Assembly: GCF_030056575.1 (NCBI RefSeq)
Contig: NZ_JASHHX010000002.1
Location: 186,001 to 250,000 of the forward strand
Source: Rhodoblastus sp. 17X3
GTDB lineage: Bacteria > Pseudomonadota > Alphaproteobacteria > Rhizobiales > Beijerinckiaceae
Length of the DNA: 64,000 nucleotides
Direction of reading: 5' to 3'
In this document: one piece after another, positions 1-64,000 of the stretch
Layout: every line of letters begins with the position of its first letter
How positions within the stretch are numbered: the stretch's first letter is position 1
Translations under genes and position numbers: made by a program
Notes under the pieces: generated by a model
Told to the model about the DNA's origin: nothing
What the model saw: only the letters and a program-made list of their open reading frames with translations
Database searches by the model: none

Positions 1-1239
1 GGCGCCTATGAGCGCATGCTCGCGTTGCGCTACATGCGCTCGCGCCGGAGCCGCTGGCTCCCCTCGGCCATCGCGGGGCTGTCGGTCACCGGCATCACCG
101 TCGGCGTGATGGCGCTGATCGTGGTCATGTCGGTGATGAACGGCATGCGCGACGAGATGATTTCCAAGCTGATCGGCGTCAATGGTCATATTTTCGTCCA
201 GCCGATCGACACGCCTCTCACCGATTACCGCGAACTGACCGATCAGCTCGCCACGATTCCGGGGGTGACGCTCGCCTTCCCGATGGTCGAGAACGCGGCG
301 GGCATTTCCTCGCCCCAGCAGCAGACCGGCGCTTTGGTGCGCGGCGTGCAGGAGGCCGATCTCAAGCGCCTGCCCGGCATAGTCGGCAATGTGAAACAGG
401 GGACGCTGGAGCATTTCGACGATGAGGTCGGCGTGGTGATCGGCCAGAGGATGGCCGAAGTGCTGGGCGTGCAGGTCGGAGACAAGGTCTCTATTCTCAC
501 CGCGCGCGGCGCCCAGACGCCATTTGGCATGACGCCCCGGCTCAAGGCCTATCCGGTCAAGGCGATCTTCCAGTCCGGCCTGTTCGATTTCGATCAGCTG
601 ATCGTGTTCATCCCGCTGGCTGAGGCCCAGGCCTTTTTCGACCGCCCCAACGAGGTCAACATCATCGAGGGATTCGTCGCCCATCCCGACAAGGTCGACG
701 ACGTGCGCACCGAAATCGTCCAGAAGATCACCCGGCCGATCATGCTCACCGACTGGCGCCAGCGCTACAAGAGCTTCTTCGACGTTCTGAAGGTGGAGAG
801 CGACGCCATTTTCCTGATTCTGGCGATCATTGTCGCCGTCGCCTCGCTGCTGATCGTGCAGGGGCTGATCCTGCTGGTGAAGGACAAGGGGCGTGACATC
901 GCCATCCTGCGCACCATGGGCGCGACCCGCGGGGCGATCCTGCGAATCTTCATCCTGACCGGCCTGTCGATCGGAGCGACCGGCGCAGTGCTGGGCGTGG
1001 CCCTGGGCGTGCCGCTCGCGCTGCAGCTCGAAAGCATCAGGGCGTTCATCAATAGCGTGTTCGGCCTCAATCTTTTTCCCGCCGACATCTATCATCTCTC
1101 GCAACTGCCCTCGTCGCTCGACCCGCACGAAGTGGTCGGCGTCGCGATCATGACCCTGTGCCTGTCCTTCTTCGCCACGCTCTATCCCGCGTGGCGGGCC
1201 GCGCGGCTAGACCCGGTGGAGGCGCTTCGCCATGAGTGA
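1..1239 (+). CDS. lolC: LolC/LolE-type lipoprotein-releasing ABC permease (5' truncated)
   Basis: Inner-membrane permease of the Lol system, which extracts mature lipoproteins from the inner membrane and hands them to LolA. The reading frame is open to the first base: the residues before the first Met read GAYER, as in the PFxxYEW-type start of LolC/E proteins, so the true start lies outside the window. An N-terminal membrane segment (about residues 20-45 from the first Met) is followed by a large periplasmic MacB-like domain (about 50-250) and three C-terminal membrane segments, with the FtsX-type stretch [20 protein letters not shown] between the first two of these. It overlaps lolD by 8 bp, so the two are translationally coupled. 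Family assignment is sure; whether the complex has a second permease gene elsewhere cannot be seen. Confidence 0.93.
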
Positions 1240-1960
1240 CGTCACGCAAGAAGCCGGGGCGAGGGCCGCCAGCCAGGAGATCTCGCCGACCCTGAGACTC
1301 GAGGGCGTCGTGCGCCGCTACCGCGAGGGCGACGGCTATCTGGAAATTCTCAAGGGAGTCGACGGCGTGCTCTGGCCGCATCAGGCGGTTGCGCTCGTGG
1401 CGCCGTCCGGCGTCGGCAAATCCACTTTGCTTCACATTGCCGGACTGCTTGAGCGGCCGGACGGCGGCGAGGTCGTGATCGATGGGTTGCCGACTTCCAC
1501 GCTCAGCGATTCGCAGCGCACCGCCCTGCGCCGCAACCGAATCGGCTTCGTCTATCAGTTCCACCATCTGCTGCCGGAATTCACCGCGGCGGAAAATGTC
1601 ATGACGCCGCAGATGATCGCGGGCTTGCCGGCTGTCGAGGCGCGACGTCGCGCGCTCGAACTGCTCGATTATCTCGGCCTCGCCGCGCGCGCGAATCACA
1701 GGCCTTCGGAAATGTCGGGCGGCGAGCAGCAGCGGGTCGCGATCGCGCGCGCGGTCGCCAATGCGCCGGCTCTCCTGCTGGCCGACGAGCCGACCGGCAA
1801 TCTCGACCCGGAGACGGCCGATCGCGTCTTCACGGCTTTGATGTCGCTGGTGAAGGCGACCGGCCTCTCCGCGCTGATCGCGACGCATAACCTCGAGCTC
1901 GCGACGCGGATGGACCGGAGAGTGACGCTGCGCAACGGACTTCTGGTCGAGTTGCCCTGA
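1232..1960 (+). CDS. lolD: Lipoprotein-releasing ABC transporter ATPase LolD
   Basis: Cytoplasmic ATPase that powers the adjacent Lol permease. The 242-aa protein has the full ABC set: Walker [10 protein letters not shown] at residues 57-65, Q-loop Q109 in [11 protein letters not shown], signature MSGGEQQR at 161-168, Walker B LLLADEP at 181-187 followed by TGNLD, and H219 as the switch histidine. Length is normal for LolD (about 230). The ATG overlaps the end of the permease gene by 8 bp. The signature starts with Met instead of Leu and Walker A has APSG instead of GPSG, both conservative. LolD and MacB ATPases are close relatives; the permease partner supports LolD. Confidence 0.95.
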
Positions 1961-2069
1961 CCCTGCAACTGTCCGGCGAGGCAGTCGCTCGCGGCCGGCG
2001 GTCGCGGGGCGCTGGCAAAGTGGGCGATTTCAAGGCGTTGACCTGCCGCGCCTTGTTCTCGTGGAAAAA

Positions 2070-2229
2070 TTGTCCACAAGAAGAAATCGAACTTATCCAC
2101 AGGCTTTTAATCTGTAAGAATTTGTTTTCGCGATCCTTGTGGCCTTGGAAGAAATATTTTCAGAAGATTTTGCCAAACGGAACATAAGCAGAATATAATT
2201 AGAACATCTGTTCGGGCGGGTTATCCACC
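2070..2229. promoter_or_regulatory. Cluster of DnaA-box-like sites in the AT-rich dnaE upstream region
   Basis: The 370-bp gap between lolD and dnaE (1961-2330) holds TTATCCACA at 2093-2101, a perfect match to the classical DnaA box. TTGTCCACA (2070-2078) and TTATCCACC (2221-2229) each differ from it at one position. The stretch between about 2100 and 2210 is much richer in A/T than its surroundings. GAACATCTGTTC at 2202-2213 and GAAC-N7-GAAT at 2180-2194 resemble LexA half-site arrangements but do not match the alphaproteobacterial consensus fully. The sites may serve DnaA control of dnaE or be part of an origin-like element; neither can be decided from the sequence. Confidence 0.5.
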
Positions 2230-2330
2230 GCATTTTGGCGCGCAAACTTTTCGGCAATGCCGCCGGACGCGACAAGACCAGAGGCCTTGGCTATGCTGGT
2301 GGCTATTCTGCGGCTACGGGGAGGGTTGGA

Positions 2331-5300
2331 ATGATTGACGAGACGATCGCGAAGGTCGGCTTCGTCCATCTTCACGTCCACACCGCCTTTTCGCTGCGTG
2401 AGGGCGCGCTTCCGGTCGGCAGGCTGCTGAAGCTGGCCACAGCCGACGCCATGCCGGCGGTGGCCGTCACCGACGCTAATAATCTGTTCGGCGCGCTCGA
2501 AGTTTCAGAGAAATTCGCCAAGGATGGCGTGCAGCCCATCGCTGGCTGCCAGCTGACGGTGGAATTCGGCGACGGCGAGGCTTTGCGCACGCGCGGCGAG
2601 ATTCCGCCCGCCGACGCCGGCCGAGGCAATATCGTTCTGCTCGCCCAGAGCGAGCAGGGCTATTCCAATCTCATGCGGCTGGTCTCGCAGGCCTGGCTGG
2701 AGGTCGAGGCCGGCGAGACGCCGCATGTCGGAATTGCGCAGCTCGCAGAGGCGAGCGAAGGGCTGATAGCTCTGAGCGGCGGCCCGACGGGACCGCTCGA
2801 TCGCGCCTTTCTGCTCGACAAGCCGGACGTCGCCTGGGCGCGACTGGGGGCTCTCGCGCCGCTGTACCCGACGCGATTTTACGTCGAATTGCAAAGGCAC
2901 GGGCTGGAGAGCGAGCAGCAGGTCGAGCCCTTGCTGCTGGACCTCGCCTATCGCGAGGAGCTTCCTCTCGTTGCGACCAACGAGCCTTTTTTCGCCAGCG
3001 CGGCGGATTACGAGGCCCATGACGCGCTGACCTGTATCGCGGACGGCACGGTCGTCGGGCAGGACAACCGCCGAAGGCTGACGCCCGAACATCGCTTCAA
3101 GACCCGCGCGGAAATGGTCGCGCTCTTCGCCGATCTGCCCGAGGCGACGCAAAACAGCGTCGAAATCGCCATGCGCTGCGCCTATCGGCCGCGCACGCGC
3201 AAGCCGATCCTGCCGAATTTCACGCAGGGGACCGACGAGGCGGCGGAATTGCGCGCCCAGGCCGAGGCTGGACTGACCGCGCGGCTGGCGGCCCATGGCC
3301 CGGCGCCCGGGCAGACCGAGGAGGATTACCGCAACCGGCTCGCCTTCGAGCTGTCGATCATCGAAGGGATGAAATTCCCCGGCTACTTCCTCATCGTCTC
3401 GGACTTCATCAAATGGGCCAAGTCGAAGGGAATTCCGGTCGGGCCCGGGCGTGGTTCGGGCGCCGGCTCGCTGGTCGCCTACGCCCTGACCATCACCGAC
3501 CTCGATCCGATCCGCTTTTCCCTGCTGTTCGAACGCTTTCTCAATCCCGAACGCGTCTCGATGCCGGATTTCGACATCGACTTCTGCCAGACCCGGCGCG
3601 ACGAGGTGATCGCCTATGTGCGTGAGCGCTACGGCAAGGACCGGGTCGCGCAGATCATCACTTTCGGCTCGTTTCTGGCGCGCGGCGTGCTGCGCAATGT
3701 CGGGCGCGTGCTGGAAATGCCGCTCGGGCTCGTCGACAAGCTCGCCAAGCTGGTGCCGCAGAATCCCGCCGCGCCGATCACGCTGCAGCAGGCTATCGAC
3801 ACCGAGCCGCGCCTGAAGGAGGCTGCCGAGCAGGATTCGCGCGTGCGGCAATTGCTGGAGATCGCGCGCAAGTTGGAAGGGCTTTATTCCAACGCTTCGA
3901 CCCATGCGGCGGGCATCGTGATCGGCGACCGTCCGCTCGACCAGCTGACGCCGCTCTATCGCGATCCGAAATCGGACATGCCGGCGACCCAATATAATAT
4001 GAAATGGGTCGAGCAGGCGGGGCTGGTCAAATTCGACTTTCTGGGCCTGAAGACCCTCACCACGCTCTCGACCTGCGTGGCTTTGCTCAAGCAGCGCGGG
4101 GTCGAAGTCGATCTGGCCAAGATCCCGCTCGACGACAAGAAAACTTTCGACATGCTCGGGCGCGGCGAGACTGTCGGCGTGTTCCAGCTGGAAAGCGCGG
4201 GCATGCGCAAGGCTCTGGCCGAAATGCGCGCTGACCGGTTCGAGGACATCATCGCTCTGGTCGCGCTCTATCGCCCCGGCCCGATGGCGAACATCCCGAC
4301 TTATTGCGCGGTGAAGCTCGGCGAGGAGGACGCCGATTACATCCATCCCAAGATCGAGCCGGTGCTGAAGGAAACTTTCGGCGTCATTATTTATCAAGAG
4401 CAGGTGATGCAGATCGCGCAGATCCTGTCCGGCTATTCTCTCGGCGAGGCGGACATGCTCCGCCGCGCCATGGGCAAGAAGATCAAGGCGGAGATGGACG
4501 CCCAACGCGCGCGGTTCGTCGACGGCGCCATGAAGGGCGGTCTCGAAAAGGCCAAGGCCGACGAAATCTTCGATCTGCTGGCGAAATTCGCCGATTACGG
4601 CTTCAACAAGAGCCATGCGGCGGCCTATGCGCTGGTCGCCTATCAGACCGCCTGGTGCAAGGCCAATCATCCGGTCGAGTTCCTCGCCGCCTCGATGACG
4701 CTCGACAAGAGCAATACCGACAAGCTGGCGGAATTCCGCAATGAGGCCATCCGGCTCCGCGTCCGGATCGAGCCGCCCTCGGTCAACAGGTCCGGCGTCG
4801 ATTTCGACGTCCATCGCGATTCCGACGGCGAATTGACGATCCGCTACGCGCTTTCCGCGGTGAAAGGGGTTGGCGAGGGGCAGGCCGGCGCTCTGGTCGC
4901 CGTGCGCGGGGACAGGCCCTTCCGCGATCTGTCCGATCTCGCCAAAAGGCTCAACCCGCGCGAGGTCAACAAGAAGGTTCTGGAGGCTTTGGCCGCCGCG
5001 GGAGGGTTCGACGAGATCGAGCGCGACCGCGCCCGCGCCTTCGCGGCGGTGGAGCAGATACTCGGCCTCGCCAATCGGGCGCAGGAGGATCATCTCATCG
5101 GCCAGACCGGCCTGTTCGGCGCCGGCGAGCCCGAGGCGCTGCGTTTGACGCAATATGAAAACTGGTCGGCGGAAGAGCGTCTGCGCCGCGAATTCGAGGC
5201 GATCGGTTTTTTCGTCTCCGGCCATCCGCTCGACGCCTATCAGAAGGTTCTGGAGCGGCTCAAGGTCATGAGCTGGGCGCCTTTCGTGCGCAGCGTGAAG

Positions 5301-5789
5301 CTGGGCGCCGTCGCCAACCGCCTCGCGGCGACCGTGCTCGACCGCGCCGAGCGCCGCACCAAGTCCGGCAACAAGATGGGCATCGTGACCCTGTCCGACC
5401 CCACCGGCCAATATGAGGCGATCCTGTTTCAGGAGGGCCTGAACCAATATCGTGATCTGCTGGAGAAGGGCGCCTGCGTGCTGGTCACGATTCAGGCCAA
5501 TGTCGAAGGCGAGGACGTCCGCGCGCGCATCACCATGGTCGAAAAGCTCGATGAGGCCGCGGCGCGCATCCAGAAGGGGCTGCGCATCACCCTGCGCGAT
5601 TCCTCGCCGTTGCCGAAGCTTTCGGAAAAACTGAAGGGTCGGCCCGAAGGCGAGGTGTTTCTGGTGCTCCGTCTTGACGCCCCGGAGCGCGAAGTCGAGA
5701 TCAAGCTCCCCGGCCGCTATCCGATCAACCCGCAGGCGTCGGGCGCCATCAAGGCGATTCCGGGCGTGGCGGAAGTAGAGTTGGTGTAG
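2331..5789 (+). CDS. dnaE: DNA polymerase III alpha subunit (replicative)
   Basis: Catalytic subunit of the chromosomal replicase. ATG at 2331 is preferred over an upstream in-frame TTG (2235) because GGGGAGGG lies at 2318-2325 and the protein then begins MIDETIAKVGFVHLHVHT, as the family does. At 1152 aa it has the PHP domain (HLHVHT at about 13-18), the polymerase core with GRGSGAGSLVAYAL (about 373) and the catalytic aspartates in MPDFDIDF (about 411-417), KFDFLGLKTLT with the third carboxylate (about 567), a helix-hairpin-helix region, and a C-terminal OB fold. Length and the HLHVHT start fit DnaE1 rather than the shorter SOS polymerase DnaE2/ImuC, and no imuA/imuB is adjacent. Confidence 0.96.
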   Translation: MIDETIAKVGFVHLHVHTAFSLREGALPVGRLLKLATADAMPAVAVTDANNLFGALEVSEKFAKDGVQPIAGCQLTVEFGDGEALRTRGEIPPADAGRGNIVLLAQSEQGYSNLMRLVSQAWLEVEAGETPHVGIAQLAEASEGLIALSGGPTGPLDRAFLLDKPDVAWARLGALAPLYPTRFYVELQRHGLESEQQVEPLLLDLAYREELPLVATNEPFFASAADYEAHDALTCIADGTVVGQDNRRRLTPEHRFKTRAEMVALFADLPEATQNSVEIAMRCAYRPRTRKPILPNFTQGTDEAAELRAQAEAGLTARLAAHGPAPGQTEEDYRNRLAFELSIIEGMKFPGYFLIVSDFIKWAKSKGIPVGPGRGSGAGSLVAYALTITDLDPIRFSLLFERFLNPERVSMPDFDIDFCQTRRDEVIAYVRERYGKDRVAQIITFGSFLARGVLRNVGRVLEMPLGLVDKLAKLVPQNPAAPITLQQAIDTEPRLKEAAEQDSRVRQLLEIARKLEGLYSNASTHAAGIVIGDRPLDQLTPLYRDPKSDMPATQYNMKWVEQAGLVKFDFLGLKTLTTLSTCVALLKQRGVEVDLAKIPLDDKKTFDMLGRGETVGVFQLESAGMRKALAEMRADRFEDIIALVALYRPGPMANIPTYCAVKLGEEDADYIHPKIEPVLKETFGVIIYQEQVMQIAQILSGYSLGEADMLRRAMGKKIKAEMDAQRARFVDGAMKGGLEKAKADEIFDLLAKFADYGFNKSHAAAYALVAYQTAWCKANHPVEFLAASMTLDKSNTDKLAEFRNEAIRLRVRIEPPSVNRSGVDFDVHRDSDGELTIRYALSAVKGVGEGQAGALVAVRGDRPFRDLSDLAKRLNPREVNKKVLEALAAAGGFDEIERDRARAFAAVEQILGLANRAQEDHLIGQTGLFGAGEPEALRLTQYENWSAEERLRREFEAIGFFVSGHPLDAYQKVLERLKVMSWAPFVRSVKLGAVANRLAATVLDRAERRTKSGNKMGIVTLSDPTGQYEAILFQEGLNQYRDLLEKGACVLVTIQANVEGEDVRARITMVEKLDEAAARIQKGLRITLRDSSPLPKLSEKLKGRPEGEVFLVLRLDAPEREVEIKLPGRYPINPQASGAIKAIPGVAEVELV

Positions 5790-5886
5790 GGTGTGGCTTC
5801 GCGGGAACGCCCGGTGGTTTTCTCCAAGCTGCGGCTGGACAGGGCTTGGGTGTTTTAACTAGCTTGTCGCCAGCAATGCCCCGGGA

Positions 5887-7101
5887 ATGGCCGCGATGAC
5901 GTCCGTCGATACAATAACTCCAGAGCGCTTCCGCTTTTCCTCGCGCGCGGCCGCCTTTTTCTCGCATCTCCGATATTCGCTGCAAAATATCGCCTTTCTG
6001 TTCGGCGTTTTCGGGCTGCTCGCCGGAGGCGTCTGGCTATGGCTGCCCTTCATCCTTTTCGTCATCACTATCCTTATCGGCAACGTCAAATTCAGGCTCG
6101 ATATTACCGAGCCTGAAAACCCGCCCTACGCCCTACATGATTTCCTGCTGCGCGCAGCTTTGCCGCTGCTGCTGACCAATGCGATCCTGTTCGCGCATTA
6201 TTTCACTAATGCGGACCCCTTCCACATCGTCGCCGGGCTGAAGCATGTCGGCGTCAATCTCGACGCGGCGCGAGCCTCGACCAATCTCGGCGATCGGATC
6301 CTCGGCGTTTTCGCCCAGGGCTTTTACTGGGGAATCGGCCAGACGGCGGGGCACGAGCTCTGCCATCGCCTCAATTCACGGCTCGATCTCGAACTCGCGC
6401 GCTGGATCGGCGGACTGGCCCTTGACCCTGTGTTTCACCTCCATCACCCCTTCTGCCACCATCGCCACATCGGCCTGCTGCGCGATCCGGGCACGGCGAG
6501 GCGCGGCGACAATCTCTATGGCTTCACGATCCGTTGCGCCGTCGGCAGCACGCTTTACGCCGCGCGGGCCGAAGCCGAGCGCATGCGCCGGACCAATCGC
6601 CCCGTTTTTTCGCTTCACAACAGATTCGTCACCGCCTGGGGCATTTGCATCCTTTACCTGGGCGTCTTTGTCGCCATCGCTGGTCCGGCTGGCGGGTTGG
6701 CCTTTCTCGTCGCGGGCGGTTTCAGCCGGCTGCTGCTCGAAAGCACCGCCTATGTCGAGCATTACGGGCTCTTCCGGCTCGAAGGCGAACGCATCAACAA
6801 CCGCCTGAGCTGGGACGTCTATACGTTCTTCAGCAATGCGATCCTCTACAATGTCGCCCGGCACACGGATCATCACCTTCATCCGCTGCGCCACTGCGCC
6901 GATCTGAAGATTGACCCGGGAGCGCCGCGCCTTAATCACGGCTATATCGCGCTGGTGTTGATTTCGCTCGTCCCGCCGCTCTATTGGCGCATCATGCAGC
7001 CGCATCTCGACGCCTGGGACCGCGAATTCGCAACGCCAGCCGAACTCGCCTATATGCGCGAACATAATATTCCTCACGCCGAACCCCTTCCGGCGGACTG
7101 A
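5887..7101 (+). CDS. AlkB-family membrane di-iron monooxygenase (alkane hydroxylase-like)
   Basis: Probable integral-membrane non-haem di-iron enzyme that hydroxylates alkyl chains. Of 404 aa, the first half is hydrophobic with several membrane spans. The eight-histidine pattern of AlkB is present: HELCHR (156-161), HHPFCHHRH (186-194), EHYG (291-294) and RHTDHH (325-330). The C-terminal stretch matches AlkB where it reads PPLYWRIMQPHLDAW. The second motif is usually EHNRGHH; here its first Glu is His and the spacing of the other histidines is kept. No rubredoxin or rubredoxin reductase gene is adjacent. It stands alone behind dnaE. The substrate could be an alkane, a fatty acyl chain or another lipid; ATG 5887 is used, with ATG 5896 as an alternative. 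Confidence 0.8.
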   Translation: MAAMTSVDTITPERFRFSSRAAAFFSHLRYSLQNIAFLFGVFGLLAGGVWLWLPFILFVITILIGNVKFRLDITEPENPPYALHDFLLRAALPLLLTNAILFAHYFTNADPFHIVAGLKHVGVNLDAARASTNLGDRILGVFAQGFYWGIGQTAGHELCHRLNSRLDLELARWIGGLALDPVFHLHHPFCHHRHIGLLRDPGTARRGDNLYGFTIRCAVGSTLYAARAEAERMRRTNRPVFSLHNRFVTAWGICILYLGVFVAIAGPAGGLAFLVAGGFSRLLLESTAYVEHYGLFRLEGERINNRLSWDVYTFFSNAILYNVARHTDHHLHPLRHCADLKIDPGAPRLNHGYIALVLISLVPPLYWRIMQPHLDAWDREFATPAELAYMREHNIPHAEPLPAD

Positions 7102-7235
7102 CCTTCTCGACGCCGAGGGCAGCGCCGGCGGCGCGGCCGGGCGGGCGCAATGGCGGCCTCGCGGAAAATGGGCATAATGGCGGACTCGGAGAAGCAGGCG
7201 GTTTGTTGCTCCGCACGACTTGCGCAGTTGAAGCC

Positions 7236-7913
7236 ATGACCTCTGTCCGCCTCAAGGCAATCGTGTTTCTCCTGCTTGCCTCAATTGCGGGCCCGGCGAT
7301 GGGCGAGCGAGGCTCCCATCTCTCGCGGGGCTACCGGCCTCATTTTCCGCACCGCAATTTTCCGCGCGTGCTGCCAGGCCCCACCATCGTTCCGAATATC
7401 ATCCTGCCGGCGCCGCCCGCCGGCATGCCGATGGCGCCGGACATGCCGCCCGCGTCCGGGTCGGCGCCTTTTCGCGAACCATCCTATTCAGGCGTGGCGC
7501 CCTCCCTGTCGCAAGGGATGGTGATGACCATCGACAAGATAGTGTCGGATCAGCACGGGCCCGAGGACGCGCGATCCTCCTCGCCAGTGACCCGTCCGAT
7601 CGAGGCGGCGCGGGCGCTGGCGAAATGCTGGGCGCCGCCCATTCCGGCGAAAGGAGAGACAGTCGAGGTCACGATCCGATTCGGCTTCGACAGCGGCGGT
7701 TCGGTGCGCTGGCCGCCCCGGATCACCTATGTGAAAGCGGCGCAGGGATCGTCGCAGGATGTGGTGCGGACCTCGATCCTCGATGCGCTCAAGGCCTGCA
7801 CGCCCTTGAATTTCACGAAATCCATGGCGGCCAGCGCGCCGGGCTATCCTTTGACCATTCGCTTCATCGGCCGGCGCGGCGAAGACTCCCAGTCCCCCGG
7901 CGACCGCCGCTGA
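7236..7913 (+). CDS. Secreted protein with TonB/TolA-C-like domain
   Basis: ATG 7236 is chosen over an upstream start (7203) because it gives a clean signal peptide, MTSVRLKAIVFLLLASIAG, cleaved near PAMG. The mature part starts with a Pro/His/Ala-rich low-complexity segment (about 25-75). The last 90 residues contain KCWAPPIP, VEVTIRFGFDSGG and a repeated strand-helix pattern resembling the TonB/TolA C-terminal fold found in many rhizobial periplasmic proteins. No transmembrane anchor remains after cleavage. The function is unknown. It follows the AlkB-like gene by 134 bp; that gap carries two copies of AATGGCGGMCTCG (7149-7161, 7176-7188). Confidence 0.6.
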   Translation: MTSVRLKAIVFLLLASIAGPAMGERGSHLSRGYRPHFPHRNFPRVLPGPTIVPNIILPAPPAGMPMAPDMPPASGSAPFREPSYSGVAPSLSQGMVMTIDKIVSDQHGPEDARSSSPVTRPIEAARALAKCWAPPIPAKGETVEVTIRFGFDSGGSVRWPPRITYVKAAQGSSQDVVRTSILDALKACTPLNFTKSMAASAPGYPLTIRFIGRRGEDSQSPGDRR

Positions 7914-8090
7914 GTGGCCCGGAGCCAGGGCGGAGAGCAGGAAATTCTCGATCCGCCTTGCCAAACGGCCCCGGCTGCTATAGGAGGGCCGTCCATCCCA
8001 CACGCGAATTCAGGCGGGCCTGTTTCAAGGTTTCGCTCCGGTGGCCGCAAGGCCCGAAAATTCGCGGAGGTCTAACCGGAGAATAGTTTT

Positions 8091-9095
8091 ATGTCGCTTC
8101 CCGATTTTTCCATGCGCGGCCTTCTCGAAGTCGGCGCTCATTTCGGTCACCAGTCGCATCGCTGGAATCCGAAAATGGCCCCCTACATCTTCGGCACCCG
8201 CAATAACATCCACGTCATCGATCTCGCCCAGACCGTGCCGCTGCTGCATCAGGCGCTGAAGGCCGTGTCGGACACCGTGGCCAAGGGCGGCCGCGTGCTG
8301 TTCGTCGGCACCAAGCGCCAGGCGCAGGAGCAGATCGCCGACGCCGCCAAGCGTTCCGCGCAATATTACATCAACTCCCGCTGGCTGGGCGGCATGCTCA
8401 CCAACTGGAAGACCATTTCGGCCTCGATCCAGCGCCTGCGCAAGCTCGACGACCAGTTGGGCGCCGGCGCCTCCGGCTTGACCAAGAAAGAGCGCCTGAT
8501 GCTCTCGCGCGAGCGCGAGAAGCTGGAAAAGGCTCTTGGCGGCATCAAGGATATGGGCGGCGTCCCAGACCTGATCTTCGTCATCGACACCAACAAGGAG
8601 CAGTTGGCGATCAAGGAAGCGGCCCGCCTGCACATTCCGGTTGCGGCCATCCTCGACACCAATTGCGATCCGGACGGCATCACCTTCCCGATCCCGGGCA
8701 ATGACGACGCCGGCCGCGCCATCGCGCTCTATTGCGACCTGATCGCCCGCGCCGCGCTCGACGGCATTTCCCGCAGCCAGGGTTCGCTCGGCCTCGACAC
8801 CGGCGCCTTCGAGGAGCCCACCGTTGGCGAATTGCCCGCCGACGCCGAAATCGGCGAAGCCGCGGCCGACCAGTTCGAACTGCTGACCGCGCCGCGCGGC
8901 GCCCCCGACGACCTGTCCAAGCTGGCTGGCGTCGGCCCGCAGGTCGAGAAGAAGCTGAACGAAGCCGGCCTGTTCCATTACTGGCAGTTCGCGGCCATGA
9001 CCGCCGAGGATTCCCAGAAGGTCGACGCCGATCTGAAGCTGAACGGCAAGGTCGGCGGCTGGGTCGAACAGGCGCGCGGCCTCATCGCCGGCTGA
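8091..9095 (+). CDS. rpsB: 30S ribosomal protein S2 with C-terminal extension
   Basis: Ribosomal protein S2, needed for S1 docking and translation initiation. The first 235 or so residues are canonical ([20 protein letters not shown] near the N terminus; [31 protein letters not shown]). At 334 aa it is longer than the E. coli protein (241). The extra C-terminal part (about 270-334) contains [21 protein letters not shown], which resembles the helix-hairpin-helix-like extension seen on several alphaproteobacterial ribosomal proteins. The ATG lies about 15 bp downstream of a GGAGG run at 8066-8070, so spacing is long but the start residues fit the family. It is first in the rpsB-tsf unit. Confidence 0.96.
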
Positions 9096-9120
9096 TCCAA
9101 ACCTTCAGCTGGGAGATTCG

Positions 9121-9156
9121 CGGCGCGCCGGGTCCTGCTTGGCGCGCCGTCCTTTT
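9121..9156 (+). terminator. Intercistronic hairpin between rpsB and tsf
   Basis: CGGCGCGCC (9121-9129) pairs perfectly with GGCGCGCCG (9141-9149) and is followed by TCCTTTT. This looks like a partial intrinsic terminator that would reduce tsf transcription relative to rpsB, as is known for the same gene pair in other bacteria. Confidence 0.55.
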
Positions 9157-9265
9157 GAATGGGCGACTGACGCTCGTCGATTGTCTTCCAGTTTTCACAT
9201 TTTCCCGATTTTCATACGGCAGAGGCGCCAGAGCGCCGGCCTTAAACCCTGAAGGAAACGTTTCC

Positions 9266-10195
9266 ATGGCCAATATCACCGCCGCGATGGTGAAAGACCT
9301 GCGCGAAAAGACCGGCGCGGGCATGATGGACTGCAAGGGCGCGCTCAATGAGACGGGCGGCGACATCGAGGCGGCTGTCGATTGGCTGCGCAAAAAAGGC
9401 CTGTCCAAGGCCGCCAAGAAGTCCGGCCGCGTCGCGGCTGAAGGCCTGGTCGGCGTCGCCGTGCATGGCGAGAAGGGCGTGGCCGTCGAAGTCAATTCCG
9501 AAACCGATTTCGTCGCCCGCAACGAGGAATTCCAGGCTCTGGTCAAGACCATCGCGCTGGTCGCGGTGGAAAAGGGCGAGACCGACGTCGAAGCCCTCAA
9601 GAACCAGCATTATCCGGGCGGTGCCGGCACCGTCGCCGACGCGATCTCCAACGCCATCGCCACCATCGGCGAGAACATGACCCTGCGCCGCGTTTCCGCG
9701 CTCAGCGTCTCGCAGGGCGTGATCGGCCAGTATGTCCATAATTCGATCGGCGACGGCCTCGGCAAGATCGGCGTCATCGTCGCGCTGGAATCGACCGGCG
9801 ACAAGGAACAACTGACCGAACTCGGCCGCAAGATCTCCATGCATGTCGCCGCCGCCGGTCCGCTGGCGCTGGACGCCGCCGGCATCGACCCGGCCGTGCT
9901 GGAGCGCGAGAAGAACGTGCTGCGCGAGAAGAACGCCGGCAAGCCGGATCATGTGCTGGAAAAGATCGTCGAATCCGGCCTGAAGACCTATTTCAAGGAA
10001 GTCACGCTGCTCGAGCAGCCCTATATCCACGACAATGGCAAGACCGTGTCGCAGGCTGTCGCCGAAGCCGCCAAGACCGTCGGCGCCCCCGTGGCTCTGA
10101 AGGGCTTCGTCCGCTATGCGCTCGGAGAAGGCATCGAGAAGCAGGAATCGGATTTCGCGGCGGAGGTCGCGGCGGCGGTTTCGGGCGAAGCCTGA
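9266..10195 (+). CDS. tsf: Translation elongation factor Ts
   Basis: Nucleotide-exchange factor for EF-Tu. Start ATG 9266 follows a GAAGGAA ribosome-binding site. The N-terminal UBA-like domain reads [20 protein letters not shown] and continues with MDCKGAL; the exchange motif [10 protein letters not shown] occurs around residues 78-87. Length 309 aa is normal for alphaproteobacteria. It lies 170 bp after rpsB with an attenuator-like hairpin between, and a strong terminator follows its stop codon. Confidence 0.97.
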
Positions 10196-10221
10196 GTACA
10201 GGCTTCACTCTCATTTCAGGG

Positions 10222-10248
10222 AAAGGCGGCCGCATTGGCCGCCTTTTT
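10222..10248 (+). terminator. Intrinsic terminator of rpsB-tsf
   Basis: AAAGGCGGCC (10222-10231), loop GCATT, GGCCGCCTTT (10237-10246), then T residues. The A/T-flanked stem is nearly symmetrical and touches the stop codon of the convergent gene at 10248, so it may act in both directions. Confidence 0.85.
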
Positions 10249-11735
10249 CATTTGTGTAAATCGAAGGGCAGGGCGTCGGCGCGGGCGTGGATGATGGCGT
10301 CGCGGTCGGCGTAAATCCTTTTCCAGCCGGGGCGGGCGTCGAGCGTCCGCACGACGGCGGAGGTCGGCGGGAAGATCGTCCAGACGATCGCGTCCTTCTC
10401 GATCGCGGCGTCGAGCGCCTTGGCGTTTCCGGCGGCGATGCGGTCGAAATTGTCGAGGAAAGCGTCGCCGAACAGATCCGCGCGGCCATCGACATAGGGC
10501 CTGACGCCCGAAAAGATCAGATAGCCGCCGAAGTCGTAATGATTGAGCACGGGACGCGCGCGCAGTTCGGACGGAACAGCGGCGACGGCGGAGATGGGGG
10601 CCATCGGGCCGTCTTCGCGTGCGACCGGAATGGCGAGCCGCAAACTGGCCAGCGCGACGAAAAGCGCGAGCGCTAGCGCCGCTTGAACATGGGTCAAGCT
10701 GCGTGGAGCATCCGGCTCTTGCGCCTGGGTTTCGGGCGTTTTCGCCAAGGCTTCGGCGATCGGGCGGGCGAGGATCATCGGGGCCAGCAGCCCGAGCAGC
10801 ATTCCGTGCCGCGTATGATGCAGGGCGAGGTGGATCAGGCCGATCAGCAGCAGCAGCCGCACCGGCGCCACGCGCAGCGGACGAAGCAGTGCGAAGCCGA
10901 GCAGGGCGAACAACGCGATTTCCATTGGCCCGACGTGATCGAAGGCTTCCGGCCGCCATTCGCCAACGCCCGCGAGGCTTTTCTGGCCCATCAGTCGGAT
11001 CGGGAACAGCAGGGCCTCGATCCCCAGCGGGTTGATCAAAGCCGCGCCGACCGCCAGCACGCTGAACAGAATCCAGCCGCGCGTGGAGGCGATCCTTTTC
11101 TCCGAGGGGGCGGCCAGCACGGCTTCGAGCGCGAAGGGGCCGATCAGGGCGAGGCCGAAGATGAAGCTGCCATGCAGATTTGACCACAGCGTCATCACCG
11201 GCAGCAGAGCCAGCGAAGGCGCTTCGTCCCTGTCGCGCGCGGAAAGCAGTCCGGCGGCCCATGCGGCGAGTGCGGGCAAGGCGAAGACATGCGGACGGGC
11301 CAGCAGGCTGCCGGCGACGAGGCTGAAACCGAGCGCCGCGACGCAGAGCAGGGCGGCTCCGTCGAGATCGCGGGCCAGTCGGCGGATGAAGATGAAAATC
11401 GTCGCCGCGACCGCCGCTGCAGTCAAGACCACCACGCCGCTCCAGCCGCCCAGGCGGAAGCTGAGCGCCAGCAGGACCTCTGACAGCCATTCATGGGCCG
11501 TCCACGGCGCGCCGCCAAAGCTGAAAGTGAAGGGATCGATGGTCGGAACGGCGCGATGGGCGAGGATCCAGTCGCCCGCCGCAATATGCCAGAATGTGTC
11601 GCCATCGTTGAGGATGGCGGGCGACAGCAGGGTGAGGGAGAAGATGAGCAAAGCCGCCGCGGCGGGCGTCCATGCGCTGCGGCCGATGGATCCGGCGGGG
11701 GAGGCGGCGGTCAGTGGCAGGGCTGCAAAGGTCAT
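10248..11735 (-). CDS. Polytopic inner-membrane protein, GT-C-like, function unknown
   Basis: A 495-aa very hydrophobic protein with about ten predicted membrane spans and a short soluble tail. Near the N terminus a loop reads DGDTFWHIAAGDWILAH, followed by PTIDPFTFSFGG and TAHEWLSEV. The last 120 residues hold NHYDFGGYLIFSGVRPYVDG and a nucleotide- or sugar-binding-like soluble end. The acidic first loop after the first span and the repeated membrane helices recall GT-C membrane glycosyltransferases, but no signature proves this. It is encoded against the direction of the conserved tsf-pyrH run, which it interrupts, so it is probably an independently transcribed insertion. Start ATG at 11735. 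Confidence 0.6.
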   Translation of the reverse strand: MTFAALPLTAASPAGSIGRSAWTPAAAALLIFSLTLLSPAILNDGDTFWHIAAGDWILAHRAVPTIDPFTFSFGGAPWTAHEWLSEVLLALSFRLGGWSGVVVLTAAAVAATIFIFIRRLARDLDGAALLCVAALGFSLVAGSLLARPHVFALPALAAWAAGLLSARDRDEAPSLALLPVMTLWSNLHGSFIFGLALIGPFALEAVLAAPSEKRIASTRGWILFSVLAVGAALINPLGIEALLFPIRLMGQKSLAGVGEWRPEAFDHVGPMEIALFALLGFALLRPLRVAPVRLLLLIGLIHLALHHTRHGMLLGLLAPMILARPIAEALAKTPETQAQEPDAPRSLTHVQAALALALFVALASLRLAIPVAREDGPMAPISAVAAVPSELRARPVLNHYDFGGYLIFSGVRPYVDGRADLFGDAFLDNFDRIAAGNAKALDAAIEKDAIVWTIFPPTSAVVRTLDARPGWKRIYADRDAIIHARADALPFDLHK

Positions 11736-11911
11736 GAGGCGAATTCGAGGCTCGTCGCGGCGACAATGGGGAGAGCGTAGGCGGAAGGCGGTAAAGAAAG
11801 GGCTGCGAAAGGCCGATGCGGGATTCCCATACCGGCGATTCCAAAGATTGCCGCGATGCTTTAGAAGCGGGACGCGGCCGCTCGAATCGCGGCCCGCGCA
11901 AGGAGCCCGGC

Positions 11912-12640
11912 ATGAACGCTTCGCCTCAAACCCCGAAATGGAAACGCGTGGTGGTGAAACTGTCGGGCGAGGCCCTTCAGGGCGGCCAGACCCACGGCCT
12001 CGATTCCGCTACTCTGGAGCGGATCGCGGGCGATCTTGACGCGGCGGCGGGACTTGGCGTCGAGATTGCGGTGGTTGTCGGCGGCGGCAATTTCTTCCGC
12101 GGCATCCAGGGCGCCGACAAGGGCATCGAGCGCGCCCGCGCCGATTCCATCGGAATGCTGGCGACCGTCATGAACGCGTTGGCCATCGAATATGCGCTGG
12201 AAAAGCTCGGCCGGCCGGCGCGCGCGCTCTCCGCCGTGGCCATGCCTTCGGTCTGCGAGCCCTATTCGCGCCAGGCTGCGCTGCATCATCTCTCCAAGGG
12301 CCGCGTCGCGATTCTCGCCGGCGGAACCGGCAATCCCTTCTTCACGACGGATACGGGCGCAGCCTTGCGCGGCGCGGAATTGTCCTGCGACGCCATCATG
12401 AAGGCGACCCAGGTGGACGGCATCTATACTGCCGACCCCAAGAAGGACCCCAAGGCGACGCGCTACGAGAGCCTGACGCATGACGAAGCGATCGCGAAAA
12501 ACCTCGCCGTGATGGATACCGCGGCCTTTGCACTTGCGAGGGAGAACCGGATTCCGATAATCGTGTTCTCGATCGCCTCGCCGCGCGCCATCACAGAGGC
12601 GCTGTCGGGGCAGGGCAAGGCGACAATCGTCGTTCCGTGA
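11912..12640 (+). CDS. pyrH: UMP kinase
   Basis: Phosphorylates UMP to UDP for pyrimidine nucleotide synthesis. The 242-aa protein starts at ATG 11912 behind AGGAG (11901-11905). It carries the amino-acid-kinase fold signatures: [10 protein letters not shown] near residue 14, [11 protein letters not shown] near 54, and the [17 protein letters not shown] nucleotide-binding loop near 166. Length and position ahead of frr are conserved. Longer in-frame extension upstream lacks family similarity. Confidence 0.97.
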
Positions 12641-12738
12641 CGAAAAAGCCGGGCCTGGCGCATTTGGCGATAGCCAGCACGGCGCGGCCCGTTACAGAAA
12701 AAGAAGGCGCTCGCGCGCCGGTGAGGACAGGTGGTTTC

Positions 12739-13299
12739 ATGAGCGCTCCATTCGATCTGGCGGAAATCAAACGGCGCATGCAGGGCGCGATCCAGGCTCT
12801 CAAGCATGAATTGGGCGGCCTTCGGACAGGTCGCGCCTCCGCGGCCTTGCTCGAGCCTGTCCAGGTCGAGGCCTATGGCCAGTCCATGCCTCTCAACCAG
12901 GTGGCGACCATTTCGGTGCCGGAATCCCGCGCCCTGGCCGTGCAAGTCTGGGACAAGGGCATGGTCGGCCCCGTCGACAAGGCGATCCGCGACGCCAATC
13001 TCGGCCTGTCGCCGACCGTCGAAGGCCAGATCCTCCGCATCCGCATCCCGGAGCTGAACGAGCAGCGCCGCAAGGAGCTCGTCAAGCTGGCCCATAAATA
13101 TGCCGAGGATTCCCGTGTGGCCGTGCGCCATGTGCGCCGCGACGGCATGGACACCCTGAAGAAGCTGGTCAAGGACAAGGCGATCAGCGAGGACGACGAA
13201 AAGCGCCACGAGACCGAGGTGCAGAAGGCCACCGACTCCGCCATCGGCGAAATCGATACGGTTCTGGCCGGCAAGGAAAAAGAGATCATGCAGGTCTGA
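12739..13299 (+). CDS. frr: Ribosome recycling factor
   Basis: Splits post-termination ribosomes together with EF-G. ATG 12739 gives a 186-aa protein of typical length. Family motifs are visible: [20 protein letters not shown] (about 27-46), [12 protein letters not shown] and the C-terminal [22 protein letters not shown] helix region. An in-frame ATG overlapping the end of pyrH (12637) would add 34 unrelated residues, so it is rejected. About 98 bp separate it from pyrH. Confidence 0.97.
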
Positions 13300-13449
13300 G
13301 CGGGCCTCCTTTCCGCCGGGCGTCGTTTCCGGCGGATGATTGTGCTAAGGCAATTGGGCGTGCAATGATTGGCGCGCGCGGGAAGCCCGCTTCAACCCGG
13401 CGCCGGCGCTGGCGAAGCGGCGCGCTATTGGGGCAGCGGACGGAGCTCG

Positions 13450-14235
13450 ATGAGCGAAAAGCAGACAAGCGGCGGCGTCGCCGGCCAGGCAGGCGCGGCT
13501 GACGCCCAAGGGCTGCATGTCGGAATCATCATGGACGGCAACGGCCGCTGGGCGGCTGCGCGCAGTCTTCCGCGTTTCGAAGGCCATCGTCGTGGAGTCG
13601 AGGCCCTTCGCCGCACCGTGCGCGCGGCGACCGATCTCGGCGTGCGCTATCTCACGGTCTACAGCTTCTCCAGCGAGAACTGGGCGCGCCCCCCGCAGGA
13701 AATCGCCGAACTGATGGGCCTTCTGAAGCTCTTCATCCGCAACGACTTGCTCACGCTTCAGGAATCGGGCGTCCGAATCAGGGTGATCGGCGAGCGCGAC
13801 AATCTCAAGCCCGACATCGTGGCTCTGCTCGACGAGGCCGAGCAGCGCACGCGCCACAATGACAGGCTGCACCTGATCGTCGCCTTCAATTATGGCGCGC
13901 GGCAGGAAATCGTCGAGGCGGCGCGGGCTCTGGCGCGCGACGCGGCCGCCGGGCGGCTCAACCCCGACGACATCGACGAGGCCGCCTTCGCCGCGCGCCT
14001 CCATACGTCGGGCATTCCGGACCCGGACCTCATCATCCGCACCTCGGGCGAGATGCGGCTCTCCAATTTCCTGATGTGGCAGGCGGCCTATAGCGAGCTG
14101 GTGTTTCTGCCGATCTACTGGCCAGATTTCGACCGCCAGTCCTTCGAACAGGCAATCGAGAGCTTCCGCGCCCGCGAGCGGCGCTTCGGCGGCGTTGGCG
14201 CGGCCTGCGTCCCGAAAGTGAAATCCGCCTCATGA
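13450..14235 (+). CDS. uppS: Undecaprenyl diphosphate synthase (cis-prenyltransferase)
   Basis: Makes the C55 lipid carrier for peptidoglycan and O-antigen from FPP and IPP. ATG 13450 has GGAG five bases upstream; 261 aa. Catalytic Asp is D29 in [33 protein letters not shown] and [20 protein letters not shown] are family signatures. The first 20 residues are Gly/Ala/Gln-rich and not conserved. It begins the uppS-cdsA-dxr-rseP block. Confidence 0.96.
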
Positions 14236-14274
14236 TTTTCGGCTGCCTTGCCCAAGAACTTCGGCTGACCGGCC

Positions 14275-15165
14275 ATGAATGAAAAGGATCTGGCGCCGCC
14301 GGCAGAACCGGCGCAGGCCATCCCGCCGGGCCTGATGTCGCGCCATCATCTGGAAGACCTCGGCGTCCGCGCGGCTTCCGGGATGGTGCTGGTTGCGACG
14401 GCGGTCGGGTCGCTCTTCGCGGGCGGCTGGCTGTTCGTGCTCTACTGGCTGATCGCCGCCCTGGCTGTGCATTGGGAATGGCAGCGCCTGATCGGCGCGC
14501 CGCTGCCCTGGCTGCGTTTTTTCAGCGGCGGCTTGGCGCTCTGCGCCGCCGCCGCGTTCTATCGACTCGGGCTGACCGAACTCGCTTTCGCGATGATTCC
14601 GCTGGCTGCGGCCTTCGCCGCCTGGGCCGGGGGCTCCGGCTTTCTGCTCTGGAGCGGATTCGGCCTGTTTTACGCGGGCGGCCTGCTGCTGGCGACGCTC
14701 TCTCTGCGTCATGCGCCTTTTTTCGGCGTCTGCGCGATCGGTTGGCTATTCGCCGTCGTGTGGGGGACGGATGTCTGCGCCTATTTCGGCGGACGGTTGA
14801 TCGGCGGACCAAAGCTGGCGCCGCGCATCTCGCCCGGGAAGACCTGGTCCGGTTTTCTCGTCGGCGTCATTTGCGGCGCGGCTTTCGGCGCCTTCGTCGC
14901 CCATGTCTGGCCCAATGTGCTGGCTCCGCTGCTGCCGGTCTTCCTGCTTGGCCTGGCCGCCGGCGCCGTGGCGCAGGGCGGCGACTTGTTCGAGTCCTGG
15001 GTCAAGCGCCGTTACGGGTTAAAGGATTCCAGCCGGCTCATCCCGGGACATGGCGGCGTCATGGACCGGCTCGACGGCTTCATCGCGGCGGCGATTTTCG
15101 CCGCCTTGTTTGGCATGGCGCGCGGTCTGCCGAGCGCGGCTGCCGGTTTGCTCTATTGGCAATAG
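14275..15165 (+). CDS. cdsA: Phosphatidate cytidylyltransferase (CDP-diglyceride synthase)
   Basis: Integral-membrane enzyme that makes CDP-diacylglycerol for all phospholipid synthesis. 296 aa with about seven or eight membrane spans. The CDS signature is present near the C terminus (about 241-268): S-x-x-KRxxGLKDSSRLIPGHGGVMDR, with the metal-binding aspartates in KDS and DRLDG. The upstream GTDVCAYFGGRLIGGPKLAP segment is also typical. It is 39 bp after uppS and 7 bp before dxr, so likely co-transcribed. Confidence 0.95.
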   Translation: MNEKDLAPPAEPAQAIPPGLMSRHHLEDLGVRAASGMVLVATAVGSLFAGGWLFVLYWLIAALAVHWEWQRLIGAPLPWLRFFSGGLALCAAAAFYRLGLTELAFAMIPLAAAFAAWAGGSGFLLWSGFGLFYAGGLLLATLSLRHAPFFGVCAIGWLFAVVWGTDVCAYFGGRLIGGPKLAPRISPGKTWSGFLVGVICGAAFGAFVAHVWPNVLAPLLPVFLLGLAAGAVAQGGDLFESWVKRRYGLKDSSRLIPGHGGVMDRLDGFIAAAIFAALFGMARGLPSAAAGLLYWQ

Positions 15166-15172
15166 GATTCGA

Positions 15173-16369
15173 ATGACAGCTCCCGCTCAAGTCTCGCCGC
15201 CCCGCAAACTGACCATTCTCGGCGCCACCGGCTCGATCGGCCGGTCGACCGAAGCGGTGATCCTTGGCGCGCCGGGCTCCTTCGAGACGGTGGCGGTCGC
15301 GGGTGGGCGAGACGCAAAGAATCTGGCGCGGGTGGCTCGAACTTTGAAGGCGACCTTCGCCGCCGTCGCCGATCCCTCGGCCTATGCCGAGCTCAAGGCC
15401 GAGCTGGCGGGAACGAATATCGCGGTCGGCGCGGGGCCTGAGTCGCTCAAGGAGGCCGCCGCCATGGATTCCGACCTCGTCGTCGGCGCCATCGCGGGCG
15501 CGGCGGGCGTGATCCCGACTTTTGCCGCCGTGGAGGCGGGACGCAACGTGGCGCTCGCCAACAAGGAATGTCTCGTCTGCGCGGGAGAGCCCTTCATGCG
15601 CCGGGCGCGCGAAAAGGACGTCCGCATCCTGCCGATGGATTCCGAGCACAACGCCATTTTCCAGGCGCTCGGCGGCGAAAGCGCGAAGACCATCGAGAAA
15701 ATGTGGCTGACGGCGTCGGGCGGCCCCTTCCGGACCTGGAGCGCCGAGCAGATCGCGGCGGCCACGCCGGATCAGGCGCTCGCCCATCCGAACTGGGCGA
15801 TGGGCCCCAAGGTGACCATCGATTCGGCGAGCCTGATGAACAAAGGGCTCGAACTGATCGAGGCCCTGCATGTCTTCGGCATCGACGCCGGCAAGCTCGA
15901 TGTTCTGGTTCATCCGCAATCCATCGTGCATGGCCTCGTCTCGTTCACCGACGGCGCCGTGACGGCGGGCATGGCGATGCCGGACATGAAGGTTCCGATC
16001 GCGCATTGTCTCGGCTGGCCGGACCGCGTCCCCACCCAGGCGCGCCGGCTCGATCTCGCCGAGATCGGCTCCCTGACCTTCGAGAAGCCGGATTTCAATC
16101 GTTTCCCCGCGCTCCGCGTCGCCATGCAGGCGCTCGCGGCGGGGGGCGCCATGCCGACCATTCTGAACGCGGCGAACGAGATCATGGTTGCGGCCTTTCT
16201 TGATAAACGCATCAGCTTCAATGATATAGCCAAGCATGTTGAAGCGATTTGTGAGATTTTTGACAAGGAGGGCGCGGCTCGGACTCCGCCAGACATTGAT
16301 GCCGCCCTCGCCGTTGACCATATTGTCAGAGAAAGGTCCCGGGCGGTCCTCGCAGGCCTTGGCCATTAA
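15173..16369 (+). CDS. dxr: 1-deoxy-D-xylulose 5-phosphate reductoisomerase
   Basis: Second enzyme of the MEP isoprenoid pathway; converts DXP to MEP with NADPH. ATG 15173 is behind AGGA and gives 398 aa. NADPH-binding loop GATGSIGRST is near residue 16; the active site includes ALANKECLVCAG, MDSEHNAIFQ and the NWAMGPKVTIDSASLMNKGLE region with its metal and substrate ligands. An alternative start inside cdsA would add non-conserved residues. IPP made here feeds UppS two genes upstream. Confidence 0.97.
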   Translation: MTAPAQVSPPRKLTILGATGSIGRSTEAVILGAPGSFETVAVAGGRDAKNLARVARTLKATFAAVADPSAYAELKAELAGTNIAVGAGPESLKEAAAMDSDLVVGAIAGAAGVIPTFAAVEAGRNVALANKECLVCAGEPFMRRAREKDVRILPMDSEHNAIFQALGGESAKTIEKMWLTASGGPFRTWSAEQIAAATPDQALAHPNWAMGPKVTIDSASLMNKGLELIEALHVFGIDAGKLDVLVHPQSIVHGLVSFTDGAVTAGMAMPDMKVPIAHCLGWPDRVPTQARRLDLAEIGSLTFEKPDFNRFPALRVAMQALAAGGAMPTILNAANEIMVAAFLDKRISFNDIAKHVEAICEIFDKEGAARTPPDIDAALAVDHIVRERSRAVLAGLGH

Positions 16370-16382
16370 ACCGTGATGCGTC

Positions 16383-16404
16383 ATGGTAACGAAATGGTAA
16401 CCAT
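16383..16404. promoter_or_regulatory. Direct repeat with palindrome upstream of rseP
   Basis: ATGGTAAC occurs twice (16383-16390 and 16394-16401), separated by GAA. The second copy runs into CAT, forming the near-palindrome ATGGTAACCAT. The repeat ends 47 bp before the rseP start, in the short dxr-rseP gap. It looks like an operator; the regulator is unknown. Confidence 0.4.
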
Positions 16405-16451
16405 TTTCGCGACAGGCGGGATCTAGTCCGTCATCGCGGGCGGAGTAGGTC

Positions 16452-17597
16452 ATGGCGATTTTTCACTGGCTCTGGACCGTGGGGTCCTATCTCGTGCCCT
16501 TCCTTTTCGTGCTCAGCCTTGTCGTGTTCGTTCACGAATTCGGCCATTTCCTGATCGGCCGCCTCTGCGGGATCAAGGTTGACGCCTTTTCGATGGGATT
16601 CGGGCCTGAACTGGCGCATTACGTCGATCGCAGCGGCACACGCTGGCGGCTCGCGGCCATTCCCCTGGGCGGCTATGTCCGCTTTCACGGCGACGCCAAT
16701 GGGGCGAGCCAGCCCGATTTTGACGCGACGTCCAAGATGCCGGAAACCGAGCGCGCGGTCTCATTCTTCGCGCAAAAGGTCTGGAAGCGCGCCGCGGTTG
16801 TCGCCGCAGGGCCGATTGCGAATTTCATCCTCGCCATCGTGATCTTCACGGCGCTGTTCTATGTCGACGGACGCTCGGTGCTGACGCCGCGCATTGAAAG
16901 CGTGGTCGCTGGCGGACGCGCCGCCGCGGCGGGGTTCCAGAAAGGCGACCTGGTCGTGTCCATCGACGGCCAGCCAATCGACAGTTTCGCGGAAATGCAG
17001 CGCATCGTTTCGGCTTCCGGCGACACGCCGCTGCGCTTCATGGTGCAGCGCGACGGCAAGCCGGTCGCAATCGACGCCACGCCCGAGCGCAAGGACACCC
17101 GGACGCCGTTCGGCGTCAGCCGGGGCGGGGTGCTCGGCGTCGCCGCTGGCGGCGCGCCGGAAGACTGGCGCACGGTCAGCTACAGCCTGCCGAAGGCCTT
17201 AGTCGAGGCGACCGGCGAGACCTGGTATGTCATCGAACGCACAGGCTCCTATCTGGGCGGGTTGGTGATCGGCCGCGAATCGCCGGAGCAATTGTCGGGT
17301 CCGATCCGCATCGCCGAAGTGTCCGGCGAAGTGGCGAAAGCGGGCATCTGGCCGCTGTTCAATCTCGCGGCAATTCTCTCGATCTCAATCGGGCTGCTGA
17401 ATCTGCTGCCTGTGCCTCTGCTCGATGGCGGACATTTGCTCTATTACGCCTGCGAAGCGGCCCGTGGCCGGGCGCTGACACAGCGGGCGCAGGAATTCGG
17501 GTTCCGCATCGGCCTCGCTTTCGTCGCCGCGCTTATGCTGGTCGCGACCTATAACGACCTTGTCCGCATCACCCGGCAATGGCTGAATATCGGCTGA
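16452..17597 (+). CDS. rseP: Site-2 intramembrane zinc protease RseP
   Basis: Cleaves membrane-bound substrates such as anti-sigma factors and signal-peptide remnants. 381 aa. Zinc motif HEFGH at 28-32 sits in the first membrane helix; one PDZ domain spans about 125-205 (KGDLVVSIDGQPI); the second metal motif LLNLLPVPLLDGGH lies near 315-328. A single PDZ-like region fits alphaproteobacterial RseP. GGAG precedes the ATG. A strong terminator follows, separating it from bamA, which has its own leader. Confidence 0.95.
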   Translation: MAIFHWLWTVGSYLVPFLFVLSLVVFVHEFGHFLIGRLCGIKVDAFSMGFGPELAHYVDRSGTRWRLAAIPLGGYVRFHGDANGASQPDFDATSKMPETERAVSFFAQKVWKRAAVVAAGPIANFILAIVIFTALFYVDGRSVLTPRIESVVAGGRAAAAGFQKGDLVVSIDGQPIDSFAEMQRIVSASGDTPLRFMVQRDGKPVAIDATPERKDTRTPFGVSRGGVLGVAAGGAPEDWRTVSYSLPKALVEATGETWYVIERTGSYLGGLVIGRESPEQLSGPIRIAEVSGEVAKAGIWPLFNLAAILSISIGLLNLLPVPLLDGGHLLYYACEAARGRALTQRAQEFGFRIGLAFVAALMLVATYNDLVRITRQWLNIG

Positions 17598-17636
17598 TAT
17601 CCCATTTCGATGGGATGCTGGACGCCATGAAACAAC

Positions 17637-17667
17637 ACGCCCGTTGCGCCAAGCAACGGGCGTTTTC
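17637..17667 (+). terminator. Intrinsic terminator after rseP
   Basis: ACGCCCGTTGC (17637-17647), loop GCCAA, GCAACGGGCGT (17653-17663), then TTTTCTT. An 11-bp perfect stem plus T tract makes this a clear intrinsic terminator closing the uppS-rseP transcript. Confidence 0.9.
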
Positions 17668-17846
17668 TTGGGGTTCATTCGGGGATTGCGGCAGAAATGT
17701 GAAGCAAAAACGTGGCTTACCGGCCACGGCGGCGTAAAAAAACGAGACAGCGGCCGTTAGGCGTTTGCAGGGTTCCGTAAACCTTGTAGAAGCAGAGTGA
17801 GATGGGCAGGCTGGGTTTGTGTGTTATCCAGCCGCGTCTGAAGTTC

Positions 17847-17895
17847 GGCCGAATCGCAAGATTCGGCCTCCGCTTGCGGGGCGAGTCCCCAAGCG
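17847..17895 (+). promoter_or_regulatory. Two-hairpin structured 5' leader of bamA
   Basis: GGCCGAATC (17847-17855) pairs perfectly with GATTCGGCC (17860-17868) around a GCAA tetraloop. Next, CGCTT...GGGG (17871-17881) pairs with CCCCAAGCG (17887-17895) around CGAGT with a two-base bulge. Both lie in the 127 bp between a TGAGATGG stretch (about 17798) and the bamA ATG at 17925. They may regulate bamA translation or mRNA stability. Confidence 0.45.
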
Positions 17896-17924
17896 CTGGA
17901 AGAGTTCACGGGGACCGGGTTTCA

Positions 17925-20450
17925 ATGAAGTTTCGCCGAGGTCTTAAAGGTCGGTCCGCATTGGCGGTCGCGTTGGTTGTCGGTACGCTCGCGGCGCCGA
18001 ACCAGGCGTTTGCCGAAACTATCGTCGTCGAAGGCAATCATCGCGTCGATGCGGAGACGATCCGCTCGTATTTCGTGGGCGGCGACGCCAACGATGCGGT
18101 CAAGAAGCTTTACGGCACCGGATATTTCTCCGACGTGCAGGTCAGCCGTCGTGGTTCGACGCTGGTGGTGCATGTCGTCGAGAATTCGACGGTGATCAAT
18201 CACGTCGTTTTCACCGGCAATAGCAAGGTCAAGTCCGAGGACCTCGAAAAAGAGGTCCAGCTGAAGAACCGCGGCGCCTATAGCCGCGCCGTCGCTGACG
18301 CCGACGTGCAGCGCATCATGGACGTCTACCGTCGCGCCGGACGCAATGCCGCTTCCGTCACGACGCGCACGGTCGAGACGCCCAATGGCACGGTCGACGT
18401 CGTCTATGACATCAAGGAAGGCGAAAAGACCGGCGTCAAGGAAATCCGTTTTGTCGGCAATCAGGCTTATTCCAGCGGTCGCCTGCTGGGCCTGATGGAC
18501 ACGACGGAGATGAACCTCCTGTCCTTCTTCAAGACTTCGGACGTTTTCGATCCCGACCGTCTCGCCAAGGACGCCGAGGCGATCCGTCGCTTCTATCTCA
18601 AGAACGGCTATGCCGACTTCCGCATCATCGGCGTCGATCCGGTCTACGACCCGGCTCAAGGCGGCTATATTGTCACGATTTCGCTGGAAGAGGGCGGCGT
18701 TTACCACGTCGGCTCCGTCCAGGTCGAATCGCACATCAATGGCGTTTCCGACGCCGCTCTCCAGCCGTCGCTCCAGATTCATGCTGGCGACACCTATGAC
18801 GGCGACGCCGTCCAGAACACTGTTCTGCGCCTGACGAAGGAAGTCCAGAAACAGGGCTACGCCTTCTCGCAGGTTCGCCCGCGCGGCGACCGCGATCCGG
18901 CCACCCACACCGTTGCGATCGCCTTTGTCGTCGAGGAAGGTCCTCGCGTTTATATCGAGCGGATCAACATTCGAGGCAACACGGCGACGCGCGATTACGT
19001 GATCCGCCGCGAGTTCGATATTGGCGAAGGCGACGCCTATAACAAGGTGCTCGTCGACAAGGCCGAACGCCGCCTGAATTCGCTGGGCTTCTTCAAGAAG
19101 GTCAAGATTTCCAACGAGCCCGGTTCGGCGGCCGACCGCATCATCGTCGATGTCGATGTCGAGGAGCAGTCCACGGGTTCATTCTCGGTCTCGGGCGGCT
19201 ATTCGACGACCGAAGGCTTCATTGCCGAAGTCTCGGTCACGCAGAGCAACTTCCTGGGTCGCGGCGATTACATTCGCACCTCGCTTTCCTATGGCCAGTA
19301 CACCAAGGGCATCGAGCTCAACTACACCGAGCCCTTCTTCCTGGATAACCGCCTTGCGGCGGGCTTCGACCTTTATTCCAAGATGTCGAGCGCCTCCAAC
19401 TATGCCTATTATTCAAACTGGGTCACGGGCGGCACCATTCGCTTCGGCATACCGCTGACGGACGATCTTTCGATCGCCCCGCGCTATTCGCTGTATAATT
19501 CGCAGCTGACGATCCCCAATAATTCCAGCCGTCCTTATAACGACTGTACTTATCCGATCTGGGGCATCACGCCCGGCACGCCTGGCGCGCTGCCAATCGA
19601 CTATACATTTGGCACTTCGAGCTGCTTGACCAATGGCGAAGCTTCGCTGGCGCTGAAGCAGGCGCAGGGCAACTGGCTCACGTCGATGATCGGCTATACG
19701 CTGGCCTATAACACGATCGACAATCCGCGTGATCCGCATAACGGCATTCGCGCCGAATTGAAGCAGGATTTCGCCGGTGTTGGCGGCGATTCCAATTTCC
19801 TCCGCACGACGGTCGATATTCGCGGCTATCACGAGCTTTATTTCGACAATATCGTCGGCATCGGGCATTTGCAGGCGGGCAACTTGCTGAATACCGGCAG
19901 CCAGCCCCTGCGTATCGTTGATAACTTCAATCTTGGCCCGAGCCTGGTTCGCGGCTTCGCGCCGGGGGGCATCGGTCCGCGCGACGTCACCAACCTCTAT
20001 ACCAACAATAACGGCAACGCGCTCGGCGGCACCGATTATTGGGGCGCTTCGCTCGAAGCGCAGTTCCCGATCTGGGGCGTGCCCAGGGATCTGGGACTCA
20101 AGGGCGCGGTCTATGCCGATGCCGGCAGCCTCTGGAACTACCAGGGCATGACCAATTTCGGCACCTATCTGGGGTATAATTCCGCTCAGGCGCTGTCCTG
20201 CGCCTATATGACCAACAACACCCCGACGGGCGCGCCGAAGAGGACCTATGCGGCCAACGGCGTCCCTGTTCAGCAAACGCCTTGCATCAATGTCGGCAGC
20301 AACAACGCGGCCGTCCGGTCGTCGGTTGGCCTCGGTCTGATCTGGGCTTCGCCCATGGGTCCGATCCGATTCAACTATTCCTTCGTTCTCTCGAAGGCCA
20401 ATACCGACGTCACTCAGGCGTTCAGCTTCACCGGCGGCACGAATTTCTGA
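17925..20450 (+). CDS. bamA: Outer membrane protein assembly factor BamA
   Basis: Central Omp85 protein that folds beta-barrel proteins into the outer membrane. ATG 17925 gives a good signal peptide cleaved after AFA (residue 30), so the longer in-frame start at 17802 is rejected. The 841-aa protein has successive POTRA domains (about 31-390; e.g. [63 protein letters not shown]) and a 16-strand barrel to the C-terminal aromatic residue, with the VRGF-type lid-lock motif as [14 protein letters not shown]. It heads the lipid A gene run. Confidence 0.96.
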
Positions 20451-20471
20451 TCGCGCAGCGTAGGGATAAGA

Positions 20472-20500
20472 GGGCGCGGCCGAAAGCCGCGCCCTTTTCC
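20472..20500 (+). terminator. Intrinsic terminator after bamA
   Basis: GGGCGCGGC (20472-20480), loop CGAAA, GCCGCGCCC (20486-20494), then TTTTCC. It ends 78 bp before lpxD, so the lpx genes may rely on read-through or their own promoter. Confidence 0.85.
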
Positions 20501-20578
20501 TTTGGCGGGCCGGCTCTCGAGCGCCGCGTCTCGCTTTGTCGCACAACCGAAATCTCTTCGAAGCAAGGGAGTCCCGAA

Positions 20579-21631
20579 ATGGACGAGATGAAGTTTTTTC
20601 GTCGCGCGATTTCGCCCACTCTTGGCGAGATTGTCGAATGGACGGGCGCAAAGCCGGCCGAAGGGGTCGATCTGAGCGTCGCAATCGTCGATGTCGCGCC
20701 GCTTGACCGGGCGCGGCCCGGCGACCTGGTCTTTCTCGACAATCCCAAATATGCCGATCAACTCGCCGGCACGCGGGCGACAGCCTGTCTGGTCGGCGAA
20801 CGCTATGCGGACCGCGTGCCCAAGGGCGTTGCCGCATTGGTCGTGCGGGAGCCTTATCGCGCCTGCTCCATCGTCACAGCGCGGCTTTACCCCGACGCCG
20901 CGCGTCCGGGCTCCCTGTTCGACAGCCATGGCGTCTCGCCCGGCGCGAATGTCCATCCGCTTGCGCGCCTTGAGGCGGATGTCATTGTCGATCCCGGCGC
21001 GGTGATCGGACCCTATGCGGAAATCGGCTCGGGCGCCGTCATCGGCCCCAATGCGGTCATCGGCCCGCGTGTGCGGATCGGCCGCTCCAGTGCCGTCGGC
21101 GCCGGCGCGACCATATGCAACGCCTTGATCGGCGATCGCGTCATCATTCATCCCGGCGTGCGAATTGGTCAGGACGGATTCGGCTTCGCGATGAGCCCGA
21201 AGGGGCACCAGAAGGTGCCGCAAATCGGCCGCGTCATCATCCAGGACGATGTCGAGATCGGCGCGAACAGCACGATTGATCGCGGCGCCAATCGCGACAC
21301 GATCATCGGCGAGGGCACGAAGATCGATAATCTGGTGCAGATCGCCCATAACGTTGTGATCGGTCGCCATTGCGTCATCGTCAGCCAGGTCGGCATATCC
21401 GGCTCGACCGAGTTCGGCGATTTTGTCGTCGCGGGAGGGCAGGCCGGCATCACCGGCCATTTGCGTATCGGCATGGGAGCGCAGATCGCGGCGCAGTCCG
21501 GCGTCATGAATGACGTCGATCCGGGCGCCAAGGTCGGCGGATCGCCGGCCAAGAATGCGCGCGACTGGCTGAAGAGCGTCGCCGCGCTCGACAGATTGAC
21601 GAAAAGTCGTAGCCGCGGGCGCGAGGAATGA
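20579..21631 (+). CDS. lpxD: UDP-3-O-(3-hydroxyacyl)glucosamine N-acyltransferase
   Basis: Third enzyme of lipid A synthesis; adds the N-linked hydroxyacyl chain. ATG 20579 follows AGGGAG at 20565-20570; 350 aa. An N-terminal uridine-binding domain (about 1-110) precedes a left-handed beta-helix of hexapeptide repeats ([20 protein letters not shown] onward), with the catalytic region reading [20 protein letters not shown]. It is followed closely by fabZ, lpxA, lpxI and lpxB, the standard lipid A order. Confidence 0.95.
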
Positions 21632-21711
21632 GTTTTTGCGCTGGCTTTCGACGCGAATGTGTCGTTAAAGCGGGCTTAGTCGTACAGGGCTTGAATTTTA
21701 CGGAACTTGAT

Positions 21712-22191
21712 ATGTCGGACCAGGGCAGTACTTTGGAGACGATCGATATCCAGCGGCTGATGCAATTGCTCCCGCATCGCTATCCTTTCTTGCTGGTCGA
21801 TCGGATCATTCAGGCGCGCGGGGACGAATTCGGCGTCGGCATCAAGAATGTAACGATCAACGAGCCGCAATTCACCGGCCATTTCCCTGAACGGCCCGTC
21901 TTCCCGGGTGTTCTTCTGATTGAGGCAATGGCCCAGACGGCCGGCGCGCTGTGCGTCAATTCGCGTCTCGGCGGCGCCAAGCCTCCGTTGGTCTATTTCA
22001 TGACCATCGACAAGGCGAAATTTCGCAAGCCGGTCGTGCCGGGCGACCGCGTCGAATTTCATATGACGCGCATCAATCAGCGGCGCAACATCTGGTGGTA
22101 TCAGGGCAAGGCGATGGTCGACGGCGCGCTGGTCGCCGAGGCGGAAATCAGCGCCATGATCATCACCGAAGACGCTGACAAACAAGGCTGA
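21712..22191 (+). CDS. fabZ: 3-hydroxyacyl-ACP dehydratase FabZ
   Basis: Dehydrates 3-hydroxyacyl-ACP in fatty acid synthesis and competes with LpxA/LpxD for the same substrates. ATG 21712 gives 159 aa starting 20 residues before the conserved [10 protein letters not shown]; a further in-frame ATG at 21628 overlaps lpxD and would add unconserved residues. Catalytic His57 lies in [11 protein letters not shown] and Glu71 in LLIEAMAQ. Hot-dog fold, normal length. Confidence 0.94.
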
Positions 22192-22194
22192 ACC

Positions 22195-22995
22195 ATGTCC
22201 ATTCATCCCACTTCGATCGTCGAGGACGGCGCGAAACTGGGCGACGGCGTCCATATCGGCCCGTTCTGCCATATCGGCCCGAATGTGACGCTTGGCGACG
22301 GCGTGAGCCTGAAGTCCCACGTCGTCGTCAACGGCCACACCGCCATTGGCCCGCGCGCCCGCATCTATCCCTTCGCGTCGGTCGGTTATGAGCCGCAGGA
22401 TCTGAAATATCGGGGCGAGGAAACCACGCTGACCATCGGCGCCGATTGTGTGATCCGCGAGGGCGTGACGATGAATCCCGGCACGGTGACGGGCCGCTCG
22501 GCGACCATCGTCGGCGATCGCTGTTTCTTCCTTGCCAATTCCCACGTCGGCCATGACAGCATCATCGGCAATGACTGCGTTTTTTCCAACAATGTCATGA
22601 TCGCCGGCCATGTCACCATCGACGACTTCGTCATTTGCGGCGGCGGCTCGGCCATCGTCCAATATGCCCGCGTAGGCGCGCATTCTTTTGTCAGCGGCAT
22701 GACAGGCATCGGGGCCGATCTCATCCCATTCGGTCTGGCCTTCGGCAGCCGTGGCTTCCTCATGGGCCTCAATCTCGTTGGTCTGAAGCGGCGAAATTTC
22801 ACCCGCGAAGCCATCCATGACCTGCGCCGCGCCTATCGCGCCCTGTTCGCGCCGGAAGGGACCTTGAAAGAGCGCGTCGAAGACGTCGCCGAGGAATTTG
22901 CCGATAACGCCGAGGTCATGATGATCGTCGATTTCATCCGCGCGGGCGGGGATCGCGCCTTGTGCATGCCGCAGATTGAGCGGCTCACGCCGTGA
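22195..22995 (+). CDS. lpxA: UDP-N-acetylglucosamine acyltransferase
   Basis: First enzyme of lipid A synthesis. 266 aa, made of hexapeptide repeats (IHPTSIVEDGAKLGDGVHIG onward) with the catalytic His region in FFLANSHVGHDSIIGNDC, and a C-terminal helical domain (NLVGLKRRNFTREAI). It begins 3 bp after the fabZ stop and its stop overlaps the GTG start of lpxI, so translation is coupled. Confidence 0.96.
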   Translation: MSIHPTSIVEDGAKLGDGVHIGPFCHIGPNVTLGDGVSLKSHVVVNGHTAIGPRARIYPFASVGYEPQDLKYRGEETTLTIGADCVIREGVTMNPGTVTGRSATIVGDRCFFLANSHVGHDSIIGNDCVFSNNVMIAGHVTIDDFVICGGGSAIVQYARVGAHSFVSGMTGIGADLIPFGLAFGSRGFLMGLNLVGLKRRNFTREAIHDLRRAYRALFAPEGTLKERVEDVAEEFADNAEVMMIVDFIRAGGDRALCMPQIERLTP

Positions 22996-23837
22996 GCGAC
23001 CGCGTCGCCCTGATTTGCGGCGGCGGGCAATTCCCCCTCGTCGCGGCCCGCGCGGCGCGGCAACGGGGGCTCGAGGTCTTTATCCTCGGTCTCAAGGGAA
23101 TGGCGAGTGAGGCGATCGAGGAGTTTCCGCATATCTGGCTCGGAGTCGGGCAGTTGGGCGCTGCGCTGCGCGAGATCGCGGCGCGGGACATCAAGGACGT
23201 CTGCCTGATCGGCGGCCTTGGGCGGCCTGAATTCGCCGACCTGCGCCCGGATTGGGGTGCGATCAAGCGTCTGCCCGATATTGTTCGACTTCTGAAAGGC
23301 GGCGACGATCACGCGCTCAAGGGCGTGATTCGGCTGTTCGAAGGCGAGGGGCTGCGTGTGGTTGGCGTCGATTCCTTCGCGCCGGAACTGCTGGCGGCCG
23401 CAGGGCCGATGAATCGCGTTCCGTTTCCGAAGGATTGCGCGGAAGATCTCGTCTTCGGCCACGATTGCCTCAGCGCGCTTTCGGCCTTCGATATCGGGCA
23501 GGCTCTCGTGCTGTTCCATCGCCGCATCATCGCTCTCGAGGCCGCCGAGGGGACGGACGCCATGCTCCACCGGGTCGCGGAACTGCGCGAAAAAGGACGC
23601 TGGCGGGCCAAGGGGCCGGCGGGCCTGCTTATCAAGGCGCCGAAAAAAGGCCAGGACCTGCGTGTCGATTTGCCCGCCATGGGACCGGAAACGGTGGCTT
23701 CGGCCGCAAAAGCCGGGCTAATGGGCATCGCGGTCGAGACGGGCAGAGTGCTGATCCTCGATCGCGCCGCCGTCGCCGCGCAGGCGGAAAAGGCGGGACT
23801 GTTCCTTTACGGCTTCTCGCGGGAGACGGCGGCGTGA
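22992..23837 (+). CDS. lpxI: UDP-2,3-diacylglucosamine pyrophosphatase LpxI
   Basis: Hydrolyses UDP-2,3-diacylglucosamine to lipid X; LpxI (DUF1009) replaces LpxH in alphaproteobacteria. 281 aa starting with GTG in a 4-bp overlap with lpxA. Family stretches: ICGGGQFPLVAARAARQRG at the N terminus, CLIGGLGRPEF, VRLLKGGDDHALKG, and KAPKKGQDLRVDLPAMGPET near the C terminus. No LpxH-type metallophosphatase motif is present, as expected. Confidence 0.94.
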   Translation: MSDRVALICGGGQFPLVAARAARQRGLEVFILGLKGMASEAIEEFPHIWLGVGQLGAALREIAARDIKDVCLIGGLGRPEFADLRPDWGAIKRLPDIVRLLKGGDDHALKGVIRLFEGEGLRVVGVDSFAPELLAAAGPMNRVPFPKDCAEDLVFGHDCLSALSAFDIGQALVLFHRRIIALEAAEGTDAMLHRVAELREKGRWRAKGPAGLLIKAPKKGQDLRVDLPAMGPETVASAAKAGLMGIAVETGRVLILDRAAVAAQAEKAGLFLYGFSRETAA

Positions 23838-24967
23838 AAATTTACATGATCGCCGGCGAGCCCTCGGGTGATCTGCTCGGTCAGGGCTTGATCCGAGCGA
23901 TACGCGCCCGCGCGCCCGATGTCGAACTTTTGGGCGTCGGCGGCGAGGCCATGCGCGGGGAAAATTTCGACAGCCTGTTTCCGATGAACGAAATTTCGTT
24001 GATGGGCGTGCTGCCAGTGCTCGCCAATCTGCGCAACCTGCTAAAACGGATAGACCAGACCGCGCGCGCGGTGATCGCCGCGCGTCCCGACGCGCTGATC
24101 CTCATCGACAGCCCGGATTTTACCCATCGCGTCGCCAAGCGCGTGCGCAGGGTGCTGCCAGATCTGAAAATCGTGAACTATGTCGGGCCGACGGTCTGGG
24201 CCTGGCGTCCTGGGCGCGCGAAGAAGATGCGCGCCTATGTCGATCTGATTTTGGCGATATTTCCTTTCGAACCGGAGGCGCATCTGCGCCTCGACGGGCC
24301 GCGTTGCCTTTATATCGGCCATCCGGTGATCGAGCGGGCGGCGCAGTTGCGGGGCGATGACGAGACCAAGAAATTAGGCCCGGTGCTCGTCCTGCCCGGC
24401 TCGCGCGCCTCGGTTGTGCAGCGCATGGGCGCGCCTTTCGGCGAGGCCATCGCGCGGCTCGATGCGGAGCATCCGGGCCTCGAATATATCTTGCCCACCG
24501 CGACGAGCGTGCTCGAACAGGTTCGCGCAATGACCGCCGGCTGGCCGGTCAAGCCGCGCGTGGTGGTGGACGACGCCGAGAAATACGCCGCCTTCCGCTC
24601 CGCTCGCGCCGCGCTCGCGGCCTCGGGCACCGTGGCGCTGGAACTGGCGATGTCGCGGACGCCTGCCATCGTCGCCTATCGAATCCCCAGGATCGAGGAA
24701 TTCTTCGCGCGCCGCCTCATTCAGGTGAACATGGTGTCGCTGCCCAATCTGATCATCGGCGAAAAGGCCTATCCGGAATATTTGCAGGACGAAGCGAACG
24801 GCGCATTGCTGGCCGCGCGTCTGGCCGAGATCATCGAGGACAGCCCGGAACGGCGCCGGCAGCTTGCCGCGCTTAGCCTGTTGCGCGAACGGATCGCGAT
24901 TGCCGAAGGGCAGAAGCCGAGCGAAAAGGCGGCTGAAGCCATTTGCGAGCTTATCGGCGCAAACTAA
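23834..24967 (+). CDS. lpxB: Lipid A disaccharide synthase
   Basis: GT19 glycosyltransferase that joins lipid X and UDP-2,3-diacylglucosamine. A GTG start overlaps the lpxI stop by 4 bp; 377 aa. Motifs: MIAGEPSGDLLG at the N terminus, DSPDFTHRVAKRVRR, GPTVWAWRPGRAKKM, VLVLPGSRASVVQRM, and SGTVALELAMSRTPAIVAYR for donor binding. Ends the lipid A run. Confidence 0.96.
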   Translation: MKIYMIAGEPSGDLLGQGLIRAIRARAPDVELLGVGGEAMRGENFDSLFPMNEISLMGVLPVLANLRNLLKRIDQTARAVIAARPDALILIDSPDFTHRVAKRVRRVLPDLKIVNYVGPTVWAWRPGRAKKMRAYVDLILAIFPFEPEAHLRLDGPRCLYIGHPVIERAAQLRGDDETKKLGPVLVLPGSRASVVQRMGAPFGEAIARLDAEHPGLEYILPTATSVLEQVRAMTAGWPVKPRVVVDDAEKYAAFRSARAALAASGTVALELAMSRTPAIVAYRIPRIEEFFARRLIQVNMVSLPNLIIGEKAYPEYLQDEANGALLAARLAEIIEDSPERRRQLAALSLLRERIAIAEGQKPSEKAAEAICELIGAN

Positions 24968-24989
24968 TAAAATAACGGAATAATTTTCT

Positions 24990-25552
24990 TCAGCGCGGAT
25001 TCATGATCGCCAGCGTCTTCTTGCCGAAGGTGGTCAGCACGACAACGCGCGCCCTGGCGTCGCCGATCTTCGGGCTGTAACGCAGGAAGGGCGTATTCGG
25101 GTTTTCATTCCCCGCATAGCTGAACGCCTTGTCGCCGAGGCAGGCTTCGACAGTCGCCTTGAGGTCGGCCAGACTCAATTTCTCGGCCTGGCAGGAATAG
25201 ATGATTTCGCCGATCTTCTTCTTATCGACGATCTCGCAAGCGCCAAACAGCGGGTCTGTCACGCCAAAAGTCGCCAGCGAATCGCTTTCGGCCTTTACGG
25301 CGCTGCGAACGCCTTTGAAGCCGTCCGAGGCGGCGGCGATCAGTTTCCTGAAAGCGGCGCAATCGAAGGCCTTGTCGTCGATGGGCGCCGGTTCGACGCG
25401 CTTTTCGACCAGTCCGCCTTCTTCGATCGCATTGGCCTGCGCGAAAACGAAACCGCCCCCAAGGCTGAGCCAGATGAGGGCGGCTGCGGAAGAGGACCGC
25501 GCCGCCGCGCGCAAGGCGCAGGACGCGGGCCGGATTTTGTCCGAGAGATGGA

Positions 25553-25556
<4 letters not shown>
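24990..25556 (-). CDS. Secreted hypothetical protein downstream of gltA
   Basis: A 188-aa protein, if started at TTG 25556, which overlaps the gltA stop (TTGA) and gives a signal peptide ending near VFAQA (about residue 42). The frame is open farther upstream inside gltA, so the start is uncertain; no ATG exists in the conserved part. The mature protein contains [13 protein letters not shown], two further cysteines ([30 protein letters not shown]) and a C-terminal strand-rich segment. The four cysteines may form disulfides in the periplasm. I do not recognise the family. Confidence 0.55.
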
Positions 25557-26839
<1,283 letters not shown>

Positions 26840-26985
26840 GAGACTCGCCTTTTCGCTGACGCTGCAGGCCGCGCGTTGCCGGTCGCCCGCCGCGATTTGA
26901 CGGGCGAAATACGGCGAAAACGCGGGAAAATTGTGCGCTGCAAATGACTAGCTCATTGTCGGCGCCGGTTCAAGATGACAGCTTC

Positions 26986-28443
26986 TTAAACGTTGGGGGC
27001 GCCGCCGCCGTGCGCGGCGTCCCGGATTCGGCCGAGACTCTCCTCGCGGCCAAGCGTGACCAGCACGTCGAAAATGCCCGGCGAGGTCGCGCGCCCGGTG
27101 AGCGCCGCGCGCAGCGGTTGGGCGACCTGGCCGAGCTTGGCGCCGGTTTCGGCGACATAGGCGCGCACGGCGGCCTCGGCCGCCGCCGCAGCCCATTCGG
27201 GCAAGGCTTCGAGCTTCGGCGCGAGCGCCGCGAGATGGGCGCGGCCCGCCTCGCCGAGCAGGTCGCGGGCCTTCTCGTCATAGGAAAGCGGCCGCTGCGC
27301 GAACAGGAACTGCGCACCGTCGGCGAGTTCGACCAGCGTCTTGGCGCGCTCCTTCAGGCCGGGCATCGCGCTGGCGAGCTGCGCCTTTTTCCTGTCGTCC
27401 AGCTTGGCCGCAAGCTCGGGCCCGTTGGGGAGATAGGGCAGGGAGGCGACGAATTGCTCCAGCAGCAGCGCGTCGTCCATCGCCCGCATATATTGGCCGT
27501 TCATGTTTTCGAGCTTCACATAGTCAAAGCGCGCCGGGGAACGGTGCACCTGGTCCAGCGAAAAGGCTTCGACCAGCTCCGGCGTCGAGAAGAATTCGCG
27601 GTCGCCCTGGCTCCACCCCAGCCGCGCCAGATAATTGCGCAGGGCTTCGGGCAGATAGCCCAGCGCGCGATAGGCGTCCACGCCGAGCGCGCCATGGCGC
27701 TTGGACATTTTCGCCCCGTCCGGCCCGTGGATGAGCGGAATATGGGCGAAGGCGGGGATGTCCCAGCCCATGGCCTGATAGATATGGGTCTGGCGCGCGG
27801 CGTTGGTGAGATGATCGTCGCCGCGAATGATCTGGGTCACGCCCATGTCGTGATCGTCCACCACCACCGCGAGCATATAGGTCGGGTTGCCGTCGGAACG
27901 CAGCAGCACGAGATCGTCGAGATCCTTGTTGGGGAAGGTGACCATCCCTTGGACCTTGTCCTGGATGACTGTCTCGCCCTCGCGCGGCGCCTTGAGCCGG
28001 ATCACCGCCTTGCGGCCTTCGGCGATGGCGTAAGCCTCGGCCTCGCTGCCGCCGAGGTCCCGCCAACGCCCGTCATAGCGCGGCGGGCGGCCCTCCTTGC
28101 GCGCCAACTCGCGCATTTCGTCCAGTTCGGCCGGCGTCGCGTAGCATTTATAGGCGGCGCCGCTGGCGAGCATTTGCGCGGCCACCTCGCGGTGGCGGTC
28201 GACGCGGGCGAATTGGTAGATGGTCTCACCGTCCCAATCGAGCCCCAGCCATTGCAGGCCGTCGATGATGGCTGCGATGGCGCCTTCCGTGGACCGTTCG
28301 CGGTCGGTGTCCTCGATGCGCAGCAGCATCTTGCCGCCGCTCTGGCGGGCGAGCAGCCAATTGAACAGAGCGGTGCGCGCGCCGCCAATGTGCAGATAGC
28401 CGGTGGGGGAAGGGGCGAAACGCGTGACGGCGGATTGGGACAT
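26986..28443 (-). CDS. gltX: Glutamyl-tRNA synthetase
   Basis: Class I aminoacyl-tRNA synthetase. 485 aa. HIGH motif is in [20 protein letters not shown] (about 9-28) and KMSKR in [12 protein letters not shown] (near 240). An all-helical anticodon-binding domain forms the last 170 residues. Alphaproteobacteria often have two gltX genes, one charging tRNA-Gln for amidation; which one this is cannot be told. Divergent from the comEC-like gene with 113 bp between. Confidence 0.96.
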
Positions 28444-28556
28444 GACTAGAAAACCTGATGCGGCGCGCGGGGTGATGACGCAATGCGGCGTGGCGTTGCG
28501 GCGGCGCGTTCGTGTAGCATGGGCTCTAACGGCATAAAAACTAAAAAGGCAATGGC

Positions 28557-30854
28557 ATGGCGTCCCCGCCCAAGGGGTTGACGGAGCGGCTGACAGACAG
28601 GGTTTTCGGCGGCGCGGGCCTGGCCGGCTGGACGCCGGGCGCCGCGCTCGCCGCCCTGCGTCGCCGCTGCGGCGCGGCGATGGAGGAGGAATCGGACCTG
28701 CGCCGTCCCTTCCTCTGGCTGCCAGCCGCCGCGGGCGCAGGCGCGATCTTTTATATCCTCGCGCCGACCGAGCCTGTGCTGTGGATCGTCGGGGCCGCCG
28801 CCGTCCTGTTCGCGGCGCTGGCTTATGCCGCGCGGGGGCGTCGCGTCCTTTCCGCTTTGTTTATCGGGCTGGCGGCGATGGCGGCGGGAGAATTTTCCGG
28901 CGGCTGGCGCGCCGCACGGGTCGAGGCGCCGGTGCTGGAGCACACCTTCGTCGGCGACGTCGCGGGTTTCGTCGAGGAGGTGGACCATCGCGTCCAGGGC
29001 GCGCGATTCCTGTTGCGCGTGACTGAGGCCGAGGGGCTGGCGCCGGAAAAGACGCCTTATCGCGTACGCTTGACCTCGCGCGGCGTTCCCGCTTTCGCCG
29101 CCGGCGATTTCCTGACCATCAAGGCGCGGCTGCTGCCTCCGGCCCATGCCGCGCTGCCGGGCGGCTATGATTTCGCCCGCGACGCCTATTTTCAGCGCAT
29201 CGGCGCGGTCGGCAATGTGCTCGGGCGGGCAGAGGCCGCGCCTGCGCCCGAAGAGCCGGGCTGGCGGCTGCGGTTTTTCGCCGGGCTGGACCGGGCGCGC
29301 AACGCCCTGGCGTTGCGGGTTTACAACGCCATCGGCGGCGACAATGGCGCGATCGGCGCGGCCATGGTGACGGGCAAGCGCGACATGCTCTCCGAAGACG
29401 CGCGCGAAACCATCCGCAAGGCCGGCATTTTTCACGTCATCACCATATCCGGCGTGCAGATGACCCTGGTCGCCGGCATATTTTTCGTCGGATTTCGCGG
29501 GCTGCTGGCGCTCTTTCCTGCTCTGGCGCTCAATTATCCCATCAAGAAATGGGCGGCGGCGCTCGCGATGCTCGGAGCGCTGGCCTATGGCCTGTTCACG
29601 GGATCGCGCGTCGGATCCGAACGGGCCTTGTTCATGACCTTGATCCTGCTCGGCGCTGTTCTGGCGGATCGTCCGGCGCTGACCATGCGCAATCTCGCCT
29701 TCGCCGCCCTGGCGGTAATCGCTCTGGAGCCGGAGGCCCTGCTTGGGGCAAGCTTCCAACTCTCCTTCGCCGCTGTCGCGGCTCTGGTCGCGGTCTATGA
29801 AACGCGCGCGGGGGCGCGACGTCCGATCGCCCCGGCGAGGCTGGATGGAACAGAAGCGGAAAAGGAAAAGCAGGGAGTCGCCAAGCATGTCGCCGAAATG
29901 AGCCGCCACGGGCTGCTTGGCGCTCTGGTGGCGACTTTCTGCGCGACCTCGGCGACGGCATCCTTCATGGCCTATGATTTCCATGAATTGAGCCCCTATG
30001 TCCTGATCGGCAATCCGCTGACGCTGGCGATGATCGAGCTGTTCGCGGTGCCCGCCGCGCTAATGGGATCGCTGCTTTTTGCTTTCGGGATCGATGGCTG
30101 GGTCTGGTCCTATCTCGGGGTGGGCATCGCCATGATCATGACCTTCGCACGCTGGATCGGCGAAGCGCCGGGCGCGACTGTCGCTCTGCCAGCTTTCGCG
30201 CCCTGGTCGATCGCCTGCCTGACGCTGGCCGTGTTGTCAGCCGTGCTGTGGCGTACACGAATTCTGAAGCTCACAGCGCTGCCCTGGCTTGCTCTGGGGC
30301 TGCTCGGCGCGGCGAGCGGCGAGCGCTTCGACCTCGCGGTGGCGCCGACGGGCGATATGGCCGCCCTGCGCGACGCTGACGGGTTGCTGACCCTGTTGGG
30401 CAAGAGAAGCGATAATTTCGCCGCCGAGCAATGGCTGCGGGCCGACGCCGACCTGCGATCTTCCGGCGAGACGGAAAGATCGGGCCGCTGCGACTCGCTC
30501 GGCTGCGTCGGCGTGTTGCGCAATGGCGACCAGACTGCGCTGGTGCTCGACCCTTCCGCCTTCCATGAGGATTGCGCGCGGGCTCAGGTCGTGATTTCGC
30601 CGCTCTACGCGCCGCGCTCCTGCGCGCCGAAAATCCTGCTCGACCGGCGCAAGCTGGCGGAAACAGGCTCGGTCACGCTGGCTTTTGGCCCGGATGGCGC
30701 GTCATGGCGCACGGCGCGCGCCCCGGGCGAGGATCGACCGTGGTCGCGCGCGCCGCGGGGGCGCGCCGCGGCGCTTGCCCCGCTTCCCCAAACGGGGCCC
30801 CGGCGCGAGACGTCCGCCGGTTGGAAGGAGCCGCCGGAAGAGCCAGTGGACTGA
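28557..30854 (+). CDS. ComEC/Rec2-family membrane protein
   Basis: A 765-aa polytopic membrane protein. Residues 1-270 include the N-terminal DUF4131-like membrane/OB part; the competence domain follows with [20 protein letters not shown] and [19 protein letters not shown] (about 265-310). Two membrane blocks follow. The last 200 residues lie where ComEC proteins carry a metallo-beta-lactamase domain, but no HxHxDH zinc motif is seen, as in many rhizobial homologues. The canonical role is DNA import through the inner membrane; no other competence genes lie nearby. The C-terminal 60 residues are Arg/Pro-rich. Confidence 0.8.
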
Positions 30855-30878
30855 GCCTTCCGCGCGGGGCAGGGCCGT

Positions 30879-31583
30879 TCAATATTTGCGTAGCAGGCTG
30901 ACCAGCTTGCCCTGGATATTGACGCGATCCGGCCCGAAAATCCGGGTTTCATAAGCGGGATTGGCCGCTTCGAGCGCGATCGAGGCGCCGCGCTTGCGCA
31001 GGCGCTTCAAGGTGGCTTCCTCGTCGTCAATCAGGGCGACGACGATATCGCCCGACTCGGCGGTGTCCTGCTTCTTGATGACGACCGTGTCACCATCAAG
31101 GATTCCGGCCTCGATCATCGAATCTCCACGCACTTCCAGCGCGTAATGCTCGCCGCCCGAGATCATGTCCGGCGGGAGCGCGATCGAATGCGAGCGCGTC
31201 TGAAGGGCGGAGATCGGCGTGCCGGCCGCAATGCGTCCCATCACGGGAATGGTGACGGTGTCGGTCGATTCAAAAGGATCGCCGGCCGCGACCGGGCGCG
31301 ACTTGCCGAGATTTCCTTCGATCACGCTGGGCGAGAAGCGGCCGCTGCGCGGCGTCGCGGGCGTGGATGATTCGGGCAGGCGCAGGACTTCCAGCGCCCG
31401 CGCGCGGTTGGGCAGGCGCCGGATGAAGCCGCGCTCCTCCAGCGCCATGATCAGCCGGTGAATGCCCGATTTCGAGCGCAGATCGAGCGCATCCTTCATT
31501 TCGTCGAAGGACGGCGGCACGCCCGTCTCCTTGAGGCGCTCGTGAATATAGCGCAGCAGTTCGCTTTGTTTTTTCGTCAACAT
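30879..31583 (-). CDS. lexA: SOS repressor LexA
   Basis: Represses DNA-damage genes and self-cleaves when RecA is activated. 234 aa. N-terminal winged helix (1-70, [16 protein letters not shown] and [20 protein letters not shown]), a long linker, then the S24 peptidase domain: cleavage site Ala120-Gly121 in RIAAGTPI, catalytic Ser155 in RGDSMIEAG and Lys193 in ATLKRL. An SOS box lies 91 bp upstream of the start, giving autoregulation. Convergent with the comEC-like gene. Confidence 0.97.
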
Positions 31584-31673
31584 GGTCGCGCCTTGTCTCG
31601 CCTCGCGGGCTGCCGGAACTTGATCCGCCGAATATTGGACTCAACTTAGACAAATCATGAACGGAACATAGAC

Positions 31674-31688
31674 GTTCCTGCTTAGTTC
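31674..31688. promoter_or_regulatory. SOS box (LexA operator) of lexA
   Basis: GTTC-CTGCTTA-GTTC matches the alphaproteobacterial LexA consensus GTTC-N7-GTTC exactly and lies in the lexA promoter region. The gene at 31848 starts 160 bp to the other side and could also be affected. Confidence 0.85.
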
Positions 31689-31847
31689 TGCAATATAAAT
31701 GTTCCAATTTCGTTAGCGACACGGCGTATGGAGACGCCAGGGCGGCTATTTCTGGCCGATCCGATTCGATCAGTATTGATTTGCCGATGCTTCGGCCGGC
31801 GCCGTAATTTGTTCGCCATAACGAATCGTCAAAACTTCGGCCAAGCA

Positions 31848-32201
31848 ATGCGTAAACTGGGCGCCTCGCCTCTGACCGGCGCGGAGAAGCAGCGTCGCCA
31901 CCGCGAGAGAACCAAGGCGCGCCTCGCCGAGGCCGAGCGTTTGAAAAGCCTGTTCGCGGGTGAGGACCGCGGGGCTTTTCCCGGCCTTGCCGCGCTTTAT
32001 GATTCGCTGCTCACGGGACTCGGCGCGTCGGCGGATGAGCGCGAGGCGCTCGCCGCAGGCGTCGGCGCCGTCGCTGCTGATCTCCATGCGGCGCTGGCGG
32101 CGCGCGCTGGCGACGATCTGGCGCAATTGCGCGAAGACAAGCGCTGGCGCCCGACGAGCCTGCTGGCGCGGCTCGATGGGGCGAGCCGCATCAAGGGCTA
32201 G
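31848..32201 (+). CDS. Small basic protein, function unknown
   Basis: 117 aa from ATG 31848; the frame is open upstream (31728) but the preceding part looks unconserved. The N-terminal region, SPLTGAEKQRRHRERTKARL, is strongly basic and predicted helical, like a DNA-binding arm, and the rest is Ala/Leu-rich helix. It reads divergently from lexA across the SOS box and overlaps the stop of the DUF815 ATPase gene by 4 bp on the opposite strand. Whether it belongs to the SOS regulon is unknown. Confidence 0.5.
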   Translation: MRKLGASPLTGAEKQRRHRERTKARLAEAERLKSLFAGEDRGAFPGLAALYDSLLTGLGASADEREALAAGVGAVAADLHAALAARAGDDLAQLREDKRWRPTSLLARLDGASRIKG

Positions 32202-33079
32202 TCGATTTTCTGGCCCAGCCGCCCCGCCAGGTCCTGGATATATTGATATGCCGCGCGGCCGGAACGTGAGGCGCGCGTGATGGCCCACTCCAGAGCCTCG
32301 GCCCGGATCTGCTCTTCCGGCGCCTGCAACCCATAGTGCTTGATGTAAGCGAAGACCATGGCGAGGTAATCGTCCTGGCTGCATTTGTGGAAGCCAAGCC
32401 AGAGGCCGAAACGATCCGAGAGCGAGACTTTTTCCTCGACCGCCTCGCCGGGATTGATGGCCGACGAGCGTTCATTGTCCATCATGTCGCGGGGCAGCAG
32501 GTGGCGGCGGTTCGAGGTCGCGTAGAAGAGGACATTGGCGGGCCGCCCTTCGACGCCGCCCTCCAGCGCGGCCTTGAGCGATTTATAGGAGGCGTCGCCG
32601 CCGTCGAAGGAGAGATCGTCGCAGAAGACGATGAAACGTGGCGCGGCGTCGCGCAGTTGGGCCATCAGCGCGGGCAGCGATTCGATGTCCTCGCGATGGA
32701 TTTCGATCAGCTTGAGCCCGGGAAAATCCGGTGTCGCGGCGAGCCGGTCGTTGATGCCGGCATGGGCGGCCTTGACCAGCGAGGATTTGCCCATGCCGCG
32801 CGCGCCCCATAGCAGGACGTTATTCGCAGGCAGGCCGCGCGCAAAGCGTTCGGTATTGCCGAGCAGCTGGTCGCGCAGATAATCGACGCCCTGCAAAAGC
32901 GCGAGCTCGACGCGGCTCACTTTACGGACCGGAGCGAGAGTCTGCGTCTCCGCGCGCCAGACGAAGGCGTCGGCAGCGGAAAAATCGGGCCGCGGCGGCG
33001 GCGGCGGGCTCAGCCGCTCCAGCGCCTCGGCGATGCGCGCGAGCAGGGTTTGCACGTTCGAGGTCTCTGCAACAGTCAT
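32198..33079 (-). CDS. DUF815-family AAA+ ATPase
   Basis: 293-aa predicted P-loop ATPase. Walker A is LLWGARGMGKSSLVKA (about residues 89-104); Walker B is FIVFCDDLSFD; a sensor-1-like stretch is VLFYATSNRRHLLPRD, followed by arginine-rich SDRFGLWLGFHKC. This set is characteristic of DUF815 proteins, whose cellular role is not established. It lies alone between the small basic protein and the yajC-secDF unit, which reads the other way. Confidence 0.85.
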   Translation of the reverse strand: MTVAETSNVQTLLARIAEALERLSPPPPPRPDFSAADAFVWRAETQTLAPVRKVSRVELALLQGVDYLRDQLLGNTERFARGLPANNVLLWGARGMGKSSLVKAAHAGINDRLAATPDFPGLKLIEIHREDIESLPALMAQLRDAAPRFIVFCDDLSFDGGDASYKSLKAALEGGVEGRPANVLFYATSNRRHLLPRDMMDNERSSAINPGEAVEEKVSLSDRFGLWLGFHKCSQDDYLAMVFAYIKHYGLQAPEEQIRAEALEWAITRASRSGRAAYQYIQDLAGRLGQKID

Positions 33080-33263
33080 CGGCGTCCGTCCGGGTCGGAA
33101 AGGGCCGGTTTAGGGCCGCTCCGCGAAAGACTCAAGGCTTTCGCCGCCGCCGGCGATTGCTTTCGGCTTTGCAGCCGCTATAGTCCGGCGCGATTTTCAT
33201 CCCGGCGCCCGAAGCGCCGCAGGCAACTGGCGCCCAGAGTGCGCCCAAGAGCGGAAACGTGAC

Positions 33264-33605
33264 ATGAATTTCATCACCCCGGCTTTCGCGCAGACGGCGG
33301 CGGGCGCTTCCGGCGGAGCCGACGTCCTTATGCAGCTGGCGCCGTTCGGCATCATCCTGATCATTATGTATTTCCTGATCCTGCGCCCGCAGCAGCAGCG
33401 CGCCAAGGCGCAGCAGGACATGATCACGAACATTCGCCGCGGCGACACCGTCGTCACCAATGGCGGGCTGATCGGCAAAGTCACCAAGACCATCGACGAC
33501 AGCGAAATCGAAATTGAAATCGCTCCGAACGTCCGCGTGCGCCAGAGCCGCGTGGCGATAGCCGACGTGCGCGCCAAGGGCGAGCCGGTGAAGGACAACG
33601 CCTGA
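33264..33605 (+). CDS. yajC: Sec translocase accessory subunit YajC
   Basis: Small single-span partner of SecDF. 113 aa: one membrane helix (about 22-45, QLAPFGIILIIMYFLILRPQ) and a C-terminal soluble domain with MITNIRRGDTVVTNGGLIGKV. First of three consecutive Sec genes, 34 bp before secD. Confidence 0.95.
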   Translation: MNFITPAFAQTAAGASGGADVLMQLAPFGIILIIMYFLILRPQQQRAKAQQDMITNIRRGDTVVTNGGLIGKVTKTIDDSEIEIEIAPNVRVRQSRVAIADVRAKGEPVKDNA

Positions 33606-33639
33606 GGGCGCAGGAAAAAGAACGGACTAGCCGCCCGCA

Positions 33640-35220
33640 ATGATGCGCTTCGCCCCCTGGAAGGTAGCCGCCACCGTCGCCGCGACCCTCATCGCCATCC
33701 TGATCTGCCTTCCGAGCATGATCGGACCGGATAATCGCGCGCGGCTCGCGGGCGTTCTGCCGTCCTGGCTGCCGCCAAACTCCATCGTGCTCGGCCTCGA
33801 CCTTCAGGGCGGCGCGCATCTCCTCTATGAGGTCGATCGCGGCGACGTCATCCGCTCCATGACCGGCAATCTGCGCGACGACTTGCGCCGCCTGCTGCGC
33901 GACGAAAAGATCTCCATCGCGGGAGGCATTGGCGTCAATCCGCGCGGCGTGCAGGTCCGCATCCCCGACGCGGCCGAACGCGCGCGAATCATGCCCAAGC
34001 TATATGGCCTGGTGCAGGTCGCGGCCGGTCCGGGCGGCTCGGGCCTCGATATTTCCGACGCCGGCGACGGGCTGCTCAAGCTCACGCTCACCGACGGCGC
34101 GATCGATTCCAAGGTGAAGCGCGCGGTCGAGCAGACGATCGAAGTCCTCAATCGCCGCGTCAACGGCCTTGGCACGACCGAGCCGAACATCCAGCGCCAG
34201 GGCTCGGACCGCATCCTCGTCGAGGTGCCCGGCCTCCAGGACACCAATCGCCTGAAGGATATCGTCGGCACCACCGCCAAGCTGGAATTCCGTCTCGTTG
34301 GCGAACCCGGCGCCAATCCCGGCGACGTGGACATGCTCGACCAGGCCGATCAGCCCGGCAAATTGCCGGTCGAAAAGCAGGTCATGGTGCAGGGCGAGGA
34401 TCTCACCGACGCTCAGCCCGGCTTCGATTCGCGCACGGGCGAGCCGGTCGTCAATTTCCGCTTCAACATTCGCGGCGGCCAGAAATTCGGCCAGGTCACC
34501 TCGGCCAATGTCGGGCGGCCCTTCGCCATCGTGCTGGACAACAAGGTCATTTCCGCGCCGCGCATCCTGGGTCCGATCACCGGCGGTTCCGGGCAGATTT
34601 CGGGCCGTTTCAGCGTGGAGCAGGCCAATAACCTCGCCATTCTGCTGCGCGCGGGCGCGCTGCCGGCCAAGCTGAACATTGTCGAGGAGCGCAGCGTCGG
34701 TCCGGGCCTTGGCCAGGATTCGATCGACGCCGGCAAGCGCGCGGCCTATTGGGCGGCGGGTCTGGTGGTCGCCTATATGCTCGTCACTTATGGCGTGTTC
34801 GGCATCTTCGCCAATGTCGCGCTGCTCATCCATATTTCCATGATCTTCGCGGCCCTTGTAATGCTGCGCGCGACCCTGACGCTGCCGGGCATCGCCGGCA
34901 TCGTGCTGACCATCGGCATGGCGGTCGATTCCAACGTGCTGATCTATGAGCGCATCCGCGAGGAATCGCATGCGGGCCGCTCGCTGATTTCGGCGCTGGA
35001 CGCCGGCTTCAACCGCGCCTTCGCCACCATCGTGGATTCCAACGTCACCATGTTCGTGGTCGCGGCGATCCTCTATTTCCTGGGCTCCGGCCCGGTTCGC
35101 GGCTTCGCGGTCTCGCTCGCGCTCGGCATTCTCACCACCATCGTCACCGCCGTGACCATGACGCGAATGATGATCGCTCTGTGGTATCGTTACGCGCGCC
35201 CGACCAAGCTGCCGATCTGA
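33640..35220 (+). CDS. secD: Protein translocase subunit SecD
   Basis: RND-type subunit that uses the proton gradient to pull proteins out of the SecYEG channel. 526 aa with an N-terminal span, a large periplasmic P1 head domain starting GLDLQGGAHLLYEVD, and five C-terminal spans with VVAYMLVTYGVFGIFANVAL and GIVLTIGMAVDSNVLIYERI. The D and R residues in the latter are characteristic of SecD proton transfer. secF follows 12 bp later. Confidence 0.96.
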   Translation: MMRFAPWKVAATVAATLIAILICLPSMIGPDNRARLAGVLPSWLPPNSIVLGLDLQGGAHLLYEVDRGDVIRSMTGNLRDDLRRLLRDEKISIAGGIGVNPRGVQVRIPDAAERARIMPKLYGLVQVAAGPGGSGLDISDAGDGLLKLTLTDGAIDSKVKRAVEQTIEVLNRRVNGLGTTEPNIQRQGSDRILVEVPGLQDTNRLKDIVGTTAKLEFRLVGEPGANPGDVDMLDQADQPGKLPVEKQVMVQGEDLTDAQPGFDSRTGEPVVNFRFNIRGGQKFGQVTSANVGRPFAIVLDNKVISAPRILGPITGGSGQISGRFSVEQANNLAILLRAGALPAKLNIVEERSVGPGLGQDSIDAGKRAAYWAAGLVVAYMLVTYGVFGIFANVALLIHISMIFAALVMLRATLTLPGIAGIVLTIGMAVDSNVLIYERIREESHAGRSLISALDAGFNRAFATIVDSNVTMFVVAAILYFLGSGPVRGFAVSLALGILTTIVTAVTMTRMMIALWYRYARPTKLPI

Positions 35221-35232
35221 CGGGTTTTTCCG

Positions 35233-36198
35233 ATGAAGCTTCTGCGCCTCGCGCCTGAAAACACCAAATTCCCGTTCATGCGCTTCCGGCGCGTGTCATA
35301 TCCCTTTTCGGCGGTGCTCTCGATCATCTCGGTCGTGCTGTTCCTCGTCGTGGGCATGAATTTCGGCATCGACTTTTCCGGCGGCACCTTGCTGGAGGTT
35401 CAGGCCCGGTCGGGAACGGCGGATCTGTCCTATATCCGCGACCTGTCGGATCATCTCGGCCTTGGCGATCTCGAAGTGCAAGGGTTCGGGACCCCGGCCG
35501 ACGCCTCGATCCGCTTCGGCATGCAGCCGGGCGGCGACGCGGCGCAGCAGGTCGCGGTCGAGAAGGTCAAGACCGCGCTCGGCGATTCCTATGAATTCCG
35601 CCGCATTGAGGTCGTCGGCCCGCGCGTGTCGGGCGAATTGGTGCAGCAGGGCACGCTCGGCGTAGTGCTCTCGATCTTCGCCGTTCTGGCCTATCTCTGG
35701 TTCCGCTTCGAATGGCAGTTCGCCATTGCGGCCATTATCGCGACCATGCATGATCTGCTGCTGACGGTCGGCTTCTTCTCGATCACCCAGCTTGAATTCA
35801 ACACCACCTCCATCGCGGCCATCCTGACCATCGTCGGCTATTCGCTGAACGAAACCGTCGTTGTGCTCGACCGCATCCGCGAAAATATGCGGAAATACAA
35901 GAAGATGCCGACAGACCAGTTGATCGACCTGTCGATCAACGCCGTGCTGCCGCGCACCTTGATGACCGCGACCACGGTGTTCCTGGCGCTGCTGTCGCTG
36001 GTCGTCTTCGGCGGACAGGTGATCCGCTCCTTCTCGCTGGCGATGATGTGGGGCATTTTCGTCGCCACCTATTCCTCGATCTTCATCTGCTCGCCGACCC
36101 TGATTTATCTCGGCCTGCGCAATGAATCGCGTTCGGCCAGCGAAGAAGTCGCCGGGGTTGGCGCCAAGACCGGCGCCCGGCCGCTGTCGAGCGCCTGA
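35233..36198 (+). CDS. secF: Protein translocase subunit SecF
   Basis: Partner of SecD. 321 aa, six membrane spans, periplasmic domain near 60-130 (FGIDFSGGTLLEVQ marks its start) and the conserved GYSLNETVVVLDRIREN around residue 205. C-terminal tail is Ser/Ala/Gly-rich and cytoplasmic. ATG is 12 bp after secD. Confidence 0.96.
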   Translation: MKLLRLAPENTKFPFMRFRRVSYPFSAVLSIISVVLFLVVGMNFGIDFSGGTLLEVQARSGTADLSYIRDLSDHLGLGDLEVQGFGTPADASIRFGMQPGGDAAQQVAVEKVKTALGDSYEFRRIEVVGPRVSGELVQQGTLGVVLSIFAVLAYLWFRFEWQFAIAAIIATMHDLLLTVGFFSITQLEFNTTSIAAILTIVGYSLNETVVVLDRIRENMRKYKKMPTDQLIDLSINAVLPRTLMTATTVFLALLSLVVFGGQVIRSFSLAMMWGIFVATYSSIFICSPTLIYLGLRNESRSASEEVAGVGAKTGARPLSSA

Positions 36199-36199
36199 T

Positions 36200-36589
36200 T
36201 TGGCGATCGAGCGCAAATATGACGGCTTCCTGCCCGGCAGCTTCCCGATCGACAGCATCGGAGCGGGGGGATTTCAGTTCGGCGGCATGTCGCATCGTGG
36301 CTCGCTGCTCGCATTGCCGGACGGAATCCGCGCCTTGGCCGCAACAAGCTTTTCGGAGATCGACGTAGCGGCCTTGGCTCCTTTGTTCGCGCTGCCGCGC
36401 GGCTCGGTCGAACTGATGCTGTTCGGTTGCGGCGCGTCGCTTCAGCTGATCCCGCCAGTCTTGCGGCAGAAGCTACGCGATTTCGGCATAGCTTGCGACC
36501 CGATGAGCACCAGCGCAGCCTGCCAGACCTATAATATTCTTTTGGGCGAGCGGCGCCTCGTCGGCGCGGTCCTCATCGCCGTCGAGTGA
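36200..36589 (+). CDS. Mth938-like (DUF498) domain protein
   Basis: 129 aa starting at TTG 36200, 1 bp after the secF stop; an ATG at 36122 would overlap secF by 77 bp and add non-conserved residues. Motifs of the Mth938/NDUFAF3-like family: IDSIGAGGFQFGGMSHRGSL, LFALPRGSVELMLFGCGAS, and DPMSTSAACQTYNILLGE. Human NDUFAF3 relatives assist complex I assembly; the bacterial role is unproven. Position behind secDF is common in rhizobia. Confidence 0.8.
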   Translation: MAIERKYDGFLPGSFPIDSIGAGGFQFGGMSHRGSLLALPDGIRALAATSFSEIDVAALAPLFALPRGSVELMLFGCGASLQLIPPVLRQKLRDFGIACDPMSTSAACQTYNILLGERRLVGAVLIAVE

Positions 36590-36620
36590 CGGGCGGACTC
36601 AAAGGAAATCGAGGGCTGTA

Positions 36621-36661
36621 AAAGAAAAAAGCGCCCGCCGGGGGGAGGAACCGGCGGGCGC
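36621..36661 (-). terminator. Intrinsic terminator (minus strand)
   Basis: The 11-bp GC-rich stem with a 9-nt loop is followed on the minus strand by a T-rich run (36630 down to 36621). It ends the uvrA/small-ORF transcript; the plus side has no T tract. Confidence 0.85.
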
Positions 36662-36739
36662 CATATTGAACGAGGGGTAGTCCGCGCCCGTTCAGAAGTT
36701 TGTCCAGACGAAGCGGAGGGGATGTTTGCCGTCCGTCTA
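36621..36739 (-). ncRNA. Candidate C-rich-loop sRNA / 3' module ending in terminator
   Basis: Read on the minus strand, two hairpins follow the small ORF. The first pairs AGACG with CGTCT (36734-36738 with 36706-36710), enclosing an inner CGG/CCG stem with a C-rich ACATCCCCT loop. The second is a perfect 11-bp stem (CCGGCGGGCGC 36651-36661 with GCGCCCGCCGG 36631-36641) whose loop reads TTCCTCCCC in RNA sense, followed by TTTTTTCTTT. CCUCC is an anti-Shine-Dalgarno sequence. The arrangement resembles CCUCC-loop sRNAs of alphaproteobacteria that are processed from the 3' end of small-ORF mRNAs. Expression is inferred only. Confidence 0.5.
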
Positions 36740-36823
36740 GAAACCCAGTCTGTGCGCAGATGCGGTATAAGTGAACCAATTATTTTGCAAAGCAGCATTT
36801 CGTTTTTGCATAGCTTCGCTCAT
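36737..36823 (-). CDS. Small ORF, 28 aa, downstream of uvrA
   Basis: ATG at 36823 is preceded by GGAGAAG at about 10 bases, and the ORF ends TAG at 36737. The peptide begins MSEAMQKRNAALQ and ends SAHRLGF, with NNWFTYT in between: an amphipathic Gln/Asn/aromatic-rich peptide without signal peptide or span. Codons (CAA, AAA, AAT) are more A/T-rich than in neighbours. It lies 112 bp after uvrA on the same strand and directly ahead of the C-rich hairpins, with its stop codon inside the first stem. I do not recognise a family. Confidence 0.5.
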   Translation of the reverse strand: MSEAMQKRNAALQNNWFTYTASAHRLGF

Positions 36824-36935
36824 CGCCTGTTCACTTCTCCTTCGCCCAAAACTAACCCACGCACGAAAAAATGGCGCCCCAACCTTTCGGTTAAGACATA
36901 GGCAGGGGGCGGCGCGGCGTCGCGCCGTGCAAGTC

Positions 36936-39900
36936 TCACTCCGCAGCCTGGGCTCCGCTGGGGCGCCGCTCCAGCACGTCCTTGAGATATTTCCCGGTGT
37001 GGGAGGCGGGCTCGCGCAGGATCGCCTCCGGAGGGCCATGCGCCACGATGCGCCCGCCGCCGTCGCCGCCCTCCGGCCCCATGTCGATCACCCAATCCGC
37101 AGTCTTGACCACTTCGAGATTGTGCTCGATCACCACGACGCTATTGCCCTGGTCCACCAGTTCGTGCAGCACCTCGAGCAGCTTCTTGACGTCATGGAAA
37201 TGCAGGCCGGTGGTGGGCTCGTCAAGGATATAGAGCGTCCGCCCGGTCGAGCGGCGCGACAATTCCTTGGAAAGCTTGACGCGCTGCGCCTCGCCGCCGG
37301 ACAGGGTGGTGGCCTGTTGTCCGACCTTGACATAGCCGAGGCCGACGCGCGCAAGGGTTTTCATCTTGTCGCGGATCGAAGGCACCGCCTTGAACAATTC
37401 GGCCGCTTCTTCCACCGTCATGTCGAGCACGTCGGCAATGCTGCGGTCGCGATAGCGCACTTCGAGCGTCTCGCGATCGTAGCGCTTGCCCTTGCAGACG
37501 TCGCAGGTGACGTAAACGTCAGGCAGAAAGTGCATTTCGATCTTGATGACGCCGTCGCCCTGGCAGGCCTCGCAGCGACCGCCCTTGACGTTGAAGGAGA
37601 AGCGTCCCGGGCCATAGCCGCGCGCCTTGGCCTCGGGCAGCCCGGCGAACCAGTCGCGGATCGGCGTGAAGGCGCCGATATAGGTGGCGGGATTGGAGCG
37701 CGGCGTGCGCCCGATCGGCGACTGGTCGATGTCGATGACCTTGTCGATCAGTTCCAGTCCTTCAAGTGTGTCGAACGGGGCGGCGTGCTCCAGCGCGCCG
37801 TTGAGCCGCCGCGCCACCGCCTTGTAGAGCGTATCGACGATCAGCGTCGATTTGCCGCCGCCGGAAACGCCGGTGACGCAGGTGAACAGGCCGAGCGGAA
37901 TTTCCGCAGTCACATTTTGCAGATTGTTGCCGCGCGCGCCGACCAGTCGTAACTTGCGGCCAGCCTCCGGCTTGCGGCGCTTTTTCGGCGTCGCCACCTG
38001 CATGCGGCCAGTAAGATAGGCGCCGGTGAGCGAATTCTTGTCGGCGAGAATGTCCGCCGGAGTTCCCTGCGCGACGATCTCGCCGCCATGGACGCCCGCG
38101 CCCGGGCCGACGTCGACGACATAATCGGCCGTGAGGATCGCGTCCTCGTCATGTTCGACGACGATGACCGAATTCCCAAGGTCGCGCAGCCGCCGCAAGG
38201 TTTCCAGCAACCGGGCGTTGTCGCGCTGGTGCAAGCCGATGGAAGGCTCATCCAGAACGTAAAGAACGCCGGTGAGGCCCGAGCCGATCTGCGAAGCGAG
38301 GCGGATGCGCTGGCTTTCTCCCCCGGAAAGGGTGCCGGAACCGCGTGATAAAGTGAGATAATCCAGCCCGACGTCGATCAGGAATTTCAGCCGATCGTCG
38401 ATCTCGCGCAGGATGCGCGAGGCGATTTCCAGCCTTTTGGCGTCGAGCTTGCCGGGCAGCGCGGTAAACCACTCGGCGGCATCACGCACCGCCAACTCGG
38501 AAATTTCGCCGATATGCTTGTGGTCGATCTTGACCGCCAGCGCCTCGGGCTTGAGGCGATAGGCGTTGCAGGCGGGGCAGGGGCTCGCCGCCATGAAGCG
38601 CGAGATTTCTTCGCGCGACCACTCGCTCTCCGTCTCGATATAGCGCCGCTCCAGGTTGCGGATGACGCCCTCGAACGGCTTTCTCACCTCATAGGAGCGG
38701 ATTCCGTCGGCATAGGCGAACACCAGCTCCTGATCGCCGGAACCATAAAGAATGATGTCTTTCGCCACCTGCGAAAGATCCGACCAGCGGTCCGACAAGC
38801 GGAATTTGAAGGCCTTGCCAAGGGCTTCAAGCGTCTGCGCGTAATAGGGCGAGGGCGATTTCGCCCAGGGCGCGATGGCGCCCTTGCGAAGGGTCATCTC
38901 CGGATTGGGGACGATCAGGTCGGGATCGACCTTCTGCTGCGAGCCGATGCCGCCGCATTTGGGGCAGGCGCCGAACGGATTGTTGAAGGAAAACAGCCGA
39001 GGCTCGATCTCGGGGATCGAAAAACCGGATACGGGGCAGCAGAATTTCGATGAAAAGATGATGCGCTCAGGCTCTTTCCCTTTTTCATTCGCCTCCGCGC
39101 TTTCCGCGATTTCAATCACGGCGATTCCGTCGGCGAGCTCAAGCGCGGTTTCGAAGCTTTCGGCGAGCCGCGCGGAAATGTCGGGCCGCACCACGATGCG
39201 GTCCACCACAACGTCAATGTCATGCTTGAATTTCTTGTCCAGCGTCGGCGCGTCGGCGATGTCATAGAACTGGCCGTCGATCTTCAGGCGCTGGAAGCCG
39301 CGCTTCATGTAATCGGCGATTTCCTTGCGATATTCACCCTTGCGGCCGCGCGCGACCGGCGCAAGCAAGTAAAGCCGCGCGCGCTCCGGCAAAGTGAGCA
39401 CGCGATCCACCATCTGGCTCACGGTCTGGCTCTCGATGGGCAGACCGGTGGCGGGTGAATAGGGGATGCCGACGCGCGCCCAGAGCAGGCGCATGTAATC
39501 GTGGATTTCCGTGACCGTGCCGACGGTCGAGCGCGGATTTTTCGAGGTGGTCTTCTGCTCGATGGAAATGGCAGGCGACAGGCCCTCGATATGGTCCACG
39601 TCCGGCTTCTGCATCATCTCCAGGAATTGCCGGGCATAGGCCGAAAGGCTTTCGACATAACGCCTCTGGCCCTCGGCATAGATGGTGTCGAAAGCCAGCG
39701 ACGACTTGCCCGAGCCTGAGAGGCCCGTGAAGACGACCAGCTTGTCGCGTGGGACGGTCAGATCGACATTCTTGAGATTGTGCTCGCGCGCGCCGCGCAG
39801 GGCGATGACGCGGCCCTCGCCGATGCGATAGGCAGCTTCCTCCACCGCCGATTTCGCAGGCGTAGTTGTCTTGGGCGGCGTGGCGGCTTTCGACGAAATG

Positions 39901-39983
39901 GACCCTTCCGCCGGAATCGACGCCTTGGTCGCGGAGGCGGGCTTCCGGGGCTTTTTCGGCTTCGCGGGACTTGAATCCATCAT
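36936..39983 (-). CDS. uvrA: Excinuclease ABC subunit A
   Basis: Damage-recognition ATPase of nucleotide excision repair. 1015 aa. First Walker [10 protein letters not shown] at 87-95, two ABC signatures ([15 protein letters not shown] and [15 protein letters not shown]), second Walker [11 protein letters not shown], and zinc clusters CPKCGG/CPACNAY and CEACQGDG...CDVCKGKRY. The protein starts with about 50 Lys/Pro/Ala/Ser/Thr-rich residues that E. coli UvrA lacks; an internal start nearer [20 protein letters not shown] is possible. Transcribed from an SOS box shared with ssb. Confidence 0.96.
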
Positions 39984-40092
39984 TGCTTTCCAAAGACGCG
40001 CCGCTTCGATCGCCGACGCTTTATGCCCCTATGTAACGCCTTTTCGCCAAATTTCACCGGGGCAGGGTTGCATGATTCGCACCGGCGCGCTA

Positions 40093-40107
40093 GAACATAA
40101 ACGGAAC
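40093..40107. promoter_or_regulatory. SOS box shared by divergent uvrA and ssb
   Basis: GAAC-ATAAACG-GAAC is an exact GAAC-N7-GAAC LexA operator (the complement of GTTC-N7-GTTC). It lies 110 bp upstream of uvrA and 90 bp upstream of ssb in their 213-bp divergent gap, so LexA probably controls both. This is the usual arrangement in alphaproteobacteria. Confidence 0.85.
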
Positions 40108-40196
40108 ATAAGAGCCGCTGTGGAAAAGAGATTTTGGCGGGCGCGTGAAATTGTCCGAGCGTATAGTATGCGCGGCCAATATGGGGAGCGAGACAG

Positions 40197-40706
40197 ATGT
40201 CGGGCAGCGTCAACAAGGTGATTTTGGTCGGCAATCTGGGACGCGATCCGGAAGTGCGGCGGATGGGTTCGGGCGACCCTGTCGTGACCTTTTCGCTGGC
40301 GACGACCGAATCCTGGCGCGACAAGGCGACCGGCGAGCGCAAGGATCGCACTGAGTGGCATAATGTCGTGATTTTCAATGAAAATCTCGGCAAGATCGCG
40401 GAACAATATTGCAAGAAGGGCGCGAAGGTCTATCTCGAAGGCCAGTTGCAGACCCGCGAATTCACCGACAAGGAAGGCAACCAGCGCAAGACCACCGAGG
40501 TCGTGCTGCAGCGGTTCCGTGGCGAGTTGACCCTTCTCGACAGCCGGAGCCGCGGCGGGGAGGAATCCTCCTATGGCGGCGCGTCCGGCGGCGGCTTTGG
40601 CCGCCAATCGCCCATGGAGCGCGCTCCCGCCTCCGGCGGAGCCGGCAAGGGCGGCAGCATGGGCGGCCGCGCCTCGGATTCCATCGACGACGATATCCCG
40701 TTCTAA
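40197..40706 (+). CDS. ssb: Single-stranded DNA-binding protein
   Basis: Coats single-stranded DNA and recruits repair and replication proteins. 169 aa: OB fold 1-115 (SVNKVILVGNLGRDPEVRRM, EWHNVVIFNENLGKIAEQY), Gly/Ser-rich linker, and acidic tip DSIDDDIPF at the C terminus, the docking peptide for partners. SOS-controlled with uvrA. Confidence 0.97.
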   Translation: MSGSVNKVILVGNLGRDPEVRRMGSGDPVVTFSLATTESWRDKATGERKDRTEWHNVVIFNENLGKIAEQYCKKGAKVYLEGQLQTREFTDKEGNQRKTTEVVLQRFRGELTLLDSRSRGGEESSYGGASGGGFGRQSPMERAPASGGAGKGGSMGGRASDSIDDDIPF

Positions 40707-40908
40707 GCGGCTTCGCCTGCGCCGGCATAATCCACAATTTTGAGCCTGCGCGCCGGGCCGCCGTCCCGTTCGGCGGCCAACCATGACGAATTTATTGCGC
40801 GGTCGTTCGCCGCATCGTCATAACATGCTGCAACTCATTGTTTTAACATATTAAAGTCTGCGCCCGACGCAGCCCGCGAAACTGGCGTTCACCGTAAGAA
40901 TCGCCTAG

Positions 40909-40927
40909 AAAGAGCTGGCTCTTTTTT
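40909..40927 (+). terminator. Weak terminator-like hairpin before gyrA
   Basis: AAAGAG (40909-40914), loop CTGG, CTCTTT (40919-40924) and three more T. It lies 203 bp after ssb and 21 bp before the gyrA start codon. It may end the ssb transcript or attenuate gyrA; the stem is short and A/T-rich. Confidence 0.4.
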
Positions 40928-40947
40928 CATCAACACGCGAGCGCATT

Positions 40948-43692
40948 TTGGCCGATCAAAACGACGACACGCCGGTCCCGCCTGCCTCGGACATTCGTCC
41001 GGTCTCCATCACCGACGAGATGAAAAGCTCCTATCTCGCTTATGCGATGAGCGTGATCGTGAGCCGCGCGCTGCCCGACGTCCGCGACGGCCTCAAGCCG
41101 GTGCATCGCCGCATCCTGCATTCGGCGCAGGAAAACAATTTTCTGCCGGACCGCCCCTATGTGAAATCGGCCCGCATCGTCGGCGAAGTGATGGGTAAAT
41201 ATCACCCGCATGGCGACCAGGCGATCTATGACGCGCTGGTCCGCATGGCCCAGCCTTTCTCGATGAGCCTCCCGCTGATCGACGGGCAGGGCAATTTCGG
41301 CTCCGTGGACGGCGACCGCGCGGCGGCCATGCGCTACACGGAATCGCGTCTGGCGCGGTCGGCTTTGGCGCTGATCGAGGACATCGATTCCGACACGGTC
41401 GATTTCCAGCCCAATTACGACGGCAAGGAGCGCGAACCGACCGTCCTGCCCGCGCGTTTCCCCAACCTGCTCGTCAATGGCGCCGGCGGCATCGCGGTCG
41501 GCATGGCGACCAATATTCCGCCGCATAATCTCGGCGAGGTCATCGACGCCTGCGTCGCCCTGATCGACAGGCCCGACATGACGCTGTCGGAAATCATGGA
41601 GATCGTGCCGGGACCGGATTTCCCCACCGGCGGCAGCATCATGGGCCGCGCGGGCATCCGCCAGGCTTACGAGACCAGCCGGGGGTCGATCCTCATTCGC
41701 GGCGTGGCGACCATCGAGACCTTGCGCAAGGACCGCGAGGCGATCGTCTTCACCGAAATTCCTTATCAGGTGAACAAGGCGACGCTGATCGAGAAGATCG
41801 CCGAACTGGTGCGAGACAAGCGCCTTGAGGGCATTTCCGACCTGCGCGACGAATCCGACCGCGAAGGCATGCGCATTGTCATTGAGATCAAGCGCGACGC
41901 CGTGGCGGATGTGGTCCTGAATCAGCTTTACCGCTTCACAGCGCTGCAAAGCTCCTTCGGCGCCAACATGATCGCGCTGAACGGCGGCCGCCCGGAAAGC
42001 CTGAACCTGATGGACTGCCTGAAGGCATTCGTCGATTTCCGCGAGGAAGTGGTCAGCCGGCGCACGAAGTTCCTGCTCAACAAGGCGCGCGACGGCGCCC
42101 ATATCCAGGTCGGCCTGGCCATCGCGGTCGCCAATATCGACGAGGTGATCCGCCTCATCCGCACGTCGGCCGACGCGGCGGCTGCGCGCGAAGCCCTGAT
42201 GGGTCGGGTCTGGCCGGCCTATGATATGGCGCCGCTCGTCGCGCTGATCGCCGACCCGCGCCATTCCATCGACGAGGACGGCAATTGCCGCCTTTCCGAG
42301 GCGCAGGCGCGCGCCATTCTCGATCTGCGCCTGCAACGCCTTACGGCGCTCGGCCGCGACGAAATCGCCGAAAACCTCAACAAGCTGGCGGTGGAGATCG
42401 CGGATTATCTTGAGATTTTGCGCTCGCGCGAAAGACTGTTCGGCATTGTGAAGGATGAAATGCTGGCTGTGAAAGCGGCTCACGCCGTGCCGCGCCGGAC
42501 CCAGATCCTCGATGTCGACGGCGACATGCTGGATGAGGACCTCATCCAGCGCGAGGAGATGGTCGTGACCGTCTCGCACGCCGGCTATATCAAGCGCGTT
42601 CCGCTCTCGACCTATCGCGCGCAGCGGCGCGGCGGCAAAGGCCGCTCCGGCATGCAGACCCGCGAGGAGGATTTCGTCCAGCGCCTCTTCGTCGCCTCAA
42701 CCCATGCGCCGGTGCTTTTCTTCTCGTCACTCGGACAGGTCTATAAGGAAAAGGTATGGCGTCTGCCGCTGGCGGCGCCGCAGGCGCGCGGCAAGGCTCT
42801 GGTCAACATGCTGCCGCTGGAGCAGGGCGAGCGGATCACCTCGATCATGGCCCTGCCAGAGGACGAAACGCTCTGGGAAGGCCTGGACGTGATGTTCTCG
42901 ACCACGCGCGGCACGGTGCGGCGCAACAAGCTGTCGGACTTCACCCAGGTCAATCGCGCCGGCAAGATCGCCATGAAGCTCGATCCCGGCGAGGGCATCG
43001 TCGATGTCCAGATCTGCCAGGAGAGCCAGGACGTTCTTCTCACCACCGCCAAGGGGCAGTGCATCCGCTTCCCCGTCACGGATGTGCGCGTGTTCAAGGG
43101 CCGCGATTCCATGGGCGTGCGGGGCATCAACCTCGGCGAGGGCGATCAGGTCATCGCGCTGTCGATCCTGACCCACAGCGACGCCACTCCCGCCGAGCGT
43201 CTTGCTTTCCTGAAAATGCGCCGGGCGTCGGCGGATGAAGCCGTCGCGCCGGAGGTGGTCGAGGAGACCGAGGAGGGCGTCGAGGCTGCGGCGCAGCTCG
43301 ATGCCGAAACCTATGCGCTTATGGAGCAGACCGAGCAGATCATCCTGACCATCTCGGTAAACGGATATGGCAAGCGCACGTCGTCCTTCGAATATCGGGT
43401 CACGGGCCGCGGCGGCAAAGGCATTGTCGCCATGGCTGTGAACGCCCGCAACGGCGATCTCGTCGCCTCCATGCCCGTCGAGACGAACGACCAGATCATG
43501 CTGGTCACCGACGGCGGCCAGCTCATTCGTTGCCCGGTCGCGGGGATTCGCGTGGTCGGGCGCGGCACCCAGGGCGTCATCGTGTTCAATACGGCGGAGA
43601 GCGAGAAGGTCGTCTCCGTCGAGCGGATTGGTGAAGACGAGAACGGCGACGGAGAGGCAGAGGGCGACGAAGCCGGTCCCGGCGAGGAATAG
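40948..43692 (+). CDS. gyrA: DNA gyrase subunit A
   Basis: Breaks and rejoins DNA to introduce negative supercoils. 914 aa from a TTG start at 40948 ([20 protein letters not shown]). Catalytic Tyr130 is in [10 protein letters not shown]. The C-terminal beta-pinwheel carries the GyrA box QRRGGKG (about 558-564), which separates it from ParC. In the quinolone-determining region, [17 protein letters not shown] has Gln91 where E. coli has Ser83 and keeps the Asp of E. coli position 87 (D95). Tail acidic. Confidence 0.97.
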
Positions 43693-43701
43693 GAACGCGT
43701 C

Positions 43702-44430
43702 ATGGCGGAGCAGCCGCAGGTTTTCGATCCGCTTGATCCGGAACAGGCAGCGAAGCGCGCGGCGGCGCGGCAGAGGCTCGACGCCATCGACCCAGCCAAG
43801 CAGCCGGGCGGGGCGCTGAAGGACCCGAAAAGGCGTGAATGGTTCGAAGCCGTTTACGCGCTTTCCGGCAACGATCCGGCTAATGTGCCCTGGGGCAACA
43901 TGGTCGCTCATCCACTGCTGACGGATTGGCTGGCCAAAGGCCCGGATCTCCATGGGTTGACGGCGCTGGATGTCGGTTGCGGGTTGGGCGACAACGCCGC
44001 GGCCCTGGCGGAGGGCGGCGCGAAGGTCACGGCCTTTGACCTGGTGGCGCGCGCGGCGGAATGGGCGCAGGAACGCTTCCCCGACAGCAATATCGAATTC
44101 CGCGCGGCAGATCTGTTGGCGCCGCCGCCGGAATGGCGCGAGGCTTTCGATCTCGTCCACGAGACTTATACGTTGCAGGCGCTTCCGGCGGAGATTCTGC
44201 CTGTTGCGCGCCAGGCTCTGGCCAATCTGGTCAAGCCGGGCGGACGCCTGCTGGTGATCTGCCGCGCGCGCGACGAAGGGCAAGGGACCGAGGGACCGCC
44301 CTGGCCGCTCGCCCGCTCGGACATCGAGGCGTTTGCTACGTGCGGTCTTGTGCTGGAGAGTCTGGAAGACGTTCCGCCGGTGACGACGCCCAGCCGCCAT
44401 TGGCGGGCTGTATTGCGCAAGCCTGCCTGA
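43702..44430 (+). CDS. Class I SAM-dependent methyltransferase
   Basis: 242 aa, starting 9 bp after gyrA. SAM-binding motif I is TALDVGCGLGDNAAALAEGG (about 90-109); motif II region KVTAFDLVARAAEWAQERF; then FRAADLLAPPPEW and VHETYTLQAL. The N-terminal 80 residues (FDPLDPEQAAKRAAARQRLD, WFEAVYALSGNDPANVPWG) are like the thiopurine/tellurite-type small-molecule methyltransferases. The substrate is unknown. Probably co-transcribed with gyrA. Confidence 0.8.
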   Translation: MAEQPQVFDPLDPEQAAKRAAARQRLDAIDPAKQPGGALKDPKRREWFEAVYALSGNDPANVPWGNMVAHPLLTDWLAKGPDLHGLTALDVGCGLGDNAAALAEGGAKVTAFDLVARAAEWAQERFPDSNIEFRAADLLAPPPEWREAFDLVHETYTLQALPAEILPVARQALANLVKPGGRLLVICRARDEGQGTEGPPWPLARSDIEAFATCGLVLESLEDVPPVTTPSRHWRAVLRKPA

Positions 44431-44439
44431 GAACGCGCG

Positions 44440-45282
44440 TCAGGATTGGGCTTCGAGCGAACGTTCGAGTCTCTTGGCCTCATCCCATAGCGCATCCATC
44501 TCGACAAGCGTGACTTCGCCGAGCTTCTTGCCGCGGCGTTCGAGTTCGCGCTCGATATGATGGAAGCGGCGTTCGAATTTCGCGTTGCAGCCGCGCAGGG
44601 CGCTTTCAGGGTCGGTTTTGACATGGCGCGCCAGATTGGCGACGGCGAATAAGACGTCGCCAATTTCGCTGGCGACATGGGCCTTGTCGCCCCGGTCCAG
44701 AGCCTCCTCGACTTCGTCGCATTCCTCACGGATTTTCGCCAGCACCAGTCGTGCGTCATTCCAGTCGAAGCCGACCTTCGAGGCCTTATCCTGCAATTTG
44801 ATCGCCCGGGTCAGGGCGGGCAGGACGGCGGGCACATCCGCGAGATAGCCCTGTCGTGGTTGATCGGGCAGGCCGGCGGCGCGGCGCGCCGCCGCCTTTT
44901 CGGCTTTTTCCTGCGCCTTGATTTCCGCCCAGACGCCTTCAACCGCTTCCGGCGTGCGTTGCTCGGGCTCGCCGAAGACGTGTGGGTGACGTCGGATCAG
45001 TTTCTGTGTGATGGCCTCGACCACGCCGCCGAAATCGAACAGGTCGCGCTCCTGCGCCATGCGGGCCTGGAAAACAACCTGTAGCAGCAGGTCGCCCAAT
45101 TCATCGCGCAGGTCGACAAAATCCTCGCGCTCAATCGCGTCGATGACTTCGCAGGCTTCTTCGACCGCATAGGGCGCGATGCTCTTGAAGTCCTGCGCCA
45201 GATCCCATGCGCAGCCTGTGTCCGGGGTGCGGAGGGCGGCCATGATTTCGAGCAGTCGGGAGATTTCGCGCGAAGGCTGCAT
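44440..45282 (-). CDS. mazG: Nucleoside triphosphate pyrophosphohydrolase MazG
   Basis: Hydrolyses non-canonical or damaged NTPs. 280 aa from ATG 45282 (MQPSREISRLLEIMAALRTP); a TTG at 45294 is an alternative. Two MazG domains: DLAQDFKSIAPYAVEEACEV (about 26-45) with EExxE metal motif, and a second at about 180-245 (IREECDEVEEALDRGDKAHV). It starts only 15 bp after the terminator of the cold-shock gene on the same strand. Function is house-cleaning; toxin-antitoxin context is absent. Confidence 0.92.
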   Translation of the reverse strand: MQPSREISRLLEIMAALRTPDTGCAWDLAQDFKSIAPYAVEEACEVIDAIEREDFVDLRDELGDLLLQVVFQARMAQERDLFDFGGVVEAITQKLIRRHPHVFGEPEQRTPEAVEGVWAEIKAQEKAEKAAARRAAGLPDQPRQGYLADVPAVLPALTRAIKLQDKASKVGFDWNDARLVLAKIREECDEVEEALDRGDKAHVASEIGDVLFAVANLARHVKTDPESALRGCNAKFERRFHHIERELERRGKKLGEVTLVEMDALWDEAKRLERSLEAQS

Positions 45283-45296
45283 CGGACATCCCAAAT

Positions 45297-45327
45297 GAAA
45301 AGAGCAGGGCGCCCGGCGCCCTGCTCT
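45297..45327 (-). terminator. Intrinsic terminator of the cold-shock gene
   Basis: Perfect 11-bp stem AGAGCAGGGCG (45301-45311) / CGCCCTGCTCT (45317-45327) followed on the minus strand by TTTTCATTT. It ends just before mazG, so mazG needs read-through or an internal promoter. Confidence 0.85.
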
Positions 45328-45351
45328 GAATTATGTTCAATTCGCCAAAGC

Positions 45352-46032
45352 TCAAGCGAGCGAGATGGCGACCGCTTCGCGGCCCTTCTGCGTGTCGACG
45401 ACCTTCATGGTCACCGGCTGGCCTTCAGGCAGCTGCGAAATTCCGGCCTGGCCGAGGATGGAGATATGGACGAAAACGTCCTTGCCGCCATCATTCGCCT
45501 GAACGAAACCGAAGCCCTTGGCGCCGTCGAACCATTTCACCGCGCCCTGGATTTCCACGGCGTTGGAAAGGTCGGGCGCACGACGCGCCGCCGGCGGACG
45601 GGCCGGATCGAAGGTGCGCTGCGGCGCGCGTTCCGCGGCGCCGGCCGTATCGACTTCGAGAACGCGGGTGACCTGCTGGCCCTTGACGCCATTGGCGACA
45701 ACGACTTTGAGCTTGGCGCCGGGCGGAACGGTCTCATAGCCGGCCGACTGCAGGGCGCCGATGTGCAGGAAGGCGTCGCCGCTGCCATTGGACAGTTCGA
45801 CGAAGCCGAAGCCCTTGTCGCCCTTGAACCATTTCACAACGGCGTCGATCGCATTGGCGGCGCCGAAGCTGGCCTGGGGCGCTGCGCCGAAATCGCCAAA
45901 GCCGCCGCCCATAGGCGGACGGTCGAATGCGGGGCGAGTGGGGCGAACCTGGCGCGGATTGTCATAAGGCGAGGGCCCATCATCATCAAAACCGCGCTTC
46001 CTGGGTCCCCGAAAATCTTTACCTTTGCTCAT
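45352..46032 (-). CDS. Two-domain cold-shock protein
   Basis: 226-aa RNA/DNA-binding protein with an N-terminal Gly/Pro/Arg-rich tail (1-60) and two cold-shock domains: CSD1 about 63-128 (VVKWFKGDKGFGFVELSNGS, AFLHIGAL) and CSD2 about 157-226 (GAVKWFDGAKGFGFVQANDG, VFVHISIL). RNP1 and RNP2 are present in both. Double-CSD proteins are typical of alphaproteobacteria. It is followed by a strong terminator. The 347-bp region upstream (46033-46379) probably contains its promoter and long leader; no gene is seen there. Confidence 0.92.
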   Translation of the reverse strand: MSKGKDFRGPRKRGFDDDGPSPYDNPRQVRPTRPAFDRPPMGGGFGDFGAAPQASFGAANAIDAVVKWFKGDKGFGFVELSNGSGDAFLHIGALQSAGYETVPPGAKLKVVVANGVKGQQVTRVLEVDTAGAAERAPQRTFDPARPPAARRAPDLSNAVEIQGAVKWFDGAKGFGFVQANDGGKDVFVHISILGQAGISQLPEGQPVTMKVVDTQKGREAVAISLA

Positions 46033-46379
46033 GACCGCCTTTAGATCTCCGCCTCATTTCAATCGTGACGTGCGGCTCAGAGTTACGCCGTACGCCACCT
46101 TGCTCCCGCAACGGCCGTAATTGACCGCCCGGAAACGCCAGCCGATGGTGTGTGGTTATTTTCGCCCAAAGCCCGCGCAATAACCTTTTAGCAGCAAACC
46201 CCCCGGGCTGGCTAGATTTAATCGGCCGCAAATCGCGCCAGGAATGACCAAAAAGCTGGCGTTTTTGCGCCTTCGTCCGATTGGACAGGCTGTTCTGCGC
46301 CAATCACTCCGCCGCATCACATTTTCGTGAATGGAAAGCGGCGCCGCCAGGACCGTCTGCGGAGCAAAGACCGCCGGGT
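46033..46379. other. Gene-free region upstream of the cold-shock gene
   Basis: No supported ORF. It separates the cold-shock gene (start 46032) from the glycosyltransferase stop at 46380, both on the minus strand, and most likely holds the cold-shock promoter and leader. Open frames here are compositional. No terminator with a T tract is seen after the glycosyltransferase. Confidence 0.5.
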
Positions 46380-47075
46380 TCAAAGAGGCCAGCGAACTCC
46401 GCCTGTGCAATTGACCTTATCCATCTGGGAACCTTTTCGGGCGCGCTTGAAATGCATGGTCTGGGGCGCTGGCTTATGCGGAACGCCTTCGGCGAGCGTC
46501 CAGGCGTTCCAATGCCAGTCCTCGTGGCCGAATCCCAGCACCAGATCGTTGCGACGAAAGGGAAAGCGTCGATAGAGTTCCGTGCGGGCGAAACTCATCG
46601 CATCCCAATAATTCAGCCAGTCCAGATAGTTGGGGTCGCATAGCCCGCTCTCGGAATCGACATGCCACCATAAATTGCGACGCACGCCAAAGACGAGATT
46701 GCAGGCGGAATGAGCCACGGCGTCGGGGCGCCGTTCGATGAGCCTCCAGGCCTCGACCAGCCAGTTGTCCGACCATAAATCGTCGCCGTCGAGAAACGCC
46801 GAACAGAGGCCCTCCGCGATCTCGACGCCGCGATTGCGGGCGGCGCCTGGATCGCCTTCGGTGGTCGCCAGAAACCTGGCGTTCGCGCCAAAGGCGGATC
46901 GAAGCGTCGCCTCGGTCACGGAATCGGCGCGGTCCAGCACCACGATCACCTCATGCCTTAGTCCTGCTTCGGCGCTTCTTTTGAGCGCCGCCATCGCGCT
47001 ATTTGCGGTCACGCCTGCGATCACCCCTTCGCGATGGGCCGTGAGGATGACGGAAAGGTCCAGTTTGGCGGCCAA
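46380..47075 (-). CDS. Family 2 glycosyltransferase
   Basis: 231-aa GT-A-fold enzyme. LDLSVILTAHREG starts the nucleotide-binding domain; RGVEIAEGLCSAFLDGDDLW contains the DxD-type metal motif (DGDD, about residue 94); GFGHEDWHWNAWTL is the acceptor-side ED/WH motif. It would transfer a sugar from a nucleotide sugar, probably to a surface glycan; specificity is unknown. Last gene of a minus-strand set, 39 bp after the GT4 gene. Confidence 0.85.
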   Translation of the reverse strand: MAAKLDLSVILTAHREGVIAGVTANSAMAALKRSAEAGLRHEVIVVLDRADSVTEATLRSAFGANARFLATTEGDPGAARNRGVEIAEGLCSAFLDGDDLWSDNWLVEAWRLIERRPDAVAHSACNLVFGVRRNLWWHVDSESGLCDPNYLDWLNYWDAMSFARTELYRRFPFRRNDLVLGFGHEDWHWNAWTLAEGVPHKPAPQTMHFKRARKGSQMDKVNCTGGVRWPL

Positions 47076-47114
47076 GGCGCGCTCCCATTTGTTCCAAGAT
47101 CCGGGTGCAGGCTT

Positions 47115-48704
47115 TCAGGTTTCACTGATTTTCTGCGCATAGGCGGCGAAAACATGGCGCTCGCGGACCCGCGCCCGTAACGCCTCGACCTTGCGGACGC
47201 GATGGTCGGAATCGCCAAGCATTTTCCGCAACGCCGCGACATAGGCCATCGGGTCTCCGGCCGCACGCACCGGCCATCCGGTCTCTTCATCGATCAATTC
47301 GGGAACGCCGCCGACGGCGCTCGCGACGATCGGCAAGCCCAGGGCTGCGCATTCGATCAGGATCGTCGGCAGGCCGTCCCATTCGGCGGTATAGATCCAC
47401 CCATCGGAATCGGCCAATGGCAAATCGTCATATGACGAGAAAGGCGGGTGGAGGCGAATGTTTTTCGGCAAACGGGAGAAATTCGGCGGCGCGTCGAGCA
47501 CCGCCTTTCCCCAGCAGTCAAAATCAACTTCCGGCATTTCTTCGGCGATCTTGAGCAAGAGATCGAAGCGCTTTTGACGATCGAAACGTCCTGCCCAGAT
47601 CAGCCGGGGCCTCTGACGCTTCGCGCGCGAACTCGCCTGCAACTCCACCATCGGTTGCGCGGGCAGGGGGGTGATTGCCGGCGTATAGATTGGACAGAGC
47701 TTTGCTTTCAACTCAGGCGGCAGATTGTAGCGTGCGGCCAGAGTTCCAGCCAAACTCTGCGTATCGAGCAGAGCCGCGTGAAGGTGCGGGATCAGATCGG
47801 CGAAATACCAGACCGGATAGCCGGCTTCGATGCCTTCGGGCGACCGGTCAGCGCAGAAATAATAGGCGTAAAGACGACATTGCGTCGCGAGTCTTGCGCC
47901 ATATTCGGCGAGCATCTCGAAGCAAAGCCGACTGTTTACATTGTAGAGCCGTTTTGGAGAAAGTTCCTGCAGCAATGTATAGAGCACGCGGGTCTTTTCG
48001 GGGACATTCGCGAGCGCTTGCGACAGGTCGACGCTGACCACCGTTCCCGGATACCAGTCCGGACGCTCCCAATCCGGGCCATCGGTCCGGAGAATCAGGG
48101 TCCGCCCCAGTTGGGAAACCGCCCTGGCCAACACGCCGGCGACAAAATCGGCCCCGCCCAGCTTGCCGAACGGCATCACGATGATCGATTCATAGGGGCC
48201 CGGCGGCAAGATTTTGCGCGCCTCAAGAATCTCGGCATATTGTCGATCGAACCAGGGCGCGCAATATTTTATCTCATATCCGGTCAGCGCGCCGACATTT
48301 GGATCCAGGGCGACAGCGGCGGCTAATTGGCTTCGCATCAAATCCGAGCCGAAATAGGCGGTCATTTCCGCGATGGAGGCCCCTGCGTCCGAGCGGCTTT
48401 TGCGAAGGTCTTCGAAATCCATTTGGCGGCTTGGCGCGACCTCGAAAGGCGGCGCATGGTTTTCGGCGACGAGCCGCGGCGCAATGGCTTGAAACATGAC
48501 CGCCGGCATGGCCTTCGCGCATTCGGTCCCCGGGGAGAGCCGCTTCTTGATCGAACGACGGATACGGCGCGACAGATCACGCGGGAAATGCCGGAGCTTC
48601 GCGCCAAGTTGCCGTAGCAGCCAGCGCGAACTGTCGCGGCTGCGTTCGTGCTGTCGCACGAGATCAAGCAATCTTTGCAATTCGCTCTGCTCGTCCATCA
48701 TCAT
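47115..48704 (-). CDS. Family 4 glycosyltransferase (GT-B)
   Basis: 529 aa. The C-terminal half is a GT1/GT4 domain: RLIWAGRFDRQKRFDLLLKI, DGWIYTAEWDGLPTILIECA (EWDGLP replaces the usual ExxGxP), and LPIVASAVGGVPELIDE. The N-terminal half begins with a charged helical segment (about 1-60) and continues with a Rossmann domain containing VMPFGKLGGADFVAGVLARA. Retaining glycosyltransferases of this type build exo- or O-polysaccharides. Co-directional with the GT2 downstream. Confidence 0.88.
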   Translation of the reverse strand: MMMDEQSELQRLLDLVRQHERSRDSSRWLLRQLGAKLRHFPRDLSRRIRRSIKKRLSPGTECAKAMPAVMFQAIAPRLVAENHAPPFEVAPSRQMDFEDLRKSRSDAGASIAEMTAYFGSDLMRSQLAAAVALDPNVGALTGYEIKYCAPWFDRQYAEILEARKILPPGPYESIIVMPFGKLGGADFVAGVLARAVSQLGRTLILRTDGPDWERPDWYPGTVVSVDLSQALANVPEKTRVLYTLLQELSPKRLYNVNSRLCFEMLAEYGARLATQCRLYAYYFCADRSPEGIEAGYPVWYFADLIPHLHAALLDTQSLAGTLAARYNLPPELKAKLCPIYTPAITPLPAQPMVELQASSRAKRQRPRLIWAGRFDRQKRFDLLLKIAEEMPEVDFDCWGKAVLDAPPNFSRLPKNIRLHPPFSSYDDLPLADSDGWIYTAEWDGLPTILIECAALGLPIVASAVGGVPELIDEETGWPVRAAGDPMAYVAALRKMLGDSDHRVRKVEALRARVRERHVFAAYAQKISET

Positions 48705-48851
48705 ACTTTCCGTATCGTTCTATTATTCCGACGAAAACAGTCGTTTCTTTTCTTGGGAAACTCGATGACGCTTAAATGGTCCGCGAGACGGACCGGGCTT
48801 CGAAAATGCCCGATTATTTTGAAGAATATAGAAACCTTCCGAACAATTCCC

Positions 48852-49796
48852 TCATTGGGCAATTGATCGCGGGCGGTCGTTCTGCAGCCATTTCCAGCTT
48901 CGTTCAACACCATCCGCGAGCGAGATTTTCGGCCTCCATCCGAAAGCCGCCCGCGCCCTGGAAATATCCAGAATTGAACGCGGCACATCGACGGGGCGCG
49001 CTGGCTTGTAGCGCGGAGAAATGGCGAACCCTGTCACCTTGCGTATGACATCGAGGATCTCGTTGAGAGAGTGGCCTTCGCCGCTCCCGACATTGAATGG
49101 CCCGACGTGTTCGCTGGCGGCGGCCATGACGCAAAAGTCAGCGAGATCGGCGACATAGAGGTAATCGCGCACGACGCTGCCGTCGCCCCAGATCTCGATT
49201 TCCTCTTCATCATGCGCGCGCTGCAGGAAAGTCGAAATGACGCCTTGAACTCCCGAATGGGCCTGACGTGGCCCGTAGGGATTTGACGCGCGCACGACAA
49301 GAGAGGAAATGCCATGCAGGCCGCGGTACATGGCGAGATATTGTTCGATCGCCACCTTGACGATGCCATAGGAATTGATGGGCCGTAAAGGGTGATCCTC
49401 CCGCACGGGGATTTGATCCGGCGCGCCATAGACCGTGCCGCCCGAGGACATGAAGACGATTCTCTTGACGCCGGCGGCGGCCATCAGATCGAGCAGGTTG
49501 ATGGTGTTGATCAGGTTGTCGCGAACATCGCCCTTCGGGTCCAGGTTCGCGGTGCCGGGAAAAGTCGTGCTGACGAGATGAAAGACCGTATCGGCGCCGT
49601 CCAGCGCCGAAGCCAGCGCGACGGAATCGGCGAAATCGCCGACGCGATAGTCGACATCGGCCAGCGGTTGCCGAAAAATTTCGGGATGGCGACTGAATAC
49701 GCGAACTGAATGATGGCGCGCGAGGAGCGAGTCCACGACATGCGATCCGATGAAGCCGCACCCGCCGATGACCAGGGATTTCATTGGGCCGCCCAT
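48852..49796 (-). CDS. NAD-dependent sugar epimerase/dehydratase
   Basis: 314-aa extended short-chain dehydrogenase of the UDP-glucose 4-epimerase type. NAD-binding motif SLVIGGCGFIGSHVVDSLL at the N terminus; catalytic SYGIVK (Tyr-x-x-x-Lys) near residue 140; SSGGTVYG provides the catalytic Ser/Thr. ATG at 49784 is an alternative start and gives the tidier MKSLVIGG N terminus. It supplies a nucleotide sugar for the surrounding glycosyltransferases; the substrate is unknown. Confidence 0.88.
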   Translation of the reverse strand: MGGPMKSLVIGGCGFIGSHVVDSLLARHHSVRVFSRHPEIFRQPLADVDYRVGDFADSVALASALDGADTVFHLVSTTFPGTANLDPKGDVRDNLINTINLLDLMAAAGVKRIVFMSSGGTVYGAPDQIPVREDHPLRPINSYGIVKVAIEQYLAMYRGLHGISSLVVRASNPYGPRQAHSGVQGVISTFLQRAHDEEEIEIWGDGSVVRDYLYVADLADFCVMAAASEHVGPFNVGSGEGHSLNEILDVIRKVTGFAISPRYKPARPVDVPRSILDISRARAAFGWRPKISLADGVERSWKWLQNDRPRSIAQ

Positions 49797-49932
49797 TCGA
49801 AACGCCGAGTCGGCAGAGTGTTTTGACGGTCAAGCTTCAGAAAAGAGAACACGATTTCGGTCCCGGTTTTCGATCAAAGGCGGTGCGAGGGCAGGGCGGT
49901 CCCGCGGGCCTTTTGCGCGGGCGACGTGAAAT

Positions 49933-50760
49933 TTAAACGGCCGTCTCCTCGATCAACGCGCGAATTTCCATTTCGCGCGACAGATCGGCAAAAAGGCGCC
50001 GCCAACCCTCCAGATCGATATTGTTCGCGGCATGGTAGGGAGCGAGCCATCCTATCGCGCCTTCAAAGACCCCATCGCCCTTTCGGACAAGGGCGAATTC
50101 GGAGGACGCCGTCACATGAAGCAGCTGATGGCTTGAATTATACCTTCTGAGCTCCCGAGCAAGGGCAAACAGGTCTTCATCTTGAATCCCGGCATTGGCC
50201 TTGATGACATACAAGCGAGGCGGCCCGGCCAGATGCAGGAGAAATTTGGATCTCAGATGGTCTATCTTCTGCTTCTCGCGTGGATAAATCGTCGAAAACT
50301 CGATTGGATCCGAAACCAGTTCGCGTCCGCTCCCATGTTTTTTGATGAGATCCGAATGAAAATAAAATCCTGAGCCTTTGTCAAAGACGAGATCGGATTC
50401 AACGCATTGCAGATCAGCGTCAAGGAATATTTCGGCAGGCGCCTGGAGAAATTGAATGAGCCTGTCGATCGGGGTCACGGCCCAACGAAACAAGCTTGAT
50501 GGCTCGCAGTTTTCAAATCGTTGAAAGAAGCCGAACTCGCAATTGTCGCCCAGGCTTTCGGAATTCCGCAGCAAGCGGACATATATCGGAACCGGAGGCT
50601 GGGCGCCTCGCGCCTCGCGATTGCCATCCTCTGCAGGCGAGGAAGGAGCCGAACGCGCCGCCAGCCTTCCGAACTGCCTGTTCAAAGCCCTTTGCAACCT
50701 GCCGAACATGTTCAGAATCCAATCGGGCGCGGCGACGCCGCTTGATTCTTGCAGGAACAT
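49933..50760 (-). CDS. DUF1796-like putative cysteine peptidase-fold protein
   Basis: 275 aa. After a variable N terminus (1-65), SLGDNCEFGFFQRF and SSLFRWAVTPIDRLIQFL match the pattern of DUF1796-like proteins (SLGxxC, then a Phe/Trp-Asp block), in which the Cys could act as a nucleophile. IYPREKQKIDHLRSKFLLHL follows. Related proteins sit in capsule and exopolysaccharide loci; their reaction is not known. It is 22 bp downstream of the methyltransferase fusion gene and likely co-transcribed. Confidence 0.6.
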   Translation of the reverse strand: MFLQESSGVAAPDWILNMFGRLQRALNRQFGRLAARSAPSSPAEDGNREARGAQPPVPIYVRLLRNSESLGDNCEFGFFQRFENCEPSSLFRWAVTPIDRLIQFLQAPAEIFLDADLQCVESDLVFDKGSGFYFHSDLIKKHGSGRELVSDPIEFSTIYPREKQKIDHLRSKFLLHLAGPPRLYVIKANAGIQDEDLFALARELRRYNSSHQLLHVTASSEFALVRKGDGVFEGAIGWLAPYHAANNIDLEGWRRLFADLSREMEIRALIEETAV

Positions 50761-50782
50761 CCAACGCCGTCAGAATGCGCCT

Positions 50783-52249
50783 TCAAAGATATTTGGCCAG
50801 ATGCGGCGCATAGATATGCGGCACGTTTGGATCTTTCACGTGATCCGGCACACGCACATTGCCGCGCCAGGCCACGCCGAGAATCTGCATGGTGTTGAAC
50901 AGGCGGACGGAAAATCCGGCGTCGCGGAACACAGCGAGCCCGCGCTCCACGAAGGGGGAGGTGAGATCATGAAATACGACCAGCGCGTCTTGCGCCAGGC
51001 AGTTCAGAACCGCCCTCGCATCGTCTCGGGGACCGTCGCCGTCGTGATTGCCGTCGATGAAGGCGAAGGACCAGGGCTCCGGCGCGGAGGCGCGAGCCTC
51101 CGGCACGATCGCTGGCGAAAACCCGGCCCATAGCCGATAGGGCAGGTGGCCGGGAACTGCGTCGAACGCTTCTCTTATGGCCGCCTCGCGCTTCGGATTG
51201 GCGAATTCGGGGTCAATGCAATCGAGGCGCAAGCCCGCGGCCAGCAAATGCGCTCCCGTCCAGCCAAAATGGGTGCCGATTTCAAGGCCCCTCTTGCCGC
51301 GAAAAAGCGACGCCAGGTTGTAGAGGCATGCCGCCTCCTCGCTCGAAGCGTTTCCGGTGACATAAGGCGTATCGTTGCGGGAATCCGAGCGCCAGATGTG
51401 GGGAACTTCCTTGCGCAAATAAGGCCATTCAACCGCCCAGGGATTCTCGGCCAGCGCATGGGGAAACAGGGGCGACAGATCCGGCGCGGCCATCCCCGGC
51501 GGCATATAATCGTAACGGGGGATTTCGACTTCGCCGCGGGTTTCAACCTTCACGCCGCAGACGCCGGTGTAATCGACGGCCCACAGGATCGGCCGCGAAA
51601 AGCCGTGCTCCGGCGCCGCGAAATAATCGTCCACCGCTTGTCGCGCGCCGCGCCAGTGGCCGTAGTCGTCGACAATGAGCGCGCCGCCTGTCGCCAGACG
51701 GGGATAGAGATGGCGCAACTCCGCAAACGTGCTGTCGTAAAAATCGGTATCCAGCCGCAGCAGGCAAATCCGCAATGTTTGCGTTTCGGGCAGGGTCTTC
51801 TTCACGTCGCCCTTGATGAAATGCACCAGCCGCATGTCATAGCCTGTGCTGGCGATGGCCGCGCGTACATCGTCGAGGCCAGCGGCGGCCTTTACCAGTT
51901 CGGCCAATGCGGCCCCCGAGGCCCCTGTCATGAGGTCGGAGGCGTGATTGCCGTGGATGTCCAGATCTTGCGGGCCCGGCTCGGTCATGCCCTCAAACGT
52001 GTCGAACAGAAATATTTCCCGATTCCTGACGTCGCGCTGGAGAAGAGTCAGCGCGATCAGCATGGATGATCCGCCTTTCCACACGCCGCATTCGACAAAT
52101 GCACCGGGAATGCCTGAGTCGATCACATGATTGACAGCCGTCCAGAGGGCAAAGCCGCGCTCGGGCGACGTCATCGTGAAAGGAGCTACCTTTTCCCACA
52201 GTTGGGCGAACTCGGGGTTCTTTTGCAGATCGATCCATCCCTCCGACAC
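50783..52249 (-). CDS. Tandem fusion: TylF-type methyltransferase + class I methyltransferase
   Basis: 488 aa with two methyltransferase domains. N-terminal TylF/MycF (macrocin O-methyltransferase) domain, about 1-240: GAFVECGVWKGGSSMLIALT, IFLFDTFEGMTEP, LRLDTDFYDSTFAELRHLYP, GALIVDDYGHWRGARQAVDD with the metal-binding Asp pair. A C-terminal Methyltransf_24-like domain, about 290-485: RGLEIGTHFGWTGAHLLAAG, FAFIDGNHDGDGPRDDARAV, LVVFHDLTSP. Each has its own SAM-binding glycine motif. TylF enzymes methylate sugar hydroxyls. It probably modifies a glycan made by this region. Divergent from the acyltransferase gene. Confidence 0.8.
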   Translation of the reverse strand: MSEGWIDLQKNPEFAQLWEKVAPFTMTSPERGFALWTAVNHVIDSGIPGAFVECGVWKGGSSMLIALTLLQRDVRNREIFLFDTFEGMTEPGPQDLDIHGNHASDLMTGASGAALAELVKAAAGLDDVRAAIASTGYDMRLVHFIKGDVKKTLPETQTLRICLLRLDTDFYDSTFAELRHLYPRLATGGALIVDDYGHWRGARQAVDDYFAAPEHGFSRPILWAVDYTGVCGVKVETRGEVEIPRYDYMPPGMAAPDLSPLFPHALAENPWAVEWPYLRKEVPHIWRSDSRNDTPYVTGNASSEEAACLYNLASLFRGKRGLEIGTHFGWTGAHLLAAGLRLDCIDPEFANPKREAAIREAFDAVPGHLPYRLWAGFSPAIVPEARASAPEPWSFAFIDGNHDGDGPRDDARAVLNCLAQDALVVFHDLTSPFVERGLAVFRDAGFSVRLFNTMQILGVAWRGNVRVPDHVKDPNVPHIYAPHLAKYL

Positions 52250-52612
52250 AATAAAATTCCTCCGAAAGCAGCCAGATCGTTTTTAGGCCTTAATTTTTGT
52301 CTGGACCAGCGTCCCCGCAGGGCGTCCCCAGGACAGTTTTCACGCTTATTGAAGCGGGTCCCGAGCCATTCATACGGTCGGCGTCGACTTTTCCGAACCA
52401 TCCAGCCTGCGCCTCGAACATTGCGGCGGAGGGCGGAGGCGGGGGGAAGCTTGCAAATGACTCGTGGAGGGCGTCAAAATCTCCCGATGCATGATCGATA
52501 CAGCATTAAGGACAGCCGACAAGTTTGCGCTACAATACGCGCCAAGGCCTGCGCTCTCCGCGGTTTCCCACCTGATTTCGGCGCCCGAATAAGCGCAATC
52601 CGAGACATTTTT
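52250..52612. other. Divergent intergenic region (methyltransferase / acyltransferase)
   Basis: 363 bp with no supported ORF between two divergent genes; it should contain both promoters. It is less GC-rich than the core genes. No clear operator, repeat or terminator was seen. Confidence 0.5.
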
Positions 52613-53569
52613 ATGGCTTTTGCCAGTCGCGGCTTTTTGTCTTCGGCCTTCGGCGGGCCCACGGAAAGCAGCGAGAAACTCCGCAATGTCAGATATCGCA
52701 ATTTCGATTATTTGCGGTTGTTCCTCTCACTGGAAGTCGTCGCTGGGCACCTCCATGCCGGTTTGCTGGCGCCGGGCGGGTTCTGGACCCCGATTCCGCC
52801 GGTCGCCGCATTCATCGCATTGAGCGGCTTCCTGATTCCGCAGGCGCTCGATCGCTCCGGAAACATCCGGCTTTTCGCGCGAAACAGGGCGTTGAGAACC
52901 TTGCCGGCGCTGGCGCCGCTTATGATCGCAATCACGCTGGTCTTTGGCCTTTCGGCGGCCGGCGGAGCGATGCTCCAATATTTGTCCGCCGGATATATGG
53001 GTCAGTTCCGGGGCGTCACGCTTCCGCTATGGTCGCTGATCGTCGAAGACGGGCTCTATGCCTTTACAGCCTTGCTTTTCGTGTTCTCGCTACACAAATC
53101 GCCATTGCTCACAGCCTCGATCATCGTGATCCTGCTGATCGGAGAGAGCTATGTCGAAGACCCTTCGACCAAATACCGGATCTTCCATACCTCCATTTCT
53201 TTTTTCGCGGGAAATCTGGTCAATATCTATCATGACCGGCTTCGCAAGCTGTCGTGGGTCTGGCCTGCAATCGTCGTCGTCGTCTGCCGGGCTGGCTGGG
53301 CCGACGGACTCGGTCTGGCGAGCCTGCCACTTCTGATGGCGGGGACCATCGTGCTCGCCATATGCTTGCCGCAGGGGACGCTTCGGCTGCCGGACCTATC
53401 CTATGGAATTTATATCTGGCACGGCCCGATCATGATCGCCTTGCTCGATCCGGTCGGCATGGGTCGCAACGCGCAATGGGTCGTTGCGACTGTGCTGGCG
53501 TCAATAATGTTCGCAACGCTGTCCTGGCGTCTCGTCGAAAGGCCGGCTTTGCGCCTCAAGAGCCGATGA
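52613..53569 (+). CDS. Acyltransferase-3 family membrane protein
   Basis: 318 aa from ATG 52613. Ten or so membrane spans. Family hallmarks: FDYLRLFLSLEVVAGHLHAG (with the His of the catalytic region near residue 45), PVAAFIALSGFLIPQALD, and near the C terminus LSYGIYIWHGPIM. These enzymes O-acetylate or otherwise acylate polysaccharides. The frame is open upstream to 52127 but that part overlaps the methyltransferase on the other strand and is not conserved. The ribosome-binding site is weak. Confidence 0.85.
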   Translation: MAFASRGFLSSAFGGPTESSEKLRNVRYRNFDYLRLFLSLEVVAGHLHAGLLAPGGFWTPIPPVAAFIALSGFLIPQALDRSGNIRLFARNRALRTLPALAPLMIAITLVFGLSAAGGAMLQYLSAGYMGQFRGVTLPLWSLIVEDGLYAFTALLFVFSLHKSPLLTASIIVILLIGESYVEDPSTKYRIFHTSISFFAGNLVNIYHDRLRKLSWVWPAIVVVVCRAGWADGLGLASLPLLMAGTIVLAICLPQGTLRLPDLSYGIYIWHGPIMIALLDPVGMGRNAQWVVATVLASIMFATLSWRLVERPALRLKSR

Positions 53570-53684
53570 AGCGGGAACGCCTGTCAAATCTGGCGGGCTG
53601 TTACCGCCGATATCAAATTCGCATAATCAATATTATGGAACTAACAATCCGCCCTTTGTTGCAGTCCCCGCACCCTATCGGACC

Positions 53685-54170
53685 TCATTCCGGCGACCGG
53701 ATGTTCGTCCCGTTTGAGATCACGAGTTCGCCGAATTTGAGCATGGCGATGCGGACTTCGCGCAGGAGGCACACGAAGGCGTGCGAGAACAGGCCGAAGG
53801 CCAGCAGGAACAACAGGGCCGATCCCCACTCGTGCGTCATGCCGAACAATGTGTCGAGAAAGACGACCAGGACCACGGCGGCGATGGCCAGCGCCGATCC
53901 AATGGTCGAGCGGATGGCTTGATAGATCAGTCGCGCCCGGGCCAGAAGCCGCTCCGCGTCCTGCCGGGTTTCGGGCGTCGAGCGGTCGCTGTCCAACGCG
54001 CGGAACTGGTCGAGAATCCGCCACAACCGGTTCATCAGGACGGAAAGCACCGCCGCGCAGGCGGACAGGAGGAAGGCCGGCGCGAGCGCCTGCGCCGCGA
54101 TGGGCGCGAAGCGCATGCGCTCGAAACTTTGGAAGGTATCTACCAATCGTTCCGTGATCGCCGGATCCAT
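53685..54170 (-). CDS. DUF2721-like membrane protein
   Basis: 161 aa with one N-terminal span (about 30-45, APAFLLSACAAVLSVLMNRL) and two C-terminal spans (about 88-130). NRLWRILDQFRALDSD and ERLLARARLIYQAI are the cytoplasmic helical segments typical of DUF2721. Role unknown. It follows the lipoprotein gene by 46 bp on the same strand. Confidence 0.7.
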   Translation of the reverse strand: MDPAITERLVDTFQSFERMRFAPIAAQALAPAFLLSACAAVLSVLMNRLWRILDQFRALDSDRSTPETRQDAERLLARARLIYQAIRSTIGSALAIAAVVLVVFLDTLFGMTHEWGSALLFLLAFGLFSHAFVCLLREVRIAMLKFGELVISNGTNIRSPE

Positions 54171-54216
54171 CGCATCACTCGGCCCTGCCCGCGCGCGTCG
54201 CGCGGCAGCCTTCCCG

Positions 54217-55422
54217 TTACTGCGCCTGCCGCGCGATGATGACGATCGGCGCCGCGACGACGGCGAAGGGCAACGAAATCACGGTCTTGACGACATCTGG
54301 GGCGCCATTCACCGGATTGACCTCGTCAATCGTTTCCTTCTTGCCGACGCCTGCCGCCAGCACTTCCTTGAGTTGCGGCGCCATTTGGGCGAGTTCGGCG
54401 AATTTGTCGTGGTTGAACGAATCCTGGCCCTTCAGATCGCTCAGATCGACGACGACCGCTCCATATTTCGTCAAGTCGGCGGCGTTCTTGTAGTCGCCGA
54501 GGCGCTGTTCATTGCCGGCGATCAGACGCGACGCCGCCAAGGCGCGATCGTCGCGCGAAAGGACGACAAGGAACGGCTTTTTCGGCACGCCGATCCGCTG
54601 CATCTGGGAACGGAACACATCGATGTCGATATCGGGAGACGCCAGCACGATCGTGCCGATTTTCGATGCGAAGCCCGCGCCGTTTCCGGAGATTCGGATG
54701 CCGCGGAAAGCTTCGACCGTCACCCAATTTCCCATCGAATGCGCGATGATGTTGATATGTTCGGCGTTGCTCCGGGCGAGCAGCCCCAACAGATGCTCAA
54801 GTCCGTCGCGCGCGGCCGTCGCGCTGTTCTGGTCATATACATAGCCGAGCAATTCGCCGCGCGACGCCCAGCTGAAATAGACCGGCACGCCATTGGCGTT
54901 GGCGTCGTGCGCCACCTGGGCCAGCCTGTAAAGACCTTCAGGAAACAGGGTGTTATAGCCATGAACAAACAGCACCACCGTGCGTTGGCCGGGCGGACGC
55001 TGCGCGAGTTGCTGGTTCAGCGAAGTGACGAATTGCTTCTCGCTGTCGACGTAGAAGGATTCGCGGGTCACGAAATCGGTCTGCGGATTTCCGGGCGGCT
55101 GGGACGGCCATTCGATCCGGCTCGGGACATGAGTCGGCGGAACGCTGACGACCGCCTGGGCGAAATCGAGTTCACGGGCGCGTTCGCCGCTGAACATGGC
55201 GCCGGGGACCGCAGAGCGCGTACGGGTGGTGGCGATCAGAATCGTGTGTTCGGTGGCGCCGGGCGCCGACCCTGAAACGGGAACCATCGCGTTGACGCCG
55301 GGGCGCGAACAGGCCGAGAGCATCGCCGGCAGCAGCATGATCAGGAAGAGGGCGCGGACCCGGCTCCATGCGCCCGGAACGGGAGTGCGATCAGGGCGAG
55401 AAGCGATGGGCGGTCGACGCAA
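54217..55422 (-). CDS. Alpha/beta-hydrolase lipoprotein (DUF900-type)
   Basis: 401 aa from TTG 55422, which has GGAAGGA just upstream; the longer open frame to 55530 is less likely. A lipoprotein signal reads LFLIMLLPAMLSAC (lipobox LSAC). The hydrolase domain shows VVLFVHGYNTLFPEGLYRLA, VPVYFSWASRGELLGYVYDQ, and nucleophile elbow NIIAHSMGNW (G-H-S-M-G type). VLASPDIDIDVF may supply the acid. DUF900 enzymes are predicted serine hydrolases of unknown substrate, anchored to a membrane here. Confidence 0.78.
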   Translation of the reverse strand: MRRPPIASRPDRTPVPGAWSRVRALFLIMLLPAMLSACSRPGVNAMVPVSGSAPGATEHTILIATTRTRSAVPGAMFSGERARELDFAQAVVSVPPTHVPSRIEWPSQPPGNPQTDFVTRESFYVDSEKQFVTSLNQQLAQRPPGQRTVVLFVHGYNTLFPEGLYRLAQVAHDANANGVPVYFSWASRGELLGYVYDQNSATAARDGLEHLLGLLARSNAEHINIIAHSMGNWVTVEAFRGIRISGNGAGFASKIGTIVLASPDIDIDVFRSQMQRIGVPKKPFLVVLSRDDRALAASRLIAGNEQRLGDYKNAADLTKYGAVVVDLSDLKGQDSFNHDKFAELAQMAPQLKEVLAAGVGKKETIDEVNPVNGAPDVVKTVISLPFAVVAAPIVIIARQAQ

Positions 55423-55745
55423 AACCTGTTCCTTCCGATGGCGAAATTCGAGCGGGCGCCCTGCCCTCGCGGCAACTGCGCCGCAACGGTCGAGACGCCG
55501 ACGGTACACGAAAATGTGATCGGAGGCCAAGAAGCCGCCAGTGGCGTCGAAGGACGAGGCTTGTCCCTGCCCCGCGCGGCCCTGAGGCGGCGCAAACTTC
55601 TGATATGAGAACGGAATATCCTCGTAAATATTTGAGTAAAAAGGAAATTGAAGAAAACATCGATCCGGCGTCGCCCGGTAGCGGTCAGTCCGAATCTGCG
55701 CGGACGCGTGCGCCGGCGGTGTTGCGCCGGCGCCGCAACCCTCCG
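55423..55745. other. Gene-free stretch between lipoprotein and small protein genes
   Basis: 323 bp with no supported ORF. It should hold the promoter of the hydrolase lipoprotein. No terminator with T tract or conserved site was recognised. Confidence 0.45.
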
Positions 55746-55937
55746 CTATTTTTTAAACTTGCGCGTGAACATGTCGATCGCCGTGACGGCTTCCGACGTG
55801 TCGGACCACATCTCGGCTTTATCTTCCGTCTTGAATTCCTTGCCTAGATCGACCGGCGCCTCGGCTTCTGGCAAGTGCAGGAAGCACGCCCATTTGCCAT
55901 TGTCCTTTTGCTCGATCGTCACCTTGCTTTCGGCCAT
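55746..55937 (-). CDS. Small cytoplasmic protein, function unknown
   Basis: 63 aa from ATG 55937, six bases after GGAGGG; an ATG three bases earlier is too close to it. The protein reads MAESKVTIEQKDNGKWACFL then a Glu/Lys-rich helix ending DMFTRKFKK. No signal peptide, membrane span or known domain. Good ribosome-binding site and acidic/basic balance support it as real. Confidence 0.6.
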   Translation of the reverse strand: MAESKVTIEQKDNGKWACFLHLPEAEAPVDLGKEFKTEDKAEMWSDTSEAVTAIDMFTRKFKK

Positions 55938-56088
55938 CATGCCCTCCGACTTTGACGTGTTCGCTACGCGGTTTGTCCGCTTCCCATCTCGCGGACTCCC
56001 GCATCGCGCGGAGAGCAATCCCCGCGCCAGCAGTCGATCTGAAAACATGTCGCGTGATCATGTGGGGGGGGGCAGGCGGGATGGAAGC

Positions 56089-57117
56089 CTAAGTCTCCAT
56101 CGGATAGCCGGCGTCGCGCCAGGCCTTGACGCCGCCGTCGAGGGCGCCGACCCGGCCATAGCCTAGCTCGCGCAAGGTGGCGGCGGCCAGGGTCGAGATC
56201 TTGCCGAATTCGCAGGAGGTCACCACCCGCACGGTGGGGTCGGGCAACTCGACATTGACCCGCAACTCCAGTTGGCCCCGCGGCAAATGCCTGGCGCCCG
56301 GGATGTGGCCTGTCTGGAACGCGTCGCGCTCGCGCAGGTCGAGCACGACCAGATCGCAGCTATTGCCGCCGATCCGCGCGCTGAGTTCGGCCAGCGAAAT
56401 GAACGGCACCTTCGCGCCAGCTTCCGCCAGCAATTGCGCGACGGATTTGCCGCCGCTCATATTGGTGCGCAGCGCCTCCGTGAGATGCGTTGGCGCCGCG
56501 AGGTCGAGCTTCTCCATCATCTCGACGAAAGCCGCGCGCTCCTTCTTCTGCAATCGCGGATTTTCGGCGATTTCGGCGCCGATGGTCGAATGGCCGAGGT
56601 CCTTGTAGTCATGGGCGGGATAGACCAGGAATTCGGGGGGCAGTTTGAGCAGTTTTTCGAACAGGCTTTCGTAAAGCGCGCGCGGATCGCCGGTCGGCAG
56701 ATCGGTCCGGCCTGTGCCGCCGATCAGCAGCGTGTCGCCGGTGAAGACGCGGTCGGTCATGACGAGGCACATGGAATCCCGCGTATGTCCCGGCGTGTGA
56801 AGGGCCTTCAGCCGCAGCTCTCCCACGAGCAGCATGTCGCCGTCGTCGAGCCGCAAGTCGGCGTAGGGCGCCGGGCTGAGTCGATTCATGACGACAGGTG
56901 CCGACAGCGCCTTGCGAAGTTCGCGGCTGGCCGAAAAATGGTCTGCATGCGTATGGGTGTCGACGATATAGCGGACATGGAGGCCGTGCTGGGCGGCGTA
57001 GCCGATATAGCAGTCGATCCGCGAGATTTCGGGGTCGATCAGCGCCGCAGCGCGGCTCGTCTCGCAACCCACGACATAGGATTTGCAACCGCCGGCCGCG
57101 AACGTTTCGAAAATCAT
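56089..57117 (-). CDS. MBL-fold hydrolase with rhodanese domain (persulfide-dioxygenase-like)
   Basis: 342 aa. N-terminal metallo-beta-lactamase domain: zinc/iron motif THTHADHFSAS (about 53-63), LHTPGHTRDSMCL, FTGDTLLIGGTGRTDLP and AHDYKDLGHSTIGAEI. C-terminal rhodanese (about 240-342) with catalytic Cys in TSCEFGKIST and ALDGGVKAWRDAGYPM. Such fusions oxidise glutathione persulfide to sulfite and handle thiosulfate. It is 7 bp downstream of the peroxiredoxin gene and on the same strand, suggesting a sulfide/redox operon. Confidence 0.88.
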   Translation of the reverse strand: MIFETFAAGGCKSYVVGCETSRAAALIDPEISRIDCYIGYAAQHGLHVRYIVDTHTHADHFSASRELRKALSAPVVMNRLSPAPYADLRLDDGDMLLVGELRLKALHTPGHTRDSMCLVMTDRVFTGDTLLIGGTGRTDLPTGDPRALYESLFEKLLKLPPEFLVYPAHDYKDLGHSTIGAEIAENPRLQKKERAAFVEMMEKLDLAAPTHLTEALRTNMSGGKSVAQLLAEAGAKVPFISLAELSARIGGNSCDLVVLDLRERDAFQTGHIPGARHLPRGQLELRVNVELPDPTVRVVTSCEFGKISTLAAATLRELGYGRVGALDGGVKAWRDAGYPMET

Positions 57118-57124
57118 CCGCCCC

Positions 57125-57787
57125 TCAATTCTTCGGCTGTGCGACCACGCGCAGATAGGGCTTCATGGTCTTCCAGCCGCCGGGATATTTGGCCCTGGCC
57201 TGTTCGTCGGACACCGAGGTCGGGATGATGACGTCCTGCCCGGGTTTCCAGTTCACCGGGGTCGCTACCGTGTGCTTCGCCGTCAGCTGGCAGGAGTCCA
57301 GCAGCCGAAGCACTTCGTCGAAATTGCGGCCGGTGCTCATCGGATAGGTCAGCATCGCCTTGATCTTCTTGTCGGGACCGATGACGAAGACCGAGCGGAC
57401 GGTGGCGTTGTCGGCGGCGGTGCGCCCTTCCGATGTCACGCCCGCATCTTCGGGAAGCATGTCATAGGCCGTGGCGACCTTGAGTTGGGGATCGCCGATC
57501 ATCGGATAGGTGACCGTGTGTCCCTGGGTCTCCTCGATGTCCTTCGCCCATCGGGCGTGGTTGTCGACCGGATCGACGCTAAGGCCGATGATCTTGGTGT
57601 TGCGCTTGTCGAATTCCGGCTTCAGCCCGGCCATATAGCCGAGCTCGGTGGTGCAGACCGGGGTGAAATCCTTCGGGTGGGAAAAGAGGATGACCCAGCC
57701 GTCGCCGATCCATTCGTGAAAATTGATCGTCCCCTGCGTGGTCTCGGCGGTGAAGTTCGGAGCTTCGGAATTGATTCTCAAGGACAT
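57125..57787 (-). CDS. 1-Cys peroxiredoxin (Prx6 family)
   Basis: Reduces hydroperoxides with one catalytic cysteine. ATG 57787 is preceded by GGAGG and begins MSLRINSEAPNF, matching Prx6 proteins; an ATG 21 bases upstream is rejected. 220 aa. Peroxidatic Cys in SHPKDFTPVCTTELGYM (about residue 46); a C-terminal dimerisation domain with TPVNWKPGQDVIIP. A second Cys near DSCQL lies outside the resolving position. First gene of the unit with the MBL-rhodanese. Confidence 0.92.
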   Translation of the reverse strand: MSLRINSEAPNFTAETTQGTINFHEWIGDGWVILFSHPKDFTPVCTTELGYMAGLKPEFDKRNTKIIGLSVDPVDNHARWAKDIEETQGHTVTYPMIGDPQLKVATAYDMLPEDAGVTSEGRTAADNATVRSVFVIGPDKKIKAMLTYPMSTGRNFDEVLRLLDSCQLTAKHTVATPVNWKPGQDVIIPTSVSDEQARAKYPGGWKTMKPYLRVVAQPKN

Positions 57788-57959
57788 CGGCTTGCCTCCG
57801 CCTCTCACCCTTTGCGCTGCGATCCGCCAATGGTAAACGCCAGGGAGCGAAAGCCTAACCGACGTTCGCTCAAAATGGTTCCCGGCGGAAGCCCGATATT
57901 TTGGCCGCCGCGCCGCGCTCAGGCCTATTTGGCGAAACGGTGATCAAAACGAGCCCTGC

Positions 57960-58280
57960 TTAAGCCGTCCCGGCGTCAATTGCATCGCGGAAGGCGATCG
58001 CCTCCTGCTCTACGCGCACGGCATCCATCACCGGCACCACCGGGCGTGCTTCAAACACGAAGGACGGCAGCATGGAGCAGATTTTATGCACGGTCAGCGG
58101 ATCGTCGCAGTCCACCAGCATATAGCCGCCCCAGTCGCCGACGCGGACGACGAACACCTCGATCTTGAAATTGGCGGGCGCTTGCCATTGCAGGAAAACC
58201 TCCAGGATGCGCTTCTGGGCATTTTCATAATCCGCCGGCGATCCCTGCGGGCGCTCATTCCACGTGATCATATATTTCAT
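57960..58280 (-). CDS. DUF3303-like small protein
   Basis: 106 aa from ATG 58280, with GGGAGG upstream. It starts MKYMITWNERPQG and contains VRVGDWGGYMLVDCDDP, the pattern of DUF3303 proteins, which form ferredoxin-like dimers of unknown role. The C terminus is helical. Confidence 0.75.
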   Translation of the reverse strand: MKYMITWNERPQGSPADYENAQKRILEVFLQWQAPANFKIEVFVVRVGDWGGYMLVDCDDPLTVHKICSMLPSFVFEARPVVPVMDAVRVEQEAIAFRDAIDAGTA

Positions 58281-58674
58281 CGTCCTCACCTCCCCTTTGC
58301 CAGGCATTGCGCCCGGGCGGCCGCCAGCACGGCGTAATCGCCGGCCGGGCCGACGTTGAGGTCGGTGTTTTTTCGCGGCGTCACAGCGATCGAACCTCTA
58401 ACCGAGCAGGGCCGGCGATAGTTCCTCGCGTTTGAGAACAGGCGCCGGACGCTGGGCCATGTTTAGGCAGCCCCCAGCTTGGAAGGGCCAGTCGGCGGCG
58501 AGAAATTGGTAAGGTTAATTCCGCGATTACGGAAGTGGCTGCGAATCTAAACGGCCTTCCTGCGCAATGGCTTCAACGTTTAACGCCGAAATTTACGTTT
58601 CGTAATGGGGTTACGTTCGTAATTGGCGACGAAAATCTATTGGTAGGTTGCTTCAGATTTATAGGGTCGGAGCC
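58281..58674. other. Divergent intergenic region with palindromes
   Basis: 394 bp with no supported ORF between the DUF3303 gene and the TadG-like gene; both promoters should lie here. It turns A/T-rich after about 58500 and contains the tandem palindromes described separately. Confidence 0.5.
58593..58622. promoter_or_regulatory. Tandem palindromes upstream of the TadG-like gene
   Basis: TTACG-TTT-CGTAA (58593-58605) and TTACG-TT-CGTAA (58611-58622) are two perfect inverted repeats in tandem, about 18 bp centre to centre, so nearly two helical turns apart. They end 52 bp before the start codon. This looks like a two-site operator for a dimeric regulator. Confidence 0.5.
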
Positions 58675-60024
58675 ATGCAGGTGCACATAGTCAACAAGCT
58701 TGTCCTCGCGGCCCGCCGCCTTCCGAAAGAAAAGCGCGGCAGCGTGGCGATATATTTCTCCCTCTCGCTGTTCCCGATCCTCATGATGACGGGGGCCGCC
58801 ATCGATTACGGCCGGGCGTTGTCCGCGAAAACGCATCTGCAAAGCGCAGTGGACGCGGCAACTGTCGCCGTCGTGCAGGCCTCGCAATCCTCCAGCTCAA
58901 CTCAATCCCAGCGGCTGGCGCTGGCGCAAACGACATTCAACGCCGCTCTGGGCCCTTTGGCGAACACCCTCAATGTGACAGTCAGAGAATCGGATCCCAC
59001 CAGCGCAAAAGCCTATTACGAAGTCACGGCGAGCACTTCCCTGCCCACGGCGATCATGAATATCGCCAAGATCAATTCGATGCCGATCACTGTGAGATCC
59101 GGCGGAAAAATCAAGAACCTCCCCAGCGGTCCGGGCAGCGGTTGCGTGCTGTCGCTCGACAATTCCGCCGTTGACGCCCTTTGGGACAATGGCAACGCGA
59201 CCGTCAGCCTCGCCAACTGCGATATTTATGACAATTCCTCCAATGGCGCCGCCCTCGCCGTCGGCGGCAGCGCCACGCTTAAAGCCAGAACTGTCAACGT
59301 GACCGGGGGCGTATCCGGAGCGTCACAAATCACCACGACGTCTTTGAAACCGGACGGGACCAAGGCAATCTACACGGGCGCCGCGCGAACTCACGACCCC
59401 TATGCAAATGTTGTAATTCCCGCCTATCTCGGCTGCGATCATACGGGTTATTCGACGAACAAGAATGACGCGCTGACCCCCGGCGTGTTTTGCGGTGGAA
59501 TTCAGATCAATTCCAGCGCCGTGGTCACGATGGCCCCCGGTCTGTACATAATCAACGGCGGCTCCTTCACGGTCAACGGGCAGGCCAGCCTGTCCAGCAT
59601 TACCGTTGGCGGGGTGAGCGGCGTGACCATTGTGTTCACTTCCAGCACAAATTCGAATTGGCCGACAGTCACATTCAATGGCGGCGCGACCATCAATCTG
59701 ATCGCGCCGACGGCGGCCGATATCGCCAAGGGCAATAAAGGGCTGAACGGCATCCTCTTTTATGGCGACCGTAACATGCCCGTCGGGCTCAACTATAAGC
59801 TCAACGGAGGTTCGACGCAGACCTTAACCGGGGCGATTTATCTTCCGGAGGCCGCCGTGTTCTATGCGGGCAATACCAGCGCGGCAAACTGTCTGCAGCT
59901 GATTGGCGATACGGTCACGTTCACCGGCAACAGCAATATCGCCATATCGGGTTGTGGCATTTACAACCTTGCCAATTTTGGCGTGTCCCCCAACACAACC
60001 CAATATGTGTCGTTGTACGAATGA
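58675..60024 (+). CDS. TadG-like pilus-related protein
   Basis: 449 aa from ATG 58675 behind GGAG. The N terminus is TadE/TadG-like: a basic stretch, then the single span GSVAIYFSLSLFPILMMTGA and AIDYGRALSAKTHLQSAVDA. The rest (about 140-449) is Gly/Asn/Thr/Ser-rich with repeated strand-like units (e.g. NGGATINLIAPTAADIAKG), suggesting a beta-helical extracytoplasmic part, with four or more cysteines (CVLSLDN, CDIYDN, CLQLIG, CGIYN). Tad pilus assembly genes are absent nearby, so it is an orphan; the role may be surface attachment. Confidence 0.75.
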   Translation: MQVHIVNKLVLAARRLPKEKRGSVAIYFSLSLFPILMMTGAAIDYGRALSAKTHLQSAVDAATVAVVQASQSSSSTQSQRLALAQTTFNAALGPLANTLNVTVRESDPTSAKAYYEVTASTSLPTAIMNIAKINSMPITVRSGGKIKNLPSGPGSGCVLSLDNSAVDALWDNGNATVSLANCDIYDNSSNGAALAVGGSATLKARTVNVTGGVSGASQITTTSLKPDGTKAIYTGAARTHDPYANVVIPAYLGCDHTGYSTNKNDALTPGVFCGGIQINSSAVVTMAPGLYIINGGSFTVNGQASLSSITVGGVSGVTIVFTSSTNSNWPTVTFNGGATINLIAPTAADIAKGNKGLNGILFYGDRNMPVGLNYKLNGGSTQTLTGAIYLPEAAVFYAGNTSAANCLQLIGDTVTFTGNSNIAISGCGIYNLANFGVSPNTTQYVSLYE

Positions 60025-60109
60025 GGTCGTCCGGCGCGCCAGTATTCGAAGGAGGATCACCGACCGATGTCGACGGCGCCGATAAATCCAGCCTGCGACT
60101 ATGGCGAAT

Positions 60110-60130
60110 TGAGGGGTCTCTGGCCCCTCA
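60110..60130. terminator. Hairpin at the convergent TadG-like / guaA ends
   Basis: TGAGGGG (60110-60116) pairs with CCCCTCA (60124-60130), which includes the guaA stop codon. There is no T tract on either side, so its action as a terminator is doubtful. Confidence 0.3.
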
Positions 60131-61720
60131 TTCCCACTCGATCGTGCCGGGCGGCTTCGAGGTCACGTCATAGACGACGCGGTTGACGCCCTTGACCTCG
60201 TTGATGATGCGGGTCGCGGCGCGGCCGAGGAAATTCATGTCATAGGGGAAGAAGTCCGCCGTCATGCCGTCGACGGAGGTCACGGCCCGCAGCGCGCAGA
60301 CATGGTCATAGGTGCGGCCGTCGCCCATCACGCCGACGGTGCGCACCGGCAACAGGACCGCGAAGGCCTGCCAGATCTTGTCGTAAAGCCCGGCCTTGCG
60401 GATTTCGTCGAGATAGACCGCGTCGGCCTTGCGGAGAATATCGAGCTTTTCACGCGTCACGCCGCCGGGGCAGCGGATGGCGAGGCCCGGGCCGGGGAAA
60501 GGATGGCGGCCGACAAAGGCTTCCGGCAGGCCCAGTTCGCGCCCGAGGATGCGCACCTCGTCCTTGAACAATTCGCGCAGAGGCTCCACGAGTTTCATGT
60601 TCATGCGCGCGGGCAGACCGCCGACATTATGATGGCTCTTGATCGTGACCGAGGGGCCGCCGGTGAAGGAGACGCTCTCGATCACGTCGGGATAGAGCGT
60701 GCCCTGCGCCAAAAATTCCGGCGCGCCCCGCCCGTCCTCGGCGATCTTCTTCGCCTCGGCTTCAAAGGTCTCGATGAACAGCCGGCCTATGGTCTTGCGC
60801 TTGGTTTCCGGATCGGCTTCGCCTTCCAGCGCGCCAATGAACAGGTCCTGCGCCTGAACATGCACCAGCGGGATGTTGTAATGGTCGCGGAACAGGGTCA
60901 CGACCTCTTCCGCCTCGCCCATGCGCAGCAGGCCGTGATCGACGAAGACGCAGGTGAGCCGGTCGCCGATCGCCTCATGGATCAGCACGGCCGCCACGGC
61001 GGAATCGACGCCGCCAGAGAGGCCGCACAGAACCCTGCCCTGCCCCACCTGGTCGCGGATCGCCTTGACCGCCTCGCCGCGAAAGGCCGCCATGGTCCAG
61101 TCGGATTTCAGGCCCGCGACCTTGTGAACGAAATTGGCGAGCAGCTTCGCGCCATCCGGCGTATGCACGACTTCGGGATGGAACTGGGTGGTGAAAATCT
61201 TGCGCTTTTCGTCCGAGGCGACGGCGAAAGGCGCGTTCTCGCTCAGCGCCTTGACGGTAAAGCCTTCCGGCAGGCTGGTCACGCGGTCGCCGTGGCTCAT
61301 CCAGACCTGATAGGAGCCGCCAATTTCCCAGACGCCGTCAAACAGCGCGCTCGGCTCGACGATCTCGACATTGGCGCGGCCGAATTCAGCGGGATGACCG
61401 CCTTCAACCGCGCCGCCGAGTTGGGCAGCGATGGTCTGCTGGCCATAGCAGATGGCGAGAATGGGCAGGCCGGAATCGAAAATCTTTTGCGGCGCGCGGG
61501 GCGAGCCGGCCTCGGTGACCGAGGCTGGGCCGCCGGAAAGGATCACGGCTTTCGGCTGGATGGCGTCGAAAACCCTCTCCGCCGACTGGAACGGCGCGAT
61601 CTCGCAATAGACGCCCGCCTCGCGCACGCGGCGCGCGATGAGCTGGGTTACCTGCGAGCCGAAATCGACAATGAGAACCTTGTCGTGATGCTGGCGGATT
61701 TCGTCGTGCAGAAGTGTCAT
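60128..61720 (-). CDS. guaA: GMP synthase (glutamine-hydrolysing)
   Basis: Converts XMP to GMP. 530 aa. Glutamine amidotransferase domain 1-200 with catalytic Cys91 in AICYGQQ, His181 and Glu183 in [14 protein letters not shown]-pyrophosphatase domain with PP-loop [12 protein letters not shown] (SGGVDS at 235-240); C-terminal dimerisation domain ending KPPGTIEWE. Start ATG 61720. A 409-bp gap upstream separates it from tgt. Confidence 0.97.
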
Positions 61721-61858
61721 GAAATGGGTCCCGTCGAGAGGTTCCGATTAAGCCAAGCGTGGCGACGAAGCAAGGCGCGGCTTTTCGCGGTGGGAACGAA
61801 GGAATGGCGCCTTGCGCGGGCGCCTTGGAATAATTTTTGTCTTTCGGCTTGATCGACG

Positions 61859-61878
61859 CCAATTTTTTGAAAAATTGG
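61859..61878. promoter_or_regulatory. 20-bp inverted repeat between guaA and the structured RNA
   Basis: CCAATTTTT (61859-61867) and AAAAATTGG (61870-61878) form a perfect inverted repeat with a 2-bp centre. It lies 138 bp upstream of guaA and 28 bp before the first helix of the plus-strand RNA, so it could control either divergent unit. Confidence 0.4.
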
Positions 61879-61906
61879 GCGCTTCTCCTGATGACAAGGC
61901 CAAAAG

Positions 61907-62109
61907 CTTGGACTAACGTGGCCACGCACTCCAAAGGAGGCCAGGGCCGAAAACGGCCCATGCATGCTGTCCAAGTCGTGGGAGGACGTTTCGCATCGGA
62001 CGGTGCGCCATAAGGCGCTGGGGAGATGAGCTGAACAGCTTTTTCGATGCGGGACAGGACAAGTGAGGCGGAGCGGAAAGACTCGATAGTCTTTCCGCTC
62101 ATTCTTTTT
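61907..62109 (+). ncRNA. Candidate structured ncRNA between guaA and tgt
   Basis: Two nested domains are visible. Domain 1 is closed by CTTGGAC (61907-61913) with GTCCAAG (61969-61975). Inside are TGGC/GCCA (61919-61922, 61940-61943) enclosing CTCC-AAA-GGAG, and GGGCCG-AAAA-CGGCCC (61944-61959). Domain 2 is closed by 11 pairs, GTTTCGCATCG (61988-61998) with CGATGCGGGAC (62045-62055), two of them G-U. Inside are GCGCC-ATAA-GGCGC (62005-62018) and AGCTG-AA-CAGCT (62029-62040). A 13-bp terminator follows. The wobble pairs and terminator point to the plus strand. It does not resemble tmRNA, RNase P RNA or SRP RNA as I know them; 6S RNA is not excluded. Confidence 0.6.
62071..62109 (+). terminator. 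Strong plus-strand intrinsic terminator
   Basis: GAGCGGAAAGACT (62071-62083), loop CGAT, AGTCTTTCCGCTC (62088-62100), then ATTCTTTTT. No plus-strand protein gene ends here, so it marks the end of a non-coding transcript. Confidence 0.85.
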
Positions 62110-62129
62110 CAGAGCCTTGATTTGATCTT

Positions 62130-63266
62130 TCAGGCCGGCGCGTCAGGCTCGCCGCCGCGCTCCCAATCGGCCTTCACCTGAAGCCGATAATCGGCGAAGC
62201 GCCCCTCGGCGATTGCCGCGCGTGCGCCCGCCATCAGCTCCTGATAATAGGCCAGATTGACCCAGGTCAGCAGCATCATGCCCAGAATCTCCTGGCAGCG
62301 CACGAGGTGATGCAGATAGGCGCGGGAATAGTCGCGCGCCGCCGGGCAGGAGGAATGCGGGTCCAGCGGGCGCGGGTCATCGGCGTGCCGGGCGTTGCGC
62401 AGATTGATCTTGCCCCAGCGGGTATAAGCCAGCCCGTGGCGCCCGGCACGGGTCGGCATGACGCAATCGAACATGTCGATCCCGCGCGCGACCGACTCGA
62501 TCAGATCGTCGGGCGAGCCGACGCCCATCAGGTAATGCGGTTTGTGCTCCGGCAGATGCGGCATGACCGTCTCGATCATCGCCAGCATGACCGCTTGCGG
62601 CTCGCCCACAGCAAGTCCGCCAACGGCGAGGCCGTGGAAATCCATATCCGCCAAAGCCCGTGCGCTCTCGATGCGCAGGGACCGCTCGGCCCCGCCCTGC
62701 ACGATGCCGAAACAGGCGTGGCCGGGCTGTTCGCCAAACGCCTTGCGCGAGCGTTCTGCCCAGCGAAGCGATAGCCGCATGGCGCGTTCGGCTTCCTCGG
62801 GCGAACAGGGCAGCTTCACGCATTCGTCGAACTGCATCTGGATGTCCGAGCCGAGCAGGCGCTGGATTTCCATCGAGCGTTCCGGCGTCAGCACATGTTT
62901 GGCGCCGTCGATATGGGACTGGAAGGTGACGCCGTTCTCGTCGAGCTTGCGCAGCTTGGCCAGCGACATGACCTGGAAGCCGCCGCTGTCGGTCAGGATC
63001 GGATGGGGCCAGTTCATGAACCTATGCAGGCCGCCGAGCGCCGCGACCCGTTCCGCGCCGGGGCGCAGCATCAGGTGATAGGTGTTGCCGAGCACGATAT
63101 CCGCGCCCAGTTCGCGCACCTGCTGCGGATACATGGCCTTGACGGTCGCGGCCGTGCCGACCGGCATGAAGGCGGGGGTTCGGATGGCGCCGCGCGGCGA
63201 AAGAATTTCGCCCAGACGGGCGCCGCCGTCCCGGGCGATAAGCCGGTAGCCGAAAGTGTCGGTCAT
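62130..63266 (-). CDS. tgt: tRNA-guanine(34) transglycosylase
   Basis: Swaps guanine 34 for preQ1 in tRNAs with GUN anticodons. 378 aa TIM barrel. Active-site residues: [12 protein letters not shown] and [17 protein letters not shown], with the nucleophilic Asp. The zinc site is degenerate: where E. coli has CxCxxC the sequence is S305-x-C307-x-x-A310, and the usual His of the HNLxYY segment is V336 (TWVNLAYYQ). Fold and active site are intact, so it is probably functional. Directly downstream of holB. Confidence 0.93.
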
Positions 63267-63273
63267 GAGATCC

Positions 63274-64000
63274 TCAGGCGAGCGCGGCGCGGGCGGCGCG
63301 TTCGGCTTCCGCTAATCGGGAAAAGACGATGATCGCGAAGGCCCTTTTGTCGAGATTGTAGATTTCCAGATCGCGGGTTTCCCGCTCCAGAAATTCCCAG
63401 ACCTCCGCATAAGGCGCCAAGGCGCGCGGGCCAAGCCCCGGATTTCGCCGCAGGGCGCCGGCCAGCCAGTCGAAACACGATCGCAGAAAGGCGTCGAACT
63501 CCACTTCGCCCTCGCGTCCGGTGACCGCGTCGGCAATGCGATGGGCGGACCGCCAGTTGACCTGGGGCAGTTTGGCGAGAACCTGCTCCATCAGACCGTC
63601 GACGACTCCATCTCTCGCCGCGAGGAGGCGGAGAGCCTCGTGGGCCGAGCCATCTGCGCGGGCGCAGGCGCGGCCCAGCGCGTCGCTGGGCGCGCGCAGC
63701 TCCGCTGCGTCGGCCGCGGCGCGGACTGCCTCCGACAGCGCCGGAGTTTCAAGCCGTTGCAGCATCAGCATGCGGCAACGCGAACGGATGGTCGGTAGAA
63801 GGCGCCCCGGCTGGTGGGCGACCAGCAGGAACAGGCTGCGCGGCGGCGGCTCCTCGATCAGCTTGAGCAAGGCGTTGGCGCTGCTGACGTTGAGGTCGTC
63901 GGCGCTGTCGATCAGCGCCATGCGCCAGCCGCCTTCGCCCGCCGCCTGTTCGAACTTGTGCAGCGCGCGGCGAACGTCGTCCACGGTGATGCGCGTGGCG
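63274..64000 (-). CDS. holB: DNA polymerase III delta' subunit (5' truncated)
   Basis: Clamp-loader subunit. The visible 241 residues start inside the AAA+ domain at the window edge (frame reads [20 protein letters not shown]), so the N terminus and Walker A are outside. [20 protein letters not shown] and [12 protein letters not shown] match delta'. C-terminal helical collar domain follows. It ends 7 bp before tgt, suggesting one transcript. Confidence 0.88.

Follow-up and report, generated by a model that had tools for sequence, protein, structure and literature searches.

The gap between guaA and tgt in Rhodoblastus sp. 17X3 raises the question of whether it encodes an RNA and, if so, what kind of RNA this is. 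We analysed a window of 64,000 nucleotides (G000:C12:186001-250000, G000 being the source genome of 4.18 Mb), for which the initial annotation had proposed an undescribed structured RNA in this gap, either trans-acting or housekeeping in nature, or a divergent 6S RNA.

A predicted small RNA gene between guaA and tgt

Both neighbours of the claimed locus were identified by Pfam, and we conclude that the gap between them holds a real RNA gene, with a plus-strand transcript predicted from its sequence and with boundaries shifted relative to those first proposed (Table 1). The transcript start near 61926 was placed seven bases past the -10 box of a predicted promoter. The pattern [TAG]GACA-N17-TA, picked after the loci had been inspected, stands ahead of a conserved core in 41 of the 42 related loci, compared with 0.2 expected from shuffles. 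An automated sigma-70 scan called no promoter at the window RNA. At the other end, the analysis bore out the terminator, a 13-pair stem with a plus-strand T tract. A terminator of tgt was also considered and rejected, as the sole terminator-like site is this one, oriented by its T tract to the plus strand. Immediately 5' of the RNA promoter, in the minus-strand guaA leader, lies an A/T-rich inverted repeat, CCAATTTTTTGAAAAATTGG (61858-61879); comparable A/T-rich stretches occupy the guaA-leader position in several Rhodoblastus genomes.

Table 1. Features of the guaA-tgt region, in window coordinates.
Feature	Position	Strand	Basis or remark
guaA	60128..61720	-	Divergent neighbour; Pfam
Predicted promoter ATGACA-N17-TAACGT	61891..61919	+	ATGACA 61891-61896, 17-base spacer, TAACGT 61914-61919
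Predicted small RNA, ~183 nt	61926..62108	+	11 Rhodoblastus transcripts aligned, plus fold
P1 5' arm	61968..61972	+	Pairs with 62057-62061; four inner pairs GUCC/GGAC invariant
Invariant core CCAAGUCGUGGGAGGA, complement of alpha-r8 seed	61971..61986	+	About +46 to +61 of predicted transcript
Core hairpin GUC[GUGGGAG]GAC, three pairs	61975..61987	+	RNAalifold and full-length fold
Helix P3 5' arm	61988..61998	+	Pairs with 62045-62055; covariation, lineage exchange test
Inner hairpin a	62005..62018	+	Arms 62005-62009/62014-62018; fold only
Inner hairpin b	62028..62041	+	Arms 62028-62032/62037-62041; fold only
Helix P3 3' arm	62045..62055	+	Covariation, RNAalifold, lineage exchange test
P1 3' arm	62057..62061	+	Covariation count, RNAalifold
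Intrinsic terminator and T tract	62071..62108	+	13-pair stem 62071-62083/62088-62100; two compensatory pairs
tgt	62130..63266	-	Convergent neighbour; Pfam

The claim that 61907-62109 folds beyond chance held: the plus strand reaches -87.2 kcal/mol (z -4.37), and none of 200 shuffles folded as low. The minus strand folds equally well (z -5.20), which removes the wobble pairs as evidence of strand; the plus strand was instead assigned because of the promoter and the T tract. We dropped the outer helix drawn initially between CTTGGAC (61907-61913) and GTCCAAG (61969-61975), because its 5' arm falls within the predicted promoter's spacer and varies while GTCCAAG stays unchanged. The fourth base of this arm is C or A in all ten other Rhodoblastus genomes (CTTCGAC, CTTAGAT, CTTCAAC). 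The helix of 11 pairs, two of them U-G, was recovered and is called P3 here. Two of the four inner hairpins that had been described are in the fold (a and b in Table 1), while support for the two 5' ones is poor, with 46.5 and 53.0% of cells paired in the 11-genome Rhodoblastus alignment.

In addition to the terminator, RNAalifold applied to this alignment returned P1 GUCC/GGAC, the hairpin GUC[GUGGGAG]GAC and the six basal P3 pairs. Five of the 11 P3 pairs changed on both sides, and the basal six were kept in 11/11 Rhodoblastus genomes, with compensatory changes. For six helices scored in the 11 genomes, the structure being that of the window sequence, covariation was 0.212, compared with 0.124 (sd 0.013) in shuffled alignments, none of 500 of which scored as high; sliding the same helices to other positions gave at most 0.117. 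Weaker measures were matched more often, pairs changed on both sides by 23 of 500 shuffles and further pair types by 263 of 500. When P3 arms were exchanged among 33 loci of seven lineages, the mean run was 7.0 with the own partner versus 3.67 with that of another lineage (n = 870), and runs of seven or more occurred in 16/33 own and 39/870 exchanged combinations. The g64 lineage (Methylocapsa/Methylocella group) had runs of 3-5 only. The core hairpin and the four P1 pairs are invariant, so covariation gives no test of them, and a local-fold test of core hairpin presentation lent no support (6 of 49, compared with 8.2 expected).

A strong fold located between guaA and tgt might also be expected of a housekeeping RNA, 6S-like or otherwise, or of a leader or terminator of either gene. 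We regard this as very improbable, since the RNA is directed away from guaA and stops before tgt, and since the upstream neighbour is proS at loci of the alpha-r9 family and in a related genus (see below). The divergent 6S RNA suggested at the outset is contradicted by a separate 6S RNA (RF00013) at G000:C2:46230-46378, which scores 54.2 bits, above the Rfam cut-off; none was found in the window. Searches of the window for tRNA and tmRNA likewise returned none. The Rfam search that the initial annotation had proposed found no family at gathering score in the window; its five sub-threshold matches sit more than 30 bits under their respective cut-offs, and assignment to any family at cut-off was rejected.

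The invariant core and its relation to alpha-r9

Across the 11 aligned transcripts, GUCCAAGUC-(G or A)-UGGGAGGACGU is invariant, as is GGACAAG downstream. A core-pattern scan found the core in 11/11 Rhodoblastus genomes; in a similarity search, eight genomes, G000 included, aligned over the greater part of the query, and two others over a short stretch. Within the family of the host, the core pattern matched in 49 of 298 genomes and its reversed control in none. The patterns of two scans, this one included, required T at the ninth base, which two later, relaxed scans did not. Several of the 13 matches in the first of these (L150, L152, L155 and L156) and two in the second (L157 and L160) resemble chance or coding hits. 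In some cases within the family, the matched core sequence belongs to the antisense strand of an alpha-r8 gene. Promoter, fold and pairing counts were based on 42 RNA-gene-like loci, leaving out duplicates as well as L018, L023, L024, L026-L029, L031, L034, L035 and L040 (alpha-r8 antisense, coding or unclear).

Conservation of this kind could reflect a small protein with S-K-S-W-E-D encoded across the core, given that the N of CCAAGTCNTGGGAGGA falls on a third codon position and that several genomes keep this frame open. We rejected this reading frame as scarcely credible. One Rhodoblastus genome (G009) carries an additional base directly after the core, the start and length of the frame vary among genomes, and relatives linked to tgt or proS have GA, TG or TC in place of NT, losing W. 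The block is instead conserved as RNA helices with compensatory changes.

Alpha-r9 is an orphan sRNA family known since 2007. We take SmrC9, also named sra32 or SmelC289, of Sinorhizobium meliloti to be alpha-r9 (RF02343, ar9), which fits its length of 149 nt and its neighbour proS. The ar9 model did not match the window locus up to E = 10 (gathering cut-off 45 bits), and the window RNA is accordingly not filed as a member of RF02343. Related loci with the same gene order in f29 genomes score 29-41 bits, and one core locus outside the family of the host scores 49.3 bits, compared with the cut-off of 45. Rfam detects alpha-r9 in a minority of the genomes of the order: ar9 matched at E ≤ 0.001 in 50 of 199 genomes, 27 above the cut-off. 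Of the 51 matches, 30 were fetched for examination (27 above the cut-off), and 29 of these 30 loci contain the core within one mismatch of AAGTCNNGGGAGGA. The ar9 consensus holds AAgUCuUGGGAgGA as a hairpin inside a multibranch, and its conserved core hairpin AAGUCUUGGGAGGA has CCAAGUCGUGGGAGGA as its window counterpart. An outer helix, the core hairpin, a hairpin-enclosing inner helix and a terminator are predicted in both the window RNA and the ar9 consensus, with topology compared by eye.

Gene order provides a second connection. All 30 ar9 loci have a divergent gene upstream, identified as proline--tRNA ligase (proS) on three and two examples. The window RNA adjoins guaA, not proS, and the two orders are bridged by two genomes of one related genus (G089 and G026) with proS upstream and tgt downstream of the core. 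An upstream proS was seen at fifteen additional core loci (at one via a short match only); twelve records, representing eleven distinct loci, have tgt downstream only. In 11/11 Rhodoblastus genomes, the core is flanked by guaA on its upstream side and by tgt on its downstream side. Another fifteen records, some of them duplicates, have neither neighbour in the examined stretch. At three of the Rhodoblastus loci (L007, L122 and L123, in G009, G006 and G010), the distance from the core to tgt is 1.1, 1.8 and 2.5 kb, respectively, rather than some 0.2 kb. From the chain of proS-RNA, proS-RNA-tgt and guaA-RNA-tgt arrangements, the window RNA is most likely an orthologue of alpha-r9 that diverged beside guaA. 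The original label of an undescribed RNA thus stands in part: the window has no Rfam hit at gathering score and no ar9 match, but the core and the gene order tie its RNA to alpha-r9.

Complementarity to the alpha-r8 seed

Loci found by the core scan include RF00519 (suhB, alpha-r8, MmgR) on the opposite strand, with seven matches among 20 loci scanned. Except at its two central bases, CCAAGUC-NN-GGGAGGA matches the alpha-r8 seed UCCUCCC-UA-GACUUGG in reverse complement. Allowing at most one mismatch, CCAAGTCNNGGGAGGA has three sites in the 4.18-Mb genome, namely the window RNA and the antisense of two alpha-r8 genes; at up to two mismatches there are 25 sites, compared with 23 for a reversed control. 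The source genome has three alpha-r8 matches of 79.3, 51.1 and 39.6 bits, one of them below the Rfam cut-off of 41. Predicted duplexes of the window RNA with these three seeds reach -27.9, -27.7 and -25.5 kcal/mol. Among 1000 shuffled RNAs, 1, 4 and 27 did as well, and among 2020 window tiles 0, 0 and 3; the third copy thus pairs less well. Complementarity of the window RNA to the alpha-r8 seed is beyond chance and near-unique.

This predicted pairing recurs among relatives. Alpha-r8 scores above cut-off in 46 of the 49 genomes with a core match. We paired 40 of the 47 Rhodoblastus alpha-r8 matches (11 genomes) with their RNA, and the best predicted site overlaps the core in every case; at most three of 200 shuffles were as low for 38 of these pairs, and 10 and 15 of 200 for the other two. 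The genomes with examined ar9 loci all contain alpha-r8 (30/30). When each alpha-r9 was matched with its own alpha-r8, the best site covered the core in 30/30, with at most two of 200 shuffles as low. Exchanging alpha-r8 seeds among 17 groups gave -32.45 for own and -31.34 ± 0.35 for exchanged combinations (8 of 5000 as low). The result depends on the grouping, however, as 358 of 5000 were as low with one genome per family (12 families), and in family f44 alpha-r9 has AUGUC while alpha-r8 has no matching change. We therefore regard co-evolution of alpha-r9 and alpha-r8 at the family level as weak.

Rhodoblastus genomes (G000-G010) carry two to seven alpha-r8 matches each, with the seed variants UA, UU and CU; seed centres one base longer or shorter also occur. 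The main alpha-r8 copy of the source genome leaves two mismatched bases in the middle of its duplex with the window RNA. A conserved central mismatch was considered as a feature and is contradicted by two loci from a different family of the class (L158 and L159, in G816 and G683) that have the matching TA. Both are RNA-like: each carries CCAAGTCTAGGGAGGAC, which complements the usual alpha-r8 seed in full, with a terminator-like repeat after it; proS is not within the examined stretch.

Because the alpha-r8 seed is itself anti-Shine-Dalgarno, its match to the core might be a by-product; the window RNA would then be an alpha-r9 orthologue that uses its core chiefly against mRNAs or against the 16S rRNA end that carries the anti-Shine-Dalgarno. 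GGGAGGA does look like a Shine-Dalgarno sequence, mRNAs are the usual targets of Hfq-bound small RNAs, and CrfA of Caulobacter, according to passages of PMC12559287, was initially taken as an mRNA regulator. The conserved core, however, consists of two parts, CCAAGUC plus GGGAGGA, and its complement at no more than one mismatch occurs genome-wide only in alpha-r8 genes. The aligned Rhodoblastus transcripts, moreover, have no start codon at the usual distance after GGAGG. We therefore consider action mainly on mRNAs or 16S rRNA unlikely.

Proposed function and comparison with known systems

We propose that the window RNA is a diverged orthologue of alpha-r9 (SmrC9/SmelC289) that acts in trans by sponging alpha-r8, in the manner of CrfA in Caulobacter, and assign this reading a probability of roughly two in three. 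The best-kept stretch of the RNA complements the active stretch of alpha-r8, which makes catching and silencing alpha-r8 its probable role. A trans-acting small RNA, one of the possibilities raised initially, thus remains the best reading, while the predicted partner alpha-r8 had not been foreseen. The window RNA would be expressed from its own promoter and ended at its own terminator. The junction of P1, the small core hairpin and P3 would present AAGUC-GU-GGGAGGA, which in the cell would pair with the single-stranded alpha-r8 seed UCCUCCC-UA-GACUU, probably on Hfq; an hfq gene is present in the source genome. Such pairing would mask the seed from its mRNA targets and/or trigger decay of alpha-r8, and the alpha-r8 targets would thereby be released in response to a putative signal that induces the window RNA.

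The direction of control might also be reversed, with alpha-r8 as the regulator and the window RNA as its target, or with mutual decay controlling both. SisA of Caulobacter also reduces full-length CrfA (PMC12559287). The window RNA has no conserved reading frame, so it is not an ordinary target, and its single locus, set against the two to seven alpha-r8 copies in Rhodoblastus, fits a common antagonist. A reversed or mutual relation therefore seems improbable to us, and we favour the sponge reading.

A second GGGAG or GGGGAG stretch occurs at 62019-62025 of the window and in L016, L017 and L025; in Beijerinckia it lies inside a predicted hairpin loop. The second GGGAG site was found in 9/11 Rhodoblastus genomes, at both Beijerinckia loci and at one g17 locus. 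It may possibly be a second pairing site, but it is missing from all nine g64 loci, which makes a two-site sponge no more than a guess.

On a wider scale, alpha-r9 and its unrecognised Beijerinckiaceae relatives, possibly together with CrfA, may form an anti-alpha-r8 sponge system of Alphaproteobacteria, a single RNA maintained beside proS or tgt with silencing of the alpha-r8 siblings as its principal conserved role, a generalisation for which we see even odds. Alpha-r8/MmgR has been linked to carbon storage, and SmrC9/alpha-r9 was picked up in Sinorhizobium by several screens. Alpha-r9 and the window RNA share an invariant core, and this core complements the alpha-r8 seed. If the pairing is confirmed, the orphan family alpha-r9 gains a testable function, and alpha-r8/MmgR a natural antagonist beyond Caulobacter.

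The literature passages covered here state no function or target for alpha-r9/SmrC9. They describe SmrC9 of Sinorhizobium as 149 nt long (PMC2780559, PMC2873474) or about 165 nt on Northern blots (PMC2573895), undetectable in nodules (PMC2780559) and co-precipitating with Hfq (PMC2848018), and MmgR as having no described direct target in 2020 (PMC7143759). A pairing of alpha-r9/SmrC9 with alpha-r8/MmgR is not stated in the covered passages of PMC12559287, PMC7143759, PMC8844928, PMC3927594, PMC2848018, PMC2780559, PMC2873474, PMC2573895 and PMC8307010. The search covered few subscription papers, so the absence of such a statement is no proof of novelty.

Among known systems, alpha-r8 (RF00519 suhB; MmgR, SisA-D) is a distinct RNA and the complementary partner of the window RNA. 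StsR of Rhodobacter sphaeroides resembles the window RNA as an alphaproteobacterial small RNA acting on another, UpsM, but passages of PMC8307010 give it 72 nt, this different partner and rpoE mRNA as a further target. With alpha-r9, the window RNA shares the core AAGUCNNGGGAGGA, a hairpin with a UGGGA loop in a multibranch and a terminator, as well as the same kind of promoter at related loci and a gene order linked through proS-RNA-tgt. The two differ in length (about 183 versus 149 nt), in neighbour (guaA versus proS) and in their outer helix (GUCC/GGAC versus CGCG/CGCG), and the window RNA stays under the Rfam model even at E = 10. The closest mechanistic parallel is CrfA, in which, as described in passages of PMC12559287, a G/A-rich stem loop (protected at G49-C63) pairs with the 10-base core of SisA-D, the four alpha-r8 RNAs of Caulobacter; CrfA thereby reduces SisA, aided by Hfq, and releases the SisA targets. 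The window RNA is likewise predicted to pair with the alpha-r8 seed through a G/A-rich segment of its own, roughly at +46 to +61. The sponge is proven by experiment for CrfA and predicted for the window RNA, and the two are likened here by mechanism.
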